Assembly: GCF_003095655.1 (NCBI RefSeq)
Contig: NZ_CP029151.1
Location: 3,347,001-3,411,000 of the forward strand
DNA length: 64,000 nt
Origin: Dokdonia sp. Dokd-P16
Lineage (GTDB): Bacteria; Bacteroidota; Bacteroidia; Flavobacteriales; Flavobacteriaceae
Direction: 5' to 3'
This document shows, in pieces, positions 1-64,000 of this stretch. Made by a program: the position numbers and the translations under genes. A model generated the notes under the pieces. That model searched no databases. It was not told the origin of the DNA and saw only the letters and a program-made list of their open reading frames with translations. Numbering within the stretch: the first letter of the stretch is position 1; the number at the start of each line of letters is the position of its first letter.

Positions 1-431
1 CTCACTTGCAGACTATTCTAGAGGTGCTTTACAATATAGATACTAGGTTTTTAGATAGTGATTACGGTGCGTTATACAACCAAGTAAAACGTAAAATCAC
101 CCAGCGTAGCTTACTATTATTGTATACTAATTTTGAGCACATAACAGCACTTGAAAGACAGTTACCTTATTTAAAAGCGCTTTCGCGAAAACATGTCTTG
201 GTGGTTATCTTTTTCCAAAACACAGAACTTGACCAGCTCATTGCAACACCTGCCGAAACACTTCCCGAGGTGTATCATAAAACGATTGCCCAAAAAGCAG
301 ATCTTGATAAAAAAGTAATGGTTGCACGACTTGAACAATACGGTATTCAAACCATATTAACTAAGCCAGATGACCTTACAGTAAATACTATTAATAAATA
401 TCTAGAGATTAAAGCAAGAGGCCTATTATAA
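1..431 (+). CDS. DUF58 domain protein, C-terminal part (5' truncated by window)
   Basis: The reading frame is open to the left window edge, so this is the last ~142 codons of a longer gene; the TTG at position 6 is not a real start. The segment with 'LLLLYTNFEH..ALERQLPYLKALSRKHVLVVIFF' matches the C-terminal part of the DUF58 family (von Willebrand-A-like fold, often encoded beside MoxR ATPases in Bacteroidota). DUF58 proteins are thought to work with MoxR AAA+ chaperones in envelope or cofactor assembly; this is family knowledge, and no MoxR gene is visible here because the upstream side is cut off. The ALSRK stretch is encoded by a one-mismatch copy of the repeated 14-bp palindrome and aligns with the usual AL/IAKRH-type sequence without an insertion. 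Confidence 0.75.
   Translation, partial: HLQTILEVLYNIDTRFLDSDYGALYNQVKRKITQRSLLLLYTNFEHITALERQLPYLKALSRKHVLVVIFFQNTELDQLIATPAETLPEVYHKTIAQKADLDKKVMVARLEQYGIQTILTKPDDLTVNTINKYLEIKARGLL
179..192. repeat. Palindrome copy, 1 mismatch (GCTTTCGCGAAAAC)
   Basis: Member of the GCTTTCGCGAAAGC family; read as Leu-Ser-Arg-Lys inside the DUF58 gene. Confidence 0.8.
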
Positions 432-477
432 TCTGCCGATTTTTGCATTAGAATTCGGATAGACGAAGTCTTCTATA

Positions 478-485
478 TATATTTG
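478..485 (+). promoter_or_regulatory. Probable -7 element for purB (TATATTTG)
   Basis: Perfect match to the Bacteroidota -7 consensus TAnnTTTG, 23 bp upstream of the purB ATG. No good TTG lies 19-20 bp upstream (the best is TTC at 454-456), so the -33 half is weak. Confidence 0.45.
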
Positions 486-508
486 TCCCTTAACTAAAAT
501 CACAACAA

Positions 509-1852
509 ATGTCGTTGTCACCACTTCAAGCCATCTCACCTATTGATGGTCGTTATGCCTCAAAAACAGAAACTTTAGCTCCTTTCTTTTCTGAAGCCGC
601 ACTTATCAAATACAGAGTAAAAGTAGAAGTAGAATATTTTATCGCCTTGTGTGAGCTACCACTTCCGCAACTTGAAGATGTAGATAAAAGTGTCTTTACC
701 GCTTTGCGCGAAATTTACCAAGACTTCACTACAGAAGACGCGCAGGCCATAAAAGACATTGAGAAAGTAACAAACCACGATGTAAAAGCGGTAGAATACT
801 TTATCAAAGAAAAATTTGATGCACTTGACCTTGCATCTTACAAGGAGTTTATCCACTTTGGGTTAACATCTCAAGATATTAATAATACTGCAATCCCGAT
901 GTCTCTTAAGGACGCGATGAATCAAGTATACATTCCAGAATTATTGGAGGTTGTAGATCATCTTAAGCAGCTTGTAGATGAGTGGGCAAACATTCCTTTA
1001 CTAGCTCGTACACACGGACAACCTGCTTCTCCTACTCGACTAGGAAAAGAAATTGAGGTTTTTGTAGTACGTATAGAAGAGCAACTTAATTTATTAAATG
1101 ATATTCCTAGTGCTGCAAAGTTTGGTGGTGCTACAGGAAACTTCAATGCACATAAAGTAGCATATCCATCTATAGATTGGAGAGCATTTGGTAAATCATT
1201 TGTACATGACACGCTAAAAATGCACCACTCCTTTCCTACTACGCAAATAGAGCACTATGATCACATGGCTGCATTATTTGATGGACTTAAGCGTATTAAT
1301 ACGATTTTAATAGATCTTGATCGTGATTTCTGGACCTATGTATCTATGGATTACTTCAAGCAGAAAATTAAAGCTGGAGAAGTAGGTTCTAGCGCCATGC
1401 CGCATAAAGTGAACCCAATTGACTTTGAAAACAGTGAAGGGAACTTAGGTATTGCAAACGCTATTTTTGAGCACCTTTCTGCAAAGCTTCCTATCTCAAG
1501 ACTACAAAGAGATCTTACGGATAGTACGGTATTAAGAAACATAGGTGTTCCATTAGGACATACATTAATAGGATTACGTTCTACCGTAAAAGGATTGAAC
1601 AAACTATTAATAAACGAAGAAAAAATCGCTGCCGATCTTGAGAATAACTGGGCTGTAGTAGCTGAGGCTATCCAGACTATTTTAAGAAGAGAAGGATATC
1701 CTAATCCTTATGAAGCACTTAAAGCACTTACTAGAGTAAACAGTAAGATTACAAAGAAGTCTATGGCTGAGTTTGTGGATACACTTGAGGTAAGCGCGGC
1801 AATTAAGAAAGAATTAAAAGCAATTACTCCTCAAAATTATACTGGGATATAG
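509..1852 (+). CDS. purB: Adenylosuccinate lyase
   Basis: Catalyses two steps of purine synthesis: SAICAR to AICAR plus fumarate, and adenylosuccinate to AMP plus fumarate. The 447-residue protein has the fumarase/aspartase superfamily signature GSSAMPHKVNPIDFEN at about residues 293-308, including the flexible-loop catalytic Ser pair (S294, S295). It also has 'TSQDINNTA' and 'ARTHGQPASPT', the substrate-binding histidine regions of PurB. Length and motifs fit the E. coli-like PurB clade. The gene stands alone: it follows the DUF58 gene by 77 bp with its own -7 element, and is followed by a palindrome copy and a hairpin terminator. The ATG at 509 gives a standard N-terminus (MSLSPLQAISPIDGRY). 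Confidence 0.97.
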   Translation: MSLSPLQAISPIDGRYASKTETLAPFFSEAALIKYRVKVEVEYFIALCELPLPQLEDVDKSVFTALREIYQDFTTEDAQAIKDIEKVTNHDVKAVEYFIKEKFDALDLASYKEFIHFGLTSQDINNTAIPMSLKDAMNQVYIPELLEVVDHLKQLVDEWANIPLLARTHGQPASPTRLGKEIEVFVVRIEEQLNLLNDIPSAAKFGGATGNFNAHKVAYPSIDWRAFGKSFVHDTLKMHHSFPTTQIEHYDHMAALFDGLKRINTILIDLDRDFWTYVSMDYFKQKIKAGEVGSSAMPHKVNPIDFENSEGNLGIANAIFEHLSAKLPISRLQRDLTDSTVLRNIGVPLGHTLIGLRSTVKGLNKLLINEEKIAADLENNWAVVAEAIQTILRREGYPNPYEALKALTRVNSKITKKSMAEFVDTLEVSAAIKKELKAITPQNYTGI

Positions 1853-1858
1853 TAGTTC

Positions 1859-1872
1859 GCTTTCGCGAAAGC
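1859..1872. repeat. Palindrome copy, exact
   Basis: Exact GCTTTCGCGAAAGC (16-bp CGC...GCG at 1858-1873) in the gap just after purB. Confidence 0.95.
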
Positions 1873-1885
1873 GTTATAAAATTAC

Positions 1886-1920
1886 AAAAGGGATGAGCAC
1901 AATGCTTATCCCTTTTTTTT
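1886..1920 (+). terminator. Intrinsic terminator after purB
   Basis: Stem AAGGGATGAGCA / TGCTTATCCCTT with a 3-nt loop and an eight-T run. The opposite strand also ends in Ts, so it may serve gntT from the other side too. Confidence 0.85.
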
Positions 1921-1940
1921 ATGTATCAGGAAAATCGCAA

Positions 1941-3287
1941 CTATACTATAAACCAAAGTACCGTAGAGACAATAAGTCCTACGATTGCGATAATTGAAGT
2001 CATGACTGTCCATGACTTAAATGTTTCTTTCTCTGTTAAACCTAGGTATTGCTTTACAAGCCAGAAGCCACTGTCATTTACATGAGAAAATATACTAGCA
2101 CCTGAAGCTATTGCAATCACAAGTACTGCTAGCTGTGGCGCACTAGTTTCTGTTAGTCCTAACAACGGAGCTGTTATTCCAGCAGCTGTAATCATAGCAA
2201 CCGTTGCACTACCTTGTAACACTCTTACAATAGCCGCAACGAGAAAACCGAAAACCACAGGAGGAAAGAAGTCTCCACTTAAACTTTCGGCAATCATTGT
2301 GCCTGCACCCGTATCTATCAATATTTGTTTAAAAGCTCCACCAGCACCCGTTAGTAAAATAATAACTCCAGCTGGATAGAGAGATTTTGTAGAAATATCA
2401 AGAAGCTCATCTCTAGTAAATCCTTTCTTAATTCCTAAGAAGTACCAAGCAACTACATTTGCAATGATGAGTGCCACAAATGGATGACCTAGTAAATCTG
2501 CTCCAAAAATGAGCCAACTAGGTAAAGTTCCTTCATCAAATAGCGGACTATTAAGTACGGTATTACACACGATTAAGAAAATAGGAATCGCAATTATAAG
2601 TAAAATGGTGCCGGCACTTGGTGCATTTGCGGGTACTTCCATTTCGGTCACCATATCTTCTGGTGATGTGATGTGCATTCTATTTGATAAATATCTTGCA
2701 AGCAACGGCCCAGCAATAACTGCAGCAGGTAAGCCAGCTAAAAATCCGAATATTATAACATAGCCAAGATCGGCACCTAAAATTTCGGCTACAGCAATAG
2801 GTCCTGGTGTAGGTGGTATGAAAGTATGCGTGATTGCTAATCCCGCAAGCAGCGGAATAGCATAGAGCAGTAAGGATTTTCCCGTTTTCTTCTGGAGTGC
2901 ATATACGATTGGCATTAAAATGATAAATGCTACATCAAAAAATACAGGAATAGCCACAAAGAAACCTGTGAGCATGATTGCCCAAGGAGATTTATCTATT
3001 CCAAATTTCTTAAGTAAAGATTCTGCTAGTCGTTGTGCTCCACCTGAGCGCTCTAAAATGGCACCAAATAAAGCTCCTAATCCTACAACAGTAGCAACAA
3101 AACCTAGCGTTCCTCCCATTCCGTTTTTTACAGAATCGAGTATAGATTTCGGTTCCATACCAGCAACAACGCCCACAACGACACAAGTAATTAGTAATGC
3201 TAGAAATGCTTGTATCTTTAGTCGTAAAATAAGAAACAATAGCACTGAAATCCCCAGTATAACTGCCGCTAGTAATTGATAATCCAT
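1941..3287 (-). CDS. gntT: GntP-family gluconate:H+ symporter
   Basis: 448-residue polytopic inner-membrane permease of the GntP family (gluconate and related sugar acids). The sequence is a series of hydrophobic segments with family features such as 'MLTGFFVAIPVFFDVAFIILMPIVYAL', 'THTFIPPTPGPIAVAEILGADLG' and 'SHVNDSGFWLVKQYLGLTEKETFKSW' near the C-terminus. Length is typical. It starts 4 bp after the gluconokinase stop codon, so uptake and phosphorylation of gluconate are coupled in one operon (DUF72 - gluconokinase - permease). No downstream 6-phosphogluconate gene is in the window. The exact substrate (gluconate or a related aldonate) rests on the kinase neighbour. Confidence 0.92.
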   Translation of the reverse strand: MDYQLLAAVILGISVLLFLILRLKIQAFLALLITCVVVGVVAGMEPKSILDSVKNGMGGTLGFVATVVGLGALFGAILERSGGAQRLAESLLKKFGIDKSPWAIMLTGFFVAIPVFFDVAFIILMPIVYALQKKTGKSLLLYAIPLLAGLAITHTFIPPTPGPIAVAEILGADLGYVIIFGFLAGLPAAVIAGPLLARYLSNRMHITSPEDMVTEMEVPANAPSAGTILLIIAIPIFLIVCNTVLNSPLFDEGTLPSWLIFGADLLGHPFVALIIANVVAWYFLGIKKGFTRDELLDISTKSLYPAGVIILLTGAGGAFKQILIDTGAGTMIAESLSGDFFPPVVFGFLVAAIVRVLQGSATVAMITAAGITAPLLGLTETSAPQLAVLVIAIASGASIFSHVNDSGFWLVKQYLGLTEKETFKSWTVMTSIIAIVGLIVSTVLWFIV

Positions 3288-3291
3288 AAAC

Positions 3292-3792
3292 CTATTGTTC
3301 TATAATTTGTTGTATTTTTCTAATGATGTCTTCTTTTGCTAAGGTCGCTTCCACATGAACACCATAATGGGGTACTTCTAGTGTATCAAACTGCGATTGC
3401 AGTAATGAAGGATCAAAGAAATGATTCTTTCTTGAAGCTAGGCGTTTGCTCAGTGCTTCAAAATTTGCATCAAGATAGATAAAGTTTTGTTTTGCTTTCG
3501 CGAAAGCAGATTCAGAAAATAGACGTTCTCTATAAACCTCCTTAAGTGCAGAGCAAGCAAGTACCGCTCCTTTATCACTTGACCACTGCTGTATCTCTAG
3601 TGCTAGACTATCGAGCCACGGCCATCTGTCGTCATCTTGCAATGGTGTGCCAGATGCCATTTTATCAACATTAGTTTGAGGATGAAAATCATCTGCATCA
3701 TAAAATGGAATCTTTAATTGCTCTGATAACATCTTACCTATCGTACTTTTTCCGCAACCGGAAACGCCCATAACTATGTATACATTCTTCAT
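3292..3792 (-). CDS. gntK: Gluconokinase
   Basis: Phosphorylates gluconate to 6-phosphogluconate with ATP, feeding the pentose phosphate or Entner-Doudoroff routes. The 166-residue protein has a Walker A loop GVSGCGKST at residues 8-16, the substrate motif 'FYDADDFHP', and 'CSALKEVYRERL', all typical of GntK/IdnK. The ATG overlaps the upstream DUF72 stop codon by one base (TAATG), and the gluconate permease follows after 4 bp, so translation is probably coupled. An exact palindrome copy encodes the AFAKA in 'SESAFAKAKQNF'. Confidence 0.95.
   Translation of the reverse strand: MKNVYIVMGVSGCGKSTIGKMLSEQLKIPFYDADDFHPQTNVDKMASGTPLQDDDRWPWLDSLALEIQQWSSDKGAVLACSALKEVYRERLFSESAFAKAKQNFIYLDANFEALSKRLASRKNHFFDPSLLQSQFDTLEVPHYGVHVEATLAKEDIIRKIQQIIEQ
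3494..3507. repeat. Palindrome copy, exact
   Basis: Exact GCTTTCGCGAAAGC inside gntK, read on the minus strand as AFAKA. Confidence 0.95.
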
Positions 3793-4694
3793 TAAAATAA
3801 GGTATTTACTCCACCGCTTGCGCTATGAGGAATGTGCAGATTGATTCCTAATGCTGGATTGAGCTTCTCTATAAAGTATGCAGATAGTAATGTAGACTCG
3901 ACCTCTACATTCTGATGAATAAAAAAGTGAACTTTACGCAAACCTAGACTCACCCAATACGTTAACCGCTCCACCCAAGCGTCTAGCCGAGCATAGTCGC
4001 TAGGATGATTTGCTCCTACATATCGTATAAAAGCCTCTCCATTTGTAAGACGCATATGCATAATATCGCGACGCCCAGCGGTATCTACGAGCACATTTGC
4101 CATGTTGCGTTCTTCAAGTAAAAGATAAAGACGCTCTGCCACTTCTGGATTGTTAAACCAATCTGTATGACGAAACTCTAAAGCAATAGGGAGATCTTCT
4201 GGCCAGTGATTTACAAAATTATCAACCCTGTCAAAATCTTTAGGCTGGAAGTTGTTATGCATTTGTAAAAACACAGTACCAAGCTTTTCCTTAAGGATTG
4301 TTGCGTGTTCTACATACTCTGGAATAAAGTCTTGTGAATCTATAAGCCGCTTGCGATGGCTTATCATATTTGTGATTTTAGGAAAGAATTTAAAACCCTC
4401 TGGAACCTTATCATACCACTTCTGAAATTGCTCCTTCGGAAATAACCTATAAAACGTAGCGTTAAGCTCTATACTATTAAACTGGCTTGCGTAATAACCG
4501 AGCTCATCTTTCGTACCTCTAGGATAAAAGCCTTTAAGCTCTGCTTTATTCCACTTTGCGCAACCTACGTAGACTTGTAATTCTTTGTTTTCCGCTTGCG
4601 CGAATGCATTTTCAATAACACCCCTAGTATCAGGATGATCAGGAGGTAATGTAAAATCAATTAACTCTGGTTGCTCAACTACGCCAAATTTCAT
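3792..4694 (-). CDS. DUF72 domain protein
   Basis: 300-residue DUF72 protein (TIM-barrel-like YecE family, biochemical role unknown). Features seen: 'QVYVGCAKWNKAELKGFYPRGTK' at the N-terminal side, 'YYASQFNSIELNATFY', 'FKFFPKITNMISHRKRL', and 'ALEFRHTDWF' in the middle. It is the first gene of the minus-strand gluconate operon and overlaps gntK by one base. The linkage suggests co-expression with gluconate use, but no function follows from that. A degenerate palindrome-like sequence (CGCTTGCGCGAATGC, around 4592) lies inside, encoding 'AFAQAE', and may be a decayed family member. Confidence 0.9.
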   Translation of the reverse strand: MKFGVVEQPELIDFTLPPDHPDTRGVIENAFAQAENKELQVYVGCAKWNKAELKGFYPRGTKDELGYYASQFNSIELNATFYRLFPKEQFQKWYDKVPEGFKFFPKITNMISHRKRLIDSQDFIPEYVEHATILKEKLGTVFLQMHNNFQPKDFDRVDNFVNHWPEDLPIALEFRHTDWFNNPEVAERLYLLLEERNMANVLVDTAGRRDIMHMRLTNGEAFIRYVGANHPSDYARLDAWVERLTYWVSLGLRKVHFFIHQNVEVESTLLSAYFIEKLNPALGINLHIPHSASGGVNTLF

Positions 4695-4794
4695 AAACTC
4701 TATTTTGTGTAGCTAAGATAAGGTTACTGATGGAATTGAGGAGAAGACATCGAGATATGACTTTTAATACAAACCGCATTATTTATAGCATACA

Positions 4795-4834
4795 CAAAAA
4801 AGCCGATTCATAATTTTATGAATCGGCTTTTTTT
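4795..4834 (-). terminator. Intrinsic terminator after the aldehyde dehydrogenase
   Basis: Stem GCCGATTCATA / TATGAATCGGC flanked by A and T runs; T-rich on the minus strand downstream of the gene ending at 4862, and T-rich on the plus strand as well. Confidence 0.88.
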
Positions 4835-4841
4835 ATTTTAC

Positions 4842-4855
4842 GCTTTCGCGAAAAC
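4842..4855. repeat. Palindrome copy, 1 mismatch
   Basis: GCTTTCGCGAAAAC, in the 3' untranslated region between the aldehyde dehydrogenase stop and its terminator. Confidence 0.85.
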
Positions 4856-4861
4856 GGGCTA

Positions 4862-6217
4862 TTATTTAATATATACTGTCTTTTTATTTACAAACTCCTG
4901 AATACCGTCTATGGAAAGTTCGCGTCCATATCCTGAAATTTTTGTTCCCCCAAAAGGAAGATTAGGATTACTCTTTACCATATCATTTACAAACACAGCT
5001 CCATCCTCAAACTGCGGAATCAATGTTTCCATACGTTCTTGACTCTCTGTAAAAATGGATACTCCTAGGCCAAAATCAGATTGGTTTACGAGATTTAATG
5101 CCTCCTCGTCAGATTTAAATGTAGTAACTCCTATTACAGGCCCGAAGGTTTCTTCTTTAAATATTGTCATCTCTGGTGTTACTCCCGTGACAATTGTTGG
5201 CTCAAAATAAGCTTTCTGTCTGTGACCACCTATTAGGACTTTTGCACCTTCGGCAATGGATTTATTGAGTTGATCTTCTAGCTCTTCGGCGAGGTCTTCA
5301 CGTGCCATCACTCCTATGTAGGTATCTTCTTCCATAGGGTCACCAGATTTTAATTCTGTTACCGCTTTCGCGAAAGCTTCTAAAAACTTGTTTTCAATAC
5401 TTTCATGAATTATAAGTCTCTTCCCAGCGATACAACTCTGCCCCGTATTTTGAAAGCGCGCTTGCACACACGTTTGTACCGTTTCCTCAAAATTACAATC
5501 ATCAAAAACTACTAGAGCATTACTACCTCCTAACTCAAGAACAGATTTTTTAATCTCGCTTGCTGCTGTGCTTGCTACGGCAGCTCCTGCAGGCTTACTA
5601 CCTGTAAGCGTTATTGCCTTAATACGAGAATCTCGGACGATATTTTCAATACGCTCACTACCTACCGCCATGTTTTGAAAACACCCCTTAGGAAGTCCTG
5701 CACGTTCAAATACTTTTTGAATATTTTCTGCACTTTGCATTACATTACTTGCATGCTTCAACACACCTATATTACCTGCCATAAGTGCTGGAGCAATGAA
5801 TCTAAACACTTGCCAGAATGGGTAATTCCATGGCATTACAGCAAGTACAACTCCTATAGGTTCATATCGCACATAACTTTTTGAAGCATCTGTTTTTATC
5901 TCCTTAGGTGCTAGTTGTGATGGTGCATTTTCTGCATAATATTCACATACCCAGGCACACTTTTCTACTTCGGCAATGGCTTGAGAGATAGGTTTACCCA
6001 TTTCCTTAGTCATCATCTCTGCATATTCGTGAGCATTTTTTCTTAGTTCTTTTGCTACATTATTAAGGTGTTGTGAGCGCTCTGCAAAAGTGGTATTGCG
6101 CCAAGAGAGAAACGTTTGTTGTGCATTTTCAATTTTGTTTTCTATCTCTTCTAAGTTAAGTGCTTTAATCTTGGCCACTTCAATTCCATCGTACGGATTT
6201 GTAGATACTATATTCAT
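4862..6217 (-). CDS. Succinate-semialdehyde / aldehyde dehydrogenase, short type
   Basis: 451-residue NAD(P)-dependent aldehyde dehydrogenase. Motifs: cofactor-site 'MPWNYPF' at about 128-134, the general base Glu228 in LELGGSN, and the catalytic Cys262 in NTGQSCIAGKR. The shorter length (about 450) and the ending 'GGTKISGYGRELSIDGIQEFVNKKTVYIK' place it with Sad/YneI-type succinate-semialdehyde dehydrogenases. These oxidise succinate semialdehyde to succinate, but substrate range cannot be fixed from sequence. It is monocistronic with its own terminator. An exact palindrome copy encodes the AFAKA in 'FLEAFAKAVTELKSGDP', replacing ordinary helix residues without an insertion. Confidence 0.92.
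   Translation of the reverse strand: MNIVSTNPYDGIEVAKIKALNLEEIENKIENAQQTFLSWRNTTFAERSQHLNNVAKELRKNAHEYAEMMTKEMGKPISQAIAEVEKCAWVCEYYAENAPSQLAPKEIKTDASKSYVRYEPIGVVLAVMPWNYPFWQVFRFIAPALMAGNIGVLKHASNVMQSAENIQKVFERAGLPKGCFQNMAVGSERIENIVRDSRIKAITLTGSKPAGAAVASTAASEIKKSVLELGGSNALVVFDDCNFEETVQTCVQARFQNTGQSCIAGKRLIIHESIENKFLEAFAKAVTELKSGDPMEEDTYIGVMAREDLAEELEDQLNKSIAEGAKVLIGGHRQKAYFEPTIVTGVTPEMTIFKEETFGPVIGVTTFKSDEEALNLVNQSDFGLGVSIFTESQERMETLIPQFEDGAVFVNDMVKSNPNLPFGGTKISGYGRELSIDGIQEFVNKKTVYIK
5364..5377. repeat. Palindrome copy, exact
   Basis: Exact copy inside the aldehyde dehydrogenase gene, read as AFAKA on the minus strand. Confidence 0.95.
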
Positions 6218-6379
6218 AGGTCATTTTTTTATAAAGTTAATACGCGTGTACTGTTTAATGAGAAAGCTTAAGAGCATTTTAACTCCCTTGTACTAAAAGG
6301 TCTTAACAAAATGTGAATTGATAAGGTTTTAAGAATAAATGCAGGAAAGAGCAGTATTTTTAGATAACCAATCAAAACT

Positions 6380-7279
6380 ATGTCCTTACAAAATACAAAA
6401 ACGTCTGTTACCGAAGCATTTCAAGATGCTGTAAGCAATTTTATCGATCAGCTACCACAAATAGCAATGGGTATTCTTATTGTCGTCTTGGGAATTTTAA
6501 TTGCTGGGTGGATAGGTAGATTTGCTAGAAGAAGAATTTCTGCTAGAACTGAGGATCCTCTAATGAGTAAGTTTTTAGGTACGGCTATTAGATATACATT
6601 TATTATTATAGCTATAATGCTTGCACTGAGAGCTGCAGGTCTAGGCGGTATTGCTGCTGGAATCCTAACAGCAGCCGGAGCGAGTGCAGTTGTTCTAGGA
6701 TTTGCTTTTAAAGATATAGGAGAAAATTTTATTGCAGGAATTATACTTGCCTTTAATAGACCCTTTGATGTTGATGATACTGTTGAGATAGGATCAAACT
6801 TTGGTAAAGTAAAAACTTTAGATCTTAGATACACAAAGTTAAAAACCTTTGATGGTAAAGACGTTTACATCCCCAATAGTGATGTACTTACTGAACCTGT
6901 TACAAATTATACAGAAGATGGCTTCTTTAGATGGGATTTTATAATCGGGATTGCATATGAGGATAATATAGAAGGAGCAAAAGAAACAGTATTACGAGCG
7001 CTAGCTAATGAACCTAACGTAATTAATGATGAGATACATGAAAACTTTGTCATTGAAGATGAACTTGCTACAAGTACAGTAAATTTAAAAGTATTCTTTT
7101 GGGTAGATACTAAAGACTTTAGAAAACAAGCTTTGATTACAAAAGGGAATGTAGTTCGCAATGTAAAAGAAGCACTAGAAGATGCTGGGTATTATATGCC
7201 TGCAGATATACAAGAAATTAAACTTTATGGCGGCGTGAAAGAATTTCCGCTTAGCCTTCGTCAGCAAGCTGACAAATAA
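6380..7279 (+). CDS. Small-conductance mechanosensitive channel (MscS family)
   Basis: 299-residue MscS-type channel that opens under membrane tension to release solutes during hypo-osmotic shock. It has three N-terminal membrane segments (about 25-45, 68-88, 92-120). The Gly/Ala-rich pore helix lies within 'AAGLGGIAAGILTAAGASAVVLGFAFKDIGENFIAGI'. The beta domain follows with 'RPFDVDDTVEIGSNFGKVKTLDLRYTKLKTFDGKDVYIPNSDV'. Length matches E. coli MscS (286). It heads a probable operon with the hibernation factor (27-bp gap) and the ArsC-like gene, which groups osmotic protection with a stationary-phase factor. Confidence 0.95.
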   Translation: MSLQNTKTSVTEAFQDAVSNFIDQLPQIAMGILIVVLGILIAGWIGRFARRRISARTEDPLMSKFLGTAIRYTFIIIAIMLALRAAGLGGIAAGILTAAGASAVVLGFAFKDIGENFIAGIILAFNRPFDVDDTVEIGSNFGKVKTLDLRYTKLKTFDGKDVYIPNSDVLTEPVTNYTEDGFFRWDFIIGIAYEDNIEGAKETVLRALANEPNVINDEIHENFVIEDELATSTVNLKVFFWVDTKDFRKQALITKGNVVRNVKEALEDAGYYMPADIQEIKLYGGVKEFPLSLRQQADK

Positions 7280-7306
7280 TAACTATCTTAATTAAAAATA
7301 AATACT

Positions 7307-7612
7307 ATGGAAGTAATATTTGAATACCACGACGTAACTGCAAGTGCAGAATTAGAAGCTTTCGCGAAAGCGGAATTGAAAAAGTTAAGTGATAAATATC
7401 AATTTGCACATAGAGCAGATGTTTTTTTTAAAACTGAAAATACATCAAGTGATCAAACTGGAAAAATAGCTGGAGTACAAATAAGTATGCCTGGTCCAAG
7501 GTTGTTTGCCGAACATAGCTCTGATGATTTTTACCCATCACTAAAGGAAGCTATAGGTGAAGTAGAACGCCAACTTAGAAAAAAGAAAGAAAAAATGCAG
7601 TCTCACCACTAA
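7307..7612 (+). CDS. Short ribosome hibernation promoting factor (HPF/RaiA family)
   Basis: 101-residue protein of the sigma-54-modulation / S30AE family. It binds the 30S decoding region and inactivates or stores ribosomes in slow growth. Sequence features: start 'MEVIFEYHDVTASAELEAFAKAELKKLSDKY' (strand-helix) and a basic C-terminal helix 'VERQLRKKKEKMQSHH'. The short length means it lacks the long-HPF dimerisation domain. It sits between mscS and the ArsC-like gene (11-bp gap). Helix 1 contains an exact palindrome copy (AFAKA) in register with the usual sequence of this helix, so the motif was fitted into the protein rather than inserted. Confidence 0.88.
   Translation: MEVIFEYHDVTASAELEAFAKAELKKLSDKYQFAHRADVFFKTENTSSDQTGKIAGVQISMPGPRLFAEHSSDDFYPSLKEAIGEVERQLRKKKEKMQSHH
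7358..7371. repeat. Palindrome copy, exact
   Basis: Exact copy in the hibernation factor gene, read as AFAKA. Confidence 0.95.
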
Positions 7613-7623
7613 TATTAATCACC

Positions 7624-8088
7624 ATGCCAACTGATATGACACTAGCAACAGATAATAATGAATTAATAGTAATATACTCTTCTGAATCAAGTATTGGGAA
7701 ACAAACACTTGGTTATGCAAAAAGTAGCGATGCAAAACTCAATTTAATCAATATTGCAGAAGCAGGACTTACTGGAACGCAGTGGAGTGAAGTGGCAGAT
7801 TTACTCGGTGCGAGCATAGACGAACTAGTTTCTAAAGACCATCCAGATGTAGATGACTTTGCTAAAGATGCAACAATGAGTGATGATCACTGGATTAAGT
7901 TTATACAGAATAATCCAAACGCTATTCAAAACCCTATATTAATACAGGGTAAACGAGCAAAGCAAATCACGACACCGTCGCAAGCTATGCAATTTATCGA
8001 CGTTGACTCTGCCGGTCTTGAAAAACACAATGTAGGTGATAAACCAGAAATATCATCTAATACTGATGGTGAACACCAAGTAAATTAA
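7624..8088 (+). CDS. ArsC/Spx-like thioredoxin-fold protein lacking the catalytic Cys
   Basis: 154-residue protein that resembles glutaredoxin-type arsenate reductase (ArsC/Spx superfamily). The opening 'LIVIYSSESSIGKQTLGYAKSS' aligns with the HNPRCSKSRxxL active site of ArsC, and later 'FIQNNPNAIQNPILIQGKRAKQITTPSQAMQFI' aligns with the ArsC 'HPxLIxRPIvv..kAvigRP' region. The catalytic Cys position is Ser here, so reductase activity is unlikely. It is the last gene of the mscS-hpf operon, followed by a strong terminator. It could be a regulatory protein in the manner of Spx, but that is inference. A normal ArsC with intact Cys is encoded at 27056-27403. Confidence 0.65.
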   Translation: MPTDMTLATDNNELIVIYSSESSIGKQTLGYAKSSDAKLNLINIAEAGLTGTQWSEVADLLGASIDELVSKDHPDVDDFAKDATMSDDHWIKFIQNNPNAIQNPILIQGKRAKQITTPSQAMQFIDVDSAGLEKHNVGDKPEISSNTDGEHQVN

Positions 8089-8107
8089 ATAAAATTAGTA
8101 CAAATAT

Positions 8108-8142
8108 AAAGAGCCACATATTTTATATGTGGCTCTTTTTTT
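8108..8142. terminator. Bidirectional intrinsic terminator
   Basis: Perfect stem AAAGAGCCACATA / TATGTGGCTCTTT with flanking A and T runs between two convergent genes. Confidence 0.92.
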
Positions 8143-8158
8143 ATTAAAAACGTTTAAA

Positions 8159-8755
8159 CTATTCTCCTTTAAAAGTATCTTCATTAAAGTCTCCATTAAA
8201 GGTGAAAGACTCTTGTTTTTTTCTTGAACGTTTTTTTGTTTCTTCTCCTTGTAAGTCTTCGGGAAGTTTATCAACATCTCCACCATAATATCCTACTGCT
8301 ATACAAGTAGCTATATGGTAATTATCTGGGACGTTAAACTCAGACATTGCTTTCTTATAATTGACACCTGCCATTTGATGCAATGCTATGCCCATGTGCT
8401 GTGCTTGCGCAGATACGTTACCCATAAAAAGACCTAAGTCATGTAAGGCATGAAAACTCTCTTTATCATCATCATTAGTTTTTTTGTATCCACCTAGAAA
8501 TAATGCCTGAGCATTTTTTGCCCATGATTGATTGAACTCATCAAGGCAACTAAAAATACGATCAAAAGCAGGAGTACCTTTTATTCCCCATATAATCAAC
8601 CAGGGTTGTAGATTATTAGAACTAGCAGCCCATCTACCAGCTTCAAACATAGTACGCAGTTCCTCTTCTTTTATCACATCGCTAGAAAAAACCCTTGGAC
8701 TCCATCTAGTTGCTAAAATTGGTAGTATTTCAAATTCAGTATTTGCTTTTTTCAT
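8159..8755 (-). CDS. Nitroreductase-family flavoprotein
   Basis: 198-residue FMN-dependent nitroreductase-like oxidoreductase; physiological substrate unknown. Features: 'LATRWSPRVFSSDVI' (family N-terminal R-S-x-R-x-F), 'LRTMFEAGRWAASSNNLQPWLIIWG' (FMN-binding ASS.N.QPW), and 'CIAVGYYGGDVDKLPEDLQGEETKKRSRKK' (C-terminal FMN phosphate contact). I chose the ATG at 8755 because the earlier in-frame ATG (8791) lies upstream of a perfect -7 element (TATTTTTG on the minus strand, 8770-8777), and because MKKANTEFEILPILATRWSPR is a normal family start. The gene is monocistronic and convergent with the hpf operon. Confidence 0.88.
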   Translation of the reverse strand: MKKANTEFEILPILATRWSPRVFSSDVIKEEELRTMFEAGRWAASSNNLQPWLIIWGIKGTPAFDRIFSCLDEFNQSWAKNAQALFLGGYKKTNDDDKESFHALHDLGLFMGNVSAQAQHMGIALHQMAGVNYKKAMSEFNVPDNYHIATCIAVGYYGGDVDKLPEDLQGEETKKRSRKKQESFTFNGDFNEDTFKGE

Positions 8756-8769
8756 AACTCTTTTTTTTA

Positions 8770-8777
8770 CAAAAATA
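8770..8777 (-). promoter_or_regulatory. Probable -7 element for the nitroreductase gene
   Basis: TATTTTTG read on the minus strand, 14 bp from the chosen ATG; no clear TTG at the expected distance upstream. Confidence 0.35.
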
Positions 8778-8888
8778 TTTTTATGAATCAATATAGCTCA
8801 CTTATTTAATAATAATTAACAAATACCAAAATTAAATTTAGACTATCGCAACAATTAAGGATTTCATTAACAATAATGTAATAAATGC

Positions 8889-8943
8889 TGTGATTTTTTA
8901 TCACAAATACTAGAATCTTTACTTTGTGTTAAGTTTGTGATAA
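8889..8943. promoter_or_regulatory. Inverted TGTGAT / ATCACA motifs upstream of the ompA promoter
   Basis: An interrupted palindrome TGTGAT-N5-ATCACA (8889-8905) is followed by TTTGTGATAA (8934-8943), which is the exact complement of TTATCACAAA at 8898-8907. The repeats end about 26 bp before the ompA -33 element, where an activator would sit. The half-sites resemble Crp/Fnr-family sites, but the spacing is not the classical one. Confidence 0.35.
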
Positions 8944-8969
8944 TAAGGCGTTAATAATTGCTAAATCCC

Positions 8970-8999
8970 TTGAATAAGACATATATATTGGTATTTTTG
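8970..8999 (+). promoter_or_regulatory. Promoter of ompA (TTG-N19-TATTTTTG)
   Basis: TTG at 8970-8972, 19-bp spacer, perfect -7 element at 8992-8999. Transcription would start near 9006, inside the longer open frame, so the upstream in-frame ATG at 8958 cannot be the start. Confidence 0.8.
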
Positions 9000-9032
9000 C
9001 GGCTTGAATATTGTCAAAACAAATACTTTATT

Positions 9033-10328
9033 ATGAAAAAAATTTCACTTGCTATAGTTGCCCTTGTTGGAATGCAATTAGCATCAAATGCACAAGAAAC
9101 ACTTGATACTCCTACAAACGACTTTAATAAGTGGTCTGTTGAGCTTACTGGTGGTGTAAACAAACCTGTAAGACCAGTTGCTTCTGGATTTTACTCAAAC
9201 ACTCCTTCTCTTTATACTGTAACTGGTGGAGCGAGATACATGTTCAACGAAAAATTTGGACTTAAAGGAGGTGTTGCTTACAACAGCTTCAAAAATGATG
9301 ATGATAGCCGCGAATTTGATACTGCACTTTACAACTTTTCTTTAGAAGGTGTTGTAAACGCTGGTAATATTCTTGGTTTTAGAGAGTGGACAGATACTTT
9401 TAATGTACTTGTACATGGAGGTATGGGATATTCTGCACTAACAACTGACGCTCCTGCTGTTGAAAGAGATTTCGGCGATGCAGATCAAATGTTAAGCTTT
9501 ATGGTTGGTGTAACTCCACAAATTAAACTTTCAAACAGAATCGCACTTGTTGCTGATCTTACTGCTGTAGGTAACGTACGTCAAGACTTAACTTTCAATG
9601 GTACTCCAGCTGGAGGAACTAGAGGATTTGATGGTTTTTATGTAAATGCTACTGCAGGTATTAACATATACTTAGGTAAAGCTGAGAAGCATGCAGATTT
9701 CTATTCTAGTGCAAACACTACAAAAGAAGAACTTGCAGACTTACAAAACCGTCTTACTAAAGTAGAGACTGATCTTATCGATACTGATCAAGATGGTGTT
9801 GCTGATTACTTAGATCGTGAGCCTAACACAATTTCTGGTGTAGCTGTAAACACTAAAGGTATCGCTGTAGACAAAAATGGAAATGGAGTTCCTGATGAAT
9901 TAGAATCTTCTTTAGATGTACGTTACGCTAAGAAAGGTGATATCGTTACAACTCAACCAGAAATGAAAACTGGTGGAGACGTTATCAAGAAACTTATCAA
10001 TGAAGGGTACGTAAATGTATACTTCCAGTTCAATAGCACTAAGCCTGAAACTTATAGCTTAGAGTCAATTAACTACCTAATCAAGTACATGTCTGAGAAT
10101 TCAGGTGCATCTGCTCAATTAGTTGGATATGCTGACGAAATTGGAAATACATCTTCTAACCAAGGTCTTTCTGAAAGAAGAGCTCAAAAAGTAAAAGATA
10201 TCATGGTAGCTGCAGGAATTTCTGCTAGCCGTCTTACTGCAACTGGAAACGGTGAAGATGCATCTGTAGATAAAAATTCTGCTCCTGCACGTCAGTTAGT
10301 ACGTAGAGTTACTTTTAAACTTAACTAG
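9033..10328 (+). CDS. OmpA-family outer membrane protein with TSP3-like repeat
   Basis: 431-residue major outer-membrane protein. A signal peptide (MKKISLAIVALVGMQLASNAQ) is followed by an OprF/OmpA-like beta-barrel of about 200 residues, a short coiled segment, an acidic thrombospondin-type-3-like calcium motif (DTDQDGVADYLDREPNT, about 250-266), and a C-terminal OmpA domain (about 315-431) with 'NVYFQFNSTKPETYS' and 'LVGYADEIGNTSSNQGLSERRAQKVKDIMVAAGI' that binds peptidoglycan. The ATG at 9033 is fixed by the promoter and the signal peptide. The strong consensus promoter suggests high expression; it probably anchors the outer membrane to the cell wall. Confidence 0.93.
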   Translation: MKKISLAIVALVGMQLASNAQETLDTPTNDFNKWSVELTGGVNKPVRPVASGFYSNTPSLYTVTGGARYMFNEKFGLKGGVAYNSFKNDDDSREFDTALYNFSLEGVVNAGNILGFREWTDTFNVLVHGGMGYSALTTDAPAVERDFGDADQMLSFMVGVTPQIKLSNRIALVADLTAVGNVRQDLTFNGTPAGGTRGFDGFYVNATAGINIYLGKAEKHADFYSSANTTKEELADLQNRLTKVETDLIDTDQDGVADYLDREPNTISGVAVNTKGIAVDKNGNGVPDELESSLDVRYAKKGDIVTTQPEMKTGGDVIKKLINEGYVNVYFQFNSTKPETYSLESINYLIKYMSENSGASAQLVGYADEIGNTSSNQGLSERRAQKVKDIMVAAGISASRLTATGNGEDASVDKNSAPARQLVRRVTFKLN

Positions 10329-10358
10329 TCGCAAGATTATTTTAAGTGTTAATTGCAG

Positions 10359-10383
10359 AGCCTCCGATTTATCGGGGGCTTTG
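10359..10383 (+). terminator. Possible terminator after ompA
   Basis: Stem AGCCTCCG / CGGGGGCT (one G-T pair) with only a short T stretch; weaker than the others in the window. Confidence 0.5.
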
Positions 10384-10468
10384 CTCGTTAATAAAGTATT
10401 GAGAAGTTATGGTATATCAATTGCTAAGCGTCTAATCATTGCTTAACTTTAAATAAAAACAAAGTGTT

Positions 10469-10888
10469 ATGAATGATAGACCAAACGATATTAAAAGGAT
10501 TAGACCGGAAATACCTAAGGCAAGAGTACATGACCAAATGAGTAGTGAAGAGCGCTTTCAGAATGCTACGCTTAGACCCATCGTAAAGCTTCAAAATCCG
10601 CTACTTATAGAAGTATTTAAGTCATACATTATAAAGAGAAAGAATGTCTTTCATAATTTGAGTTTAGAAAAACGACTACTGTATATTGAAAATGCAGTAA
10701 ATAAGGATATGAAATTTCGTAATAGTGTGCGAGGTATGATTGTAGGTCACTTTACTGTAGATGAATATCTACAATATAATATAGATTCCTCGGCTTACAA
10801 TAAACGTATCGCCAACTTAATAAGGGAACGCCTCATAAGTCAAGTTCAACTCTTTGACAAACCTAAAGAAACAATAGACATCTTATAG
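10469..10888 (+). CDS. Conserved hypothetical protein, basic, soluble
   Basis: 139 residues, not recognised with certainty. No signal peptide or membrane segment. The protein is charged and helical-looking, with 'NPLLIEVFKSYIIKRKNVFHNLSLEKRLLYIENAVNKDMKFRNSVRGMIVGHFTVDEYLQYN'. The pattern of conserved-looking hydrophobics suggests a compact helical domain. It follows ompA after a weak terminator and precedes a 52-codon membrane mini-gene by 2 bp; the two are almost certainly co-transcribed. Codon use resembles the neighbours, which supports a real gene. Confidence 0.75.
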   Translation: MNDRPNDIKRIRPEIPKARVHDQMSSEERFQNATLRPIVKLQNPLLIEVFKSYIIKRKNVFHNLSLEKRLLYIENAVNKDMKFRNSVRGMIVGHFTVDEYLQYNIDSSAYNKRIANLIRERLISQVQLFDKPKETIDIL

Positions 10889-10890
10889 TT

Positions 10891-11049
10891 ATGCAAATAC
10901 CAACAGACGTACCTAAACCGCAAAATAATAGCCCTATAGATCCTTCATCACCTATAGAGCTATTAATATTTATAGTACTACCAGTCCTGTTGATTATTGT
11001 TTACTTCGTAAACAGAAAAAGGGTCAAAAATAAAAACCAGCAGAAATAA
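10891..11049 (+). CDS. Small single-pass membrane protein (52 aa)
   Basis: Short frame starting ATG two bases after the previous stop: MQIPTDVPKPQNNSPIDP, then a hydrophobic segment SPIELLIFIVLPVLLIIVYFV (about residues 20-40), then a basic tail NRKRVKNKNQQK. The Pro/Asn-rich head, one membrane span and Lys/Arg-rich cytoplasmic tail form a coherent topology (N-out, C-in), and the spacing indicates translational coupling to the 139-aa gene. Function unknown. It ends 2 bp before the stop of the convergent DUF2461 gene. Confidence 0.7.
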   Translation: MQIPTDVPKPQNNSPIDPSSPIELLIFIVLPVLLIIVYFVNRKRVKNKNQQK

Positions 11050-11051
11050 AA

Positions 11052-11735
11052 CTAGAGTAATGATTCCCCATTGAGATCGGTAGTCAGCACATCACTCATA
11101 TAATCAAAAAATGGTCTCAGTAACCTAAAGTGACTCAAGGCTATCTTTGTGAAATCTGGAGAAGTAATTTCTTTATCAGTAAAATTCTTCCTTACTACAA
11201 AGTTCTTAAGCCTGATTAAATCAATATTTGGATCATTTACGTCAAAACCTCTAGGTGCTGTCTTGACAGGATTCCATGCATCAAAGGAACCTCCAAACGC
11301 TTTCGCGAAAGCGGTATCAGAAAGAATCTCACGTATCTCACTAGCATCCATTTGAAATTCTGTGCGTATACGTTTTAAATCGGCTGGTTCTGGATTGAAA
11401 AAACCGCCTGCTATTGCAGATTTATTACCAGGCTCAATTCTTAAATAATATCCACCTCGACGGTGTGCTCCTACTCTACTAAAACTTGCAGAACGATGCA
11501 CATTATAAGGAGTTTTGTCATTACTAAACCTCACATCCCTATTAATACGAAAGACCTTGAGTTTCTCAATTTCGTCAGTCTCATTAAGTCCATCTACTAT
11601 AGATGCATAAACTTGCTTTAAGGCTTTCTCACTAGCCTGATAATCTTTCTTGTGCTCTGTCATCCAATCACGTGTATTATTCTCTCGTAAGGATTCTAGA
11701 AAAGATAAAGTAGATTGAGGTATCGAAGTAGTCAT
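11052..11735 (-). CDS. DUF2461 domain protein
   Basis: 227-residue DUF2461 (TIGR02453) protein, function unknown. Family features visible: 'TLSFLESLRENNTRDWMTEHKKDYQ' (L..L..NN.r.WF...+..Y) and 'KVFRINRDVRFSNDKTPYNVHRSASFSR...GGYYLRIEPGNKSAIAGGFFNPEPADLKRIR'. Length is typical. An exact palindrome copy encodes the AFAKA in 'SDTAFAKAFGGSFDAW'. Monocistronic on the minus strand. Confidence 0.9.
   Translation of the reverse strand: MTTSIPQSTLSFLESLRENNTRDWMTEHKKDYQASEKALKQVYASIVDGLNETDEIEKLKVFRINRDVRFSNDKTPYNVHRSASFSRVGAHRRGGYYLRIEPGNKSAIAGGFFNPEPADLKRIRTEFQMDASEIREILSDTAFAKAFGGSFDAWNPVKTAPRGFDVNDPNIDLIRLKNFVVRKNFTDKEITSPDFTKIALSHFRLLRPFFDYMSDVLTTDLNGESLL
11299..11312. repeat. Palindrome copy, exact
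   Basis: Exact copy inside the DUF2461 gene, minus-strand reading AFAKA. Confidence 0.95.
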
Positions 11736-11833
11736 ATATTGTTTTTGCTGAATTACTAAATTAGTTATCTAATAGTAGAGTTGCAATCCTTTACCTTAAG
11801 TAAGGGATGCATTATCAAATGTAATGGCATTAA

Positions 11834-11861
11834 AAAACCATCACATAAATGTGATGGTTTT
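11834..11861 (-). terminator. Intrinsic terminator after the PfpI gene
   Basis: Perfect stem AAAACCATCACA / TGTGATGGTTTT, four-base loop, followed by six Ts on the minus strand. Confidence 0.88.
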
Positions 11862-11884
11862 AATATTGTCAATTTGATAATAAA

Positions 11885-12433
11885 TTATGCATGTTGTAAA
11901 TCATGCTTTCCCTCTTTAATTTCCTCAATCAACTTTGCATTAAATGCTGGTAAATCATCTGGATTTCTACTTGTTACTAACGCTTCATCAACTACAACCT
12001 CCTTATCGACCCACAGAGCTCCTGCATTTTCTAAGTCAGTTTTAATACTATTAAATGAAGTCATTGTTCTTCCTTTTACCACATCTGCCTCAATTAATAA
12101 TTGTGGTGCGTGGCAAATTGCTGCTACTGGCTTACTTTGCTTGAAAAAGTCTCTAATAAAGATGAGCGCGTCATCATTACGTCTTAATTTATCAGGATTG
12201 ATAACTCCTCCTGGTAACATTAGTGCATTATAATCCTTTGCACTTACATTATCTAATGTATCTGTTACATCATAAGAATTAGACCAATTTCCATCTGCCC
12301 ATCCTTTTATAGTTCCAGCTTTCTCACTTATTATATCTACAGTGAATCCTTCGGCTTTCATTGCCTCCATTGGTGATTTTAACTCACTTTCTTCAAATCC
12401 GTCTGTTGCTAATATTGCTACTCTCTTATTCAT
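11885..12433 (-). CDS. DJ-1/PfpI-family type 1 glutamine amidotransferase-like protein
   Basis: 182-residue PfpI/YhbO-type protein (stress-linked protease, deglycase or chaperone activities have been proposed for the family). It has the N-terminal 'RVAILATDGFEESELKSPMEAMKAEGFTVDIIS' and the nucleophile elbow 'AAICHAPQLLIEADVVKGRTMTSF' with Cys107-His108. The Glu partner is probably in FEESEL (about 13-18). Monocistronic with its own terminator. A second DJ-1-superfamily protein, a lipoprotein, is encoded at 25640-26398. Confidence 0.92.
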   Translation of the reverse strand: MNKRVAILATDGFEESELKSPMEAMKAEGFTVDIISEKAGTIKGWADGNWSNSYDVTDTLDNVSAKDYNALMLPGGVINPDKLRRNDDALIFIRDFFKQSKPVAAICHAPQLLIEADVVKGRTMTSFNSIKTDLENAGALWVDKEVVVDEALVTSRNPDDLPAFNAKLIEEIKEGKHDLQHA

Positions 12434-12574
12434 AATCTTTCTATCTTTTAGTTATACAATTAATTATGATACAAAGATACTAGGACACTCTAACTGCGGC
12501 CGTTAAAGAGATTATAACAAAAACAAGCTTTGGGTTAAACCTTTATTAATACAATGGACAATCTGTTAAGATTG

Positions 12575-13354
12575 TTAAATCTGGACATTTTGAAGTAATA
12601 ATCCGCTGGCTTGAGCAATTCTTGTCAATTTAATATCATTGCTAGCGTCTAGCGTTTTCTTGAAGAAATCTAAATCCACATTACCCTCGCCTATATCAAA
12701 AAGCATTCCCATCATTAATCTTATTTGATGCCTCTTAAAACCTTTACCGCTTACGCGAAAGGCAAAACTTTCCTTAGGAAAAAAATTTGCCGTATATAAA
12801 TCATTGGGCACTATAACAGATGAAGATATATTACCAATAGTCTTTGTTTCTGGGTTAGGCTTATAAGTATATGACCTAAAGTCATGTTCTCCTTCAAATA
12901 ATCGCGCAGCCTCTTTCATCAACTCAATATCAAGTGATCCAGCGATATTAATCATATATGGAGCAGCAAATGGATGATTTTTTTCTCCGTAAGAAAATAG
13001 ATAAACATACTCCTTAGCTATAGGAGCATCCATCACATTAAATTTCTTATCTACTTGTGTTATCTCGAGACACCTAATATCTTGAGGTAAATTATCATTA
13101 AGGAGCTTGAGAAATCCTTCCTCAGGGAGCGGACTATCATTTAAAAACAACTCAACATAAGCCACATTTGCCGAAACCTTTGCGTCTGTTCTTCCAGAAG
13201 CGAGGAATTTAAAGTTTTTACGATCTAATACATATGAAAAAGTGCGTTCCATCATACGTTCTACAGTAAGAACATCTGGCTGTTTCTGCCAGCCATGATA
13301 ACGAAATCCTAGGTATTGAATCTTAAGAAGGTAATAAAAGCGCTTATCAAACAT
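12575..13354 (-). CDS. TruA-like tRNA pseudouridine synthase, divergent
   Basis: 259-residue member of the TruA family, which isomerises uridines 38-40 in the tRNA anticodon arm. Features seen: 'IQYLGFRYHGWQKQPDVLTVERMMERTF' (TruA YxGxxYxGWQxQ), catalytic Asp57 in SGRTDAKVSA, and 'RVSGKGFKRHQIRLMMGML' (TruA F.R.qIR.mvG). The usual GRTDAGVHA reads GRTDAKVSA, so the His after the catalytic loop is missing. It may be a second, divergent paralog with altered tRNA specificity rather than the housekeeping TruA. Monocistronic. Confidence 0.82.
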   Translation of the reverse strand: MFDKRFYYLLKIQYLGFRYHGWQKQPDVLTVERMMERTFSYVLDRKNFKFLASGRTDAKVSANVAYVELFLNDSPLPEEGFLKLLNDNLPQDIRCLEITQVDKKFNVMDAPIAKEYVYLFSYGEKNHPFAAPYMINIAGSLDIELMKEAARLFEGEHDFRSYTYKPNPETKTIGNISSSVIVPNDLYTANFFPKESFAFRVSGKGFKRHQIRLMMGMLFDIGEGNVDLDFFKKTLDASNDIKLTRIAQASGLLLQNVQI

Positions 13355-13444
13355 TCTTCAAAAGTAATTGCCTTACACCAATTAAAGTTTGATAATTAAA
13401 AAATAATTGTAAATTAAAACACAATTAATCAAAAACCAATCTCT

Positions 13445-13879
13445 ATGACGACTTCTCAAAAACCCTCCACGCTATTTTGGGTAATAGCAATTGTATTACT
13501 CCTATGGAATTTTATGGGAGCAAGTGCTTTTATAGTAGACAATTTCTTTACAGATACACTCACCGGCACTTATAATGAGGAGCAAATGGCTGCTATAAGT
13601 TCAACACCTATATGGTCAAAAATATTATACGGCATTTCGACAATAGGGGGTCTCCTTGCTGCTATATTATTGATTACTAGAAGAACAAAAGCTGTTCAAG
13701 TATATGCTATATCTCTTATAGCTGTAATTATACATACAGTATACAATATAGGTTTTGCAAGCGCTATGGAACTTTTTGGCGTGGGCGAAGGACTCATATT
13801 TCCACTCGTCATTATTGTACTTGCGATTTTTGAATATTGGTGGAGTCGTTATAGCGCATCAAAAGGATGGCTCAAGTAA
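13445..13879 (+). CDS. Four-helix membrane protein of unknown function
   Basis: 144-residue inner-membrane protein with four predicted segments (about 10-32, 58-80, 84-106, 114-132) and a basic C-terminus YSASKGWLK. A Bacteroidota/Proteobacteria family of similar small membrane proteins exists, but no function can be assigned. The gene stands alone, divergent from the truA-like gene across 90 bp. Confidence 0.75.
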   Translation: MTTSQKPSTLFWVIAIVLLLWNFMGASAFIVDNFFTDTLTGTYNEEQMAAISSTPIWSKILYGISTIGGLLAAILLITRRTKAVQVYAISLIAVIIHTVYNIGFASAMELFGVGEGLIFPLVIIVLAIFEYWWSRYSASKGWLK

Positions 13880-13968
13880 GCTCCAGCGCACATCATTTGA
13901 AGAGCTATCACAATTAATGCGGTAGCTCTTTTTGTTTGTTATGGATTCACAATCAGTATTTTTAACTT

Positions 13969-14772
13969 ATGAAGCATATCAATGGATTTTTAGCTACGCC
14001 ACCACTTTGGACACAAACAGCATTTGGCCTTTCCCAGTTTGAAATGCCTAGCATTAATCTTTCAACATTCATTGCGCAGCCTATTCCTTCTAAACTTAGA
14101 TTAGGCCATCAAATTGAATTTATATTCAAACAACTCTTAGACCACACAGAGCGCTACACAGTGCTAGCACACAATATTCAGATTTTAAGAGGTAAGAACA
14201 CTATTGGAGAATTAGATTTTATAGTAGAAGACCGCTTTCGCGAAAGCAAAAAAATCCACATTGAACTTACCTACAAATTCTATATTCTGGATGACACGAT
14301 TAAAGAGCCTATACATAGACTTATAGGACCCAATAGAAAAGACAGTTTTTTTACCAAAATGGAAAAAACGAGAGATAAACAGTTACCTCTTATTTTTACT
14401 CCAGAAGGTCGATCTACTCTCTCAACAATTAATATTAATCCTGACGAATTAGAGCAACAAACCTATTTTCTTGCGCAGCTCTTTAAACCTTACGGCAAGT
14501 TATCAACTATTATTGAGCCACTTAACGAGCAGTGTATTGTTGGATATTGGATACGTATGGAAGATTTCAACAACTGTGATTTTAAGCGATACTCTTTTTA
14601 TATAGCACTCAAAAATGAGTGGCTGCATGAGCCCCATCTAGATAGAGATTACATAGACCATAAAAATGTACTTAAACTCATAGTTGATAAACATATCGAT
14701 AAAAGAGCACCGCTATTATGGGTCAAAAAGGAAAATAATATGCTAGAAAAATGCTTTGTAGTTTGGTGGTAA
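13969..14772 (+). CDS. DUF1853 family protein
   Basis: 267-residue DUF1853 protein; cellular role unknown. Family features: 'RLGHQIEFIFKQLL', 'LAHNIQILRGKNTIGELDFIVEDRF....KIHIELTYKFYI' and 'GPNRKDSFFTKMEKTRDKQLPL'. The pattern Glu...GELD-x(n)-hIEhxxKF looks like a PD-(D/E)XK nuclease core (D in GELD, E and K in IELTYKF). An exact palindrome copy lies between the two active-site halves and reads RFRES. Confidence 0.85.
   Translation: MKHINGFLATPPLWTQTAFGLSQFEMPSINLSTFIAQPIPSKLRLGHQIEFIFKQLLDHTERYTVLAHNIQILRGKNTIGELDFIVEDRFRESKKIHIELTYKFYILDDTIKEPIHRLIGPNRKDSFFTKMEKTRDKQLPLIFTPEGRSTLSTININPDELEQQTYFLAQLFKPYGKLSTIIEPLNEQCIVGYWIRMEDFNNCDFKRYSFYIALKNEWLHEPHLDRDYIDHKNVLKLIVDKHIDKRAPLLWVKKENNMLEKCFVVWW
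14234..14247. repeat. Palindrome copy, exact
   Basis: Exact copy in the DUF1853 gene, here in the frame reading Arg-Phe-Arg-Glu-Ser. Confidence 0.95.
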
Positions 14773-14857
14773 AATTGCTAATTCTTAAGTTTAAAGGAGT
14801 CTTAGAGTGCAATTTATAAACAGTCAACTTTCAGTATAAATTATAGTTACTAGAAAA

Positions 14858-15688
14858 GTGAATTTTTATAATTTGGAATTAAAACAATTCATATTGAAAA
14901 AATACCCTTTCGACCCTTCCGTAAAACATCAACTTATTATAGCCTTAGGCATGGCTTTATGGATTTTTACATTTCTATATTTTACGGAGCCACTTGATGT
15001 TTCTCAGTTACATGATAGTGAACGTCTATTTATCTTATCACTTTACGGTCTTCTGGGCGCACTTTGCTATGTTACCATACTTCCATTTCAATACTGGCTA
15101 TTTAAAAAAACTAAAAACCAATGGTTACTCATTAACGAGATTAGTTTTTTTCTTGTGTTTGTTATTTGGTCATTTGTCGTAATGCGTAGTTTTTACATGT
15201 ATGTAGTAGTACGTGGCGAACCTAATCCATACTCTCTTTACTACTATCTAACTTCTATTTTTCTTCCATCAGTTCTTACTATTTTCCCTATAGTTCTTAT
15301 AGGACGTTTTGGTTTTGGAAAGTATAAACAAAAGCAGATTGAAGAGCAAAAAATAGAAATAAAAGGTGATGGTAATTATGAAGGAATCAGGTTATTCCCA
15401 TCAGATTTAATAGCATTAGAAGCGTCAGATAATTATGTAGAAATTCATTTTCAAGACAATGGTGCATATAGAAAACAATTAATTAGAGCTCGATTATCTC
15501 ACCTAGAAAAATCACTGCCTAGTATGATGAGAACGCATCGCTCTTATTTGATAAATCCATCGCATTTTTTATCCTATAAAACAGAAACTGGTAAGTTAGG
15601 TCTCGTTCTCTCGCATGAAATCTTTATACCCGTGTCTAAAACTTTTGCACTTAGCACAAAAGAAGCCTTAAATTTTACCACAAACTAA
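14858..15688 (+). CDS. Membrane-anchored LytTR transcriptional regulator
   Basis: 276 residues with four N-terminal membrane segments (about 27-43, 56-80, 88-112, 125-150) followed by a short linker and a C-terminal LytTR DNA-binding domain (about 175-272): 'RLFPSDLIALEASDNYVEIHFQDNG..RKQLIRARLSHLEKSLPSMMRTHRSYLINPSHFLSY'. LytTR domains bind imperfect direct repeats upstream of targets. A membrane-tethered regulator of this type probably senses an envelope signal. The GTG at 14858 is the only upstream start; the nearest ATG would remove part of the first segment. The S41 peptidase gene downstream (about 100 bp) is a possible target. Confidence 0.88.
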   Translation: MNFYNLELKQFILKKYPFDPSVKHQLIIALGMALWIFTFLYFTEPLDVSQLHDSERLFILSLYGLLGALCYVTILPFQYWLFKKTKNQWLLINEISFFLVFVIWSFVVMRSFYMYVVVRGEPNPYSLYYYLTSIFLPSVLTIFPIVLIGRFGFGKYKQKQIEEQKIEIKGDGNYEGIRLFPSDLIALEASDNYVEIHFQDNGAYRKQLIRARLSHLEKSLPSMMRTHRSYLINPSHFLSYKTETGKLGLVLSHEIFIPVSKTFALSTKEALNFTTN

Positions 15689-15790
15689 GGACATCTCACC
15701 CCAAAGCACTGTATTTATTGAGTTTGTTGATTTTGTAATTCTAGATTTGTCTCATCAAGTATTTAGAATTAATCTTTAAAATCATCTATT

Positions 15791-17032
15791 ATGAAAACAC
15801 TTATCACACTTTCAGTAGCCGTTTTTTTTCTTTTTTCAGCTTTCGCGAAAGCGCAATCTACTCAAACGTGCAACTGCGTGAAGGAACTCTCTTTTATTAA
15901 TGAACAAATAAAGGAAATGACTTCATTTAAGAAACAAATGAAAGGAGATAAACTCTCAGAATACACAACCACCATAAAAAAATTAGAGCGAGAAGTAACT
16001 GAACAAATGAATGTGACAGATTGCTTTTCTAAGCTCAACACGCTACTATCTGTTGTAAAGGACAAACATGCTCACATACGCCATATGAAGCCTGTAATCA
16101 CCTCCGAAATGGTAGATGAGAATGTAGCATTGAACCGTTTTCGCGAAAGCGAACTATTTAAGAATCATCCTAAGACCAGTACAAGTATTGAAGAGCTTAT
16201 CGCAACATTATCTGAGAAGTCTTTTGAAAGTCTAGAAGGTATTTATGAAAGAAAAGATTCTATGACCGTAGGCGTTATTAAGAAAGGTGATGCTTATGAA
16301 GGAGTTGTACTTACCTCTAGTAATAAAGGCTGGATTCCTGGGCAAATCGCTTACAGAATTACTCCAAATGGCGAAAATATGTATGATGTACTTACAAGCG
16401 ATATTCCAGGCGGTAAGTTAAGATATGTGAGAGGTTTATTACATTCTAATGGACGTCTATGGCATCTTAAAAAAGAAGCAACAAATATGATTTCTGAGGT
16501 AAAGCAAGACCAAGCCGACTGGGAATTTAAACAACTTACGCCAGACACGCAGTATGTATATATGGGTACTTTTTCTAATAACGAAGAAAAAGTAAGTGCT
16601 TACAAGAAATTTTATGAAGAAACAAAAGATAAGTTTACTGCAAAAAATATTATCGTAGATCTACGTGATAATTCTGGAGGTAATTCTAAATATTCAGATC
16701 CATTTTATAAAATATTTAAAAAGAACAAAATGAATGTTTATGTTGTTACAAACTTCTGGTGTGGAAGTAATGGTGAGCAATTTACTCTAAAATTAAAAGG
16801 ATTAAAAAACGCAAAACATCTAGGACAGAGAACTTATGGAGCTCTTGCTTATGGTTCTAATTATGGAAATCTAATTGAATCACCATCTGGTCATTTTGCA
16901 ATATACCCTACAGATATGAATTTTCATAAATTTATCAATTATGAATATGTAGGTGTACAACCAGAAATCAAATTAAGTTTTGATAAGAACTGGATTACTC
17001 AAACCTTAGAAATTATAGCAAATAACAACTAA
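15791..17032 (+). CDS. Secreted S41-family peptidase (tail-specific protease-like)
   Basis: 413-residue exported protein. A signal peptide (MKTLITLSVAVFFLFSAFAKA) has a likely signal peptidase I site at AKA-QS; this A-x-A site is encoded by an exact copy of the repeated palindrome. A helical Lys/Glu-rich region follows, then a C-terminal S41 (ClpP/crotonase-fold) domain with 'NIIVDLRDNSGGNSKYSDPFYKIF' and 'FWCGSNGEQFTLKLKGLKNAKHLGQRTYGA', where Ser in GSNGEQ is the probable nucleophile. No PDZ domain is evident. A second, one-mismatch palindrome lies at 16137. It ends in its own terminator; periplasmic or outer-membrane location is likely. Confidence 0.85.
   Translation: MKTLITLSVAVFFLFSAFAKAQSTQTCNCVKELSFINEQIKEMTSFKKQMKGDKLSEYTTTIKKLEREVTEQMNVTDCFSKLNTLLSVVKDKHAHIRHMKPVITSEMVDENVALNRFRESELFKNHPKTSTSIEELIATLSEKSFESLEGIYERKDSMTVGVIKKGDAYEGVVLTSSNKGWIPGQIAYRITPNGENMYDVLTSDIPGGKLRYVRGLLHSNGRLWHLKKEATNMISEVKQDQADWEFKQLTPDTQYVYMGTFSNNEEKVSAYKKFYEETKDKFTAKNIIVDLRDNSGGNSKYSDPFYKIFKKNKMNVYVVTNFWCGSNGEQFTLKLKGLKNAKHLGQRTYGALAYGSNYGNLIESPSGHFAIYPTDMNFHKFINYEYVGVQPEIKLSFDKNWITQTLEIIANNN
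15839..15852. repeat. Palindrome copy, exact, at a signal peptidase site
   Basis: Exact copy encoding the AFAKA that ends the signal peptide of the S41 peptidase. Confidence 0.95.
16137..16150. repeat. Palindrome copy, 1 mismatch
   Basis: GTTTTCGCGAAAGC, read RFRES inside the S41 peptidase gene, only 298 bp from the previous copy. Confidence 0.85.
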
Positions 17033-17053
17033 TTAAGTGTGATAGCTGGTCAA

Positions 17054-17092
17054 CTGGAGAAGTAGTATTGTTGCTACTTCTCCATTGATTTT
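17054..17092 (+). terminator. Intrinsic terminator after the S41 peptidase gene
   Basis: Perfect 11-bp stem TGGAGAAGTAG / CTACTTCTCCA followed by TTGATTTTTT. Confidence 0.85.
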
Positions 17093-17692
17093 TTATTTAT
17101 GTCTGGAGATAAGAGTTTTCTCTACGTCACGTAAATGGAAACCTTTTGCTTGTAATAACACCATGATGTGAAAAAGAAGATCTGCACTTTCATTTAAGAA
17201 TAAGTGATCATTATCATCCTTTGCTTCTATTACAACCTCTACTGCTTCTTCTCCTACTTTTTGAGCTACCTTATTGATACCGCTATTAAAAAGTGATGCT
17301 ATATATGAGTCCGCGTTGTCCTTATTATTCCAACGATCTTCTATAATTTCTTCTAGCTCGGTTAAAAAACTGAAGTTACTTTTATTGCGCTCTCCCCAGC
17401 AGGTATCTGTTCCTTTGTGACACGTAGGTCCTTGTGGTGTTACCTGGATAAGCAGTGCATCATTATCACAATCGTTCTTAATGTTATCTAGCAATAAGTA
17501 ATTTTTAGTCTCCTCTCCCTTTGTCCATAGACGTTGTTTAGAGCGACTAAAGAATGTTACTTTATTTGTAGCAATTGTTTTCTCATAAGCTTCATTATTC
17601 ATAAAACCTAGCATCAAGACATTCTTAGTTCTTGAATCTTGAATGATTGCTGGTACGAGACCATTCTCGTATTTTTTAAAATCTATTTCCAT
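17093..17692 (-). CDS. hisIE: Bifunctional phosphoribosyl-AMP cyclohydrolase / phosphoribosyl-ATP pyrophosphatase
   Basis: 199-residue fusion carrying out steps 2 and 3 of histidine synthesis. The N-terminal HisI half (about 1-110) has 'QDSRTKNVLMLGFMN', 'TFFSRSKQRLWTKGEE' and the metal-binding 'DNDALLIQVTPQGPTCHKGTDTCW'. The C-terminal HisE half (about 112-199) has 'SLFNSGINKVAQKVGEEAVEVVIEAKDDN' and 'NESADLLFHIMVLLQAKG'. It follows hisF after 22 bp on the minus strand. No other his gene lies in the window. Confidence 0.96.
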   Translation of the reverse strand: MEIDFKKYENGLVPAIIQDSRTKNVLMLGFMNNEAYEKTIATNKVTFFSRSKQRLWTKGEETKNYLLLDNIKNDCDNDALLIQVTPQGPTCHKGTDTCWGERNKSNFSFLTELEEIIEDRWNNKDNADSYIASLFNSGINKVAQKVGEEAVEVVIEAKDDNDHLFLNESADLLFHIMVLLQAKGFHLRDVEKTLISRHK

Positions 17693-17714
17693 TACTTTTT
17701 TTTATGAACGAGTG

Positions 17715-18470
17715 TTATGATCTCATCGCTATTCCTTGCGAAGTTAACTCTTGTTTTAAATCTGTTATTTCTATTTCTTTAAAGTGAAACACACTTGCCG
17801 CTAGTGCTGCGTCTGCTTTACCTTCTATAAAAGTATCTGCAAAGTGTTGCATGTTTCCCGCACCACCACTTGCGATAATCGGTATATTTAAACTTTCAGA
17901 AAGTCTTGCTAGTGCTTCATTTGCAAATCCGTCTTTTGTACCATCATTATCCATTGAGGTAAATAAGATTTCTCCTGCTCCACGAGTTTCTACCTCTTTT
18001 GCCCAATCAAAAAGATTTAGTTCTGTAGGTACTTTACCGCCTACTAAATGTACTATCCACTCGCCATCTATAAACTTTGCATCTATAGCTACTACGATAC
18101 ACTGAGAACCAAATTTTGCTACTAATTCATTTATTAATTCTGGTCTTTTTACGGCACTAGAATTAATAGAAACTTTATCTGCTCCATTTTGTAATAAGAT
18201 ATCTACATCTTCTACAGATGAGATTCCTCCTCCCACTGTAAATGGGATATTTACTTGTGAAGCTACTCGCAATACTAGGTCTGCAAGGGTCTTACGACGT
18301 TCTTCTGTTGCAGATATATCTAGAAAAACAAGCTCATCTGCACCAGTGTTAGAGTACAGCTTTGCAAGCTCTACTGGATCACCAGCATCGCGCAAGTTTA
18401 CAAAGTTAGTTCCTTTTACAGTTCTACCATTTTTAATATCAAGACAAGGGATAATTCGTTTTGTAATCAC
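17715..18470 (-). CDS. hisF: Imidazole glycerol phosphate synthase cyclase subunit
   Basis: 251-residue (beta-alpha)8 barrel that pairs with HisH to close the imidazole ring. The start [23 protein letters not shown] contains catalytic Asp11, and '[11 protein letters not shown]' holds the second catalytic Asp near residue 130. Phosphate-binding loops '[12 protein letters not shown]' and '[13 protein letters not shown]' are intact. The start is GTG at 18470. A perfect -7 element (TAAATTTG, minus strand, 18504-18511) sits upstream, so hisF-hisIE is its own transcription unit here. HisH must be encoded elsewhere. Confidence 0.97.
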
Positions 18471-18503
18471 GCGGAACGTCTAAAAGATTAGTATTTAAGG
18501 ATG

Positions 18504-18511
18504 CAAATTTA
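18504..18511 (-). promoter_or_regulatory. Probable -7 element for hisF-hisIE
   Basis: TAAATTTG on the minus strand, 34 bp upstream of the hisF GTG; no TTG at 19-20 bp. Confidence 0.4.
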
Positions 18512-18682
18512 AATAAAAGTGCCGCTACTACCCCACAAAATGAAAACTGCTTTTCCAAACTCTGCCAATTATTACCTCATATTCACAAAGTCATATTAAA
18601 TGTATAATAATGCGGTGTTAAGTAATGCATTACCATCTACAATATCAATTACTTTTAAATTCTAAACATAAAATTTTAAATT

Positions 18683-18880
18683 ATGATTAAGATCATAGGA
18701 GTAATAGCGCTTGTTGCAGGAGCAATAATGCTAGTGCTAGGCGTTATGGGAATATTTGGAAGTTTGAGTACAGGGATGAGCCCGTGGGCATTTACTATAC
18801 TTGGTGTAGTATTTTTCTTTGCAGGGATCTCATTACTTAAACATAGAAAAGATACTGATACTATTGCATCTGAAAAATGA
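18683..18880 (+). CDS. Small two-helix membrane protein
   Basis: 65 residues: MIKIIGVIALVAGAIMLVLGVMGIFGS and SPWAFTILGVVFFFAGISLLK form two membrane segments with a short Gly/Ser loop, followed by a charged tail. Not recognised as a named family. It is the first gene of a plus-strand run with a VOC protein (45-bp gap) and an AI-2E-type permease. Confidence 0.65.
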   Translation: MIKIIGVIALVAGAIMLVLGVMGIFGSLSTGMSPWAFTILGVVFFFAGISLLKHRKDTDTIASEK

Positions 18881-18925
18881 ACAAAGCAAAAAATGGTGTA
18901 AATTAGTACTTAAAAAACAACCATT

Positions 18926-19342
18926 ATGACAGTACGACCATTCCATCTTGCTATTCCTGTAGATAACGTAGAGAAAGCCAGAGTTTTTTATAGAGATATA
19001 TTAAATCTACCTGAGGGCCGCAGCAGCGATCACTGGGTAGATTTTAATTTTTTTGGACACCAGCTAGTGATTCATTATAAAGAAAAATCAATAGTAGATG
19101 AAGTTCACAATGAGGTGGATGGTAAAGCTGTGCCTGTTCCTCATTTTGGAGTGGTTTTAGAATGGAATCAATTTCAAAAATTTGCTGAGGAAATTGCACC
19201 CCACGTTACTTTTGTAATAGCTCCTTATACTCGCTTTGAAGGACTTGTAGGAGAACAGTCAACTATGTTTTTTTATGACCCTTGCGGTAATGCATTAGAA
19301 TTTAAAGCCTTTAAAGATGATTCTCAAATCTTTGCAACATAA
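18926..19342 (+). CDS. VOC-superfamily protein (glyoxalase/dioxygenase-like)
   Basis: 138-residue vicinal-oxygen-chelate protein. Two beta-alpha-beta-beta-beta modules with candidate metal ligands His8 in RPFHLAIPVDN, a His in the second module (PVPHFGVVLEW) and Glu near the C-terminus (GNALEFKAF). The pattern 'NVEKARVFYRDILNLPEGRSSDHWVDFNFFGHQLVIH' is typical. The reaction is unknown. It ends 3 bp before the AI-2E permease gene, so the two are translated as a unit. Confidence 0.88.
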   Translation: MTVRPFHLAIPVDNVEKARVFYRDILNLPEGRSSDHWVDFNFFGHQLVIHYKEKSIVDEVHNEVDGKAVPVPHFGVVLEWNQFQKFAEEIAPHVTFVIAPYTRFEGLVGEQSTMFFYDPCGNALEFKAFKDDSQIFAT

Positions 19343-19345
19343 TAT

Positions 19346-20383
19346 ATGCAATCAATAAAACCTGGATTACTTAGACAAGCCTTTGTTATTTTCCTAATTA
19401 TACTATTAGGATGGCTTATTTTTAAAGAAATGGCAACCTATCTCTCAGGAGTATTGGGAGCAATCACGCTATTTGTACTAATGCGCAAATGGCAGGGCTA
19501 TCTTGTAAAAAAACGTAAGTGGAATCCAGGTGTCGCAGCCGGATTGTTAATGACGGCTTCTTTTCTTGTAATCCTTCTCCCTATCGCTGGACTTGTACTT
19601 ATGCTTACTTCTAAAATAAGTAAGGCTGTAGAAAACAGCGGAAAAGTTATAGATATCGTAAAAACGGAATTATCATCTTTAGAGGCTAGATTTGGGATGG
19701 ATCTCGCTAGTTCGATAGATACAAGCTCCATTACAGAATGGGTTAGTAATAATCTTCAAGGCCTCGTAGGAAGTACGTTTAATATCTTTATCGCTATAGG
19801 AATCATGTACTTTATGCTTTACTATATGCTCACTAATAGAAGAACATTTAGAGAGTCTCTGTTAGAATATATACCTCTTGGCGATAAAAACTTAAAATTA
19901 ATAGGAAAAGACAGTGTAGATCTTGTAAAGTCTAATGCAATCGGGATACCGCTAGTAGCGCTCTTGCAAGGCGCTGTAGCGCTTATAGGTTTCTTAATTT
20001 TAGGTGTAGAAGATCCTTTTTTCTGGTTTGCCATAGTAACCGTTGGTTCTATGATACCCTTTGTAGGTACCGCCTTAGGAATTATACCCGTTTGTATTAT
20101 CTTATACGCGGCTGGTGATGTTTGGCAGTCTATTGTACTTGCCTTGTACGGTATTATCGTCGTGGGATCTACAGATAATTTATTTAGGCTAGTGATACAG
20201 AAACGACTTGCAGATGTACATCCGCTAGTAACAATTATTGGAGTCATTGTAGGTGTCCCTCTTTTCGGTTTTATCGGTTTGATTTTTGGACCTATAGTAG
20301 TTAGTATTTTTCTACTTATCGTTAAGATTTATAAGCATGAATATGGCAAAGAGATTTCTAATAAAGAAACCGAAGTACTTTAA
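19346..20383 (+). CDS. AI-2E family transporter (PerM-like)
   Basis: 345-residue inner-membrane protein with about 7-8 membrane segments. It has the family's long central soluble region (about 85-145) and the conserved 'GSMIPFVGTALGIIPVCIILY' and 'LADVHPLVTIIGVIVGVPLFGFIGLIFGPIVVSI' motifs. Members include autoinducer-2 exporters and Na+/H+ antiporter-like proteins, so the substrate cannot be named. Starts 3 bp after the VOC stop. Confidence 0.9.
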   Translation: MQSIKPGLLRQAFVIFLIILLGWLIFKEMATYLSGVLGAITLFVLMRKWQGYLVKKRKWNPGVAAGLLMTASFLVILLPIAGLVLMLTSKISKAVENSGKVIDIVKTELSSLEARFGMDLASSIDTSSITEWVSNNLQGLVGSTFNIFIAIGIMYFMLYYMLTNRRTFRESLLEYIPLGDKNLKLIGKDSVDLVKSNAIGIPLVALLQGAVALIGFLILGVEDPFFWFAIVTVGSMIPFVGTALGIIPVCIILYAAGDVWQSIVLALYGIIVVGSTDNLFRLVIQKRLADVHPLVTIIGVIVGVPLFGFIGLIFGPIVVSIFLLIVKIYKHEYGKEISNKETEVL

Positions 20384-20406
20384 AAAGCTGTAAATAGGAT
20401 GGTTAC

Positions 20407-20420
20407 GCTTTCGCGAAAGC
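20407..20420. repeat. Palindrome copy, exact
   Basis: Exact copy between the AI-2E permease gene and the promoter of the ROK kinase gene. Confidence 0.95.
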
Positions 20421-20437
20421 GTGATTAAGATCATTCT

Positions 20438-20466
20438 TTGGGTTTTATTCAAAATTCCTATCTTTC
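20438..20466 (+). promoter_or_regulatory. Probable promoter of the ROK kinase gene (TTG-N18-TATCTTTC)
   Basis: TTG at 20438-20440, 18-bp spacer, TATCTTTC at 20459-20466 (one mismatch to TAnnTTTG), 25 bp before the ATG. It overlaps the longer open frame and argues against the upstream start. Confidence 0.45.
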
Positions 20467-20491
20467 ACTTCCCAAAGCAAACCATCATTAC

Positions 20492-21238
20492 ATGCAAATA
20501 TTAGGCATAGACATAGGCGGAACCGGAATTAAAGGAGTTCCCGTAGATCTTGAAAATCAAGAATATCTAGGAGAACGTTTTAGAATAGAAACACCGCGTC
20601 CCGCAAAACCCAAGGCTATTGCAAAGTGTGTGCAAGAACTTGTCAAGCATTTTAATTGGACAGGTCCCATAGGTGTAGGTTTTCCTACAGTAGTGGTTGA
20701 TGGTAAAGCCATGGCTTACGGCAACATGCATAAAAGCTGGCAAGGTGTTCAAATAGACGAGCTTTTTACAGAAAAAACAGGACTTCCATGCTCTGCTATA
20801 AATGATGCAGATGCAGCCGGCCTTGCAGAAGTAAGATATGGTGCCGGAAAAGATCTAAAGGGCCTTGTAGCGGTAATAACCGTAGGAACGGGAATAGGTT
20901 CTGGGTTATTTTATAATGGCCAACTCATCCCTAATTTTGAATTAGGTCGTATACCTTACAAGAAAAAACCTATTGAGCAATATGCAGCAAACTCTGTGCG
21001 CAAAGCAGAAGAGTTGACCTACAAAGAATGGGCAGAGCGTTTCAATTTTTTTCTTAAAAATGTAGAGTTAATGTGCACTCCTAACCACTACATCATAGGT
21101 GGTGGCATAAGCAAGCATATGGGAGAATTTGAGAAATATCTTACTACAGACATACCTATTGTCGCTGCCAAAACCAAAAACCATGCTGGTATCATAGGTG
21201 CAGCTTGTGGGTATCTTGATAAAATAGCACGCAAGTAA
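20492..21238 (+). CDS. ppgK: ROK-family kinase, polyphosphate glucokinase-like
   Basis: 248-residue ROK kinase. Phosphate-1 loop '[16 protein letters not shown]' at about 5-20, catalytic-region '[39 protein letters not shown]', and 'NFELGRIPY', similar to polyphosphate-glucokinases, which phosphorylate glucose using polyphosphate or ATP. The ELGH seen in many PpgK is ELGR here. The classical ROK zinc-binding CxCGxxGCxE motif is absent, as in PpgK. Chosen start [10 protein letters not shown] at 20492, supported by the promoter-like element upstream. Phosphoryl donor not provable from sequence. Confidence 0.82.
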
Positions 21239-21347
21239 CTTCAATAGCCATTTTCTAGTAGATTATTCTCAGTTTACACTTCGCACGTGCTAGCACGATT
21301 TCTTTTGTTTACTTTTAAAGCGTAACAACTTTAAATCAACCAAAAGA

Positions 21348-23867
21348 ATGCGTTTATTACTTACACTTACTACCCTACTATTAAGTTGTCTTAATGCACT
21401 TGCTCAAACTGGCAGTGTAGATATGGATTACTACCTTCCTAAAGATGTAACTTATAATCAATCCATCCCTACGCCAGAAAGCATTATAGGCTATACTCCT
21501 GGAGAGTGGCATGTAAGCCACGATAAACTTTCTGAGTACATGCGCACACTAGCAGCTGCTAGTGATAGAATTACAATAGAAAACAGAGCTAAAACTTTTG
21601 AGGGACGCCCTATTCTTTTACTTACAATTACTTCTCCTAGCAATCATAACAACATAGAAGCCATACGCGCAGAGCACGTAAAACTTACAGAAAACGGTAG
21701 CAGTTCTTTAAATACTAGTGATATGCCTATTGTAGTATACCAAGGACTTTCTATACATGGTAATGAGCCTTCTGGAGCAAATGCTGGACTTGTAGCTGCC
21801 TACTATCTTGCCGCTGCACAAGGCCCTAAAATTGATGATTTACTTAAAAACACAGTCATCCTTTTTGATCCTTCCTTTAATCCTGACGGTTTACAACGCT
21901 TTGCATACTGGGCAAACACCAATAAGAGTATAAACATCAATCCTGATCCACAAGATCGTGAATATAATGAGGTATGGCCTGGCGGACGTACAAACCACTA
22001 CTGGTTTGACATGAACCGCGACTGGCTTCCTGTACAACTTCCAGAATCTCGTGCTCGCATCAATACCTTCCACAATTGGTATCCTAATATACTTACAGAT
22101 CACCACGAGATGGGATCTAACAGCAGCTTCTTTTTTCAACCAGGTATACAATCACGTACGCATCCACTTACTCCTGCTTTAAATCAAGAACTCACAAAAC
22201 AAATAGGAAACTATCACGCTGCAGCACTAGATAAAATAGGTAGCTTCTACTATACAGAAGAAAGCTTTGATGATTTTTACTATGGAAAAGGATCTACGTT
22301 TCCAGATATTAATGGAGGTATTGGGATTCTTTTTGAACAAGGAAGTAGCCGCGGTCACGCTCAAGAAACAGACAATGGATTACTAGAATTTAAATTTACC
22401 ATACGCAATCAGTTTACTGCTATCTTATCCACATTAGAAGCAGCTCAAGGAATGCGCTCAAAATTACTAGACTATCAGCGCGATTTCTTTAATAACGCTC
22501 GAGGCGAAAAAGCCAATGGTGCCTACGTTTTCGGGAGTGAGAAAGATGCTAGTAGCTCTTACCACCTTGCCGAAATACTAAAACGTCATAAAATTAAAGT
22601 GCATGAAGTAGCTAAAGATTTTACCGAAGGTAATAGCAAATTCAAAAAAGGAATGAGCTATATGGTTCCAAAAAATCAGAGACAAAGCCGCCTTATAAAA
22701 GCAATGTTTGAAAAACGAACTACATTTCAAGACAGCTTGTTTTATGATATTAGCGCTTGGTCTTTCCCACTAGCTTTTGGTGTAGACTTCTCAGAAAACG
22801 CATCTTTAAATAATGCTGGAAATGAGATTCAAGAGTTATCTATGAAGCCAACGCCAACCGTAGCTTCAAGTACCTATGCATATTTGATGGAATGGCATGA
22901 CTACTATACTCCTAAGGCACTTAACAGTATCTTAAATAAAGGAATAAGAGCAAAAGTTGGTATGGAGCAATTCAGCTTAGAAGGTGCTACTTATGATTAT
23001 GGAACTATTATGATTCCTGTGCAAAATCAATCATTGAATCCGCAAGAGTTAAATGCCTTTGTAAATGAGGTAGCTCAAGATGCTCATGTAACCATCAAAG
23101 CTGTAAGCACCGGACTTACGCAAGGAATAGATCTGGGTAGTAATCAGTTTAGAGTGCTTAAGCCTGCAAAAGTTGCCATTATTGTAGGAGAAGGCATCAA
23201 CCCGTACGATGCAGGAGAAATCTGGCATCTCTTTGATACACGTTATAATATGCGTATCACAAAACTCGACACTAAGAGTTTAGGACGCACAGACCTCTCT
23301 CAATACACAGATATCATTCTACCTAATCTTTGGGGAAGCGCTATAGATAAAGGCACTACAGAAGATATTAAACAGTGGGTACGTGATGGTGGTACACTTA
23401 TAGGTTATAAAAATGTAGCCAACTGGTTCAAGGGTAACAAAATGCTGAATATTTCTTTTGAGGAAACAAAAAATCCTGCTAAGAATGTGAGCTTTGAGCA
23501 GCGCAGAGATTTTAGCGGTGCCCAGGTCATAGGAGGAGCCATCTTTGAAGCAAAGCAAGATAGATCTCATCCTATTAACTTTGGATATACAGGAGATAAA
23601 GTTTCCTTGTTTAGAAACACTACTATTTTTGTGAAAGCAGATTCTACTAGTTATAAAAATCCAATACAATACACAAAATCACCATTACAAGCAGGTTACA
23701 TTTCAAAAATCAACTTAAAAGCAATCCCAGAAACTAGACCTTTTGTACATCAAAGTACTGGACGTGGAGAGGTGATTTTATTTACAGATAATACAAACTT
23801 TAGAGCATTCTGGTATGGTACCAATAAATTATTAATGAACGCTATCTTCTTTGGTAGCGAGATGTAA
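21348..23867 (+). CDS. Secreted M14-family zinc carboxypeptidase, large
   Basis: 839-residue exported metallopeptidase. Signal peptide MRLLLTLTTLLLSCLNALAQ. The M14 domain (about 50-380) has zinc ligands His137 and Glu140 in SIHGNEPSG, with the third His in TDHHEMGSN (about 252-253), 'FDPSFNPDGLQRF', and 'FDMNRDW'. A C-terminal part of about 400 residues resembles a glutamine-amidotransferase-like/Rossmann region ('KVAIIVGEGINPYDAGEIWHLFDTRYNMRI'), common in Bacteroidota M14 proteins. Probably degrades peptides in the periplasm or at the cell surface. Monocistronic. Confidence 0.9.
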   Translation: MRLLLTLTTLLLSCLNALAQTGSVDMDYYLPKDVTYNQSIPTPESIIGYTPGEWHVSHDKLSEYMRTLAAASDRITIENRAKTFEGRPILLLTITSPSNHNNIEAIRAEHVKLTENGSSSLNTSDMPIVVYQGLSIHGNEPSGANAGLVAAYYLAAAQGPKIDDLLKNTVILFDPSFNPDGLQRFAYWANTNKSININPDPQDREYNEVWPGGRTNHYWFDMNRDWLPVQLPESRARINTFHNWYPNILTDHHEMGSNSSFFFQPGIQSRTHPLTPALNQELTKQIGNYHAAALDKIGSFYYTEESFDDFYYGKGSTFPDINGGIGILFEQGSSRGHAQETDNGLLEFKFTIRNQFTAILSTLEAAQGMRSKLLDYQRDFFNNARGEKANGAYVFGSEKDASSSYHLAEILKRHKIKVHEVAKDFTEGNSKFKKGMSYMVPKNQRQSRLIKAMFEKRTTFQDSLFYDISAWSFPLAFGVDFSENASLNNAGNEIQELSMKPTPTVASSTYAYLMEWHDYYTPKALNSILNKGIRAKVGMEQFSLEGATYDYGTIMIPVQNQSLNPQELNAFVNEVAQDAHVTIKAVSTGLTQGIDLGSNQFRVLKPAKVAIIVGEGINPYDAGEIWHLFDTRYNMRITKLDTKSLGRTDLSQYTDIILPNLWGSAIDKGTTEDIKQWVRDGGTLIGYKNVANWFKGNKMLNISFEETKNPAKNVSFEQRRDFSGAQVIGGAIFEAKQDRSHPINFGYTGDKVSLFRNTTIFVKADSTSYKNPIQYTKSPLQAGYISKINLKAIPETRPFVHQSTGRGEVILFTDNTNFRAFWYGTNKLLMNAIFFGSEM

Positions 23868-23908
23868 TCGTAATATTTAATTTATTTTAAAACATATCAG
23901 TAATCAAA

Positions 23909-24169
23909 ATGAAAATAGATCTTTCTAATAAAACCTCTACCCAACTTCGCTCTAATCTTAACTTGATTACAGTGATTATTGTTGCCTTGCTTATCGTGAT
24001 ATCATTTCTTATTGGTATCTCGATTTACGGGATTACTACAAGAGAAGACTCAAATTCTTTTATAGGTACACTAGTAGTTGGTATTTCTTGCTTAGGTACA
24101 GTACCATTGCAGTTTATTATGAGAAAGGCTATCAAAAAAGAATTGAAATCAAGAGGAGAGATTGTTTAA
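23909..24169 (+). CDS. Small two-helix membrane protein
   Basis: 86 residues: a polar N-terminus, two hydrophobic segments (about 18-45 and 54-70), and a basic tail RKAIKKELKSRGEIV. Not recognised. It lies 41 bp after the M14 gene and is followed 7 bp later by an exact palindrome copy. Confidence 0.6.
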   Translation: MKIDLSNKTSTQLRSNLNLITVIIVALLIVISFLIGISIYGITTREDSNSFIGTLVVGISCLGTVPLQFIMRKAIKKELKSRGEIV

Positions 24170-24176
24170 ACGTTAC

Positions 24177-24190
24177 GCTTTCGCGAAAGC
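24177..24190. repeat. Palindrome copy, exact
   Basis: Exact copy just downstream of the 86-aa membrane protein gene. Confidence 0.95.
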
Positions 24191-24228
24191 GTACTCAATT
24201 CAATTATTTTTATAACTTTACACATAGT

Positions 24229-24285
24229 ATGATATTATTCACAACATATACATTCATCTCGTGTGCAACGCTGCGCCAGACTTGA
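24229..24285 (+). CDS. Candidate leader peptide MILFTTYTFISCATLRQT
   Basis: 18-codon frame between the previous gene and the MFS gene. A TAACTTTA sequence (24212-24219, one mismatch to the -7 consensus) lies just upstream. Its last codons (GCCAGACT, 24275-24282) can pair with AGTCCGGC (24328-24335), the left arm of the downstream hairpin, with seven of eight matches. That is what a transcription attenuator would need. It has no homology evidence; it could be a chance frame. Confidence 0.35.
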   Translation: MILFTTYTFISCATLRQT

Positions 24286-24322
24286 TATGTTGTCACTATA
24301 TGATTATAAAGAGTAACAATAC

Positions 24323-24353
24323 AAAAGAGTCCGGCCACCACGCTGGACTCTTT
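24323..24353 (+). terminator. Hairpin terminator or attenuator before the MFS gene
   Basis: Stem AAAGAGTCCGGC / GCTGGACTCTTT (one G-T pair), then TTTACTTTT. It lies 154 bp after the previous stop and 45 bp before the MFS start, so it may control read-through into the MFS operon. Confidence 0.65.
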
Positions 24354-24398
24354 ACTTTTATGGTCTAGCGTAGGTCTTTACCATCTAATCTACTATTT

Positions 24399-25634
24399 AT
24401 GAAAACACTACTACGCAACTATACAAATACTTTTAAAGGGCTATCTAGAGAAATCTGGTGGCTATCGCTCATCACATTGATAAACAGAGCGGGTGCGATG
24501 GTGATTCCTTTTCTTTCTATTTATTTAAATAAAGATCTCCATTTTAGTCTACCAGATGTTGCATGGATCATGACATCTTATGGTCTTGGGTCTTTTGCAG
24601 GAGCATGGCTAGGCGGTAAATTATGTGATGTTATAGGTTATTATAAAGTCATCCTTGTTAGTTTAATTTTTACCGGAATAAACTTTTTATGGGTATTGCA
24701 CGTTGAGACTTTCTGGATAATGTGTTTCTCATTTTTTATCCTCATGGCACTAGCAGATATGGGGCGTCCTGCATTTTTTGTAGCGCTTAGTGCCTACTCA
24801 AAACCAGAAAATAAAACACGTTCGCTTACACTAATACGACTTGCTATTAATCTAGGTTTTTCTGTAGGGCCCGCTGTGGGAGGAATTCTCATTGCTACCG
24901 CAGGATATGATGCACTATTCTATGTAGACGGCTTGACGTGTCTCTTTGCTGCAATCTTGATGACTCAAGTATTAAATCCTAAAAAGACGAAGGAACTTGA
25001 TAAAGAGGTCATGATTGAAAACCCTAAAAAACCTTTACTTGACACGCCTTATGTGCTGTTTCTCGTTGCGCTTGCACTATTTGGGATTGTCTTTGTACAA
25101 TACTTTTCGACAGTGCCATTATATTATAAAGATGAATATAAGCTTGGTGAGGATGCCATAGGACTCATTCTTGCTCTTAACGGTATTTTGATTGTAGTGT
25201 TTGAAATGCCACTCATCGCCTGGATGGAAAAGAAAAACCTCTCTAACGTACAAAGCACCATCTTGGGATTACTCATGACAGGTGCTAGTTTTGTGTTATT
25301 ACTATGGGAAACATGGGTAGGTATTATAGTCATTGGGATGATTATCGCAACCTTCGGGGAGATGATTTCTTTTCCATTTAGTAATAAATTTGCTTTAGAT
25401 CGCTCAAAGTTAGGTAGACAAGGTGCTTACATGGGTGTTTACAGCATGTCATTTTCGGTAGCGCATATTTTTGGGCACAATAGTGGTATGCAAATCACAG
25501 AAGCATTTGGTTTTCAAACAACGTGGATATTTTTAATAGGACTCACGCTTATCGCTTGGCTATTGTTATATATTGTTAAGCGCATGCTTGCAAATGAAAC
25601 ACCGCCAGAACCTGTATCTTTAACTTCAAAATAA
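24399..25634 (+). CDS. MFS transporter
   Basis: 411-residue major-facilitator permease with about 12 membrane segments. The loop 2-3 motif A is recognisable ('LGGKLCDVIGYYKVILVSLIF', G-x3-D-x2-G). It resembles drug or peptide efflux MFS proteins, but the substrate is unknown. It starts a plus-strand run: MFS - DJ-1 lipoprotein (5-bp gap) - HAD phosphatase (9 bp) - ArsC (9 bp) - secreted protein (17 bp). A hairpin and possible leader peptide precede it. Confidence 0.92.
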   Translation: MKTLLRNYTNTFKGLSREIWWLSLITLINRAGAMVIPFLSIYLNKDLHFSLPDVAWIMTSYGLGSFAGAWLGGKLCDVIGYYKVILVSLIFTGINFLWVLHVETFWIMCFSFFILMALADMGRPAFFVALSAYSKPENKTRSLTLIRLAINLGFSVGPAVGGILIATAGYDALFYVDGLTCLFAAILMTQVLNPKKTKELDKEVMIENPKKPLLDTPYVLFLVALALFGIVFVQYFSTVPLYYKDEYKLGEDAIGLILALNGILIVVFEMPLIAWMEKKNLSNVQSTILGLLMTGASFVLLLWETWVGIIVIGMIIATFGEMISFPFSNKFALDRSKLGRQGAYMGVYSMSFSVAHIFGHNSGMQITEAFGFQTTWIFLIGLTLIAWLLLYIVKRMLANETPPEPVSLTSK

Positions 25635-25639
25635 GATTT

Positions 25640-26398
25640 ATGAGAATTATTATTATCATTTTAAGTGCACTCTTGGTACAAGCATGCAATACTAATAAAG
25701 ACGATCAAAACTCATTACAAGATCATATTACAAATGAAAATAACGCTTTCGCGAAAGCGCAACCTGTATTAGATACATCTAGGTACAACGTAGCTTTCTT
25801 AATTATGGATGGCACTTTTAATACGGAACTCACGGCGCCTTTTGATATTTTCCAGCACACGATTTACAGAGATAGCATTAAAGCGATGAATGTATTTACA
25901 GTTGCAAATACACTGGATCCTATTAAAACATTTGAAGATATGTACCTCCTACCCGATTTTGATTACACGCAAGAAGATACGCCTAAGATCGACATCTTAG
26001 TTATCCCTAGCGCAGAGCATCACCTAGATACAGATCTAGATGATGAGACGATGATTTCTTTTGTTCAAAAAGTAGATAAGGAAGCACTCTTTATGACTTC
26101 TCATTGTGATGGTGCTTTTGTGCTTGCAAAGGCTGGACTTCTCAATGATAAAGTCTCCACTACTTTCCCGAGTGATATAGATAAAATGAGAGCTAAGTTT
26201 CCAGCGCTTGATATTAGAAAAGAAACCCTATTTGTTCACGATGGAAAATACATTACCTCTGCTGGTGGTGCCAAAAGTTTTGAGGCAGCACTCTACCTTA
26301 CAGAGCATTTATATGGTGCAGAAATAGCACGTTCACTAGCAGGTGGATTAGTGATAGACTGGAATCTCGATACCGTCCCACACACGATTATTCACTAA
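25640..26398 (+). CDS. DJ-1/PfpI-superfamily lipoprotein
   Basis: 252 residues with a lipoprotein signal (MRIIIIILSALLVQAC, lipid on Cys16), so membrane-anchored in the periplasm. The DJ-1/PfpI domain (about 50-240) resembles GlxA/isonitrile-hydratase-like members: 'NVAFLIMDGTFNTELTAPFDIFQH' and the nucleophile elbow 'FMTSHCDGAFVLAKAGLLNDK'. A periplasmic DJ-1 protein is less common than cytosolic ones; function unknown. An exact palindrome copy lies in the linker after the lipobox (AFAKA). Confidence 0.85.
   Translation: MRIIIIILSALLVQACNTNKDDQNSLQDHITNENNAFAKAQPVLDTSRYNVAFLIMDGTFNTELTAPFDIFQHTIYRDSIKAMNVFTVANTLDPIKTFEDMYLLPDFDYTQEDTPKIDILVIPSAEHHLDTDLDDETMISFVQKVDKEALFMTSHCDGAFVLAKAGLLNDKVSTTFPSDIDKMRAKFPALDIRKETLFVHDGKYITSAGGAKSFEAALYLTEHLYGAEIARSLAGGLVIDWNLDTVPHTIIH
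25745..25758. repeat. Palindrome copy, exact
   Basis: Exact copy in the linker of the DJ-1 lipoprotein gene, read AFAKA. Confidence 0.95.
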
Positions 26399-26407
26399 AA
26401 AAGAGCT

Positions 26408-27046
26408 ATGAAAGAACAAAATATTAATACTATTATTTTTGATCTAGGCGGTGTACTTATAGACTGGAGTCCAGAATACGTTTATCTCAAAGAATTTAGA
26501 GGAGATCGAGCAAAAATGAATTGGTTTCTTAATCACGTGTGCGCATGGGATTGGAATGTTAATCAAGACGCTGGCTATTCTCTAGAGAAAGCTACTCAAG
26601 AACGTATTGCAATGTTTCCAGAATATGAAAGGCTCATAAAAATGTATTATGGTCGATGGGAAGAAATGCTAGGTTTTACTCATGAGGGTACACTACAAAT
26701 TCTTAAAGAACTTATAGATAATCCCGACTATAGAGTGCTTGCGCTTACTAACTGGAGTGGAGAGACCTTTCCTATTGCGCTTAAAAAATTTCCTTGGTTG
26801 CAATGGTTTGAAGGAATTCTAGTCTCTGGTGATGAGGGAACTCGCAAACCTTTTAGAGATATCTATGATCTTATGCTAGATCGTTATAAAATTGAGCCGT
26901 CTCAAGCTATATTTATAGATGATAGTCTTAAAAATGTTCAAGGCTGTGAGGTATCAGGAATAACAGGCATTCATTTTACAGATGCACAAACACTTGCGGT
27001 CCAACTTAGATCAAAAGGAGTACACGTAACACTATTAGAAAAATAA
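26408..27046 (+). CDS. HAD-superfamily hydrolase (YihX-like)
   Basis: 212-residue HAD-IA phosphatase. Motif I FDLGGVLIDW (the second Asp of DxD is Gly, as in many YihX-type enzymes), motif II 'LALTNWSG', motif III Lys in 'SGDEGTRKPFRDIY', and motif IV 'AIFIDDSLKNVQGCEVSG'. Substrate unknown; relatives act on sugar phosphates such as glucose-1-phosphate. In the MFS operon. Confidence 0.92.
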   Translation: MKEQNINTIIFDLGGVLIDWSPEYVYLKEFRGDRAKMNWFLNHVCAWDWNVNQDAGYSLEKATQERIAMFPEYERLIKMYYGRWEEMLGFTHEGTLQILKELIDNPDYRVLALTNWSGETFPIALKKFPWLQWFEGILVSGDEGTRKPFRDIYDLMLDRYKIEPSQAIFIDDSLKNVQGCEVSGITGIHFTDAQTLAVQLRSKGVHVTLLEK

Positions 27047-27055
27047 CTATTACAT

Positions 27056-27403
27056 ATGATTAAAATATATCACAATCCTCGCTGCTCAAAGAGCAGACAA
27101 GGTCTAGCATTGCTAGAAGAGTCCGGAAAAGAATTTGAAGTAATAAAATATCTTGATAATCCTCTCTATGAAACAGCGCTTACGTCTCTTATTGATATGC
27201 TTGATATAGCTCCTAAGGAACTCGTAAGAAAAGGCGAATCTATCTGGAAAAAAAACTATAAAGGAAAAGAACTTAGTGATACAGAAGTTATAGCCGCTAT
27301 GTCTCAACATCCTAAATTAATAGAGCGTCCCATTGTAGTTCTCGGAAAAAAGGCCGTTATTGGACGACCTCTAGAAAATATAGAAAAGCTCTTGAGCTTA
27401 TAA
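27056..27403 (+). CDS. arsC: ArsC-family arsenate reductase (glutaredoxin type)
   Basis: 115-residue ArsC. Active-site Cys10 in HNPRCSKSRQ, and 'HPKLIERPIVVLGKKAVIGRP' matches the arsenate-binding Arg region. Family members reduce arsenate with glutathione and glutaredoxin, although YffB-like relatives do not; no arsenite pump is adjacent, so the arsenic role is uncertain. In the MFS operon. Confidence 0.88.
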   Translation: MIKIYHNPRCSKSRQGLALLEESGKEFEVIKYLDNPLYETALTSLIDMLDIAPKELVRKGESIWKKNYKGKELSDTEVIAAMSQHPKLIERPIVVLGKKAVIGRPLENIEKLLSL

Positions 27404-27420
27404 TTTTAAAAATAAATAAT

Positions 27421-27753
27421 ATGAAAATAATTATCGCATTAGTACTCTTTGCCTTTGTTGGAATATCAAATGTTCAAGCACAAAGTCCAAGCTTGAGTGC
27501 TGTAAATAAAGAAAAAGTAAGTGAGATTGACATGCTTACACAGAAACTCAATCTTAGCTCAGAACAAGTAGCAAATATTTCTAAAACTATAAAAGCATTT
27601 AAATCTACAGAAGATAGACTTAGAGCTGGAGGTCTTAGCGCAGCAGATAAGCAAGAAGAACTTGCTAAACTTGCCAAGCGTAAAGACGGTAACATGCAAA
27701 CGTTTTTAACTAAAGAGCAATATGCTATATACAGCAGTCTCATAAAACAGTAA
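27421..27753 (+). CDS. Small exported helical protein
   Basis: 110 residues with a signal peptide (MKIIIALVLFAFVGISNVQAQ) and a helical mature part 'KVSEIDMLTQKLNLSSEQVANISKTIKAFKSTEDRLR'. The LnLsseQ pattern recalls the LTxxQ repeats of CpxP/Spy-like periplasmic proteins, which are small chaperones or metal sensors. The match is only suggestive. Last gene of the MFS operon; a strong terminator follows. Confidence 0.7.
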   Translation: MKIIIALVLFAFVGISNVQAQSPSLSAVNKEKVSEIDMLTQKLNLSSEQVANISKTIKAFKSTEDRLRAGGLSAADKQEELAKLAKRKDGNMQTFLTKEQYAIYSSLIKQ

Positions 27754-27772
27754 TAAAAAACTACCTCATAAT

Positions 27773-27807
27773 AACATCCAGATGTTCAGGCATCTGGATG
27801 TTCTGTT
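27773..27807 (+). terminator. Intrinsic terminator ending the MFS-arsC run
   Basis: Perfect 12-bp stem AACATCCAGATG / CATCTGGATGTT, 6-nt loop, then CTGTTTT. Confidence 0.8.
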
Positions 27808-27908
27808 TTACAACAGCTTGTCATCATCATATCTGGAAAGCTAGGATATACATTATTGTTACGTATAATTATGTTATCTTGACTCACTTATAAAAACAAA
27901 ATGACTCT

Positions 27909-28757
27909 GTGAGTCCCAATCCCTTTAAAATTATAGGCGTAGGCGCCACTTTCTCCCCTAACCTCAAAGCAAACTTGTACGAGGCTGCTAGACTATGTAT
28001 TCATTTTAATGCAACGTTAGTAGTGATTCACGTAGGTGATCATACAGATGAGAAACATCACTCTTTTAAAAAGTTACTCACTAGCTTTCATGAAGAAGGT
28101 CTTGAATCTGAAATAGTATTTAAGCCTGGAGATCCTGTTAAGGTGATGATAGAAGCTGCTAGTACATTAAAAATTGATTTACTCATTGTGGGTGCGCTAC
28201 AAAGAGAAAATCTTGTCAATTACTACTTAGGTTCTATCGCTAGAAAAATAACCCGTGGAGCTTCATGCTCTGTACTTTTACTTATCAATCCCTCTGTAAC
28301 TCGTATTCCATGTAAACATGTGGTAGTAAATGGGCTTGAAGATCCAAAAACAGAACAAACTATAACCACTGCATTTTATGTTGCTCACGGTCTGAGTGCA
28401 GATAAAATGACCATCGTAGAAGAAATTACTGAGAGTGAAATTCACGTAAATGTAGATGACGACAACTCACTGCGCCGAGCAAATATTGCTAAGGAAAAAC
28501 TGCGTAGACGAGAGGAAAGCAGAGTACAGCAAATTATAAATAAAGTTCCTCAAGAAATACAGCAACGTGTAGATGCACGGTCACAAGCCATTTTCGGAAA
28601 ACGAGGATACTCCATCGGTCATTATGCAGAGGTCGTAAGAGCAGATTTATTAATCATGAATGCCCCATCAAAAACATCATTTTGGGATCGTTTATTTCCA
28701 CATGATATTGAGCATATTCTCACAGAACTCCCTACAGATGTATTAATTGTACGATGA
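27909..28757 (+). CDS. Tandem universal stress protein
   Basis: 282 residues with two UspA-like halves. Half 1 (about 1-135) has 'LVVIHVGDHTDE' and the nucleotide-loop-like 'LLIVGALQRENLVNYYLGSIARKITRGASCSVLLL'. Half 2 (about 140-282) ends 'ADLLIMNAPSKTSFWDRLFPHDIEHILTELPTDVLIVR'. The GTG at 27909 is the start; the ATG at 27901 runs into a stop. Its last four bases overlap the SulP start (ATGA), so the pair is coupled, suggesting the Usp protein senses or modulates anion transport. Confidence 0.9.
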   Translation: MSPNPFKIIGVGATFSPNLKANLYEAARLCIHFNATLVVIHVGDHTDEKHHSFKKLLTSFHEEGLESEIVFKPGDPVKVMIEAASTLKIDLLIVGALQRENLVNYYLGSIARKITRGASCSVLLLINPSVTRIPCKHVVVNGLEDPKTEQTITTAFYVAHGLSADKMTIVEEITESEIHVNVDDDNSLRRANIAKEKLRRREESRVQQIINKVPQEIQQRVDARSQAIFGKRGYSIGHYAEVVRADLLIMNAPSKTSFWDRLFPHDIEHILTELPTDVLIVR

Positions 28758-30985
28758 GTCCAAAAGAGAATTCTATAAATAATTTTTTTAAAACGCTTCC
28801 GCGAAATATTTTTTCAGGCTTCGTGGTAAGTCTTATTGCACTACCATTAGGTCTAGGTCTTGCTATGGCTAGTGAGGCTCCACCTATCTCAGGAATTATC
28901 ACTGCTGTTGTAGGAGGAATATTAGTATCCATACTTGGCGGTAGTAATGTAACTATCACAGGACCCGGAAATGGTCTTGTGGGAGTAGTACTTATAGCAA
29001 TTACAGCTTTAGGGTTGGAAAGCACATATGCTGCTATTATTTGCTCTGGAGGACTACTTATGTTATTAGGTTTTCTTCGTATGGGAAAACTAGCAGATTT
29101 CTTTCCCTCTTCTGCCATACAAGGGATGCTAGCCGCCATCGGTCTTATTATCCTAGGAAAGCAATTCCACATCATGCTGGGTAATAAAATTACTCGTGAC
29201 GGGAGCATTGACTATCTACTGGAAATCCCAAATTCAATTATTGGCGTTTTCAGCTACACAGATACAGGACTCATCTTTGCTGCTATATTTGGCGTAGGCA
29301 GTCTTGCAATCATGATTTTTTATGGAAAAATCAGAAACAAATATTTACAACTCGTTCCTGCACCTATGTGGATTGTGTTGCTTTCTATAGGTTTTAGTTA
29401 CTATTATGAATTGGTGCTAGGTTTACCTAACCCTATTGCTCAAGAATATATGATTAGTGGTATCCCAGCACTAGGAGATATCGTAGCTGACTTGAAAAAA
29501 CCAGATTTCAATCCAGTTGGGACTTTTACCTTCTGGACTAGTGTCTTGTCACTTACCCTCATCGCAAGTATAGAATCGTTGCTTAGTATCAAAGCAGTAG
29601 ATAAGCTTGATCCTCTCAAACGTAGATCAAATATTAATCGTGACTTAAAAGCCTTAGGTCTTGCGACTGTAGGCTCAGGGTTTTTAGGTGGTCTTAACGT
29701 AGTTACTGTAATTGCTAGAAGTTCTGTAAATGTAAATAATGGAGGTACTAATAGAAGTGCCAACTTTAGCCACGCTACATTCTTAGTCATTTTTATTGCA
29801 CTATTTAGTACACAACTTACGCGTATTCCCTTACCAGCTTTAATGGCTATTCTTGTGTATACTGGATATAAACTTGCATCGCCTGTAGTTGTAAGAAAGA
29901 TGTTTACTATTGGTAAGGAGCAAGTACTTATTTTCTTTGTTACGCTATTAACTACTTTGTTTGTAGATCTTATATCTGGTATTCTAGCAGGTATTGTCAT
30001 CACATTTGTCATTCATATTCTTTTAAATAAAAGCACAGGGCTATTTCTTAGAAACATGTTTAAGCCTAACGTGTTGATGTTTCAAGAAACGGGAGACAAA
30101 GGAGGGAGTAACTATTATGTGAGTGTAAAACACTTTTGCACTTTTTTAAACTTTTACAAACTCAAACAAAAGCTCGAAGCTATTCCCGAGAGTCAAGATG
30201 TGGTGGTAGATTTTTCAAAATGTAGCTTTGTAGATCATACAGTCATGGAGAATCTTCACGACTTTCAAGAAGTATTCAGTAAAAAAGGCGGGCACTTTGA
30301 GGTTGTAGGTCTCGATATGCATGATACAGACTCTGCTCATCCTTTTGCACTGCGCAAGATGATAACAGTGCCTAAAATGTTTACAAAGAGTAAAACTAAA
30401 CGCCAAGTATCGCTTGAAGAGCTTGCCCAAAGCTACAATCTAGAATATCATCCAGAAAAAAATGAAGATGTTCATGAGCTTACAGATTTTCTTTATTTCC
30501 AAACAAAACATATAAATCACTCATATAACGAGTTTAAGGATAATGATAATGTGCTGCATCTCTTTGATATCATTTACTCCGAAGGAGAATTTATTGCACA
30601 AGGAACCGTACGCTCAACTATGATTACGATAGACTTGCCTACTCCTATTCCGTCATTTACAATAGATAAAGAAGGATTTTTAGAGAAGTTTTATGCGATA
30701 ACAGGTTGGAATGACATTAACATCGATGGCCATACAGATTTTTCTAATCGATTCTTTTTATTAGGAGAAAACGAGTACGCCATTAAGAGTTTCTTTTCTA
30801 ATGAGCTTATTCATTTCTTAGAAAGTAATCCTTACTACCATATAGAATCAAAAGGAGATCAGCTGCTTATCTTTAATAAAGAGCGACCAGCAACTATTAA
30901 AGAAATTAAAGCGTTGCTAGATTATGCTAGAAGATTACAGCAAGTTATCCATAATATTACTGGAGAACTTGTAGCGGTTATTTAA
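28754..30985 (+). CDS. SulP-family anion transporter with STAS and extra C-terminal domain
   Basis: 743 residues. An N-terminal SLC26/SulP membrane domain (about 1-430, 'GLVVSLIALPLGLGLAMASEAPPISGIITAVVGG' type) is followed by a STAS domain (about 445-560, 'DVVVDFSKCSFVDHTVMENLHDF') and about 170 further residues, not recognised ('DFLYFQTKHINHSYNEFKDNDNVLHLFDIIYSEGEFIAQG'). SulP members carry sulfate, bicarbonate or other anions. Where anti-sigma-antagonist STAS proteins carry a phosphorylated Ser/Thr, this one reads DHT. Overlaps the Usp gene by 4 bp. Confidence 0.9.
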   Translation: MSPKENSINNFFKTLPRNIFSGFVVSLIALPLGLGLAMASEAPPISGIITAVVGGILVSILGGSNVTITGPGNGLVGVVLIAITALGLESTYAAIICSGGLLMLLGFLRMGKLADFFPSSAIQGMLAAIGLIILGKQFHIMLGNKITRDGSIDYLLEIPNSIIGVFSYTDTGLIFAAIFGVGSLAIMIFYGKIRNKYLQLVPAPMWIVLLSIGFSYYYELVLGLPNPIAQEYMISGIPALGDIVADLKKPDFNPVGTFTFWTSVLSLTLIASIESLLSIKAVDKLDPLKRRSNINRDLKALGLATVGSGFLGGLNVVTVIARSSVNVNNGGTNRSANFSHATFLVIFIALFSTQLTRIPLPALMAILVYTGYKLASPVVVRKMFTIGKEQVLIFFVTLLTTLFVDLISGILAGIVITFVIHILLNKSTGLFLRNMFKPNVLMFQETGDKGGSNYYVSVKHFCTFLNFYKLKQKLEAIPESQDVVVDFSKCSFVDHTVMENLHDFQEVFSKKGGHFEVVGLDMHDTDSAHPFALRKMITVPKMFTKSKTKRQVSLEELAQSYNLEYHPEKNEDVHELTDFLYFQTKHINHSYNEFKDNDNVLHLFDIIYSEGEFIAQGTVRSTMITIDLPTPIPSFTIDKEGFLEKFYAITGWNDINIDGHTDFSNRFFLLGENEYAIKSFFSNELIHFLESNPYYHIESKGDQLLIFNKERPATIKEIKALLDYARRLQQVIHNITGELVAVI

Positions 30986-30986
30986 A

Positions 30987-31024
30987 ACAACAAAGCCATC
31001 CCGTCAGGATGGCTTTGTTGTTTT
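30987..31024. terminator. Bidirectional terminator
   Basis: Long stem AACAACAAAGCCATCC / GGATGGCTTTGTTGTT between the convergent SulP and ferredoxin genes. Confidence 0.92.
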
Positions 31025-31038
31025 ATAAAGTATACTGC

Positions 31039-31392
31039 TTACGCATCTTTATGCATAAAAGATTGTTTTGCAAGTAATACCTCTTCTGTTTCTACATGCT
31101 CATCATCCGGTACACAGCAATCTACTGGACATACTGCAGCACATTGTGGCTCGTCATGAAAACCTTTACACTCCGTACACTTATCTGGAATGATATAATA
31201 AATCTCATCACTCACAGGTTGTTGTGCTTCATTTGCATCTACTTCTTTACCGTTAGGTAAGATCACATTTCCTTCTAGGTCTGTTCCATCTGCATAGCGC
31301 CAGTCATCTGCACCTTCATAAATGGCAGTGTTAGGACACTCAGGCTCGCAAGCTCCACAGTTTATACATTCGTCTGTTATGATAATTGCCAT
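31039..31392 (-). CDS. 4Fe-4S dicluster ferredoxin
   Basis: 117-residue ferredoxin with two cluster sites: [12 protein letters not shown] near the N-terminus and [24 protein letters not shown] near residues 75-100, plus an inserted loop between them as in the YfhL/Allochromatium-type family. It transfers electrons in redox metabolism; partner unknown. The ATG at 31392 gives [13 protein letters not shown], and the minus-strand promoter sits just upstream, so the in-frame ATG at 31437 is rejected. Divergent from the acyl-CoA reductase gene. Confidence 0.93.
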
Positions 31393-31415
31393 AGTTTTCT
31401 TTTTGGGTAACTTTG
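31386..31415 (+). promoter_or_regulatory. Promoter of the acyl-CoA reductase-serC-serA run
   Basis: TTG at 31386-31388, exact 19-bp spacer, perfect -7 TAACTTTG at 31408-31415. The -33 lies inside the first codons of the divergent ferredoxin gene. Confidence 0.75.
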
Positions 31416-31417
31416 CA

Positions 31418-31448
31418 CAAAAATAACGCCTAGACACCGATTTGCCAA
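31418..31448 (-). promoter_or_regulatory. Promoter of the ferredoxin gene, facing the plus-strand promoter
   Basis: On the minus strand: TTG (31446-31448), 20-bp spacer, perfect -7 TATTTTTG (31418-31425). The two -7 boxes are 2 bp apart and face each other, so both polymerases cannot bind at once. Confidence 0.65.
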
Positions 31449-31453
31449 AACCT

Positions 31454-32533
31454 ATGACGCTTCAACTACGAATTAACGCTTTTATTGAGCTAGGAAAATT
31501 TTTAAGTCAGTTTACACGTGACTCCATTACCCAGAAAGAGGGAGTATTACATAACGATCTCTTCTTTGACGGAATGCAGCATCAATTTAAATTAGCCAGT
31601 GAAAATAACGGCTGGTTTACTAAAGAAAATATACTATTTGCACTAGAGGGCTGGGCACAATCACTTACTCAAGAAAAACTTACGGAGTGGCTTGATGGTT
31701 ATGATACCGCTTTCGCGAAAGCGCAATCACAACAAACCGTTGCCGTAATCATGGCAGGTAATATTCCATTAGTAGGGTTTCATGACTTTATGTGTGTATT
31801 AATTGCTGGGCATAAATTTGTAGGAAAACAATCGTCAAATGATAGGCATCTCCTACCCTTTCTCGCCAAATATCTAGAATATGTAGCGCCTGCTTTTAAA
31901 GAAACCATAAGCTTCACCGAAGATAAATTACCGGCATACGATGCTGTAATTGCGACTGGAAGCGACAACACGGCAAGATATTTTGAATATTATTTTGGTA
32001 AAAAGCCTAACATCATCCGTAAAAACAGAAATTCTGTTGCCGTACTTACTGGTAATGAAACAGAAGATGAACTTGTTGCACTAGGTGAAGATATATTTAG
32101 GTATTACGGTTTAGGATGCCGTAATGTATCAAAATTATATGTACCACAAGATTACAATTTTGATGCCTTTTTTAAAGCTATTTATCACTGGAGTGATATT
32201 ATGAATGGTGCAAAATATGCCAATAATTATGATTACAACAAGGCGGTATATCTAATGAGCCTTTTTGAACTCTTAGAGAATGGTTTCTTAATGCTTAAGG
32301 AAGATGGAAGCTACGGCTCACCTATCGCGACTTTATTTTATGAGAAATATGAGTCTCTAGAAAGCCTAGTCGAAAAGCTTGAAATAGATAAAGATCGTAT
32401 TCAATGTGTTGTAGGGAATACAGCACTAAAAGGAAAGTTTAAAGAGCTCACTCCTATTGGAAAAACTCAGAAACCTGAGCTTTATGATTATGCAGATGGG
32501 GTTGATACTATTACATTTTTGACAACATTATAG
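31454..32533 (+). CDS. Acyl-CoA reductase (LuxC-like)
   Basis: 359-residue LuxC/acyl-CoA-reductase-family protein of the aldehyde dehydrogenase superfamily. Features: '[41 protein letters not shown]', '[40 protein letters not shown]', and a candidate catalytic Cys222 in [10 protein letters not shown]. LuxC reduces fatty acyl-CoA to aldehyde; the native substrate here is unknown. Start ATG at 31454 rather than the in-frame TTG at 31442. Located before serC-serA, a neighbourhood I recall from other Flavobacteriia. An exact palindrome (AFAKA) is inside. Confidence 0.85.
31709..31722. repeat. Palindrome copy, exact
   Basis: Exact copy in the acyl-CoA reductase gene, read AFAKA. Confidence 0.95.
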
Positions 32534-32616
32534 CCAATATTTTATCAATTTATCTGTGGGTTTTTCTAACGATTTGGGCATCTTTGTAAAGCACAAAACG
32601 CATAAAAACGCACACC

Positions 32617-33681
32617 ATGAAGAAGCACAACTTTAGCGCAGGACCTTGTATATTACCTCAGGATGTTTTTAAAGAAGCATCACAGGCTATATTAGACTTT
32701 AATGATTCTGGACTTTCTATTCTAGAGATTTCCCACAGAAGTAAAGATTTTGTAGATGTAATGGACGAGGCTAGAAATCTAGCACTAGAATTACTAGGCT
32801 TAGAAGGCAAAGGCTATAAAGCACTTTTTTTACAAGGTGGAGCGAGTATGCAATTTTTAATGGTCGCTTATAATCTGCTAGAAACTAAGGCTGGTTATAT
32901 AAATACTGGAACTTGGAGTGATAAGGCTATTAAGGAAGCTAAACTTTTTGGAGAAGTTGCTGAGGTTGCATCTAGTAAAGAGGCAAATTTCAATTACATC
33001 CCTAAAGGATTTATACTTCCAGAAAACTTAGACTATCTACACCTCACGAGTAACAACACCATTTTTGGGACACAAATAAAGCATTTTCCAGAGGTAGATT
33101 GTCCTCTTATATGTGATATGAGTAGTGACATCTTTTCTAGAGAGATTGATTTTAATCAATTTGACTTAATCTATGCAGGTGCTCAGAAAAATATGGGACC
33201 AGCAGGAACTACACTTATTGTAGTAAGAGAAGATATTCTTGGTAAGGTGACTCGCAAGATTCCATCTATGCTGGATTATCAAACGCACATAAGCAAAGGA
33301 AGTATGTTTAATACGCCTCCTGTATATGCAGTATATATCTCAATGCTTACTATGCGCTGGTTGAAAGAACAAGGTGGCATAAAAGCGATTGAAGAAATCA
33401 ATAATAAAAAGGCAACACTACTTTATAGTGAGATAGAACTTAATCCACTATTCAAAGGGTTTGCTGCCAAGGAAGATCGTTCTACCATGAACGCCACCTT
33501 CTCACTTACAGATGGTGATCTTAAAGATGCCTTTGATGCTATGTGGAAAGAAGCAGGAATCAATGGTCTAAATGGGCACAGAAGTGTAGGCGGCTACAGA
33601 GCTTCTATGTATAATGCTTTATCTATGGATAGCGTAGGTGTACTAGTAGACGTAATGAGCGAACTTGAAAGAAAAGCTTAG
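32617..33681 (+). CDS. serC: Phosphoserine aminotransferase
   Basis: 354-residue PLP enzyme converting 3-phosphohydroxypyruvate to phosphoserine (serine and B6 pathways). PLP Lys191 in YAGAQKNMGPAG; start KKHNFSAGPCILP; 'RSKDFVDVMDEAR', 'GGASMQFLMVAYNLL' and 'VGGYRASMYNAL' are typical. The GCATCTTTG upstream (about 32578-32586) approximates a -7 box, so serC may have its own promoter in addition to read-through from the acyl-CoA reductase gene. serA follows after 50 bp. Confidence 0.97.
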   Translation: MKKHNFSAGPCILPQDVFKEASQAILDFNDSGLSILEISHRSKDFVDVMDEARNLALELLGLEGKGYKALFLQGGASMQFLMVAYNLLETKAGYINTGTWSDKAIKEAKLFGEVAEVASSKEANFNYIPKGFILPENLDYLHLTSNNTIFGTQIKHFPEVDCPLICDMSSDIFSREIDFNQFDLIYAGAQKNMGPAGTTLIVVREDILGKVTRKIPSMLDYQTHISKGSMFNTPPVYAVYISMLTMRWLKEQGGIKAIEEINNKKATLLYSEIELNPLFKGFAAKEDRSTMNATFSLTDGDLKDAFDAMWKEAGINGLNGHRSVGGYRASMYNALSMDSVGVLVDVMSELERKA

Positions 33682-33731
33682 ATCCACAAGGACAAAACAA
33701 CAATATTAAACCGCATATAATAGCATTTACG

Positions 33732-34682
33732 ATGAAAGTATTAGCAAACGACGGAATATCACAAACGGGAGTAGACGCTCTTACAGCTGGAGGATTTGAA
33801 GTAATTACAACAAATGTTGCTCAGGACCAACTGGAAAACTACATTAATGAAAAACAGATTGATGTTATTTTAGTAAGAAGTGCTACCACAGTACGTAAGG
33901 AACTTATTGACGCTTGTCCATCCATAAAAATCATAGGACGTGGCGGCGTAGGAATGGATAATATTGATGTGCAATATGCCAGAGATAAGGGACTCCATGT
34001 AATTAATACACCTGCAGCATCGTCTGCATCTGTGGCAGAGCTCGTATTTGCTCACTTGTTTAATGGAGTTCGTTTCTTATTTGATTCTAACCGTAACATG
34101 CCACTTGAAGGTGACACAAAATTTAAAGGATTAAAGAAAGCTTACGCAAAAGGAACAGAGCTACGTGGTAAAACACTAGGTGTAATTGGTTTTGGACGTA
34201 TAGGTCAAGAAACTGCAAAAATTGCTTTGGGAGTGGGAATGAAAGTTATCTTTCATGATCCCTTTACAGAAAAAGCGACAGTTACTGTTCCTTTCTTTGA
34301 CGGACAGTCAGTAACGTTTGATCTTACTTCTGTATCAAAAGAGGAAGTTTTAAAATCTGCAGATTTTATAACACTTCATGTTCCTGCACAAAAGGACTAT
34401 GTAATAGGTAAAGCAGAGTTTGATCTTATGAAAGATGGCGCTGCACTAGTAAACGCTGCAAGAGGTGGAGTTATAGATGAAGTAGCACTTGTAGCTGCTT
34501 TAGATAGCAACAAACTTTCATTTGCAGGTTTAGACGTTTTTGAAAATGAACCTACTCCAGCGGTACAAGTACTTATGAATCCTAAAGTAAGTTTAACTCC
34601 ACACATTGGAGCTGCGACTGGTGGAGCTCAAGATCGTATAGGTACAGAACTAGCAGAGCAAATCATCAAAATCCTTAAATAA
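33732..34682 (+). CDS. serA: D-3-phosphoglycerate dehydrogenase, short form
   Basis: 316-residue D-isomer 2-hydroxyacid dehydrogenase making 3-phosphohydroxypyruvate, the substrate of SerC next door. NAD loop VIGFGRIGQE around 151-160; catalytic Arg244 in NAARGGVIDE, Glu273 in FENEP and His291 in PHIGAATGGAQ. Ends after the catalytic domain without an ACT domain, so it probably lacks the allosteric serine-binding region of E. coli SerA. It is assigned as SerA chiefly by context. Confidence 0.92.
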   Translation: MKVLANDGISQTGVDALTAGGFEVITTNVAQDQLENYINEKQIDVILVRSATTVRKELIDACPSIKIIGRGGVGMDNIDVQYARDKGLHVINTPAASSASVAELVFAHLFNGVRFLFDSNRNMPLEGDTKFKGLKKAYAKGTELRGKTLGVIGFGRIGQETAKIALGVGMKVIFHDPFTEKATVTVPFFDGQSVTFDLTSVSKEEVLKSADFITLHVPAQKDYVIGKAEFDLMKDGAALVNAARGGVIDEVALVAALDSNKLSFAGLDVFENEPTPAVQVLMNPKVSLTPHIGAATGGAQDRIGTELAEQIIKILK

Positions 34683-34772
34683 CAGCACCTTTTATAAATG
34701 CAGTAAACTCGAACATTTGATGTAAAATTTACTGTTTATCGTCTCAAAACTGTTTATAATCGACAAGATTCT

Positions 34773-34803
34773 AAAAAAACCATCCAAACGGGTGGTTTTT
34801 TTA
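34773..34803 (+). terminator. Intrinsic terminator after serA
   Basis: AAAAACCATCC / GGGTGGTTTTT stem with T run. Confidence 0.85.
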
Positions 34804-34871
34804 TGTCAGCAATTTTAGAACTTATAATATTTTGTACCTTGACTCTTGTAAACATTAAAAAAATAACAAAG

Positions 34872-35507
34872 ATGGCAGGATTATTAGATTTATTAAATAG
34901 TGATATAGGAAAATCTCTTATTAGTGGAGCAAGTGCAAAATCAGGACAATCTGAAGGTGCAACTGCGCAGGTATTAAGCATGGCACTTCCAGTACTTATG
35001 GGAGCTATGAAGAAAAACGTACAGACACCAGAAGGAGCAGCTGGTTTAATGGGCGCTTTATCTGGAAAACATGGTGGTGGTATCTTAGACCAACTTGGAG
35101 ACATTATGGGTAACGGAGGACCTAGTGACGACGTAGTAAATGATGGTGCTGGAATTTTAGGACACCTTTTAGGAAACAAACAACCTGCTGTTGAAAATGC
35201 ATTGAGTAGTAAGTCTGGTGTAGATGCCGGATCTGTAGCTCAAATTTTAAAAGTTGCTGCGCCTATCCTTATGGGAGTATTAGGAAAGCAAACTAAAGAA
35301 AATAACGTAAGTGATGGTACTGGTATGAGTGCTTTATTAGGTAGCATGCTAGGTGGTCAACCTCAAGAAAACCAAAGCTTAATCACTACCCTACTTGATG
35401 CAGATGGAGATGGAAGCATCTTAGATGACGTAGCAGGAATGGTACTAGGAAGCAATAAAAAAGAAGGTGGTATCGGAGGCCTTCTTGGAGGACTTTTTGG
35501 AAAATAA
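34872..35507 (+). CDS. DUF937 (YidB-like) protein
   Basis: 211-residue DUF937-family protein with low-complexity Gly/Ala/Leu segments, e.g. 'MAGLLDLLNSDIGKSLISGASAKSGQSEGATAQVLSMALPVLMGAMKKN'. A segment DADGDGSILDDV at about 176-187 resembles an EF-hand/dockerin-type calcium loop (D1, D3, D5, G6, I8). The chosen ATG (34872) gives the usual family start; the longer frame begins inside the serA terminator. Function unknown. Confidence 0.85.
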   Translation: MAGLLDLLNSDIGKSLISGASAKSGQSEGATAQVLSMALPVLMGAMKKNVQTPEGAAGLMGALSGKHGGGILDQLGDIMGNGGPSDDVVNDGAGILGHLLGNKQPAVENALSSKSGVDAGSVAQILKVAAPILMGVLGKQTKENNVSDGTGMSALLGSMLGGQPQENQSLITTLLDADGDGSILDDVAGMVLGSNKKEGGIGGLLGGLFGK

Positions 35508-35532
35508 TCCATTAAACACCCCTATTCATATA

Positions 35533-35563
35533 TAAAGAGTGCCTGAAAAGGCACTCTTTTTTT
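35533..35563 (+). terminator. Intrinsic terminator after DUF937
   Basis: AAAGAGTGCC / GGCACTCTTTTTTT stem. Confidence 0.88.
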
Positions 35564-35676
35564 GTTCCCTCATTGAGACGTCTCACTTGCTCATTATAGG
35601 TTTAAATAGAGGTTACTGCTTAGTAAGTTTACACGGTCTAATAATTAGTACTATCGTTAATACTACGATAAAACAA

Positions 35677-35691
35677 ACCTGTATCACAGGT
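35677..35691. promoter_or_regulatory. Short perfect inverted repeat ACCTGT-ATC-ACAGGT
   Basis: Palindromic 15-bp sequence 21 bp upstream of the first gene of the DUF6146-TonB run; a possible operator. Confidence 0.35.
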
Positions 35692-35712
35692 AAAACCTTT
35701 AACTTTAAGATT

Positions 35713-36120
35713 ATGAAAAAGATAATTTACTTAGCAATTCTTACCGCAACCATAATAGGCTGTGCAACTACAAGTGGTACAAAAGATATAGGCAATACTG
35801 CAGATAATGCATCAGACACAGTACGCATTGCAAATGATAGCCTAGAATATGAAATTATTATCATAGAACCAGGCTTCAATACATGGCTAGTCACACAACG
35901 CCCTAGAGGATTTTATGGACAGTTTTTCTTAGAAAATAAAAACAGATTTTATGTTACTGAGTATAACAATAGAGTAAATAATATTTCTCAATACGATCCA
36001 AATCTATATATCCAGCGCATAGATTACAATTCAAATACCGATTATGGCTATGAAGTTAATTACCTATTATATAATTGGTTTGAATTTTTTCAAGAACGCA
36101 ACAATCAGAAACTACGATAA
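35713..36120 (+). CDS. DUF6146 lipoprotein
   Basis: 135 residues; lipoprotein signal MKKIIYLAILTATIIGC. The mature part 'YEIIIIEPGFNTWLVTQRPRGFYGQFFLENKNRFYVTEYNNRVNN...NLYIQRIDYNSNTDYGYEVNYLLYNWFEFFQE' matches DUF6146, a Bacteroidota family of unknown role. The start at 35713 is set by the lipobox; the longer frame (from 35539) begins within the terminator. First gene of the TonB-receptor run. Confidence 0.88.
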   Translation: MKKIIYLAILTATIIGCATTSGTKDIGNTADNASDTVRIANDSLEYEIIIIEPGFNTWLVTQRPRGFYGQFFLENKNRFYVTEYNNRVNNISQYDPNLYIQRIDYNSNTDYGYEVNYLLYNWFEFFQERNNQKLR

Positions 36121-36138
36121 TCGTATTTTTGCAGCGTT

Positions 36139-36654
36139 ATGAAAGACTTTAAAAAACGCTGGGAAATCACTCAAAACTGGCAATTTATACATATTATTCT
36201 TGGCTTGATAGCGGCTCTTTTTTCGGCATATTTAATAGCTCGAGCTATTTATGTGCCGGCATATGACACTTCTGTACCCGTTGCAACGATTTTACTTAGC
36301 CTACCTATAGCATTCTTAATTATATGGATAACGCTTTGGCTATTTAAAAAGCTCTATTCAAGATGGGGAGTTACTTATCGTTGGGAGCTCGTAGCCATAT
36401 TTCTTGCATTTGCTGTAACTGGTTCAACAGCTGGACGTCTTTCTAATCCCTTAATGGATCTTATAGGCTTAAGTAAAGATGTTACAACGGGTTGGATTTA
36501 TTGGCCTGTTAGAATCTTGTTAATTTTTCCCATTTATCAAGTGCTTTTAGTGATATTTGGCTGGATATTTGGCCAGTATGCGTTCTTCAAAGCGTTTGCT
36601 ACTAAAATGGTCTCAAGAATGGGACTGGGATTTTTATTTCCAAAGAAAGCTTGA
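36139..36654 (+). CDS. DUF6787 membrane protein
   Basis: 171-residue four-segment membrane protein (about 18-38, 52-75, 88-105, 125-145) of the Bacteroidota DUF6787 family: 'FKKRWEITQNWQFIHIILGLIAALFSAYLIAR' and 'TTGWIYWPVRILLIFPIYQVLLVIFGWIFGQYAFFKAFATKMVSRMG'. Function unknown. Follows DUF6146 after 18 bp and overlaps the next gene by 4 bp. Confidence 0.85.
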   Translation: MKDFKKRWEITQNWQFIHIILGLIAALFSAYLIARAIYVPAYDTSVPVATILLSLPIAFLIIWITLWLFKKLYSRWGVTYRWELVAIFLAFAVTGSTAGRLSNPLMDLIGLSKDVTTGWIYWPVRILLIFPIYQVLLVIFGWIFGQYAFFKAFATKMVSRMGLGFLFPKKA

Positions 36655-36977
36655 AAAAAGAAAACACCATTATTATAAGACTTATAGCATTATTTACAAT
36701 GCTTGTTTTCTTGTTGCCTGCTGTAGTTTCTTTTTCTCACAGCACAGCAGACCATGAACATTATGATACCTGTAAATTCACAGGAGATGTGCATGTTCAT
36801 GAATCAAAACTAGATTGTGATCTTGGTGATTTACATATTGTAAAAGCTGGAGTTTACGCTTTCGCGAAAGCGTACCAATCACCCACCATACATATCTCAA
36901 AAGAAGTAGATGTTTTATTACAGACATCATACACAACTACCATCTTAAGTTCCTCAGATCGTGGTCCCCCGTTTTGA
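36651..36977 (+). CDS. His/Cys-rich exported small protein
   Basis: 108 residues with a TTG start overlapping the upstream stop (TTGA). A signal-like segment IRLIALFTMLVFLLPAVVSFS is followed by a metal-ligand-rich region: SHS..DHEHYDTC....DVHVHES..DC....LH. Similar small His-rich proteins commonly sit before TonB receptors in Bacteroidota and may respond to or buffer zinc or copper; this is inference. An exact palindrome copy encodes AFAKA. The stop codon lies inside the left arm of a perfect inverted repeat. Confidence 0.7.
   Translation: MKKENTIIIRLIALFTMLVFLLPAVVSFSHSTADHEHYDTCKFTGDVHVHESKLDCDLGDLHIVKAGVYAFAKAYQSPTIHISKEVDVLLQTSYTTTILSSSDRGPPF
36858..36871. repeat. Palindrome copy, exact
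   Basis: Exact copy in the His-rich gene, read AFAKA. Confidence 0.95.
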
Positions 36978-37011
36978 TAATTATTGAATTACATTCAATA
37001 ATTATCAAAAC
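36971..37011 (+). promoter_or_regulatory. Perfect 19-bp inverted repeat with a 3-nt loop before the TonB receptor gene
   Basis: Arms GTTTTGATAATTATTGAAT and its exact complement, loop TAC. It covers the stop of the His-rich gene and ends 9 bp before the TonB start. There is no T run, so it is probably not an ordinary terminator. It could form a mRNA hairpin that limits translation of the receptor, or an operator. Confidence 0.7.
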
Positions 37012-37019
37012 AATTTTAT

Positions 37020-39416
37020 ATGAAATTTTATTTATGGCTTAGCATTGCCTTGCTGAGTATTACGAGTACAGCACAAGAGTGTACCTATACCCTATCTGGT
37101 TATATTATAGACCTGCATGATAATGAAGTATTATCTGGTGCAACTATTATAGTTGCCGGGTCTGAAGATGCTGTGATGACTGATAGCCTAGGCAAATATG
37201 TTATTACAGGACTTTGTGCAAACAATTACACGCTACAAGTGTCGCATCCTGCATGTGAAACTCAAATAGTAAAAGTAGATGTAAACAGCAATACTACTCG
37301 TAATATCAACATGGAACATCACCTAGAGTCACTAGGCGATGTCGAAGTTGTAGCACATGCTCATAAAAGTAAAAGCCGCACAGCGACAGAAGCTGTTGTA
37401 AACCATGATTTTCTAGAAAGTAACAGTGCAGCCTCACTAGGTGATGCGCTTAAAAATCTAAGCGGTGTCACTTCATTAAACACAGGTAACTCTGTAGTAA
37501 AACCAGTAATACAAGGACTACACTCTAGTAGGGTTGTTCTTATTACAGAAGGTACGCGTTTACAAGATCAAGAATGGGGTGTAGAACATGCTCCAAATAT
37601 TGATGTGAATGCAGCTGGAGAAGTAACTGTTATTAAAGGAGCTGCCGGTTTACAATATGGCGGTGATGCTATAGGTGGTACTATCATTATAGAACCAGAG
37701 CAGGTGCCTGTAAAAGATACTATTTTTGGGAGAACTATTATTACCGGCGCGACCAATGGTCGTGGAGGTTCTATTACAACTTCATTGATAAAGTCTTATA
37801 ACAATGGCTGGTACGGAGGCATAAACGGGACTTTAAAACGTTTCGGAGATGCAGAAGCACCAGATTATGTATTAAGTAATACAGCACTTTCAGAGAAAGA
37901 TATATCTGTACGTTTAGGAGTTAATAAATACCGTTACGGTGTGGAGGGTAGTTACTCGATTTTTGACAAAGAGTCTGGTATTTTACGATCATCACACGTA
38001 GGTAATGCTGCAGATCTCTCGGTTGCAATAAATAGCCAAGAGCCATTTGTGGTAGAGCCATTTACATACGATATTGAGGCCCCTAGACAAGAAGTAACAC
38101 ACCAGATAGCAAAACTTAAATCATTCTATCGCTTTGATAACTTTGGAAAATTAAGCGCTCAAGTAGATTACCAGCGCAACAACAGACTAGAGTTTGATAT
38201 ACGTCGCGATAGTGATGACTTAAGACCTTCTATTGATTTACAACTAGAAACTTTTGGAGGGAAAATAGACTTTGATTATACGGCAGATAATTCCATCACT
38301 GCAAAAGTGGGAGTATCTGGTAATTATCAAGATCATTTTCCTGATCCGTCTACCGGAGTGAGAAGACTTATCCCAGATTACCAAGCTTTTGATTTTGGTG
38401 TATATGCGTTAGGTTCTAAAAACTTTGGTAAATGGACTTTAGAAGCTGGTGCTAGATTTGATTATAACCGCATCAATGCAGAAAAGTTTTATGCAACAAG
38501 CTTATGGGAAGACCGAGGTTATGATGTTCAATTCCCTCAGTTTGAGCGGGAAGAATTTCAGAATCAAATCTTTGTCAAACCTGAGTTTGAGTATAACAAC
38601 TTTTCGGCAACTGCTGGAGCCTCTTATGAGGTAAATGATGCGACTACAGTTTCCTTAAACTATGCGCTGGCTTCACGCTCGCCTAATGTATCAGAATTAT
38701 TTTCTGATGGATTACACCAGAGTGCTGCCCGTATAGAACTAGGTGATCTAAGTTTTAATCAAGAAGTCGCAAATAAAATTTCATTGAATTTTACAAGATC
38801 TACAGATACTTGGAGTTTTACTATTGCCCCGTTTGCAAACTTTATTGAGGATTTTATCCTTATAGAGCCTACAGGCGTACAGCAAACTATAAGAGGTAGT
38901 TTTCCTGTATGGGAGTATAGACAGACACAAGCAAGACTGTTAGGTTTTGACATAGATAACAATGTTCAGGTAACAGATCGTTTTGAATTTTCTAACCAGT
39001 TTTCACTGGTAAAAGGAAAGGATAAAACTTTAGACCGTGCTTTAATTAATATGCCTTCGGCAAGTACTCGTAATACGATTACATACCATATTCCAGAGGT
39101 AAATAACTTAAAGCTGTCACTTGAAAGTAACTATGTATTTCGTCAAAATGAATTTCCAGATACAAATTTTGACGTTTTTATACCAGAAACAAACACTACA
39201 GAGTTAGTAGATATAAGTACACCTCCCGATGCTTATCATTTACTCAACTTTAGAAGCTCTATTGATTTTGCAATAAATGAAAAGAGTAAACTAAATGTAG
39301 GTTTGATGGTAAATAATCTATTTGACACCTCTTATAGGGAGTACTTAAATCGCCAGCGCTATTTTGCAGATGATCTAGGTAGAAATGTATTATTACAACT
39401 TAAAATTAATTATTAA
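37020..39416 (+). CDS. TonB-dependent receptor (probable metal or cofactor uptake)
   Basis: 798-residue outer-membrane receptor. Signal peptide MKFYLWLSIALLSITSTAQ, a carboxypeptidase-regulatory-like domain (about 22-100, 'YTLSGYIIDLHDNEVLSGATIIVAGSEDAVMTDSLGKYVITGL'), a plug (about 120-225, 'SLGDALKNLSGVTSLNTGNSVVKPVIQGLHSSRVVLITEG..QDQEWGVEHAPNID') and a 22-strand-type barrel ending 'NNLFDTSYREYLNRQRYFADDLGRNVLLQLKINY'. The QDQEWGVEHAP plug segment is typical of the ZnuD-like subgroup, which fits metal uptake, as does the His-rich neighbour. The start is ATG at 37020. Confidence 0.9.
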   Translation: MKFYLWLSIALLSITSTAQECTYTLSGYIIDLHDNEVLSGATIIVAGSEDAVMTDSLGKYVITGLCANNYTLQVSHPACETQIVKVDVNSNTTRNINMEHHLESLGDVEVVAHAHKSKSRTATEAVVNHDFLESNSAASLGDALKNLSGVTSLNTGNSVVKPVIQGLHSSRVVLITEGTRLQDQEWGVEHAPNIDVNAAGEVTVIKGAAGLQYGGDAIGGTIIIEPEQVPVKDTIFGRTIITGATNGRGGSITTSLIKSYNNGWYGGINGTLKRFGDAEAPDYVLSNTALSEKDISVRLGVNKYRYGVEGSYSIFDKESGILRSSHVGNAADLSVAINSQEPFVVEPFTYDIEAPRQEVTHQIAKLKSFYRFDNFGKLSAQVDYQRNNRLEFDIRRDSDDLRPSIDLQLETFGGKIDFDYTADNSITAKVGVSGNYQDHFPDPSTGVRRLIPDYQAFDFGVYALGSKNFGKWTLEAGARFDYNRINAEKFYATSLWEDRGYDVQFPQFEREEFQNQIFVKPEFEYNNFSATAGASYEVNDATTVSLNYALASRSPNVSELFSDGLHQSAARIELGDLSFNQEVANKISLNFTRSTDTWSFTIAPFANFIEDFILIEPTGVQQTIRGSFPVWEYRQTQARLLGFDIDNNVQVTDRFEFSNQFSLVKGKDKTLDRALINMPSASTRNTITYHIPEVNNLKLSLESNYVFRQNEFPDTNFDVFIPETNTTELVDISTPPDAYHLLNFRSSIDFAINEKSKLNVGLMVNNLFDTSYREYLNRQRYFADDLGRNVLLQLKINY

Positions 39417-39422
39417 ATCTAC

Positions 39423-39436
39423 GCTTTCGCGAAAGC
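39423..39436. repeat. Palindrome copy, exact
   Basis: Exact copy in the 37-bp gap between the TonB receptor and the lipoprotein gene. Confidence 0.95.
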
Positions 39437-39453
39437 GTAACAACACACAAACA

Positions 39454-40014
39454 ATGAAAAACTTTAGAAATTACACACTTATCGCCCTTACTGCTATTAG
39501 CCTTGCAGCTTGTTCTAGTGATGATGATGCAGACATTCCAGAAATTATAAATGAAGAAGAGGTAATCACTACGGTAACTCTCACTCTTCAATCTGGCTCA
39601 GAAACAATAGTACTTAGATCACAAGATCTTGATGGAGATGGTCCTAATGCACCTACAGTAACAGTATCTGGTGACTTAGATGTAAGTACTGTCTACAATG
39701 GTAGTATTGAGTTTCTGAATGAAACAGAAAGCCCAGCCGAGGATATCACCGAAGAAGTAGTAGAAGAATCTGATGAGCACCAAGTATTCTATACTCCTAG
39801 TACAGGTCTTGACGCTGCTGTGACTTATGAGGATTTTGATGGTAACGGTAATCCACTAGGTACTATTGTAACCTTTACTACAGGAGATACAGCAGGTGAA
39901 GGTACACTTACTGTAACTTTACGCCACGAGCCTAATAAGCCTAACGATGGTTCGTTAAGTGATGCTGGTGGTGAGACTGATGTTCAAGTAACATTTCCAG
40001 TTACAGTAGAATAG
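39454..40014 (+). CDS. Lipoprotein partner of the TonB receptor
   Basis: 186 residues; lipobox at MKNFRNYTLIALTAISLAAC. The mature protein is acidic, beta-rich and Thr/Val-rich ('TTVTLTLQSGSETIVLRSQDLDGDGPNAPTVTVSGDL...GTLTVTLRHEPNKPNDGSLSDAGGETDVQVTFPVTVE'), resembling the 'type 1 periplasmic binding fold' lipoproteins that pair with metal TonB receptors in Flavobacteriia. An Asp-rich DLDGDGPN may bind calcium. Start at 39454; longer frame starts inside the receptor gene. Confidence 0.8.
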   Translation: MKNFRNYTLIALTAISLAACSSDDDADIPEIINEEEVITTVTLTLQSGSETIVLRSQDLDGDGPNAPTVTVSGDLDVSTVYNGSIEFLNETESPAEDITEEVVEESDEHQVFYTPSTGLDAAVTYEDFDGNGNPLGTIVTFTTGDTAGEGTLTVTLRHEPNKPNDGSLSDAGGETDVQVTFPVTVE

Positions 40015-40028
40015 TATTTTTACTTTAT

Positions 40029-40069
40029 AAAAAAAATGGATAGCGTTTACACGCTATCCATTTTTTTTT
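40029..40069. terminator. Bidirectional terminator
   Basis: TGGATAGCGT / ACGCTATCCA stem with long A and T runs between convergent genes. Confidence 0.92.
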
Positions 40070-40083
40070 GATATATCTATAAA

Positions 40084-41634
40084 TTATTGCTGTGGTGGTG
40101 CTCCTCCACCTTCCTGTTCTGGTTTTTCAAAAAGACTCATCACCGCTCTTCCCAAAAACTCTGTCACATCACCAGCTATAAGTCCTTCTATTCCATATTG
40201 ATTTACGGCAACATCTGCTGCAAGTCCATGAAAATAAACTCCCATCATAGCGGCTTCCATGGGGTGGTAACCTTGAGCTATATGTCCAGTAATTACTCCC
40301 GTAAGTACATCTCCAGTACCAGCAGTAGATAATCCAGGATTTCCAGTAGTATTTATATAAAGTCTCATATCATAAACAGTAATGGTATGAGCTCCTTTAA
40401 TTACGATGATGACATTATGATTTTTAGCAAATTTTGCCGTTTTCTCTAGTTTATCAAAGTCGTCATCCCACTTGCCTATTAAACGTTCAAGCTCACCTGG
40501 GTGTGGCGTAAAAATAGATAATGGAGGTACTTGCTCCATAAGTGATGGTCGCTTTGAGATAATATTAATCGCGTCTGCATCTATCACTAATGGCTGTTTT
40601 TGCTTTTTTAAGAAAGACTCCATTGCTCTTACCGTTTTCTCATCGGTTCCCATTCCTGGGCCTATTGCAATAGCATTTGCTTCGGTTTGAAAATCTATCT
40701 CTTCAAACACTTTTCCATTATAGTTATCGGTCTCCACCATTACTTCTGGAAGTGCCGTTTGTAATATGGGAACTCCTATTTGCGGTACATAAGCAGTTAC
40801 AAGACCACTACCCGCTCTTAAAGCAGCTTTACTAGCAAGTTGCACTGCACCCATCTTTCCAAAACTACCACCTATAATTAAGCTATGACCATACATTCCC
40901 TTATGTGAATATTGTGATCTTCCCTTGTACATCTGTTGGATTTCTGGTTTTGATATAAGTGTTACATCCGTAGGAGTTTTTGCTAGAAATTCTGGATCTA
41001 GTCCTATATCTATGGTATCCCACATATTAATATACTTACCTGTTTCTGGTAAGAAAAAAGCAAGTTTTGGTGACATAAAACTAAGTACAAACGTAGCGTG
41101 TACTATAACATCATCTTTATCTGCTCCTCTATCTGTGTACATCCCAGACGGAATATCGATAGAAAGTGTGTAAGCCTTAGACTCATTGATTTTTACAAAA
41201 AGTGCTTTTACCCAATCATCTGGACATCTATTTAAGCCTATCCCAAAGATTCCATCTACCACAATATCTTGTGGAGTGATTACTGGAAAGTCTTCGGCAC
41301 TTTTAATGATTTCTGGCCATTTTTTTACTTCGCTCTTGAGGGCATCATACGCTTTTAAAAAATCTGGAGATCGCTTATCATTACAGTGTACTATATAAGT
41401 ATCTACATTATAGCCATTCTTAAGGAGTAAACGCGCTATTACAAGTGCATCACCACCATTATTACCTATACCACAAAATACTTTTATAGGCACCGGCTGC
41501 CCTTGTAAACGCTGGTTCATCCACTCATAAACGTACCCACCGGCACGTTCCATGAGATTATAAGATGGAATCCCTTCTTTTTCAATGGTTGCTTTATCTG
41601 CTTCGTAAATTTGTTTGGCGCTGTATATTTTCAT
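40084..41634 (-). CDS. nnrDE: Bifunctional NAD(P)H-hydrate repair enzyme
   Basis: 516 residues fusing the NAD(P)HX epimerase (YjeF_N, about 1-215, 'GIGNNGGDALVIARLLLKNGYNVDTYIV') and the ADP/ATP-dependent NAD(P)HX dehydratase (about 225-500, 'SLIIGGSFGKMGAVQLASKAALRAGSGLVTAYVP' and 'NPGLSTAGTGDVLTGVITG'). Repairs hydrated NADH/NADPH produced by heat or GAPDH. The C-terminal tail is unusual: PEQEGGGAPPQQ. Divergent from the thr operon. Confidence 0.95.
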   Translation of the reverse strand: MKIYSAKQIYEADKATIEKEGIPSYNLMERAGGYVYEWMNQRLQGQPVPIKVFCGIGNNGGDALVIARLLLKNGYNVDTYIVHCNDKRSPDFLKAYDALKSEVKKWPEIIKSAEDFPVITPQDIVVDGIFGIGLNRCPDDWVKALFVKINESKAYTLSIDIPSGMYTDRGADKDDVIVHATFVLSFMSPKLAFFLPETGKYINMWDTIDIGLDPEFLAKTPTDVTLISKPEIQQMYKGRSQYSHKGMYGHSLIIGGSFGKMGAVQLASKAALRAGSGLVTAYVPQIGVPILQTALPEVMVETDNYNGKVFEEIDFQTEANAIAIGPGMGTDEKTVRAMESFLKKQKQPLVIDADAINIISKRPSLMEQVPPLSIFTPHPGELERLIGKWDDDFDKLEKTAKFAKNHNVIIVIKGAHTITVYDMRLYINTTGNPGLSTAGTGDVLTGVITGHIAQGYHPMEAAMMGVYFHGLAADVAVNQYGIEGLIAGDVTEFLGRAVMSLFEKPEQEGGGAPPQQ

Positions 41635-41782
41635 TTAGCTATAATTAGGTGTATTCTTCATCTTCATGAAGAAAAATGTTCTTTAATTCATTAAATATTC
41701 ACGAAAGTAAACGTCAAATTATCACATTATCAGTATCGTGCTAGAAGTAAGACTAGAATTGTCATATCCTCAAAACTAGGAG

Positions 41783-41819
41783 TTGCATCTTGTCTCCTTA
41801 GGTAAATGTACTACATTTA
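41783..41819 (+). promoter_or_regulatory. Probable thr operon promoter (TTG-N19-TACATTTA)
   Basis: TTG at 41790-41792, 19-bp spacer, TACATTTA at 41812-41819 (one mismatch to TAnnTTTG). A second TTG at 41783-41785 lies 7 bp farther upstream. Transcription would start about 10 nt before the leader ATG. Confidence 0.5.
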
Positions 41820-41835
41820 ACATATCACAAACAAG

Positions 41836-41913
41836 ATGAGAACAACACAATACACTTCGATTTTCTTGATTACCACTATTACTATTGGTACGATTACCCC
41901 GTTGGGGTTATAG
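41836..41913 (+). CDS. thrL: thr operon leader peptide (Thr/Ile-rich)
   Basis: 25-codon frame upstream of thrA. The product begins MRTTQYTSIFLITTITIGTI and ends TPLGL; it has eight Thr and five Ile residues, all in the first 21 codons. This is the hallmark of leader-peptide attenuation by Thr and Ile supply, as in the E. coli thr operon ([21 protein letters not shown]), though the sequences differ. The name is assigned by analogy. A hairpin starts in its last codons, and thrA begins 112 bp after its stop. Confidence 0.75.
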   Translation: MRTTQYTSIFLITTITIGTITPLGL

Positions 41914-41919
41914 TCGTAC
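41888..41919 (+). promoter_or_regulatory. Hairpin overlapping the leader stop codon
   Basis: GTACGA...ACCCC-GTT-GGGGT...TCGTAC: two stacked stems (6 and 5 bp) separated by a short internal loop. Ribosome stalling at Thr/Ile codons would prevent this hairpin. There is no T run, so the read-out may not be simple termination. Confidence 0.55.
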
Positions 41920-41936
41920 ATATTATCTATCTATTA

Positions 41937-41950
41937 CTTGCGCGAGCAAG
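41937..41950 (+). promoter_or_regulatory. Hairpin with a GCGA tetraloop in the thr leader
   Basis: CTTGC-GCGA-GCAAG: a 5-bp stem capped by a GNRA-type tetraloop, between the leader peptide and thrA. Confidence 0.45.
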
Positions 41951-41995
41951 GATCTCTTCCACACACAAATTAATTAGTTTATTCATTCCATTTTC

Positions 41996-42009
41996 GCTTT
42001 CGCGAAAAT
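41996..42009. repeat. Palindrome copy, 2 mismatches, just before thrA
   Basis: GCTTTCGCGAAAAT; extended to 41991-42012 it forms a stem CATTTTCGC / GCGAAAATG with a 4-nt loop, 12 bp upstream of the thrA ATG. Confidence 0.7.
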
Positions 42010-42024
42010 GTAAAATTGCATACT

Positions 42025-44460
42025 ATGCGCGTATTAAAATTTGGAGGCACTTCTGTGGGGAGTGTTAAAAATATAGAAAAAGTAATTGCTATTGTAAACA
42101 AACAAGCAGCGTCACATCCAGTAGCTGTAGTTGTTTCGGCAGTGGGTGGGATTACAGATTTATTACTAAAAGCCGGAACGCTTGCTGCTCAAAAAGATGA
42201 AACCTATAAAGATGTGTTTTTAGAAATACACCAAAAATACACAGCTTTTGCAAAAGCACTTACCGAAGGTGATGCCATAGTAATGGCTGATATAGGTGCG
42301 CTTATGTCGCACTTAGACGACTTACTCAAAGGTATTTTCTTAATCAACGAGCTTTCTCCTAAAACACTAGACAAGCTCGCTGCTTTTGGTGAACTTACAA
42401 GTAGTCGTATCATAACGGCAGCCTTCAACCATCAAGGGATTGAAGCCACATTAAAAGACAGTAGACAACTTATCATTACCGATGGCACTCATACCAAAGC
42501 CAGTGTATTGTATGATCGCACTAATGAAAATATCAAGGAATTTTTCGCGAAAGCGTCACAAAACATTACCATCCTAGGAGGATTCATCGCAAGCACTGCT
42601 ACGGGAGAAACAAGTACGCTAGGCCGCGGCGGCTCAGACTTTACTGCGGCTATTATTGCAGCTGCGCTAGAGGTTGACCAACTAGAAATATGGACAGATG
42701 TGAGTGGGATGTTCTCTGCAAATCCGAAGCTTGTAAAACAGGCAAAACCTATACGTGACATATCATATCACGAGGCGATGGAGTTATCGCATTTTGGAGC
42801 AAAGGTGCTCTACCCTCCTACTATTGTCCCTGCGCTTAGTAAAAACATTCCTATTTACATAAAAAATACGATGGCTCCAGATGAAGCTGGAACTCGTATA
42901 GGAGAGCAAGAAGGAAGTAATGGAAACCCTATCAAGGGAATTTCTCATATAAGTGATGTTGCACTACTCACGCTAGAAGGCGCAGGAATGGTGGGTATTT
43001 CTGGAATTTCAAAACGCCTTTTTGAAGTACTCTCTTTACAGCAGGTTAATGTGATACTCATTACCCAAGCATCGAGCGAACATAGCATTTGTATAGGTGT
43101 TATGGAAGCAGACGCTTTAAGAGCTAAGACTGCGATTGAAACAGAATTTGCATACGAATTATCTCTACGTAAGATTGACCCGGTGATTGTTGAGACTTCT
43201 CTTGCCATTATTGCACTCGTAGGAGAATCTATGAAAAGTCATCAAGGTATTTCTGGAAAAATGTTCTCTACACTTGGCAAAAACAACGTAAATATACGCG
43301 CCATTGCACAAGGAGCGAGTGAGAAAAATATCTCTGCAGTAATTGCCGAGAAAGATGTAAAGAAAGCGCTTAACAGCTTGCACGAAGTCTTCTTTGAAGG
43401 AAACAGAAAGCAAATCAACCTCTTTATTACTGGTGTAGGAAATGTGGGAGCAAAACTTCTAGATCAGATTAACAGTCAGAAAAAATATTTAAAAGACCAC
43501 CTTAACCTTAACATCAGAGTACTAGGACTTTCTAATAGTAGAACGATGCTCGTCTCAGAACAAGCTATTGATTTAGATAATTGGGAAGAGGCGCTTGCTC
43601 AAGGTGAAAAGGCAGATATTGTACGCTTTCGCGAAAACGTAATTGCTCTCAACCAGCGCAACTCGGTTTTTGTAGATATTACTGCAAATGAACCTGTGGC
43701 AATGGCATATGAAGAATACTTGAGAAATAGCATCGCAGTAGTTGCATGTAATAAAATTGCCGCTGCTGGAAAACAAGAATATTACGCAAATCTTAAACGA
43801 TTGAGCAGAAAATATAATGCTCCCTTTAAGTTTGAAACCAATGTAGGCGCTGGTTTACCTATCATAGATACCTTACAAAATCTTATTGCGTCTGGTGATA
43901 GTATTACTAAAGTACAAGCTGTACTTTCTGGAAGTCTAAACTTTGTTTTTAATAACTTTAAAAGTGGTGGTAGTTTTTATGATGTGGTACAGCAAGCCAA
44001 AGAAGAAGGCTATACAGAGCCAGATCCTCGTATTGATTTGAGTGGTGTAGATGTAGCTCGTAAAATCCTAATACTCGCAAGAGAAAGCGGACTTGAATTA
44101 GAGCTAGAAGATATTGTGAACACACCATTTCTTACAGCAAATAACTTGGAAAGCACAGACGTTCCTCACTTCTTTGAAACACTTAAAGAAGATGCAGCAC
44201 ACTTTGAAAAACTAGTTGCCGACGCTACAGCAGCAGGTAAACGCCTTAAATATGTAGCACAGTTGGACAATGGTAAAGCAAGTGTAGGCTTACAGTCTGT
44301 AGGTGCAGATAGTCCGTTTTACAACCTTGAAGGGTCTGACAATATTGTCTTATTTTACACGGCACGCTACCCAGAGCAGCCGCTCATTGTAAAAGGTGCA
44401 GGTGCAGGTGGTGATGTTACCGCCAGCGGACTCTTTAGTGATATAATAAGACTTAGATAA
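42025..44460 (+). CDS. thrA: Bifunctional aspartate kinase / homoserine dehydrogenase I
   Basis: 811 residues. The aspartokinase domain (about 1-285, 'MRVLKFGGTSVGSVKNIEKV', 'TLGRGGSDFTAAIIAAALEVDQLEIWTDVSGMFSANP') is followed by paired ACT regulatory domains (about 305-450) that typically bind Thr. The homoserine dehydrogenase domain (about 460-811) has 'LFITGVGNVGAKLLDQI' and 'LSGSLNFVFNNF'. It makes aspartyl-phosphate and homoserine for Thr, Met and Ile. ATG at 42025 (MRVLKFGG) is preferred over the TTG at 42016. Contains two palindrome copies and a decayed third (AFAKAL near 42247). Confidence 0.97.
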   Translation: MRVLKFGGTSVGSVKNIEKVIAIVNKQAASHPVAVVVSAVGGITDLLLKAGTLAAQKDETYKDVFLEIHQKYTAFAKALTEGDAIVMADIGALMSHLDDLLKGIFLINELSPKTLDKLAAFGELTSSRIITAAFNHQGIEATLKDSRQLIITDGTHTKASVLYDRTNENIKEFFAKASQNITILGGFIASTATGETSTLGRGGSDFTAAIIAAALEVDQLEIWTDVSGMFSANPKLVKQAKPIRDISYHEAMELSHFGAKVLYPPTIVPALSKNIPIYIKNTMAPDEAGTRIGEQEGSNGNPIKGISHISDVALLTLEGAGMVGISGISKRLFEVLSLQQVNVILITQASSEHSICIGVMEADALRAKTAIETEFAYELSLRKIDPVIVETSLAIIALVGESMKSHQGISGKMFSTLGKNNVNIRAIAQGASEKNISAVIAEKDVKKALNSLHEVFFEGNRKQINLFITGVGNVGAKLLDQINSQKKYLKDHLNLNIRVLGLSNSRTMLVSEQAIDLDNWEEALAQGEKADIVRFRENVIALNQRNSVFVDITANEPVAMAYEEYLRNSIAVVACNKIAAAGKQEYYANLKRLSRKYNAPFKFETNVGAGLPIIDTLQNLIASGDSITKVQAVLSGSLNFVFNNFKSGGSFYDVVQQAKEEGYTEPDPRIDLSGVDVARKILILARESGLELELEDIVNTPFLTANNLESTDVPHFFETLKEDAAHFEKLVADATAAGKRLKYVAQLDNGKASVGLQSVGADSPFYNLEGSDNIVLFYTARYPEQPLIVKGAGAGGDVTASGLFSDIIRLR
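42541..42554. repeat. Palindrome copy, 2 mismatches
   Basis: TTTTTCGCGAAAGC in thrA, read FFAKA. Confidence 0.75.
43625..43638. repeat. Palindrome copy, 1 mismatch
   Basis: GCTTTCGCGAAAAC in thrA, read RFREN. Confidence 0.85.
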
Positions 44461-44467
44461 TAATTGT

Positions 44468-45439
44468 ATGTCTCAAGAAATACATAAAAAAGCCACGGTA
44501 CAAAGCCTTGATATTCCTACTGCGATACGCGTATTTTGTCCCGCTACAGTGGCAAATGTAAACTGTGGTTTTGATTCGTTAGGCTTTGCCCTCGAAGGTA
44601 TAGGTGACGAGATGGTTTTTAGAAAAACCGAAAGTCGCGGTGTAACGATCAAAAAAATTACTGGTGACACACTCCCTATGGAAGCTCATAATAATGTTGC
44701 TGGTGTAGCGGGTAATGCCATGCTAGAAGGTATTGATGCAGATTTTGGAGTTGAGATAGAAATTCATAAAAAGATACGCCCTGGTTCTGGAATAGGTAGC
44801 AGTAGCGCCAGCGCAGCAGGAGCTGTGTATGGTATTAATCAGTTTTTAGAACAGCCATTATCTAATCTTGAACTCACGCGCTACGCTATGAAAGGTGAAG
44901 CACTGGCGAGTGGTAACGAGCATGCAGATAATGTAGCACCTTGTATTTATGGTGGTACCACGCTCGTTACTGGCTACAATCCATTTAAGGTAATTGCATT
45001 ACCTCCCATGGATACGGTTTTCGTCGGGATTTTACATCCTCATATCACTATCAAAACTAAAGAAGCAAGAGAGATTTTACCCACGCACGTGCCTCTCAAG
45101 GATGCCATTGCACAATCGCAACATCTGGCAGGCTTTGTTGCCTCGCTCTATGAGTGGGATAAGGAATTATTTAATGAGAGTATCAAAGATGTACTCGTAG
45201 AGCCACATCGCAAGCAATTGATTCCGCATTTTGATGAGATTAAAGCGATTTCTCAAAAAAGTGGATGCATAGCCTTTGGTATTTCTGGAAGCGGACCAAG
45301 TATGTTTTGTCTCGCTTTCGCGAAAGCGGACATAGATCAATATCTATCTGAAAGTACCGCACTTTATGAACGTAACGGACTTCAAGTAGACAGCTACTCC
45401 AGCCGAATTTCTGGTGAAGGTTGTATAGTGATTAAATAG
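44468..45439 (+). CDS. thrB: Homoserine kinase
   Basis: 323-residue GHMP kinase phosphorylating homoserine for threonine synthesis. GHMP motif RPGSGIGSSSASAAG at about 104-118 and an N-terminal ribosomal-S5-like region ('VFCPATVANVNCGFDSLGFALE'). The C-terminal 'FGISGSGPSMFCLAFAKADI' contains the glycine loop and an exact palindrome copy (AFAKA). Starts 7 bp after thrA and is followed directly by a terminator, so thrC is not in this operon. Confidence 0.96.
   Translation: MSQEIHKKATVQSLDIPTAIRVFCPATVANVNCGFDSLGFALEGIGDEMVFRKTESRGVTIKKITGDTLPMEAHNNVAGVAGNAMLEGIDADFGVEIEIHKKIRPGSGIGSSSASAAGAVYGINQFLEQPLSNLELTRYAMKGEALASGNEHADNVAPCIYGGTTLVTGYNPFKVIALPPMDTVFVGILHPHITIKTKEAREILPTHVPLKDAIAQSQHLAGFVASLYEWDKELFNESIKDVLVEPHRKQLIPHFDEIKAISQKSGCIAFGISGSGPSMFCLAFAKADIDQYLSESTALYERNGLQVDSYSSRISGEGCIVIK
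45314..45327. repeat. Palindrome copy, exact
   Basis: Exact copy in thrB, read AFAKA. Confidence 0.95.
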
Positions 45440-45463
45440 TCATTAGTAATCTACCGCAAAACA

Positions 45464-45489
45464 AAAGCCCGAGCAATTGCTCGGGCTTT
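45464..45489. terminator. Bidirectional terminator after thrB
   Basis: AAAGCCCGAGCAA / TTGCTCGGGCTTT perfect palindromic stem between convergent genes. Confidence 0.9.
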
Positions 45490-45516
45490 ACTAATTAATA
45501 TAACTAAGATTAAGGA

Positions 45517-46806
45517 TTACTCCTTCTGTCCATACTTCTCTGCATAACGCTTTGCAAGCTTGGTCTGGTGAGACTCTAAACTTATATCACGTCCTTGGAT
45601 AAATGCTCTCGAAAGAATATTTCCTCTCATGTCTAGTGCATTTCCTTCACTTATGAATAAAGTTGCATCTTTTCCTACCTCAAGAGTCCCAACAGTGTTT
45701 GAAACTCCCATTATTTTTGCAGGATTCATGGTAATCATTTTAAGTGCATCTTCATCACTCATACCAAATTGAGTAACCTGTCCTGCATAAAAAGGAAGAT
45801 TACGCACTTGCCAGTACTCTGAGTCGTATCCTAGCGCTACAGTAACCCCAGCATCTGTAAGTAGCTTTGGTAACTTATATGGTAAATCATAATCATGATC
45901 CTCCATAGATGGGAGTTCTTGTACACGTTGTAAAATTACTGGCATGTTTGCCGCTACAAGTTCTGCAGTTACTTTGTAAGACTGGTATCCTCCCACAAGA
46001 ACTACATTTTTGAGATTCATCTCCTTTGCAAATGCAATCACATCAAGTATTTGCTTCTGATCATTTGCAGAGACATATACATTTTGAGTTCCATCAAAAA
46101 CACCACGCATCGCTTCAAAAGGAAGGTTTTTTGAGGTGTTTCCTTTTCCATAAGCACGTGCATTATTGAAAAAAGTTTTGATTTCATTTACATCTTTACT
46201 GTAATCTTTATTTGGTTTATAACCTGGCTCCTCACCTAACCACCAGCGACCACGGCGCATCGTACTAGGCCATTCCATAAAGATACCTTCGTCGGTTTTA
46301 TAAGCTGCATCTTCCCAGTTCCATGCATCAAGTTGAACAAGAGACGAAGAACCGGAAATAGTACCACCCACAGGACGAATTTGCGCCATAAGTACGCCGT
46401 TTGGTCTCATGCTCTCTACTACTTTAGATTCTGCATTGTAAGCGATAATACCACGTACGTGCGGTATTAACTCGCCTATCTCATCATCATCATTAGATTG
46501 TCTCACGGCTGCTGCTTCTACAAGACCTAATGTAGTGTTTGTAGCTATAAATCCAGGATACACATGTTTTCCAGCAGCATTAATTATCTCTCCTTTGGTT
46601 GCTGTAGCTCCACTTTGGATTGTACTTATTTTACCGTTTTCAAAAACGATTGTCGCATTTTCTACTACGGTTCCATTACCTACGTGAGCGGTTGCTCCTG
46701 TAATAGTGTAGGCAGCAGCTTGCGCTGAGGCCGGTGTTTGTTGTGCGCTTGCAGTTGCTCCTAAAAGGAAAACAACGGCTACTAATAGTTGTTGTAGTGT
46801 CTTCAT
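45517..46806 (-). CDS. Secreted amidohydrolase-like protein without the HxH metal motif
   Basis: 429 residues; signal peptide MKTLQQLLVAVVFLLGATASAQ. An amidohydrolase-superfamily fold is recognisable: the small beta-sandwich part ('YTITGATAHVGNGTVVENATIVFENGKISTI') and C-terminal 'DALKMITMNPAKIMGVSNTVGTLEVGKDATLFIS'. At the position of the metal-binding HxH the sequence reads 'KHVYPGFIATNTTLG'. The start lies 1 bp after the upstream stop (TAAGATG), so the two genes are translationally coupled. Catalysis is doubtful. Confidence 0.85.
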   Translation of the reverse strand: MKTLQQLLVAVVFLLGATASAQQTPASAQAAAYTITGATAHVGNGTVVENATIVFENGKISTIQSGATATKGEIINAAGKHVYPGFIATNTTLGLVEAAAVRQSNDDDEIGELIPHVRGIIAYNAESKVVESMRPNGVLMAQIRPVGGTISGSSSLVQLDAWNWEDAAYKTDEGIFMEWPSTMRRGRWWLGEEPGYKPNKDYSKDVNEIKTFFNNARAYGKGNTSKNLPFEAMRGVFDGTQNVYVSANDQKQILDVIAFAKEMNLKNVVLVGGYQSYKVTAELVAANMPVILQRVQELPSMEDHDYDLPYKLPKLLTDAGVTVALGYDSEYWQVRNLPFYAGQVTQFGMSDEDALKMITMNPAKIMGVSNTVGTLEVGKDATLFISEGNALDMRGNILSRAFIQGRDISLESHQTKLAKRYAEKYGQKE

Positions 46807-46807
46807 C

Positions 46808-49768
46808 TTAGTAAAGTGTTTGTTCTGTATCACAATGCATACGTTGTTTTTCTTTCTTTTTGGCAGGTTGCGTTTGTAAGCCTTTATTCTTTTCTGCAAG
46901 CATCATTGCAGTAAGTTGTGCTTTCTCGCGCTGTACGGTTTTACGAAGTTCTTCGTCCTTTTTCATATCGAAAAATACTTTTCCTTCTATAATCGTTTTC
47001 TCTGCTCTCGCTTTTATACTAAGTGGATGATCCGTCCATATGACAACATCTCCATCTTTACCAGGCTTTAAACTACCTGCGCGATCATCCATGTGTAATA
47101 GTTTTGCTGGATTAAGAGTTACCATCTTCCAAGCATCCTCCTCAGAGATACCACCGTATTTGTGGATTTTTGCAGCTTCTTGATTAAGACGTCTAGACAT
47201 CTCACCATCATCTGAGTTGATAGCAACGGTTACTCCTGCTCTATGCATGATAGCTGCATTGTAAGGAATAGCATCATTTACCTCATACTTATATGCCCAC
47301 CAGTCTGAGAATGTTGATCCTCCTACACCATGTTCTGCCATTTTATCGGCAACTTTATATCCTTCAAGAATGTGTGTGAATGTATTGATATGGAAGCCAA
47401 ACTGCTCTGCCACCTTCATGGTCATATTAATTTCACTTTGCACATAGGAGTGACAAGAAATTAAGCGATCCATATTAAGAATGTCTACAATAGTCTCCAT
47501 CTCCTCATCCATGCGATACGGCTGGCCGCTCTTTTTCTTTGCTTCGTATTCTTTTCCTCTTGTAAAGTAGTCCACAAATACTTGCTCTACTCCCATTCTC
47601 GTTTGTGGGAATCTTGAGAAACTATTCCAATTTGCTTGCTTTACATTCTCACCTAGGGCAAATTTGATAAATTTCTTATCTGAAATCACCAACTCATTGA
47701 TAGACGCTCCCCATTTTAATTTCATTACTGCGCTCTGTCCTCCAATAGGGTTTGCAGATCCGTGTAATAATTGAATAGCTGTAACTCCACCAGCAAGGTT
47801 TCGGTAAATATCAGAATCGTCTGGGTTAACTACATCACTCATGCGAACCTCTGCCGTAGAGTTGTGACCAGACTCGTTGATTGCAAATGCAGCAATGTGA
47901 GAGTGCTCATCTATAATACCAGAAGTAACATGCTTACCTGTGCCATCTACTACCATAGCACCACGAGCAGAAAGGTTTTTACCTACTGCACTGATTTTTC
48001 CGTCTTTTATTAAAACATCTGTATTTTCTAGAATACCTTCTGCTTCATTTGTCCACACAGTGGCATTTGTGATTAAAATATCCTGTTGTGTTGGTCTTGT
48101 TTCAAAACCAAACGCCATATTAGGGAAGGTAAGTGGCATAACCGTAAGAGGTTTGTCCTCTTCTTTCTTATCGTCTTTATCATCACTCTTAGCTAGTGCT
48201 TTCTTAGTAGAAGTAAAGTTTTTCTCAGAACCATCTGCAAGAATTGCTTTACCGCTTAGACCATCTGCAGATGCTCTTGCTACAAGACGTACAAATTTTC
48301 CTTCGTTTTGAGGGAACGTTACTGTTACCCATTCATCGCTATATGAAAATTCGCTTTTTACATCTTCTGTTCCTTTTTTGAGACTAGCTTTTACTTTTTC
48401 TGTTGAATTTTTAATCTCAAGCTCATATGCTGCTCCATCAATATTCATGGTATAAACACCGTCAATATTAACTGTGTTCATATCCTTGATTACTGTTTTG
48501 TTACCTTGAATCCAGTGCTCATAAAGCTCCGTGTCCTTTTCAAATACTTCTCCAGAAGTAATCATAAAGTTTGCCCACGCACCTGATTTAAGTACTCCAA
48601 GCTCACCGCTCTTTCCAATCATTGTTGCTGGAATAGTAGTAAGTGCTTCTAACGCTCTTTCCTTAGAAAGACCATACTTGATTGCCTTCATCAAGTGGTC
48701 TTTAAAATCTTTTGGAGATTTATGTGAGAATGTAGTAAGTGCAAATGTTACTCCTGCATCTTGTAATGCTTTAGGGTTTGTAGGTGCTTGATTCCAATGT
48801 TTCATATCAGAAAGCGCTACATATTCGGCGGCATATGGGTTTTCCATATCGTAGGCATCTGGAAATTTAAGTGGGAGAATCATCTTACGATTCATCGCCT
48901 TCACTTCTCCGATACGCTTATACTCATCACCACCGGCAACAATCACGTAGTCGATTCCAAACTGGTCTCCTAGTTTATCAATACGAAGGTCATCATATAA
49001 GCCATCACCTTCAAAAAACTGCGGAAGCCCTTTGTTTCGCGAAAGCGCCTCTAAAGAAAGATCCTTAGTATCTATATTTCCTTTCTCATACCAGTCTAAA
49101 TCGTGTTGTAACTGGCGTAATAATGCTGTTGCACCCATCTTAGACGATGGGTATGACTGACGTGAGGTTACACTCTTATCAAATGAGAAATACTGACCAA
49201 GGCGATCTTCTATCACGCGGTTTGCAGTATTTCCATCATTATTAAGTGCGATAAGCGCTCCTGTACCACGTGCAATACCATCATGTTGATGTGTTGCAAC
49301 TACGCCAAAACCAGCTTCAAGATACTCAGATGCTTTTTTTGAATCATATGTAAAATCTTGATACCCGTCTTGCTCAGACATAATGTGATCATTCCAGTAA
49401 CCACCCTCGCGAGAGTTATCATATTGTGAAGCGCGTCCAGATCCTCCTGCACGCTTAGGCTTAGCGATACCAAAATTAGTATAGATGTCTACAAAAGATG
49501 GATAGACATGTTTACCATTAAGATCTACAACAATAGCATTTTGTGCGTATGATGAAGATTTGCCTACAGAGACCACTTTTCCATCTTGCACTACAAGTGT
49601 TCCTTTTTTAATAGTTTCTGTGGGTGTAGTGTGGATGGTGGCGTTTGTAAACACCGTGTAATTTTGGTTTTTGGACTTGACACCAGCATTTGCTGGAAAG
49701 TAATCTTGCCCATACATCGTAAATGAGCAACTTACTAGCCCAAAGACAAGTAATTTTTTAAAGAACAT
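46808..49768 (-). CDS. Secreted double amidohydrolase-module protein
   Basis: 986 residues; signal peptide MFFKKLLVFGLVSCSFTMYGQ. Two amidohydrolase modules in tandem. Module 1 (about 35-430) lacks HxH ('KHVYPSFVDIYTNFG'). Module 2 (about 560-950) keeps it ('GIIDEHSHIAAF') plus 'LISCHSYVQSE', 'THILEGYKVADKM' and 'INSDDGEMSRRLNQEA'. Only module 2 appears catalytic, possibly an imidazolonepropionase- or adenine-deaminase-like amidohydrolase of the periplasm. A two-mismatch palindrome copy at 49033 is read ALSRN. Confidence 0.87.
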   Translation of the reverse strand: MFFKKLLVFGLVSCSFTMYGQDYFPANAGVKSKNQNYTVFTNATIHTTPTETIKKGTLVVQDGKVVSVGKSSSYAQNAIVVDLNGKHVYPSFVDIYTNFGIAKPKRAGGSGRASQYDNSREGGYWNDHIMSEQDGYQDFTYDSKKASEYLEAGFGVVATHQHDGIARGTGALIALNNDGNTANRVIEDRLGQYFSFDKSVTSRQSYPSSKMGATALLRQLQHDLDWYEKGNIDTKDLSLEALSRNKGLPQFFEGDGLYDDLRIDKLGDQFGIDYVIVAGGDEYKRIGEVKAMNRKMILPLKFPDAYDMENPYAAEYVALSDMKHWNQAPTNPKALQDAGVTFALTTFSHKSPKDFKDHLMKAIKYGLSKERALEALTTIPATMIGKSGELGVLKSGAWANFMITSGEVFEKDTELYEHWIQGNKTVIKDMNTVNIDGVYTMNIDGAAYELEIKNSTEKVKASLKKGTEDVKSEFSYSDEWVTVTFPQNEGKFVRLVARASADGLSGKAILADGSEKNFTSTKKALAKSDDKDDKKEEDKPLTVMPLTFPNMAFGFETRPTQQDILITNATVWTNEAEGILENTDVLIKDGKISAVGKNLSARGAMVVDGTGKHVTSGIIDEHSHIAAFAINESGHNSTAEVRMSDVVNPDDSDIYRNLAGGVTAIQLLHGSANPIGGQSAVMKLKWGASINELVISDKKFIKFALGENVKQANWNSFSRFPQTRMGVEQVFVDYFTRGKEYEAKKKSGQPYRMDEEMETIVDILNMDRLISCHSYVQSEINMTMKVAEQFGFHINTFTHILEGYKVADKMAEHGVGGSTFSDWWAYKYEVNDAIPYNAAIMHRAGVTVAINSDDGEMSRRLNQEAAKIHKYGGISEEDAWKMVTLNPAKLLHMDDRAGSLKPGKDGDVVIWTDHPLSIKARAEKTIIEGKVFFDMKKDEELRKTVQREKAQLTAMMLAEKNKGLQTQPAKKKEKQRMHCDTEQTLY
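49033..49046. repeat. Palindrome copy, 2 mismatches
   Basis: TGTTTCGCGAAAGC in the 986-aa amidohydrolase gene. Confidence 0.7.
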
Positions 49769-49850
49769 AGGTTGAAAGTTTAGATCCTAAAGATAGCTAC
49801 CGTGTTAACGTTCTATTAAGGTTTAGGAAACTTTTAAGAGACTTTTAACA

Positions 49851-50948
49851 TCAGAAAGTATTTGGAAAACGCTGATCATAGTTTACAAGCAGCGCTACCA
49901 TATAGCTATAACTCTTTAATCCACCTGGCTGATTATTAGCCTTTAAGTAATTGCTGTAAAACAAATCAAACAGTGGTTCTAGCGGATTATCCATCGCATC
50001 CCAGAAATCTCTAGAATCTTGATAATTTACTAAAATACCAGGATTAAGACGTGCTTTCAAATCTTCTCCTAATTCCTTATCACGGCTGTACACATCATTG
50101 AGCGCATAGCGCAACGCAAAAATACTTCCTGAATATTGAAAATATAAATCCTCGTTATTAAGCGTTGCCATCACTGCGATAAAGTTGGCTTCATTTTCCT
50201 TTGCAAAACCGAGCTGATGTGCCTGTTCATGTGAGGAAATCACTGGCCATCGATGAGCCGGCACCATTCCATTAACTTGCGCTTCATTAGTAATAGGATT
50301 GAGATAACCGCTATAACCCATAATAGAGAGCGGATATCTTAACAGCGAATTCTTTATACTCTTAGGCGGATAACTAAGCTTTGGGAACTGAGTTTTAAGC
50401 GTCTCATAACCATTAATCGTTCCGGTAAAGATTTCTTGTAAACAAGCATTTTTACCCTCTGTGTTGTCACAATAGACCACTCGGCTATTTTCATCTTCGG
50501 CGAGTTGATTATGAAGGCTATTACTATTTATGATTAACTTTTTTGTAAGTTCTACTAGCTCTTCGGTAGTGTATTCATTATCAATCCCTAAAGATTCATG
50601 AAGTGGTAACCTGTTATAATTCATCCCCCAAAGCACGTTAAACGCACCGTATACTATCGAAACGATGGCTAGCGTCTTTAAAAGAAAGGTTTTAAATCCT
50701 CTAAACTTGTTTTTTATGAGTAGTACAATTTCGCGCAAACCGAGCACAATAAGCACCGCATACATGATATCACCAAATGAAAACGGCAACCAGCCAAAAG
50801 CATACCGTGACGCCTTTGAAATGATGGGATACAATCCGTTGCTATAATATTGCTCAACCAGCTGCGGAAAACTCGCAAACCAGCGAACTAGCAGCATCTG
50901 CGGAATCAATAGTAAGCCAACAATCAATAATGTTTTATGGTTTTTCAA
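49851..50948 (-). CDS. DUF3810 membrane protein with a metalloprotease-like motif
   Basis: 365-residue DUF3810 family protein. Three N-terminal membrane segments (about 8-25, 58-78, 90-108), then a soluble domain with His240-Glu241-Gln-Ala-His244 (HEQAH, HExxH-like) and 'ENEANF' further on, as in some zinc peptidases. A TTG codon at 50948 is the probable start (KNHKTLLIVGLLLIP). Function unproven. Monocistronic. Confidence 0.88.
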   Translation of the reverse strand: MKNHKTLLIVGLLLIPQMLLVRWFASFPQLVEQYYSNGLYPIISKASRYAFGWLPFSFGDIMYAVLIVLGLREIVLLIKNKFRGFKTFLLKTLAIVSIVYGAFNVLWGMNYNRLPLHESLGIDNEYTTEELVELTKKLIINSNSLHNQLAEDENSRVVYCDNTEGKNACLQEIFTGTINGYETLKTQFPKLSYPPKSIKNSLLRYPLSIMGYSGYLNPITNEAQVNGMVPAHRWPVISSHEQAHQLGFAKENEANFIAVMATLNNEDLYFQYSGSIFALRYALNDVYSRDKELGEDLKARLNPGILVNYQDSRDFWDAMDNPLEPLFDLFYSNYLKANNQPGGLKSYSYMVALLVNYDQRFPNTF

Positions 50949-51053
50949 TGGAAATGCGCTCTTTATAGTCTTCCGTAAATTTATGATAAGTTATTTGATT
51001 TGTGAGGGTGTGAGTGGTTTGATGTGATGTGGCGTGCTCACTCGAACTCAAAA

Positions 51054-51818
51054 CATCTTCCCTAACCTTATGCATTCCTCTCAGTCGTTCCTCACTCGTC
51101 GGATGCAAGAAAGAGGGGAATTTATTTGTATTCTTACTCGCATGTCAACATCTCCCCTAACCCCTCTTCGAAGAGGGGAATTGAAAAGTTCTTTTTGCGC
51201 AGCAAAAAAAACTCAACAACCACAACAGTGTCCCTCTTTGAAGAGGGAGTCAGGAGGATGTAACGCATAGTGCATGAAAATGGCTTACTCAAACGCAAAA
51301 CATCTCCACTAACCTTATGCATTCCTCTCGGTCGTTCCTCACTCGTCGGATGCAAGGAAGAGGGGAATTTGTTTGTCTGCTCACTCGCATGTCTACATCT
51401 CCCCTAACCCCTCTTCGAAGAGGGGAATTAATAAGTCCTTTTTGCGCAGCAAAAAAACTTAAACTCCACAACAGTGTCCCTCTTTGAAGAGGGAGTCAGG
51501 GAGATGTTACGCATAGTGCATGAAAATGGCTCACTCGAACGCAAAACATCTCCCCTAACCCCTCTTCGAAGAGGGGAAATAAAGAAGTCCTTTTTGCGTA
51601 GCAAAAAAAAACTCAACAACCACAACAGTGTCCCTCTTTGAAGAGGGAGTCAGGGAGATGTAATTCCTAGTGCATGAAAATGGCTCACTCGAACCCAACA
51701 TCTCCCCTTACCCCTCTTCCAAGAGGGGAAATAAAGAAGTCCTTTTTTGCAAAGCAAAAAAACTTAAACCGCAACAGTGTCCCTCTTTGAAGAGGGAGTC
51801 AGGGAGATGTTACGTACA
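51054..51818. repeat. Compound tandem array, order B-A-B-A-A-A
   Basis: A units (about 152 bp) start at 51149, 51396, 51547 and 51699 with CATCTCCCC. Each has two inverted repeats, CCCCTCTTCGAAGAGGGG and a near-palindrome CCCTCTTTGAAGAGGG, joined by TTTTTGCGCAGCAAAAAAA-like sequence. The fourth unit is cut short. B units (about 95 bp) start at 51054 and 51301 with the TGCATTCCTCT...GGATGCA inverted element. The 247-bp B-A pair is itself duplicated. It fills most of the 971-bp gap; no gene is supported there. Confidence 0.92.
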
Positions 51819-51919
51819 GTACATCAACCAAAACTTCCCTAGAGAAGTAAATAATAAACTTGAATTAAAATTTCAGACTACGAGATAGTAAATTGTATTT
51901 TAGTGCAAAAATTAAATAG

Positions 51920-53521
51920 ATGGAGGGAGTTCTTGAGTTTTTAGGTAATATCTCATGGTGGATGTGGCTGATTTTGGTAGTGGTTATTGTTGCTATAAGA
52001 GATATATTTTTTAATAAAAAGCATATCATCACGCGCAACTTCCCTGTGGTAGGGCATTTTAGGTATATGCTTGAAAGTATTGGACCAGAGTTACGCCAGT
52101 ATATTGTGGCCAATAACCGTGAGGAACTTCCTTTTAATCGTATAGAGCGCGGGTGGATTTATGCCTCTGCCAAAAATGAAAATAACTACGAAGGTTTTGG
52201 TACCGACCGTGATATTAATCAGTCGCATTATATCTTTATCAATAATGCCATGATGCCTTATAAGGTAGAGGAAAATCACCCTAATGCAAAAGACCCTTAC
52301 TTCCTTGCGTGTGCAAAAGTGATGGGCGCTGGTAGAAGAAAACGACCATATAGACCTAGCTCTATTATCAACGTGAGTGCTATGAGTTTTGGTAGCCTTT
52401 CGGCGAAAGCTGTAGAGTCCTTAAATCGAGGTTGTGCAAAAGCATACGCTTATCACAATACCGGTGAGGGCGGCCTCTCTCCTTACCATAAAAAAGGTGG
52501 AGATGTGGTGTTTCATTTTGGAACAGGATATTTTGGTGTACGCACAAAGGATGGCGGATTCTCAATGCCAAAAATGAAAAAACTTGTGGACGAAAATCCA
52601 CAAGTACGCGCCATAGAAGTAAAACTCTCACAAGGAGCAAAACCTGGAAAAGGAGGCGTACTCCCTGGATCAAAAATCACAAAAGAAATTGCCGAAATAC
52701 GCGGTGTGGAAGTGGGCAAGGATGTACTCTCTCCTCCTAACCACAAGGCATTTTCTAATGTACCAGAATTGGTTAACTTTGTAGAAAGTATCGCTCATGA
52801 AACAGGACTCCCAGTAGGAATTAAAGCTGCCATTGGAAAACTTGATGCGTGGCGCGAACTAGCAAAAATAATGGCAACCACCGGCAAAGGACCAGATTTT
52901 ATCACCATTGATGGTGGTGAAGGTGGTACAGGCGCTGCTCCACCAAGTTTTGCAGATCATGTGGCGCTACCGTGGGTATATGGATTCTCAGATATTTATA
53001 AGATTTTTAAGGAGTACCAGCTCACAGAGCGTGTAGTATTTATAGGCTCAGGAAAGTTAGGCTTCCCAGCTAAAGCCGCCATGGCTTTTGCGATGGGTGT
53101 AGACTGTATTAATGTTGCCCGTGAGGCCATGCTTGCCGTAGGTTGTATACAAGCCAAGGTGTGCCATAACAACACCTGCCCTTCTGGTGTTGCGACTCAA
53201 AACAAGTGGTTACAACGCGGTATAGACATCCCAGATAAGGCAGAGCGCACACATTATTACTTTAAAAATTTCAAGAAAGAACTACTAGAAATCACTCGCG
53301 CCTGCGGCTATGAACATCCTTGCCAGCTCACCATGGACGATGTAGATATTAACCTAGGAGATAAAAACCTTACCCAGACCCTAGCAGATGTGTATGGATA
53401 CAATAAAGTAGTCGTACCATTTAAAGGAGCCGCTACCCTCATGGCATGCCCAGATCTAGGAGGTAATTATAACAAAGCACAAGTTGCAGACGAAATTGAT
53501 ATGAAAGACGTGCGTTATTAA
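51920..53521 (+). CDS. FMN-binding glutamate synthase family protein
   Basis: 533 residues: an N-terminal membrane segment (about 10-28), then a glutamate synthase central/FMN-binding (GltB-2) domain. 'SSIINVSAMSFGSLSAKAVESLNRG', 'HNTGEGGLSPYHKKGGDVVFHFGTGYFGVR', 'ITIDGGEGGTGAAPPSFADHVALPW' and the Cys-rich 'CIQAKVCHNNTCPSGVATQ' (iron-sulfur) are clear. It lacks the amidotransferase domain, so it is not full glutamate synthase; membrane anchorage suggests an electron-transfer role. A TTTCGGCGAAAG palindrome variant lies in it. Confidence 0.9.
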   Translation: MEGVLEFLGNISWWMWLILVVVIVAIRDIFFNKKHIITRNFPVVGHFRYMLESIGPELRQYIVANNREELPFNRIERGWIYASAKNENNYEGFGTDRDINQSHYIFINNAMMPYKVEENHPNAKDPYFLACAKVMGAGRRKRPYRPSSIINVSAMSFGSLSAKAVESLNRGCAKAYAYHNTGEGGLSPYHKKGGDVVFHFGTGYFGVRTKDGGFSMPKMKKLVDENPQVRAIEVKLSQGAKPGKGGVLPGSKITKEIAEIRGVEVGKDVLSPPNHKAFSNVPELVNFVESIAHETGLPVGIKAAIGKLDAWRELAKIMATTGKGPDFITIDGGEGGTGAAPPSFADHVALPWVYGFSDIYKIFKEYQLTERVVFIGSGKLGFPAKAAMAFAMGVDCINVAREAMLAVGCIQAKVCHNNTCPSGVATQNKWLQRGIDIPDKAERTHYYFKNFKKELLEITRACGYEHPCQLTMDDVDINLGDKNLTQTLADVYGYNKVVVPFKGAATLMACPDLGGNYNKAQVADEIDMKDVRY

Positions 53522-53527
53522 AAGTAC

Positions 53528-53541
53528 GCTTTCGCGAAAAT
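53528..53541. repeat. Palindrome copy, 2 mismatches
   Basis: GCTTTCGCGAAAAT in the gap after the glutamate synthase-like gene. Confidence 0.75.
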
Positions 53542-53605
53542 GTGAACTCAAATCACATAATTACATTAAATATCACAGAAATGCGGAAAACCGTATGTAA
53601 ATAAT

Positions 53606-53639
53606 AAAAAGGAGTTGTAAGTTTAACAACTCCTTTTTT
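53606..53639 (+). terminator. Intrinsic terminator
   Basis: AAAAAGGAGTTGT / ACAACTCCTTTTTT stem 85 bp after the glutamate synthase-like gene. Confidence 0.85.
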
Positions 53640-53792
53640 GGTTTTAAGAAGTGGCTGATGTTTCCAGCAGACTGTTATTTTAATAATGAATATGGGTAAT
53701 TTTGAAAGCTCTATGCGCAGTGCACAACTCTCAAATTCATTGTATATTTAGAGGAAACGAACAAGACCATAAATTAAAGCAAATCAGCAATA

Positions 53793-53848
53793 CCGACAGC
53801 TATCGGGAGCCGCACTCGCTTTATGCAGTGGCCTGTTAGCATACATTT
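53793..53848. repeat. Left boundary of the LRR-gene element: hairpins plus inverted repeat
   Basis: CCGACAGCTATCGG hairpin (53793-53806), GCC-G-CACT...AGTGGC hairpin with an unpaired G (53809-53832), then TGTTAGCATACATTT (53834-53848). The last matches the complement of 55146-55160 at 14 of 15 positions. Confidence 0.6.
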
Positions 53849-53858
53849 GAACAAATCA

Positions 53859-55142
53859 ATGAACATATTCAATAAAGCCAAATCATTTTTAGAAAAAGAC
53901 AATTTTGACAATGTTCGAATTGACAAACTAACATTAAATGACAAAAAGTATGAGCAAACTACTGATACTGTTTGGTTTGTACCAAATAATATTGAGCAAT
54001 GTATAAGAGCTACTGAAAAACTTAATATTGAACATATTCATTTACAAACTTATACTCTCGATTTTCTAAATGATAAAAGATTAAAAAATGTCAAAGGAAT
54101 ATACATTCAATTTGAGATTGACGATTTAAGTCCATTAATGAATTTTCACCAATTAACTCATCTTAGAATATCTGAGGATAATAATAAAGTTTTTGATTTT
54201 TCGAACTTCCCTAATTTGATATTCTTAAATGGTATTGGACCAAAAAAATATGTAAATTTTGAAAAACTAACAAAGCTCAAACACGCATATATGAGGAATT
54301 ATAGAAAAAGGGACTTTTCAGAATTCTCAAACTTTCCAGACCTAAGAACACTTGAAATCTATTCTGGTGCTTGCGAAAATTTAAATGGATTATCTGGTTT
54401 AAAAAAATTAGAAGAATTAAAATTAGAAAAGTGTCCTAAATTAATATCTCTAAATGGAATTGATGAAACTAATGTTGATTTAAAATTATTACACCTAAGA
54501 AACTGTAAAAAGCTTCAAGAAGTTTCATCTTTAAGTGAATTAACAAATATTACTGATTTAATGATCTCGGAAGTGAACGAATTAGATTCTTTCCAGTTTT
54601 TGTCATCGTTAACAAAAATTCAAAATTTACATATAAATCCATTATTGATTGGAGTTAAAAAAGATGATTACTACCCATTAGTTGACAAATTGCAGAGTAT
54701 TGGTAAATTAGAACAGCTTAAAAAATGGGAAAAATTAGATGATTATTTAAATAAAAAGATTGACATTGAACAATTTAAAAAAGAGAAAACATCTGATTTA
54801 CAATCAATACTCAATCATTTATCAATAAAAGATTGGACTGGAAAATATGAAGATGGTCTTGATCAATACAATCTTAAAAATTGCAAAAAAGCTGAAAAAA
54901 TAATATCAAAATTAATTAGCAAACTTGAGACAAATAATGATATGAGCGAAAAAGAAAAAGTCGAACATATTAAGTTAAGTGTTTTGGAATTCAATAAACT
55001 TAACGATAGTTTAGATGGTTGCTTTATTGAAACAGGAGAAAGGGAAGAACTCTGTGATATATTTGACAACATTGCTGATTCGATAGGAATTGACATACAA
55101 AATTATGAAGATGGAATAGCCAGCGAATGGAGAGATTGGTAA
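53859..55142 (+). CDS. LRR-like hypothetical protein, AT-rich
   Basis: 427 residues from the ATG at 53859 (MNIFNKAKSFLEKDNFDN). The middle part contains irregular leucine-rich repeats ('LRTLEIYSGACENLNGLSGLKKLEELKLEKCPKLISLNGIDE..LKLLHLRNCKKLQEVSSLSELTNITDLMIS'). The C-terminal third is charged and helical, ending 'DGIASEWRDW'. No signal peptide, so a cytosolic protein-binding role (for example immunity or regulation) is possible but unproven. Base composition is clearly more AT-rich than neighbours, and inverted repeats flank it closely; probably horizontally acquired. Confidence 0.75.
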   Translation: MNIFNKAKSFLEKDNFDNVRIDKLTLNDKKYEQTTDTVWFVPNNIEQCIRATEKLNIEHIHLQTYTLDFLNDKRLKNVKGIYIQFEIDDLSPLMNFHQLTHLRISEDNNKVFDFSNFPNLIFLNGIGPKKYVNFEKLTKLKHAYMRNYRKRDFSEFSNFPDLRTLEIYSGACENLNGLSGLKKLEELKLEKCPKLISLNGIDETNVDLKLLHLRNCKKLQEVSSLSELTNITDLMISEVNELDSFQFLSSLTKIQNLHINPLLIGVKKDDYYPLVDKLQSIGKLEQLKKWEKLDDYLNKKIDIEQFKKEKTSDLQSILNHLSIKDWTGKYEDGLDQYNLKNCKKAEKIISKLISKLETNNDMSEKEKVEHIKLSVLEFNKLNDSLDGCFIETGEREELCDIFDNIADSIGIDIQNYEDGIASEWRDW

Positions 55143-55145
55143 AAA

Positions 55146-55160
55146 AACGTATGCTAACAA
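55146..55160. repeat. Right boundary inverted repeat (AAACGTATGCTAACA)
   Basis: 3 bp after the LRR-like gene stop; inverted partner of 53834-53848. Confidence 0.6.
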
Positions 55161-55431
55161 AGAACTGAGTTACAAAATAAACCTTTTTAAGCTAATCTCA
55201 ATCTAAACATTTCATCATAGAATCTTGTTGACGTGATGACAGCACAAACTTGTTTAAGAGTTCATTTGTAATTATGATAAGTGCTAGCGTTCTGCTCATA
55301 TTGTTCTCTTGCTATTCTTTCTATCATTCACTGTTCCTAAAATCCCAAAACTCTCAATACCGTAACAAAACTGCCGATTTACGTACTAACTAATAACTAT
55401 GTAAATCTCCAAAACATTATAAACTAAAATC
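55161..55431. other. Non-coding gap
   Basis: No gene, terminator or repeat recognised in this AT-rich stretch; presumably holds the promoter of the next gene. Confidence 0.5.
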
Positions 55432-55899
55432 ATGTATCCATTATCACTCACCAACCGCATATTATATGGCATTACCATACTCATATCACTGGTGGTACTT
55501 ATGGATTTTGCTTTACCTGGAGCTCGGTATTCGGAGGATGTGGTTTCCGTATCTAGAAACAAAGAAAAATATTATAATGCTGGTGGAAACTCGCACAACA
55601 CTTACCAAGTAGTGACTGCTACTCGTCAGTTTTCGGTTTCAAAAGATGTTGCAACCACTTTGGAGGGTAACCAAATTGATTATGCGCTGTCTTTGCTTTT
55701 TAAAGAAGTTAATGAGTATAAGCTAGCTACGTCAGAGAAGAGCCACCTCTATTCTTTTAGAGTAGTTTCTGGGCTGGTACTTCCACTGCTTGTCCTTCTC
55801 GCTTTAGGCATCAGTTATGGCTTTAAAAAAGACTTAAGCATCTTAGTCTTTGTCTTGCAGGTATTAACTGCAGGGAATCTTGTTATGCTGTTGCTTTAG
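55432..55899 (+). CDS. Two-helix membrane protein of unknown function
   Basis: 155 residues with membrane segments at about 8-28 and 108-130, plus a third hydrophobic C-terminal stretch ('DLSILVFVLQVLTAGNLVMLLL'). An extracytoplasmic region of about 75 residues lies between the first two. Not recognised. Confidence 0.6.
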   Translation: MYPLSLTNRILYGITILISLVVLMDFALPGARYSEDVVSVSRNKEKYYNAGGNSHNTYQVVTATRQFSVSKDVATTLEGNQIDYALSLLFKEVNEYKLATSEKSHLYSFRVVSGLVLPLLVLLALGISYGFKKDLSILVFVLQVLTAGNLVMLLL

Positions 55900-56004
55900 T
55901 GTGCTTTACAGCGTACTATATTTCGTCAATTATAATGATATCAAGTTTATAACCTGTTCTTATCAATGTGCTGAATTAATGAGAAAATGATGTTGAATTG
56001 TCAC

Positions 56005-56018
56005 ATTTTCGCGAAAGC
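56005..56018. repeat. Palindrome copy, 2 mismatches
   Basis: ATTTTCGCGAAAGC, intergenic, before the DUF6642-like gene 3' end. Confidence 0.75.
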
Positions 56019-56049
56019 GTATTTTATAATATTCTGCCTAAATTAACGA

Positions 56050-56646
56050 TTAATAATACAGTCTAAAATCAAGGAGCTTGCAGAGTTTGTAGTGTTTTTG
56101 AAACATCTCTTCTACCACTTCTTTAAAGTCTTCATTTTCTTGAAACATATTAAAAAACACTCTATCTATAGTGTCTGTGCTAGACAATAAACTATTGCTA
56201 GATCCATAGCCAGAGATAGCACGGGCACCGGTAACATCAAGAAAATATTGCGATTCTTCGTCAGTTAAATTGAGTGCTTTTTTATTTGAAAAATGGATGA
56301 TTTTACCTGTCATTCTTCCTTCAAAAATTTCGGCAATTTCCTCAATGCTGTAGTAATAATCATTGAGCATGATATTATTAGCCTGGCCTGGCATAATGAG
56401 GTAAATGAGTTCATAATCTTTAAAGTTATGATCATCATACACCAGCGTGTTTAGACTTTCCTCCAGCCCTTCTATGGTGTCGCAAGTCTTATAGATACTA
56501 GCAATTCCTTGCTTTAGAGCGATATCTTCGAGTGTTGTCACCACCTCTGTGACAACCTCCTGATCGACATCCGGAACTGCCTCGAGACAATAAATAAATT
56601 TTTCTGCTGCTACTGTGGGGATGATGCTGGCAAAGATATCCTTCAT
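56050..56646 (-). CDS. DUF6642-like protein
   Basis: 198 residues with start chosen at 56646 (MKDIFASIIPT; the in-frame ATG at 56745 adds a less typical hydrophobic stretch). 'KFIYCLEAVPDVDQ..VTTLEDIALKQGIASIYKTCDTIEGLEESLNTLVYDDHNFKDYELIYLIMPGQ' resembles DUF6642, a family of small proteins of unknown role that may relate to caspase-like (CHAT) folds. Evidence is weak; monocistronic. Confidence 0.55.
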   Translation of the reverse strand: MKDIFASIIPTVAAEKFIYCLEAVPDVDQEVVTEVVTTLEDIALKQGIASIYKTCDTIEGLEESLNTLVYDDHNFKDYELIYLIMPGQANNIMLNDYYYSIEEIAEIFEGRMTGKIIHFSNKKALNLTDEESQYFLDVTGARAISGYGSSNSLLSSTDTIDRVFFNMFQENEDFKEVVEEMFQKHYKLCKLLDFRLYY

Positions 56647-57012
56647 ATTAATTAATATTCTTACACGATCTCCATACTCAATTACAGAGGGATTTATAAG
56701 AGATGTTATGTTTGTGCTATAGCTTACAAAAATAAAAGAAAACAATCTTAGCAGCTGTTAAAGACTGTCTTAAAAATGGCACCTATATTCAATCGTAAGA
56801 AGCTCATAAATTGTTTGGACATATTCTTAGAATATAATATTATTAGATTAATAAGAACATCATGTGATGAATACCTATGTTGTTGTTTTTATGCTTTCGC
56901 GAAAGCATAACTTAATCTTTTTAAGTAATGTAAGTAGTATATAATTTATTTTTAATATTTTTATCTATTAGCTTATCTTATAAGTTGTTATACCCCATCT
57001 AAGAGAGATTTT
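56647..57012. other. Gap before the hybrid kinase gene
   Basis: Contains one exact palindrome copy (56893-56906) and AT-rich sequence that probably holds divergent promoters; no gene seen. Confidence 0.5.
56893..56906. repeat. Palindrome copy, exact
   Basis: Exact copy about 107 bp upstream of the hybrid kinase gene; the last family member in the window. Confidence 0.95.
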
Positions 57013-60000
57013 ATGCCTAATAATACCCGTATTATAGACGTTAACAAAAAGCCTACTTATCAAGAATTAGAAAGGCAAATAGCTGAATTAAAGTCTGAAA
57101 GGAAACAGGGTTATAAAGAGCTCTTTGATAATTCTACAATCTCTATTTGGAATGAAGATTTTACGCTAGTTTTTGAAGAAATAGAAAGGCTCAAAACACT
57201 AGAGATTCCAAATATTAAAAAATATTTAAAGAAAAATCCCGACGTACTATATTCTTTAATACAAAAATTGAAAATTAATAGTGTTAATAGGGCTACTTTA
57301 AAACTATTTAAAGCAGAAAATAATCAAGATTTTTTTCACAATCTTCAAAATACTTTTGGACACGGAGCAGATAAGGTGTTCTTAAGACTTATAGTAGCAA
57401 TATGGAAAAATAAAAAAACATTTAATTCTGAAGTAAATTACAAAACCTTGAAGGGTGATGAGTTTGAAGCATTATTTTCTATACGTATTCCTCAAACTTT
57501 ATTAGAACAAAAAACAGTACCTGTCACAATACAAAGTATCAGTGCGCTAAAAGAGGCTGAATCTGCAAAAAAAGACTCCATCTTAAAGTTACAACAGGCC
57601 CAAAAGTTAGGTAAAATGGGAAGCTGGGAATGGGAGTGGGATACTGATACTGCTTACTGGTCTAATGAAATGTATGAAATTTATGGTGTAAAAAGAGGAG
57701 AATTTAAACCTACAAGTAATAATGTACGCGACTTAATCTTGCCGGAAGATAGAGCTAAAGTGAAGAATGTGATCAAAAGGCTTTTTAATGATGAAGCTAT
57801 GGAAGCATTCGAATTTAGAATTGTAAGATCAAACAACGAAATAAGATATTTAAGTATTCTAGGTATAGAAATCATTGGGGGTAAAGCTTTTGGTGTTACA
57901 CAAGATATAACTGATAGAAAAATAATAGAGATTGATCTGGATGCGGCACAGACGCTAGCAAAAGTAGGAAGTTGGTTCTTTAATATCGCGACTGGTAAAA
58001 TAAAATGGTCCAAAGCCATGTTTAATATTTGGGGATTTAAGCCTTGCCAAGGTGCTCCTACATATGATGAATTAGTTAAACGAGTTCATCCTGATGATTT
58101 GAGATTATGGAATATCTCTGTACAGAAAGCTATCACACTTGGGATTCCTTATGATATAGAACACAAAATCTATCTTCCTAATGGAATAGAAAAGACTGTA
58201 AGGGGTATATGTGAGCCCGTAGTTTGTCCCAACGGTAATGTTATAAGTTTGAAGGGGACAGGTCAAGATATTACTGAACAAAAACTTATAGATGCAGAGC
58301 TTATAAGTGCTAAGGAAAAAGCAGAAAAAAGTAAAAACCACCTCAATAATATTATTAATAATATAGGAGATCCAGTCTTTGTAAAAGATGACCAAAGTAG
58401 ATTGCTTATAGTCAATGAAGCGTTTTGCAAACTTTTTGGATTTAAGAGAGATAATATTATCGGTAAGACACTTGCAGAGGAAGTATCAGCTTCTGAAAGA
58501 GAATCATTTTTAAGTATTGATAGACAATTAATACTTGATGGAATTGAAAATATAGCCGAAGAATCAATTACCATTAGAGATGGAGAAACTCAAAGAATTT
58601 CTACGAGAAAAACGCGATTTATAGATACAGAAGGAAAAATTTTTATCGTGGGAGTTATACACGACATTACAGAGCGTTTTAATACAGGAAATGTTATAAG
58701 AGAAGCAAAAGAACGTGCAGAAGAGAATGAAGAACGCTTTCGCCTATTAATGCTTAACCTTGAAGCTGGTGTTGTTGTTCACGCTCCCGACACTTCTGTG
58801 GTTCAAAACAACCATAGAGCATCAGAAATATTAGGCTTAGATAAAAACTATTTACAAGGTAAAAATCCTTTTAATGCTGGTTTGGAGTTTGTTAACCCTG
58901 ATTCCTCTCCAATACCATTTGCAGAATATCCCGTAAACAAAATTGCAGGAAGTAAAGAACCTGTTAAAGATCAAATAGCAGGGCTTATAAGAGCAGATAA
59001 AAATGAAATTAAGTGGCTTACAATAAATGGTTTTCCAGTACTAAATAGTATAGGTGAAGTCATAGAAATAGTTACTGTTTTTATTGATATTACCGAACAA
59101 CGACAAAATGAGAAAGACAAGTTTGCAGCCAAATTATTACTAGATAAAACAGCAAAAGAATTAACCGATGCTCAGGCACTAGCCAAAATTGGAAGTTGGC
59201 TAGTAAAACCTTCTGGTATGAAGATGGAGTGGTCTAAAGAAATGTACCATATATGGGGCTTCGATTACAGAGACGGTCATCCAGACTATAAAAAGGTAGT
59301 AGAAAGGGTTCATCCAGATGATATAGCTATCCTCAAAGATGCAGTTGACAAGGCGATTAGTAAAGGAACACCTTACAATATAGAATATAGAATTTGTATC
59401 CCAAATCAACCAGAAAAAACAATAAGAGCAATATGCCAACCTATAATGGATGATGCCGGAAATGTCATAAGTCTTGCAGGAACAAATCAAGATATCACAC
59501 AACAAAAATTATTATCTAAAGAATTAATAAGTGCCAAGGAAAAAGCGGAAGAAAGCGATAGATTAAAGTCGGCATTTCTTGCTAATTTGAGTCATGAGAT
59601 GCGGACACCAATGAACGGTATATTAGGTTTCTCAGAATTATTAAGGAGAAAAAATATTTCTGATGAAAAGAAGGATATTTATTTAGAACTTATAGAGAAA
59701 GAAGGGCACCGTCTTTTAAGTTTTATATCAAACATTGTAGATATCTCTAAGATTGAATCAAATATCATAAATATAGATAGCTCCCATGTAAATGTTAATA
59801 ATCTTATAGATGATCTATTTTCAAAATATCATATAAAATTAGAGAATACAGGCGTTGAACTTCTAGCATGTAAAGGATTTGAAAATGCAGATAGTTTTAT
59901 AGAAACCGATGAAAATAAACTAGTCCAGATCATTTCTAACTTATTAGAAAACGCAATAAAATTTACGAAAGAAGGTACTATAGAATTTGGTTATTCGTTA

Positions 60001-60663
60001 AGTGGAGATAACCTTAAATTCTTTGTGAAGGACTCTGGTATTGGGATTGAAAAGGAAGAACAAGAGAATATATTCAACAGGTTTACACAAGGTAGACGAG
60101 AGCAAACTCATAATCTCGGTGTAGGGCTTGGATTATCAATTGTAAAAGGCCTCATAAAACTTCTAGATGGTGATGTGTGGATTAATTCTCAACTAGGAGA
60201 AGGATCAACATTTTACTTTACAATTCCATATAAAAAAGTAATAAACAAAACTGCTTTACCAAATACTTTTAATGAAACCACCTTAGAGAATGGTGATTTT
60301 ACGATTTTAATAGCAGAGGATGATAATTTAAGTTTTCTTTATGTACAGGCCTGTCTTTCTGATTATGACTGTACTATTTTACGAGCTATCAATGGTAAAG
60401 AGGCTGTTGAGCTAGTGCACAAAAATTGTAATATCGATTTAGTGTTGATGGATATTAATATGCCTATCATGGATGGTAATGAAGCGTTAGAAGAAATAAG
60501 AAAAACCAATAAAGAGATAACAATAATTGCTCAGACAGGTCTTGCTATGTCTGGAGACAAAGAAAAAATGCTCAATGCAGGTTTTGATGATTATATTTCC
60601 AAACCTATTTCTACAGCACAACTAATTAGTACAATAAACAAACATTTAAAAATAACAACCTAG
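57013..60663 (+). CDS. Multi-PAS hybrid histidine kinase with receiver domain
   Basis: 1216-residue soluble signalling kinase. After an N-terminal coiled/PAS-like region come about five PAS/PAC units (near 198, 314, 442, 577 and 725). Then HisKA with His861 in SHEMRTPMNGILGF, HATPase with 'NLLENAIKFT', 'DSGIGIEKEE' and 'GVGLGLSIVKG', and a receiver domain with Asp1147 in LMDINMP. No membrane segment is visible, so it senses an internal signal. PAS units 2 and 5 are very similar to each other. No separate response regulator is adjacent; output may go through a phosphotransfer protein elsewhere. Confidence 0.95.
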   Translation: MPNNTRIIDVNKKPTYQELERQIAELKSERKQGYKELFDNSTISIWNEDFTLVFEEIERLKTLEIPNIKKYLKKNPDVLYSLIQKLKINSVNRATLKLFKAENNQDFFHNLQNTFGHGADKVFLRLIVAIWKNKKTFNSEVNYKTLKGDEFEALFSIRIPQTLLEQKTVPVTIQSISALKEAESAKKDSILKLQQAQKLGKMGSWEWEWDTDTAYWSNEMYEIYGVKRGEFKPTSNNVRDLILPEDRAKVKNVIKRLFNDEAMEAFEFRIVRSNNEIRYLSILGIEIIGGKAFGVTQDITDRKIIEIDLDAAQTLAKVGSWFFNIATGKIKWSKAMFNIWGFKPCQGAPTYDELVKRVHPDDLRLWNISVQKAITLGIPYDIEHKIYLPNGIEKTVRGICEPVVCPNGNVISLKGTGQDITEQKLIDAELISAKEKAEKSKNHLNNIINNIGDPVFVKDDQSRLLIVNEAFCKLFGFKRDNIIGKTLAEEVSASERESFLSIDRQLILDGIENIAEESITIRDGETQRISTRKTRFIDTEGKIFIVGVIHDITERFNTGNVIREAKERAEENEERFRLLMLNLEAGVVVHAPDTSVVQNNHRASEILGLDKNYLQGKNPFNAGLEFVNPDSSPIPFAEYPVNKIAGSKEPVKDQIAGLIRADKNEIKWLTINGFPVLNSIGEVIEIVTVFIDITEQRQNEKDKFAAKLLLDKTAKELTDAQALAKIGSWLVKPSGMKMEWSKEMYHIWGFDYRDGHPDYKKVVERVHPDDIAILKDAVDKAISKGTPYNIEYRICIPNQPEKTIRAICQPIMDDAGNVISLAGTNQDITQQKLLSKELISAKEKAEESDRLKSAFLANLSHEMRTPMNGILGFSELLRRKNISDEKKDIYLELIEKEGHRLLSFISNIVDISKIESNIINIDSSHVNVNNLIDDLFSKYHIKLENTGVELLACKGFENADSFIETDENKLVQIISNLLENAIKFTKEGTIEFGYSLSGDNLKFFVKDSGIGIEKEEQENIFNRFTQGRREQTHNLGVGLGLSIVKGLIKLLDGDVWINSQLGEGSTFYFTIPYKKVINKTALPNTFNETTLENGDFTILIAEDDNLSFLYVQACLSDYDCTILRAINGKEAVELVHKNCNIDLVLMDINMPIMDGNEALEEIRKTNKEITIIAQTGLAMSGDKEKMLNAGFDDYISKPISTAQLISTINKHLKITT

Positions 60664-60755
60664 TATAAATTTCTCATTTATAATAAAAACTCTTTTATTT
60701 GGCATAAGTTTTTTTTGTAAAATAAAGCATACTTTCTTTGTTCATAAATACTTCT

Positions 60756-60774
60756 ACTACTTACACCAAGTAGT
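60756..60774. promoter_or_regulatory. Inverted repeat ACTACTT-N5-AAGTAGT
   Basis: Perfect 7-bp arms between the ends of the kinase and hxlR genes. Its core TACTT-N5-AAGTA resembles HxlR/YodB-type operators but it is downstream of hxlR. Confidence 0.3.
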
Positions 60775-60782
60775 CTGCTTCA

Positions 60783-61097
60783 CTAAAAATCTTTACAATC
60801 TTCCTCTCCCCAAGTATCAAGACTTCTTAAAATAGCTTCTAGAGAAGCTCCTCTTTCTGTAAGACTATATTCTACTCTAGGTGGTACTACTGGAAAGACC
60901 TTCCTAACAACGAGCCCATCTTTTTCTAATTCGCGCACGGTTTGTGTAAACATTTTATTGGAAATCCCTGGCACTTTCTTCTGTAATACTCCAGAACGTA
61001 ATGCACCTTCTATTAAATGAAATAAAACCAGTGGTTTCCATTTGGTACCTATTAAATTCATAGTATAATTAAGCGGACAGGCAATTTTATTACTCAT
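60783..61097 (-). CDS. HxlR-family transcriptional regulator
   Basis: 104-residue winged-helix MarR/HxlR-type regulator. Conserved Cys7 (ACPLNYTMNLIGTKWKPLVLF), and 'RSGVLQKKVPGISNKMFTQTVRELEKDGLVVRKVFPVVPPRVEYSLTERG' contains the recognition helix and wing. HxlR proteins often sense electrophiles, aldehydes or quinones via this Cys. Divergently transcribed from a VOC-family gene 118 bp away, which it probably controls. Confidence 0.93.
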   Translation of the reverse strand: MSNKIACPLNYTMNLIGTKWKPLVLFHLIEGALRSGVLQKKVPGISNKMFTQTVRELEKDGLVVRKVFPVVPPRVEYSLTERGASLEAILRSLDTWGEEDCKDF

Positions 61098-61169
61098 TTA
61101 TTAAATTTTAAATATCTTAAAATCAATATTTTACTCTTTTAGTTATGTATATAACGTTTTGGTGAGTTA

Positions 61170-61200
61170 TTGACATTAGGATCAATATAGTCTAATTTTG
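61170..61200 (+). promoter_or_regulatory. Promoter of the VOC gene (TTG-N20-TAATTTTG)
   Basis: TTG at 61170-61172, 20-bp spacer, perfect -7 at 61193-61200. It overlaps the in-frame TTG at 61198, so the ATG at 61216 is the start. A near-palindrome GTTATGTATATAAC lies upstream (about 61142-61155). Confidence 0.7.
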
Positions 61201-61215
61201 AAAAAAATAAAATTT

Positions 61216-61728
61216 ATGAGCACTATAAAAAATTATCCAAAATCATTTTCTCACATTGGTTTATCTGTTCCAGATATCAAAAAAGCGGTTGAGTTTTACT
61301 CAGAGGTTATGGGATGGTATATTATTATGCCTCCATCTATCGTAAAAAAGGAAAAAGATACAGCTATAGGACAGATGTGTATTGACGTTTTTGGCGACGA
61401 CTGGGAAACTTTTGAAATTGCTCACCTATCTACTTCTAATGGTATAGGAGTAGAGTTATTTTCGTTCCCTCACGGTGTAAAAGAAGCTCCAGAATTTAAT
61501 CCTTTTAACACAGGACTTTTTCACTTTTGCGTTCAAGACCCAAATATTGAAGAACTCATTGAAAAAATTGTTTCTTATGGAGGAAAGCAAAGAATGCCTA
61601 TAAGAGAATACTATCCAAAAGATAAGCCTTATAAAATGTGCTACGTAGAAGATCCTTTTGGAATTGTATTTGAAATATACACTCACAGTTATGAGTTAAC
61701 ATATTCTTCTGGTGCTTACACAGAATAA
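61216..61728 (+). CDS. VOC-superfamily dioxygenase/glyoxalase-like protein
   Basis: 170 residues. Two VOC modules with candidate metal ligands His in SFSHIGLSVPD, His in 'GLFHFCVQDPN' and Glu in 'FGIVFEIYTHS'. Likely a lactoylglutathione-lyase-like or dioxygenase enzyme acting on small reactive metabolites, in line with control by the neighbouring HxlR regulator. The precise reaction is unknown. Confidence 0.88.
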   Translation: MSTIKNYPKSFSHIGLSVPDIKKAVEFYSEVMGWYIIMPPSIVKKEKDTAIGQMCIDVFGDDWETFEIAHLSTSNGIGVELFSFPHGVKEAPEFNPFNTGLFHFCVQDPNIEELIEKIVSYGGKQRMPIREYYPKDKPYKMCYVEDPFGIVFEIYTHSYELTYSSGAYTE

Positions 61729-61751
61729 AAACTCATATATAGTTTTAAAAC

Positions 61752-61783
61752 AAAAAGCTCCGCTGTTACCAGCGGAGCTTTTT
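61752..61783. terminator. Bidirectional terminator
   Basis: AAAAAGCTCCGCT / AGCGGAGCTTTTT stem between the convergent VOC and aconitase genes. Confidence 0.9.
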
Positions 61784-61804
61784 ATAGTTTAAAAAGATTA
61801 CTAC

Positions 61805-64000
61805 TTAAGCAGCGTTCTCCTTTTTTATTAAGTTAAGAGCACTTCCTTCACGATACCATGCTATCTGAGCATCATTGTACGTGTGGTTTACTTTAATAGT
61901 ATCCTTACTTCCGTCTGCGTGCACAAGCTCTACTGTAAGAGGCTTATCTGGTGCAAAACTTGCAATATCTATAAAGTTGAAAGTATCATCTTCTTGGATC
62001 AAGTCGTAATCAGACTCAACAGAGAAGGTAAGACCTAACATTCCTTGTTTCTTAAGGTTTGTCTCGTGTATACGTGCAAAAGATTTTACAATCACAGCAG
62101 CTACCCCTAAGTGGCGAGGCTCCATAGCAGCATGCTCACGTGAAGAACCTTCACCATAGTTATGATCTCCTACTACCACAGTTTTAATTCCCGCTTTCTT
62201 ATAAGCACGTGCAGTATCTGGTACTCCACCAAATTCTCCATCCATCTGGTTCTTAACAAAGTTTGTTTTCTTACCAAACGCATTTACAGCACCTATTAAA
62301 CAGTTGTTAGAAATGTTATCTAAGTGACCTCTATAACGTAACCATGGTCCAGCCATAGAAATGTGATCTGTAGTACATTTCCCAAAAGCTTTAATAAGCA
62401 ATTTCATTCCCTGCATCTCACTATCAAGAATAGGCTCAAAAGGAGTTAATAACTCAAGACGTTCTGAGTCTGCAGCTACTTTTACAATCACACCACTACC
62501 ATCTTCTACTGGAGCGAGGTAACCGTTATCCTTAACTTCAAATCCTTTTGGAGGAAGCTCCCATCCTGTAGGCTCGTCAAACATAACCTCTTGACCATCT
62601 TCATTAAGAAGCGTATCTGTTATAGGATTAAAATCTAGACGTCCAGATATTGCAATTGCCGCAGTAACTTCTGGTGAAGCTACAAAGGCGTGTGTATTAG
62701 GGTTACCATCTGCACGCTTTGCAAAGTTTCTATTGAATGAGTGTACAATACTGTTTTTAGGAGCATTTTTTGGATCACTATAACGTGCCCATTGCCCGAT
62801 ACATGGTCCACAAGCATTTGTAAAAATCTTAGCATCTAGTTTTTCAAAGATTCCTAAGATTCCATCACGCTCTGTAGTGTAGCGCACAAGTTCAGATCCT
62901 GGATTAATACCAAGTTCTGATTTCATTTTTATTCCTTTATCTAGTGCTTGTTGAGCAATAGATGAAGCTCTAGAAAGATCCTCATAAGAAGAGTTTGTAC
63001 AAGAACCTATAAGTCCCCACTCTACATTAAGAGGCCATTCATTTTTAGTAGCTTTCTCAGTCATATCCTTTCCTACAGTTGTAGAAAGATCTGGCGTAAA
63101 AGGTCCGTTAAGTAATGGCCCTAACTCAGAAAGGTCAATATCAATTACCTGATCAAAATACTGCTCAGGATTTGCATATACTTCTTTATCTGCTGTAAGG
63201 TATTCTCTTACATCATTTGCTGCGTCTGCAACATCTGCACGGTCTGTAGCACGTAAGTAACGCTCCATAGACTCATCATAACCAAAGGTAGAAGTTGTTG
63301 CTCCTATCTCTGCTCCCATGTTACAGATAGTTCCTTTACCAGTACAAGACATTGCCGTAGCTCCAGGGCCGAAATATTCTACAATTGCTCCAGTTCCTCC
63401 TTTTGCAGTAAGAATCTCAGCTACTTTAAGAATAACGTCTTTAGGCGCTGTCCATCCAGAAAGTTTTCCTGTAAGTCTAACTCCTATTAATTTAGGAAAT
63501 TTAAGTTCCCAAGCCATTCCAGCCATCACATCTACAGCATCTGCTCCACCTACACCTATCGCAACCATTCCTAGTCCGCCAGCGTTTACAGTGTGAGAGT
63601 CTGTACCTATCATCATTCCACCTGGGAAAGCATAGTTTTCAAGAACTACTTGGTGTATAATACCTGCTCCTGGCTTCCAGAAACCGATACCATATTTATT
63701 AGAAACAGATTCTAAGAAGTTAAAAACCTCACTAGATACATCGTTTGCGTTCTTAAGATCCTTTTCAGCACCTTCTTTTGCTTGAATCAGGTGATCACAG
63801 TGTACCGTAGTTGGCACTGCAACTTTATCTTTTCCAGCTTGCATAAATTGTAATAATGCCATCTGTGCAGTAGCATCTTGACAAGCGATACGATCTGGAG
63901 CAAAGTCTACATAATCCTTACCACGAGTAAACGCTTTAGAAGCTTTTCCCTCCCAGAGGTGAGAATATAAAATCTTTTCAGAAAGTGTCAAGGGCTTACC
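61805..64000 (-). CDS. acn: Aconitate hydratase (5' truncated by window)
   Basis: At least 731 codons; the frame stays open to the right edge, so the N-terminal ~25 residues are missing (aconitases of this type are about 755). TCA-cycle citrate to isocitrate isomerisation. 4Fe-4S Cys in [10 protein letters not shown] and ACGPCIGQW; '[30 protein letters not shown]' and the C-terminal swivel domain '[23 protein letters not shown]' are typical. It resembles the mitochondrial-type aconitase. Confidence 0.96.

Follow-up and report, generated by a model that had tools for sequence, protein, structure and literature searches.

A leucine-rich-repeat (LRR) gene of Dokdonia sp. Dokd-P16 is enclosed by two short inverted repeats, and it raises the question of what kind of element the gene and its repeats form together. 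The gene lies in the window, i.e., the whole stretch of 64,000 nucleotides analysed here, which occupies 3.35-3.41 Mb of the 3.62-Mb genome. With a probability of about 0.82, the feature is regarded as a cassette integrated in a chromosomal capture system of the integron type, which would use a Xer/IntI-like tyrosine recombinase without the I2 domain of IntI. This reading is derived from sequence comparison, and neither recombination nor a circular cassette was observed.

The LRR cassette and its flanks

The 15-bp arms described in the initial annotation exist and match in 14 of 15 bases, the left one being located 10 bp ahead of the ATG at 53859 as had been reported. The right arm is indeed close behind the stop codon (which ends at 55142), but the gap is 2 bp and not 3. 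Low GC content was also correctly noted, with ~25-26% in the LRR gene vs ~37-45% upstream. Hairpins can be drawn in the left flank as proposed, but folding there is no better than in shuffled DNA (z = 0). The coordinates of all features are collected in Table 1.

Table 1. Features of the LRR cassette, the arrays and the recombinase (plain positions refer to the window)
Feature	Position	Strand	Remark
Remnant of a gene-less cassette of ~436 bp (its last ~130 bp, including the 3' half of the attC-like site)	53700..53833	+	
29-bp core GCCGCACTCGCTTTATGCAGTGGCCTGTT (L'-like arm and GTT)	53809..53837	+	29/29 identity to core
Cassette 5' end, R'-like arm TGTTAGCATACATTT	53834..53848	+	Complementary to 55145-55159 with conserved A.C mismatch
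Cassette gene, 427-aa LRR protein with C-terminal DUF5713	53859..55142	+	Pfam
Cassette 3' end, R''-like arm AAACGTATGCTAACA (...GTATGCTAAC)	55145..55159	+	Reverse complement of 5' end, one A.C mismatch
Variant ("type II") 3' block, starting AAAGAACTGAGTT	55159..55321	+	BLASTN similarity
Type II 3' block, further copies	L009 7140-7300; array ends of G091, G155, G164		
Gene-less unit	L040 11632-12067		25 near-full copies in G000, G149, G152, G153
Arrays	C1:92-114 kb (array 1); 2582-2619 kb; 3545-3555 kb		
Tyrosine recombinase, 274 aa	C1:89970-90791	-	Divergent from array 1

The product of the gene matches the Pfam families LRR_4 (3.1e-8) and DUF5713 (4.9e-7). Comparison of 349 family genomes revealed only two copies of this cassette gene, both in Dokdonia sp. 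Dokd-P16. The second is 60 kb away, has identical ends and encodes a paralogue with 68% protein identity. A further copy of the ends at C1:579796 (one mismatch) sits within the EF-G gene and was rejected as a chance match. In a sister species, a cassette (L087 13789-14784) carries another leucine-rich-repeat protein, so LRR cargo recurs. A PADLOC search with the LRR protein and nine other cassette proteins returned a single protease-like match.

Taken as a lone inverted repeat, the window arms are unexceptional, as repeats of 16/16 and 18/20 are found in the same AT-rich 2 kb. Their significance follows from the recurrence of such ends throughout the genome and not from the isolated repeat. 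The one A.C mismatch between the 5' and 3' ends is shared with more than 40 other cassettes.

The sequence to the left of the gene matches positions 314-404 (84%) and 408-436 (100%) of a gene-less unit, and the 29-bp core within it is identical in numerous arrays of this genus. Another genome (G159) shares the flank (86%) at the corresponding locus, after a gene with a glutamate-synthase domain, up to base 53837, where a different cassette start follows. This comparison is limited to one contig, which extends only a short way into the other cassette. The crossover of the window cassette is inferred to lie within the GTT at 53835-53837. Of the relatives, G152 has a decayed remnant at this locus and G153 has none.

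On the right, positions 55145-55321 resemble blocks located behind other cassettes in G000, G149, G153, G155 and G091 according to BLASTN. In two genera, this type II 3' block (AAAGAACTGAGTTAAAAAACAAGCC) is found at the end of outlying cassettes and at the termini of arrays. Pairing it by eye with the next L' arm gave fragments only, and its partner arm was not found. No full attC-like site was detected in the window, where the site model R1 had no match. Palindromes of the GCTTTCGCGAAAGC type recur in intergenic DNA of the genus (window 53525-53540; L009 7317-7336).

The window cassette is located outside the arrays, with the end of a neighbouring gene-less cassette on its left and no recognisable full site at its right end. 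Most likely, it was captured at a leftover 3' half-site or was left from a decayed array. It is best regarded as an outlying cassette, and it may now be immobile, because a complete attC-like site is lacking and the type II 3' block remains unexplained.

Cassette arrays and the sites between cassettes

The 124-bp left boundary has ~40 copies in the genome, distributed among three tandem arrays and single occurrences, and almost every copy precedes a different gene. The initial annotation had suspected a single-gene integron-like cassette, and this suspicion is supported both by these boundaries and by the tyrosine recombinase that adjoins the first array. Comparison of 69 cassettes across genomes revealed relatedness only between the two LRR copies and within one further, weak pair. 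The longest ORF follows the orientation of the array in 65 of the 69.

A cassette starts with GTT, six variable bases and [AC]A, and it ends with C[GT], six complementary bases and AAC. Simple scanning for pairs without the A.C rule gave many chance pairs in AT-rich DNA and was abandoned in favour of a non-circular test, in which heads were located through the conserved 29-bp core and tails through a downstream motif without the use of complementarity. Perfect pairing (7/7) was found in 34 of 57 head/tail pairs and pairing of at least 6/7 in 47, while shuffled tails yielded a mean of 1.05 perfect pairs (maximum 5). At position 11, 41 of the 47 end pairs have an A.C mismatch. Judging from these data, the two ends of each cassette appear to be two halves of one paired site, as expected if the cassette was opened from a circle. 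The ends retain GTT/AAC as well as the purine of position 4; the GTTRRRY box is not kept, and position 5 is a purine in only 10 of 47 heads. The earlier remark that the ends do not strictly match the attC consensus is therefore correct, the sites being structured in their own way.

Near-perfect 15-bp terminal inverted repeats fitted tightly round one gene could also belong to a small transposon or miniature element with its transposase elsewhere. However, the repeat sequence varies from cassette to cassette and complementarity alone is kept, so that there are no fixed terminal repeats. The cassettes are also arranged head to tail in a single orientation. No transposase was found in or near the cassette, and the initial annotation likewise had listed none; the ORFs around both LRR cassettes contain none. 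Hardly any weight can be given to such an element, and the capture-system reading is retained.

The sites between cassettes are mostly 117-121 or 181-187 bp long. They consist of AAC, three bases, a left arm (e.g., GTATATAAAAAATAGCG), a variable middle, a right arm (e.g., CGCTACTTTTCATATAC), about six bases and GTT, with spacers of 3 vs 5-7 nt. In 24 aligned sites, 82% of the stem cells are paired vs 21-36% when the alignment is slid. The covariation score reaches 0.296, compared with 0.072 after shuffling. Two stem positions depart from standard pairing in 20/24 and 24/24 sequences, the mismatches being A.C. On the top strand of 28 sites, 65 A.C/C.A mismatches were counted against 4 G.T wobbles; the corresponding numbers for other genera are 129 A.C and 12 G.T. 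Part of the A.C bias of the site model is built in, since the model was trained on these sites.

An A.C mismatch on the top strand is a G.T pair on the bottom strand; therefore, only the bottom strand folds as a continuous stem. In the DNA folding of two example sites, the bottom strand was continuously paired and the top strand was interrupted. With R and L arms, an unpaired central spacer and a bottom strand predicted to fold, the sites meet the attC criterion. In classical attC, the bottom strand is active and is chosen chiefly by extrahelical bases (PMC2727003). Such bases are absent as such here, and A.C mismatches are found where the bulges would be. It may be inferred that the strand is chosen by the type of mismatch (A.C vs G.T), no strand preference having been observed.

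Many gene cassettes of this genus are separated by a non-coding unit of ~433-436 bp, the terminal portion of which has ~40 copies in the genome. This gene-less unit has 15-bp ends of its own (GTGGACGGCTGATTG / CAATCAGCCGTCCAC). It likewise has a long site of its own; there, L'' AGGCCACT[AG]C pairs with L' G[TC]AGTGGCCT and one base covaries. Perfect pairing was seen in 15 of the copies in which the left arm is kept; the variable base pair has one form in nine of these and the alternative form in six. In G149, the unit is located directly at attI and therefore behaves as a cassette. By analogy, one might guess that it is a promoter cassette.

The recombinase and its attI platform

The first cassette head of array 1 is located 112 bp from the start of the recombinase gene. 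Among named relatives of the enzyme, the nearest comes from an uncultured Dokdonia (87%), and two sister species show the same layout of recombinase and array, with recombinases that are 98.9% and 96.0% identical. In four Dokdonia genomes, the region from the recombinase to the array is kept up to GTT/GTG and is followed by unrelated cassettes. The interiors of array 1 cassettes are only 0-4% shared with the sister arrays, though the recombinases are 96-99% identical. An attI platform with a fixed crossover point is thus indicated, the reaction itself being inferred.

Adjacency of recombinase and array is not confined to Dokdonia. In other genera of Flavobacteriaceae (G091, G029, G141), recombinases with 46-48% identity are followed by the same type of head. 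In G010, the recombinase is 53% identical and the upstream region is similar, the contig ending there. Four other genera of the family (G131, G032, G517, G125) have a longer, array-adjacent recombinase of 375-391 aa that is directed at the array, its stop codon lying 31-203 bp from the first head. In L040, ~90 bp separate the end of a tRNA gene (9804-9877) from the recombinase gene at its 3' side; entry of the platform may have taken place at a tRNA. An Rfam search of L040 and L009 gave tRNA only.

Alternatively, homologous recombination might shuffle the cassettes, with the repeated site and the gene-less units as substrates and the adjoining recombinase as a bystander. The gene-less unit, 433 bp long and present in 25 near-full copies, is a good substrate for such exchange. 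Repeats alone would not, however, maintain the covariation of ends inside each cassette, and homology breaks exactly at GTT/GTG both in attI and at the locus of the window cassette. In other genera, arrays lack the 29-bp core of the gene-less unit and the recombinase is still adjacent. Homologous exchange is consequently considered an improbable explanation. In the preferred capture system, the recombinase would bind a site folded from the bottom strand, this strand being picked by the A.C to G.T asymmetry; it would exchange one strand at GTT and in this way insert circular cassettes at attI or excise them.

The catalytic residues RKHRHY are conserved across the aligned recombinases, except for an R-to-S change in one of them. 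The additional (I2) domain specific for IntI is missing in 22 of 22 Bacteroidota recombinases: the I2 segment comprises 34-40 residues there vs 75-78 in 17 IntI and 35-44 in Xer, and alignment to IntI4 shows a gap at the I2 position. The score against TIGR02249 is 184 bits, which is below the cut-off of 265. In the predicted structure of the L126 recombinase (pLDDT 82.6), the first match was IntI4 (E 4.5e-15) and the next XerA.

GTT/AAC boundaries, one gene per cassette and attC-sized sites (117-187 bp) would also suit a canonical integron cassette whose ordinary IntI is missing from the genome or was lost by it. Against this, the complete genome contains no IntI above the TIGR02249 cut-off, the array-adjacent recombinases of several genera have no I2 insert, the GTTRRRY box is not kept, and A.C mismatches stand in place of bulged bases. 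It is very unlikely that the LRR cassette belongs to a canonical integron, and the system with its own recombinase remains preferred.

In the phylogenetic tree, the Xer clade (100/100) and the IntI clade (100/100) are both recovered, and the Bacteroidota recombinases fall between them, outside the Xer clade. Forcing the Bacteroidota recombinases into one clade was not rejected (AU p = 0.44). Owing to this, a later gain of I2 cannot be distinguished from a sister-group relationship to IntI.

Distribution, meaning and comparison with known systems

The covariance model of the sites matched 95 of 395 sampled Bacteroidia genomes, belonging to 68 of 197 genera (E <= 1e-4). One Saprospiraceae genome was matched, and none of ten other genomes searched was (two Bacteroidota, the rest from other phyla). 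A Saprospiraceae MAG (L133) has two pairs of cassette-like ends upstream of the recombinase, and they show the A.C mismatch as well.

Reviews list Bacteroidota among the integron-bearing phyla (PMC8618304), and IntegronFinder 2.0 found one complete integron in Bacteroidetes proper, in Salinibacter (PMC9024848). Integrons of Bacteroidota may have been overlooked in surveys that depend on the IntI domain, as suggested by this Salinibacter-only result vs the 68/197 Bacteroidia genera obtained here. No description of such a system was found in the open-access literature; as subscription papers and preprints were outside the search, the novelty is provisional.

Integron integrases are held to need I2 for folded single-stranded attC (Messier and Roy 2001, as cited in PMC7790495). 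The origin of folded-attC handling is debated because intermediates are lacking (PMC7790495). In one classification, the IntI insert is incompletely conserved in an integron-like subgroup (PMC8138268). The combination of an integron layout and folding sites with the absence of I2 makes the I2 question testable. This integron-like gene-capture system is widespread in Bacteroidota, and it is possibly a living intermediate between ordinary recombinases and integrons. A bolder proposal can be put forward only tentatively: Bacteroidota would hold a large undescribed integron lineage that recombines folded single-stranded sites without the I2 helix and recognises the strand by an A.C/G.T code, and that split off before IntI gained I2, preserving the missing intermediate.

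Among known systems, sedentary chromosomal integrons such as the Vibrio cholerae superintegron share with these arrays a tyrosine recombinase beside an attI-like site, tandem cassettes of one gene each with a common orientation, together with gene-less ones, and paired outer and inner arms round an unpaired spacer with a bottom-strand hairpin predicted to be favoured. Unlike them, the present system has a recombinase without the I2 domain and sites without the GTTRRRY box; its strand asymmetry would arise from A.C/G.T pairs and not from extrahelical bases, and its site model matches nothing in the tested outgroup genomes. Xer recombinases and dif-type modules are similar in the size and domain make-up of the enzyme. 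However, the sites described here are not fixed half-sites of the dif kind, the ends covary in each cassette, and the recombinase is outside the XerC/XerD clade, in which Xer sequences stand alone (100/100). The recombinases facing the array in G131, G032, G517 and G125 recall Treponema-type integrons, where the integrase has the orientation of the cassettes, but differ from these in lacking I2 and having an N-terminal extension of ~100 residues. The gene-less unit resembles the promoter cassettes of Vibrio superintegrons (PMC11014356) in that gene cassettes are interspersed with a non-coding cassette that has ends and a site of its own. It differs from them in that here one conserved unit of ~433 bp stands between most neighbouring gene cassettes.
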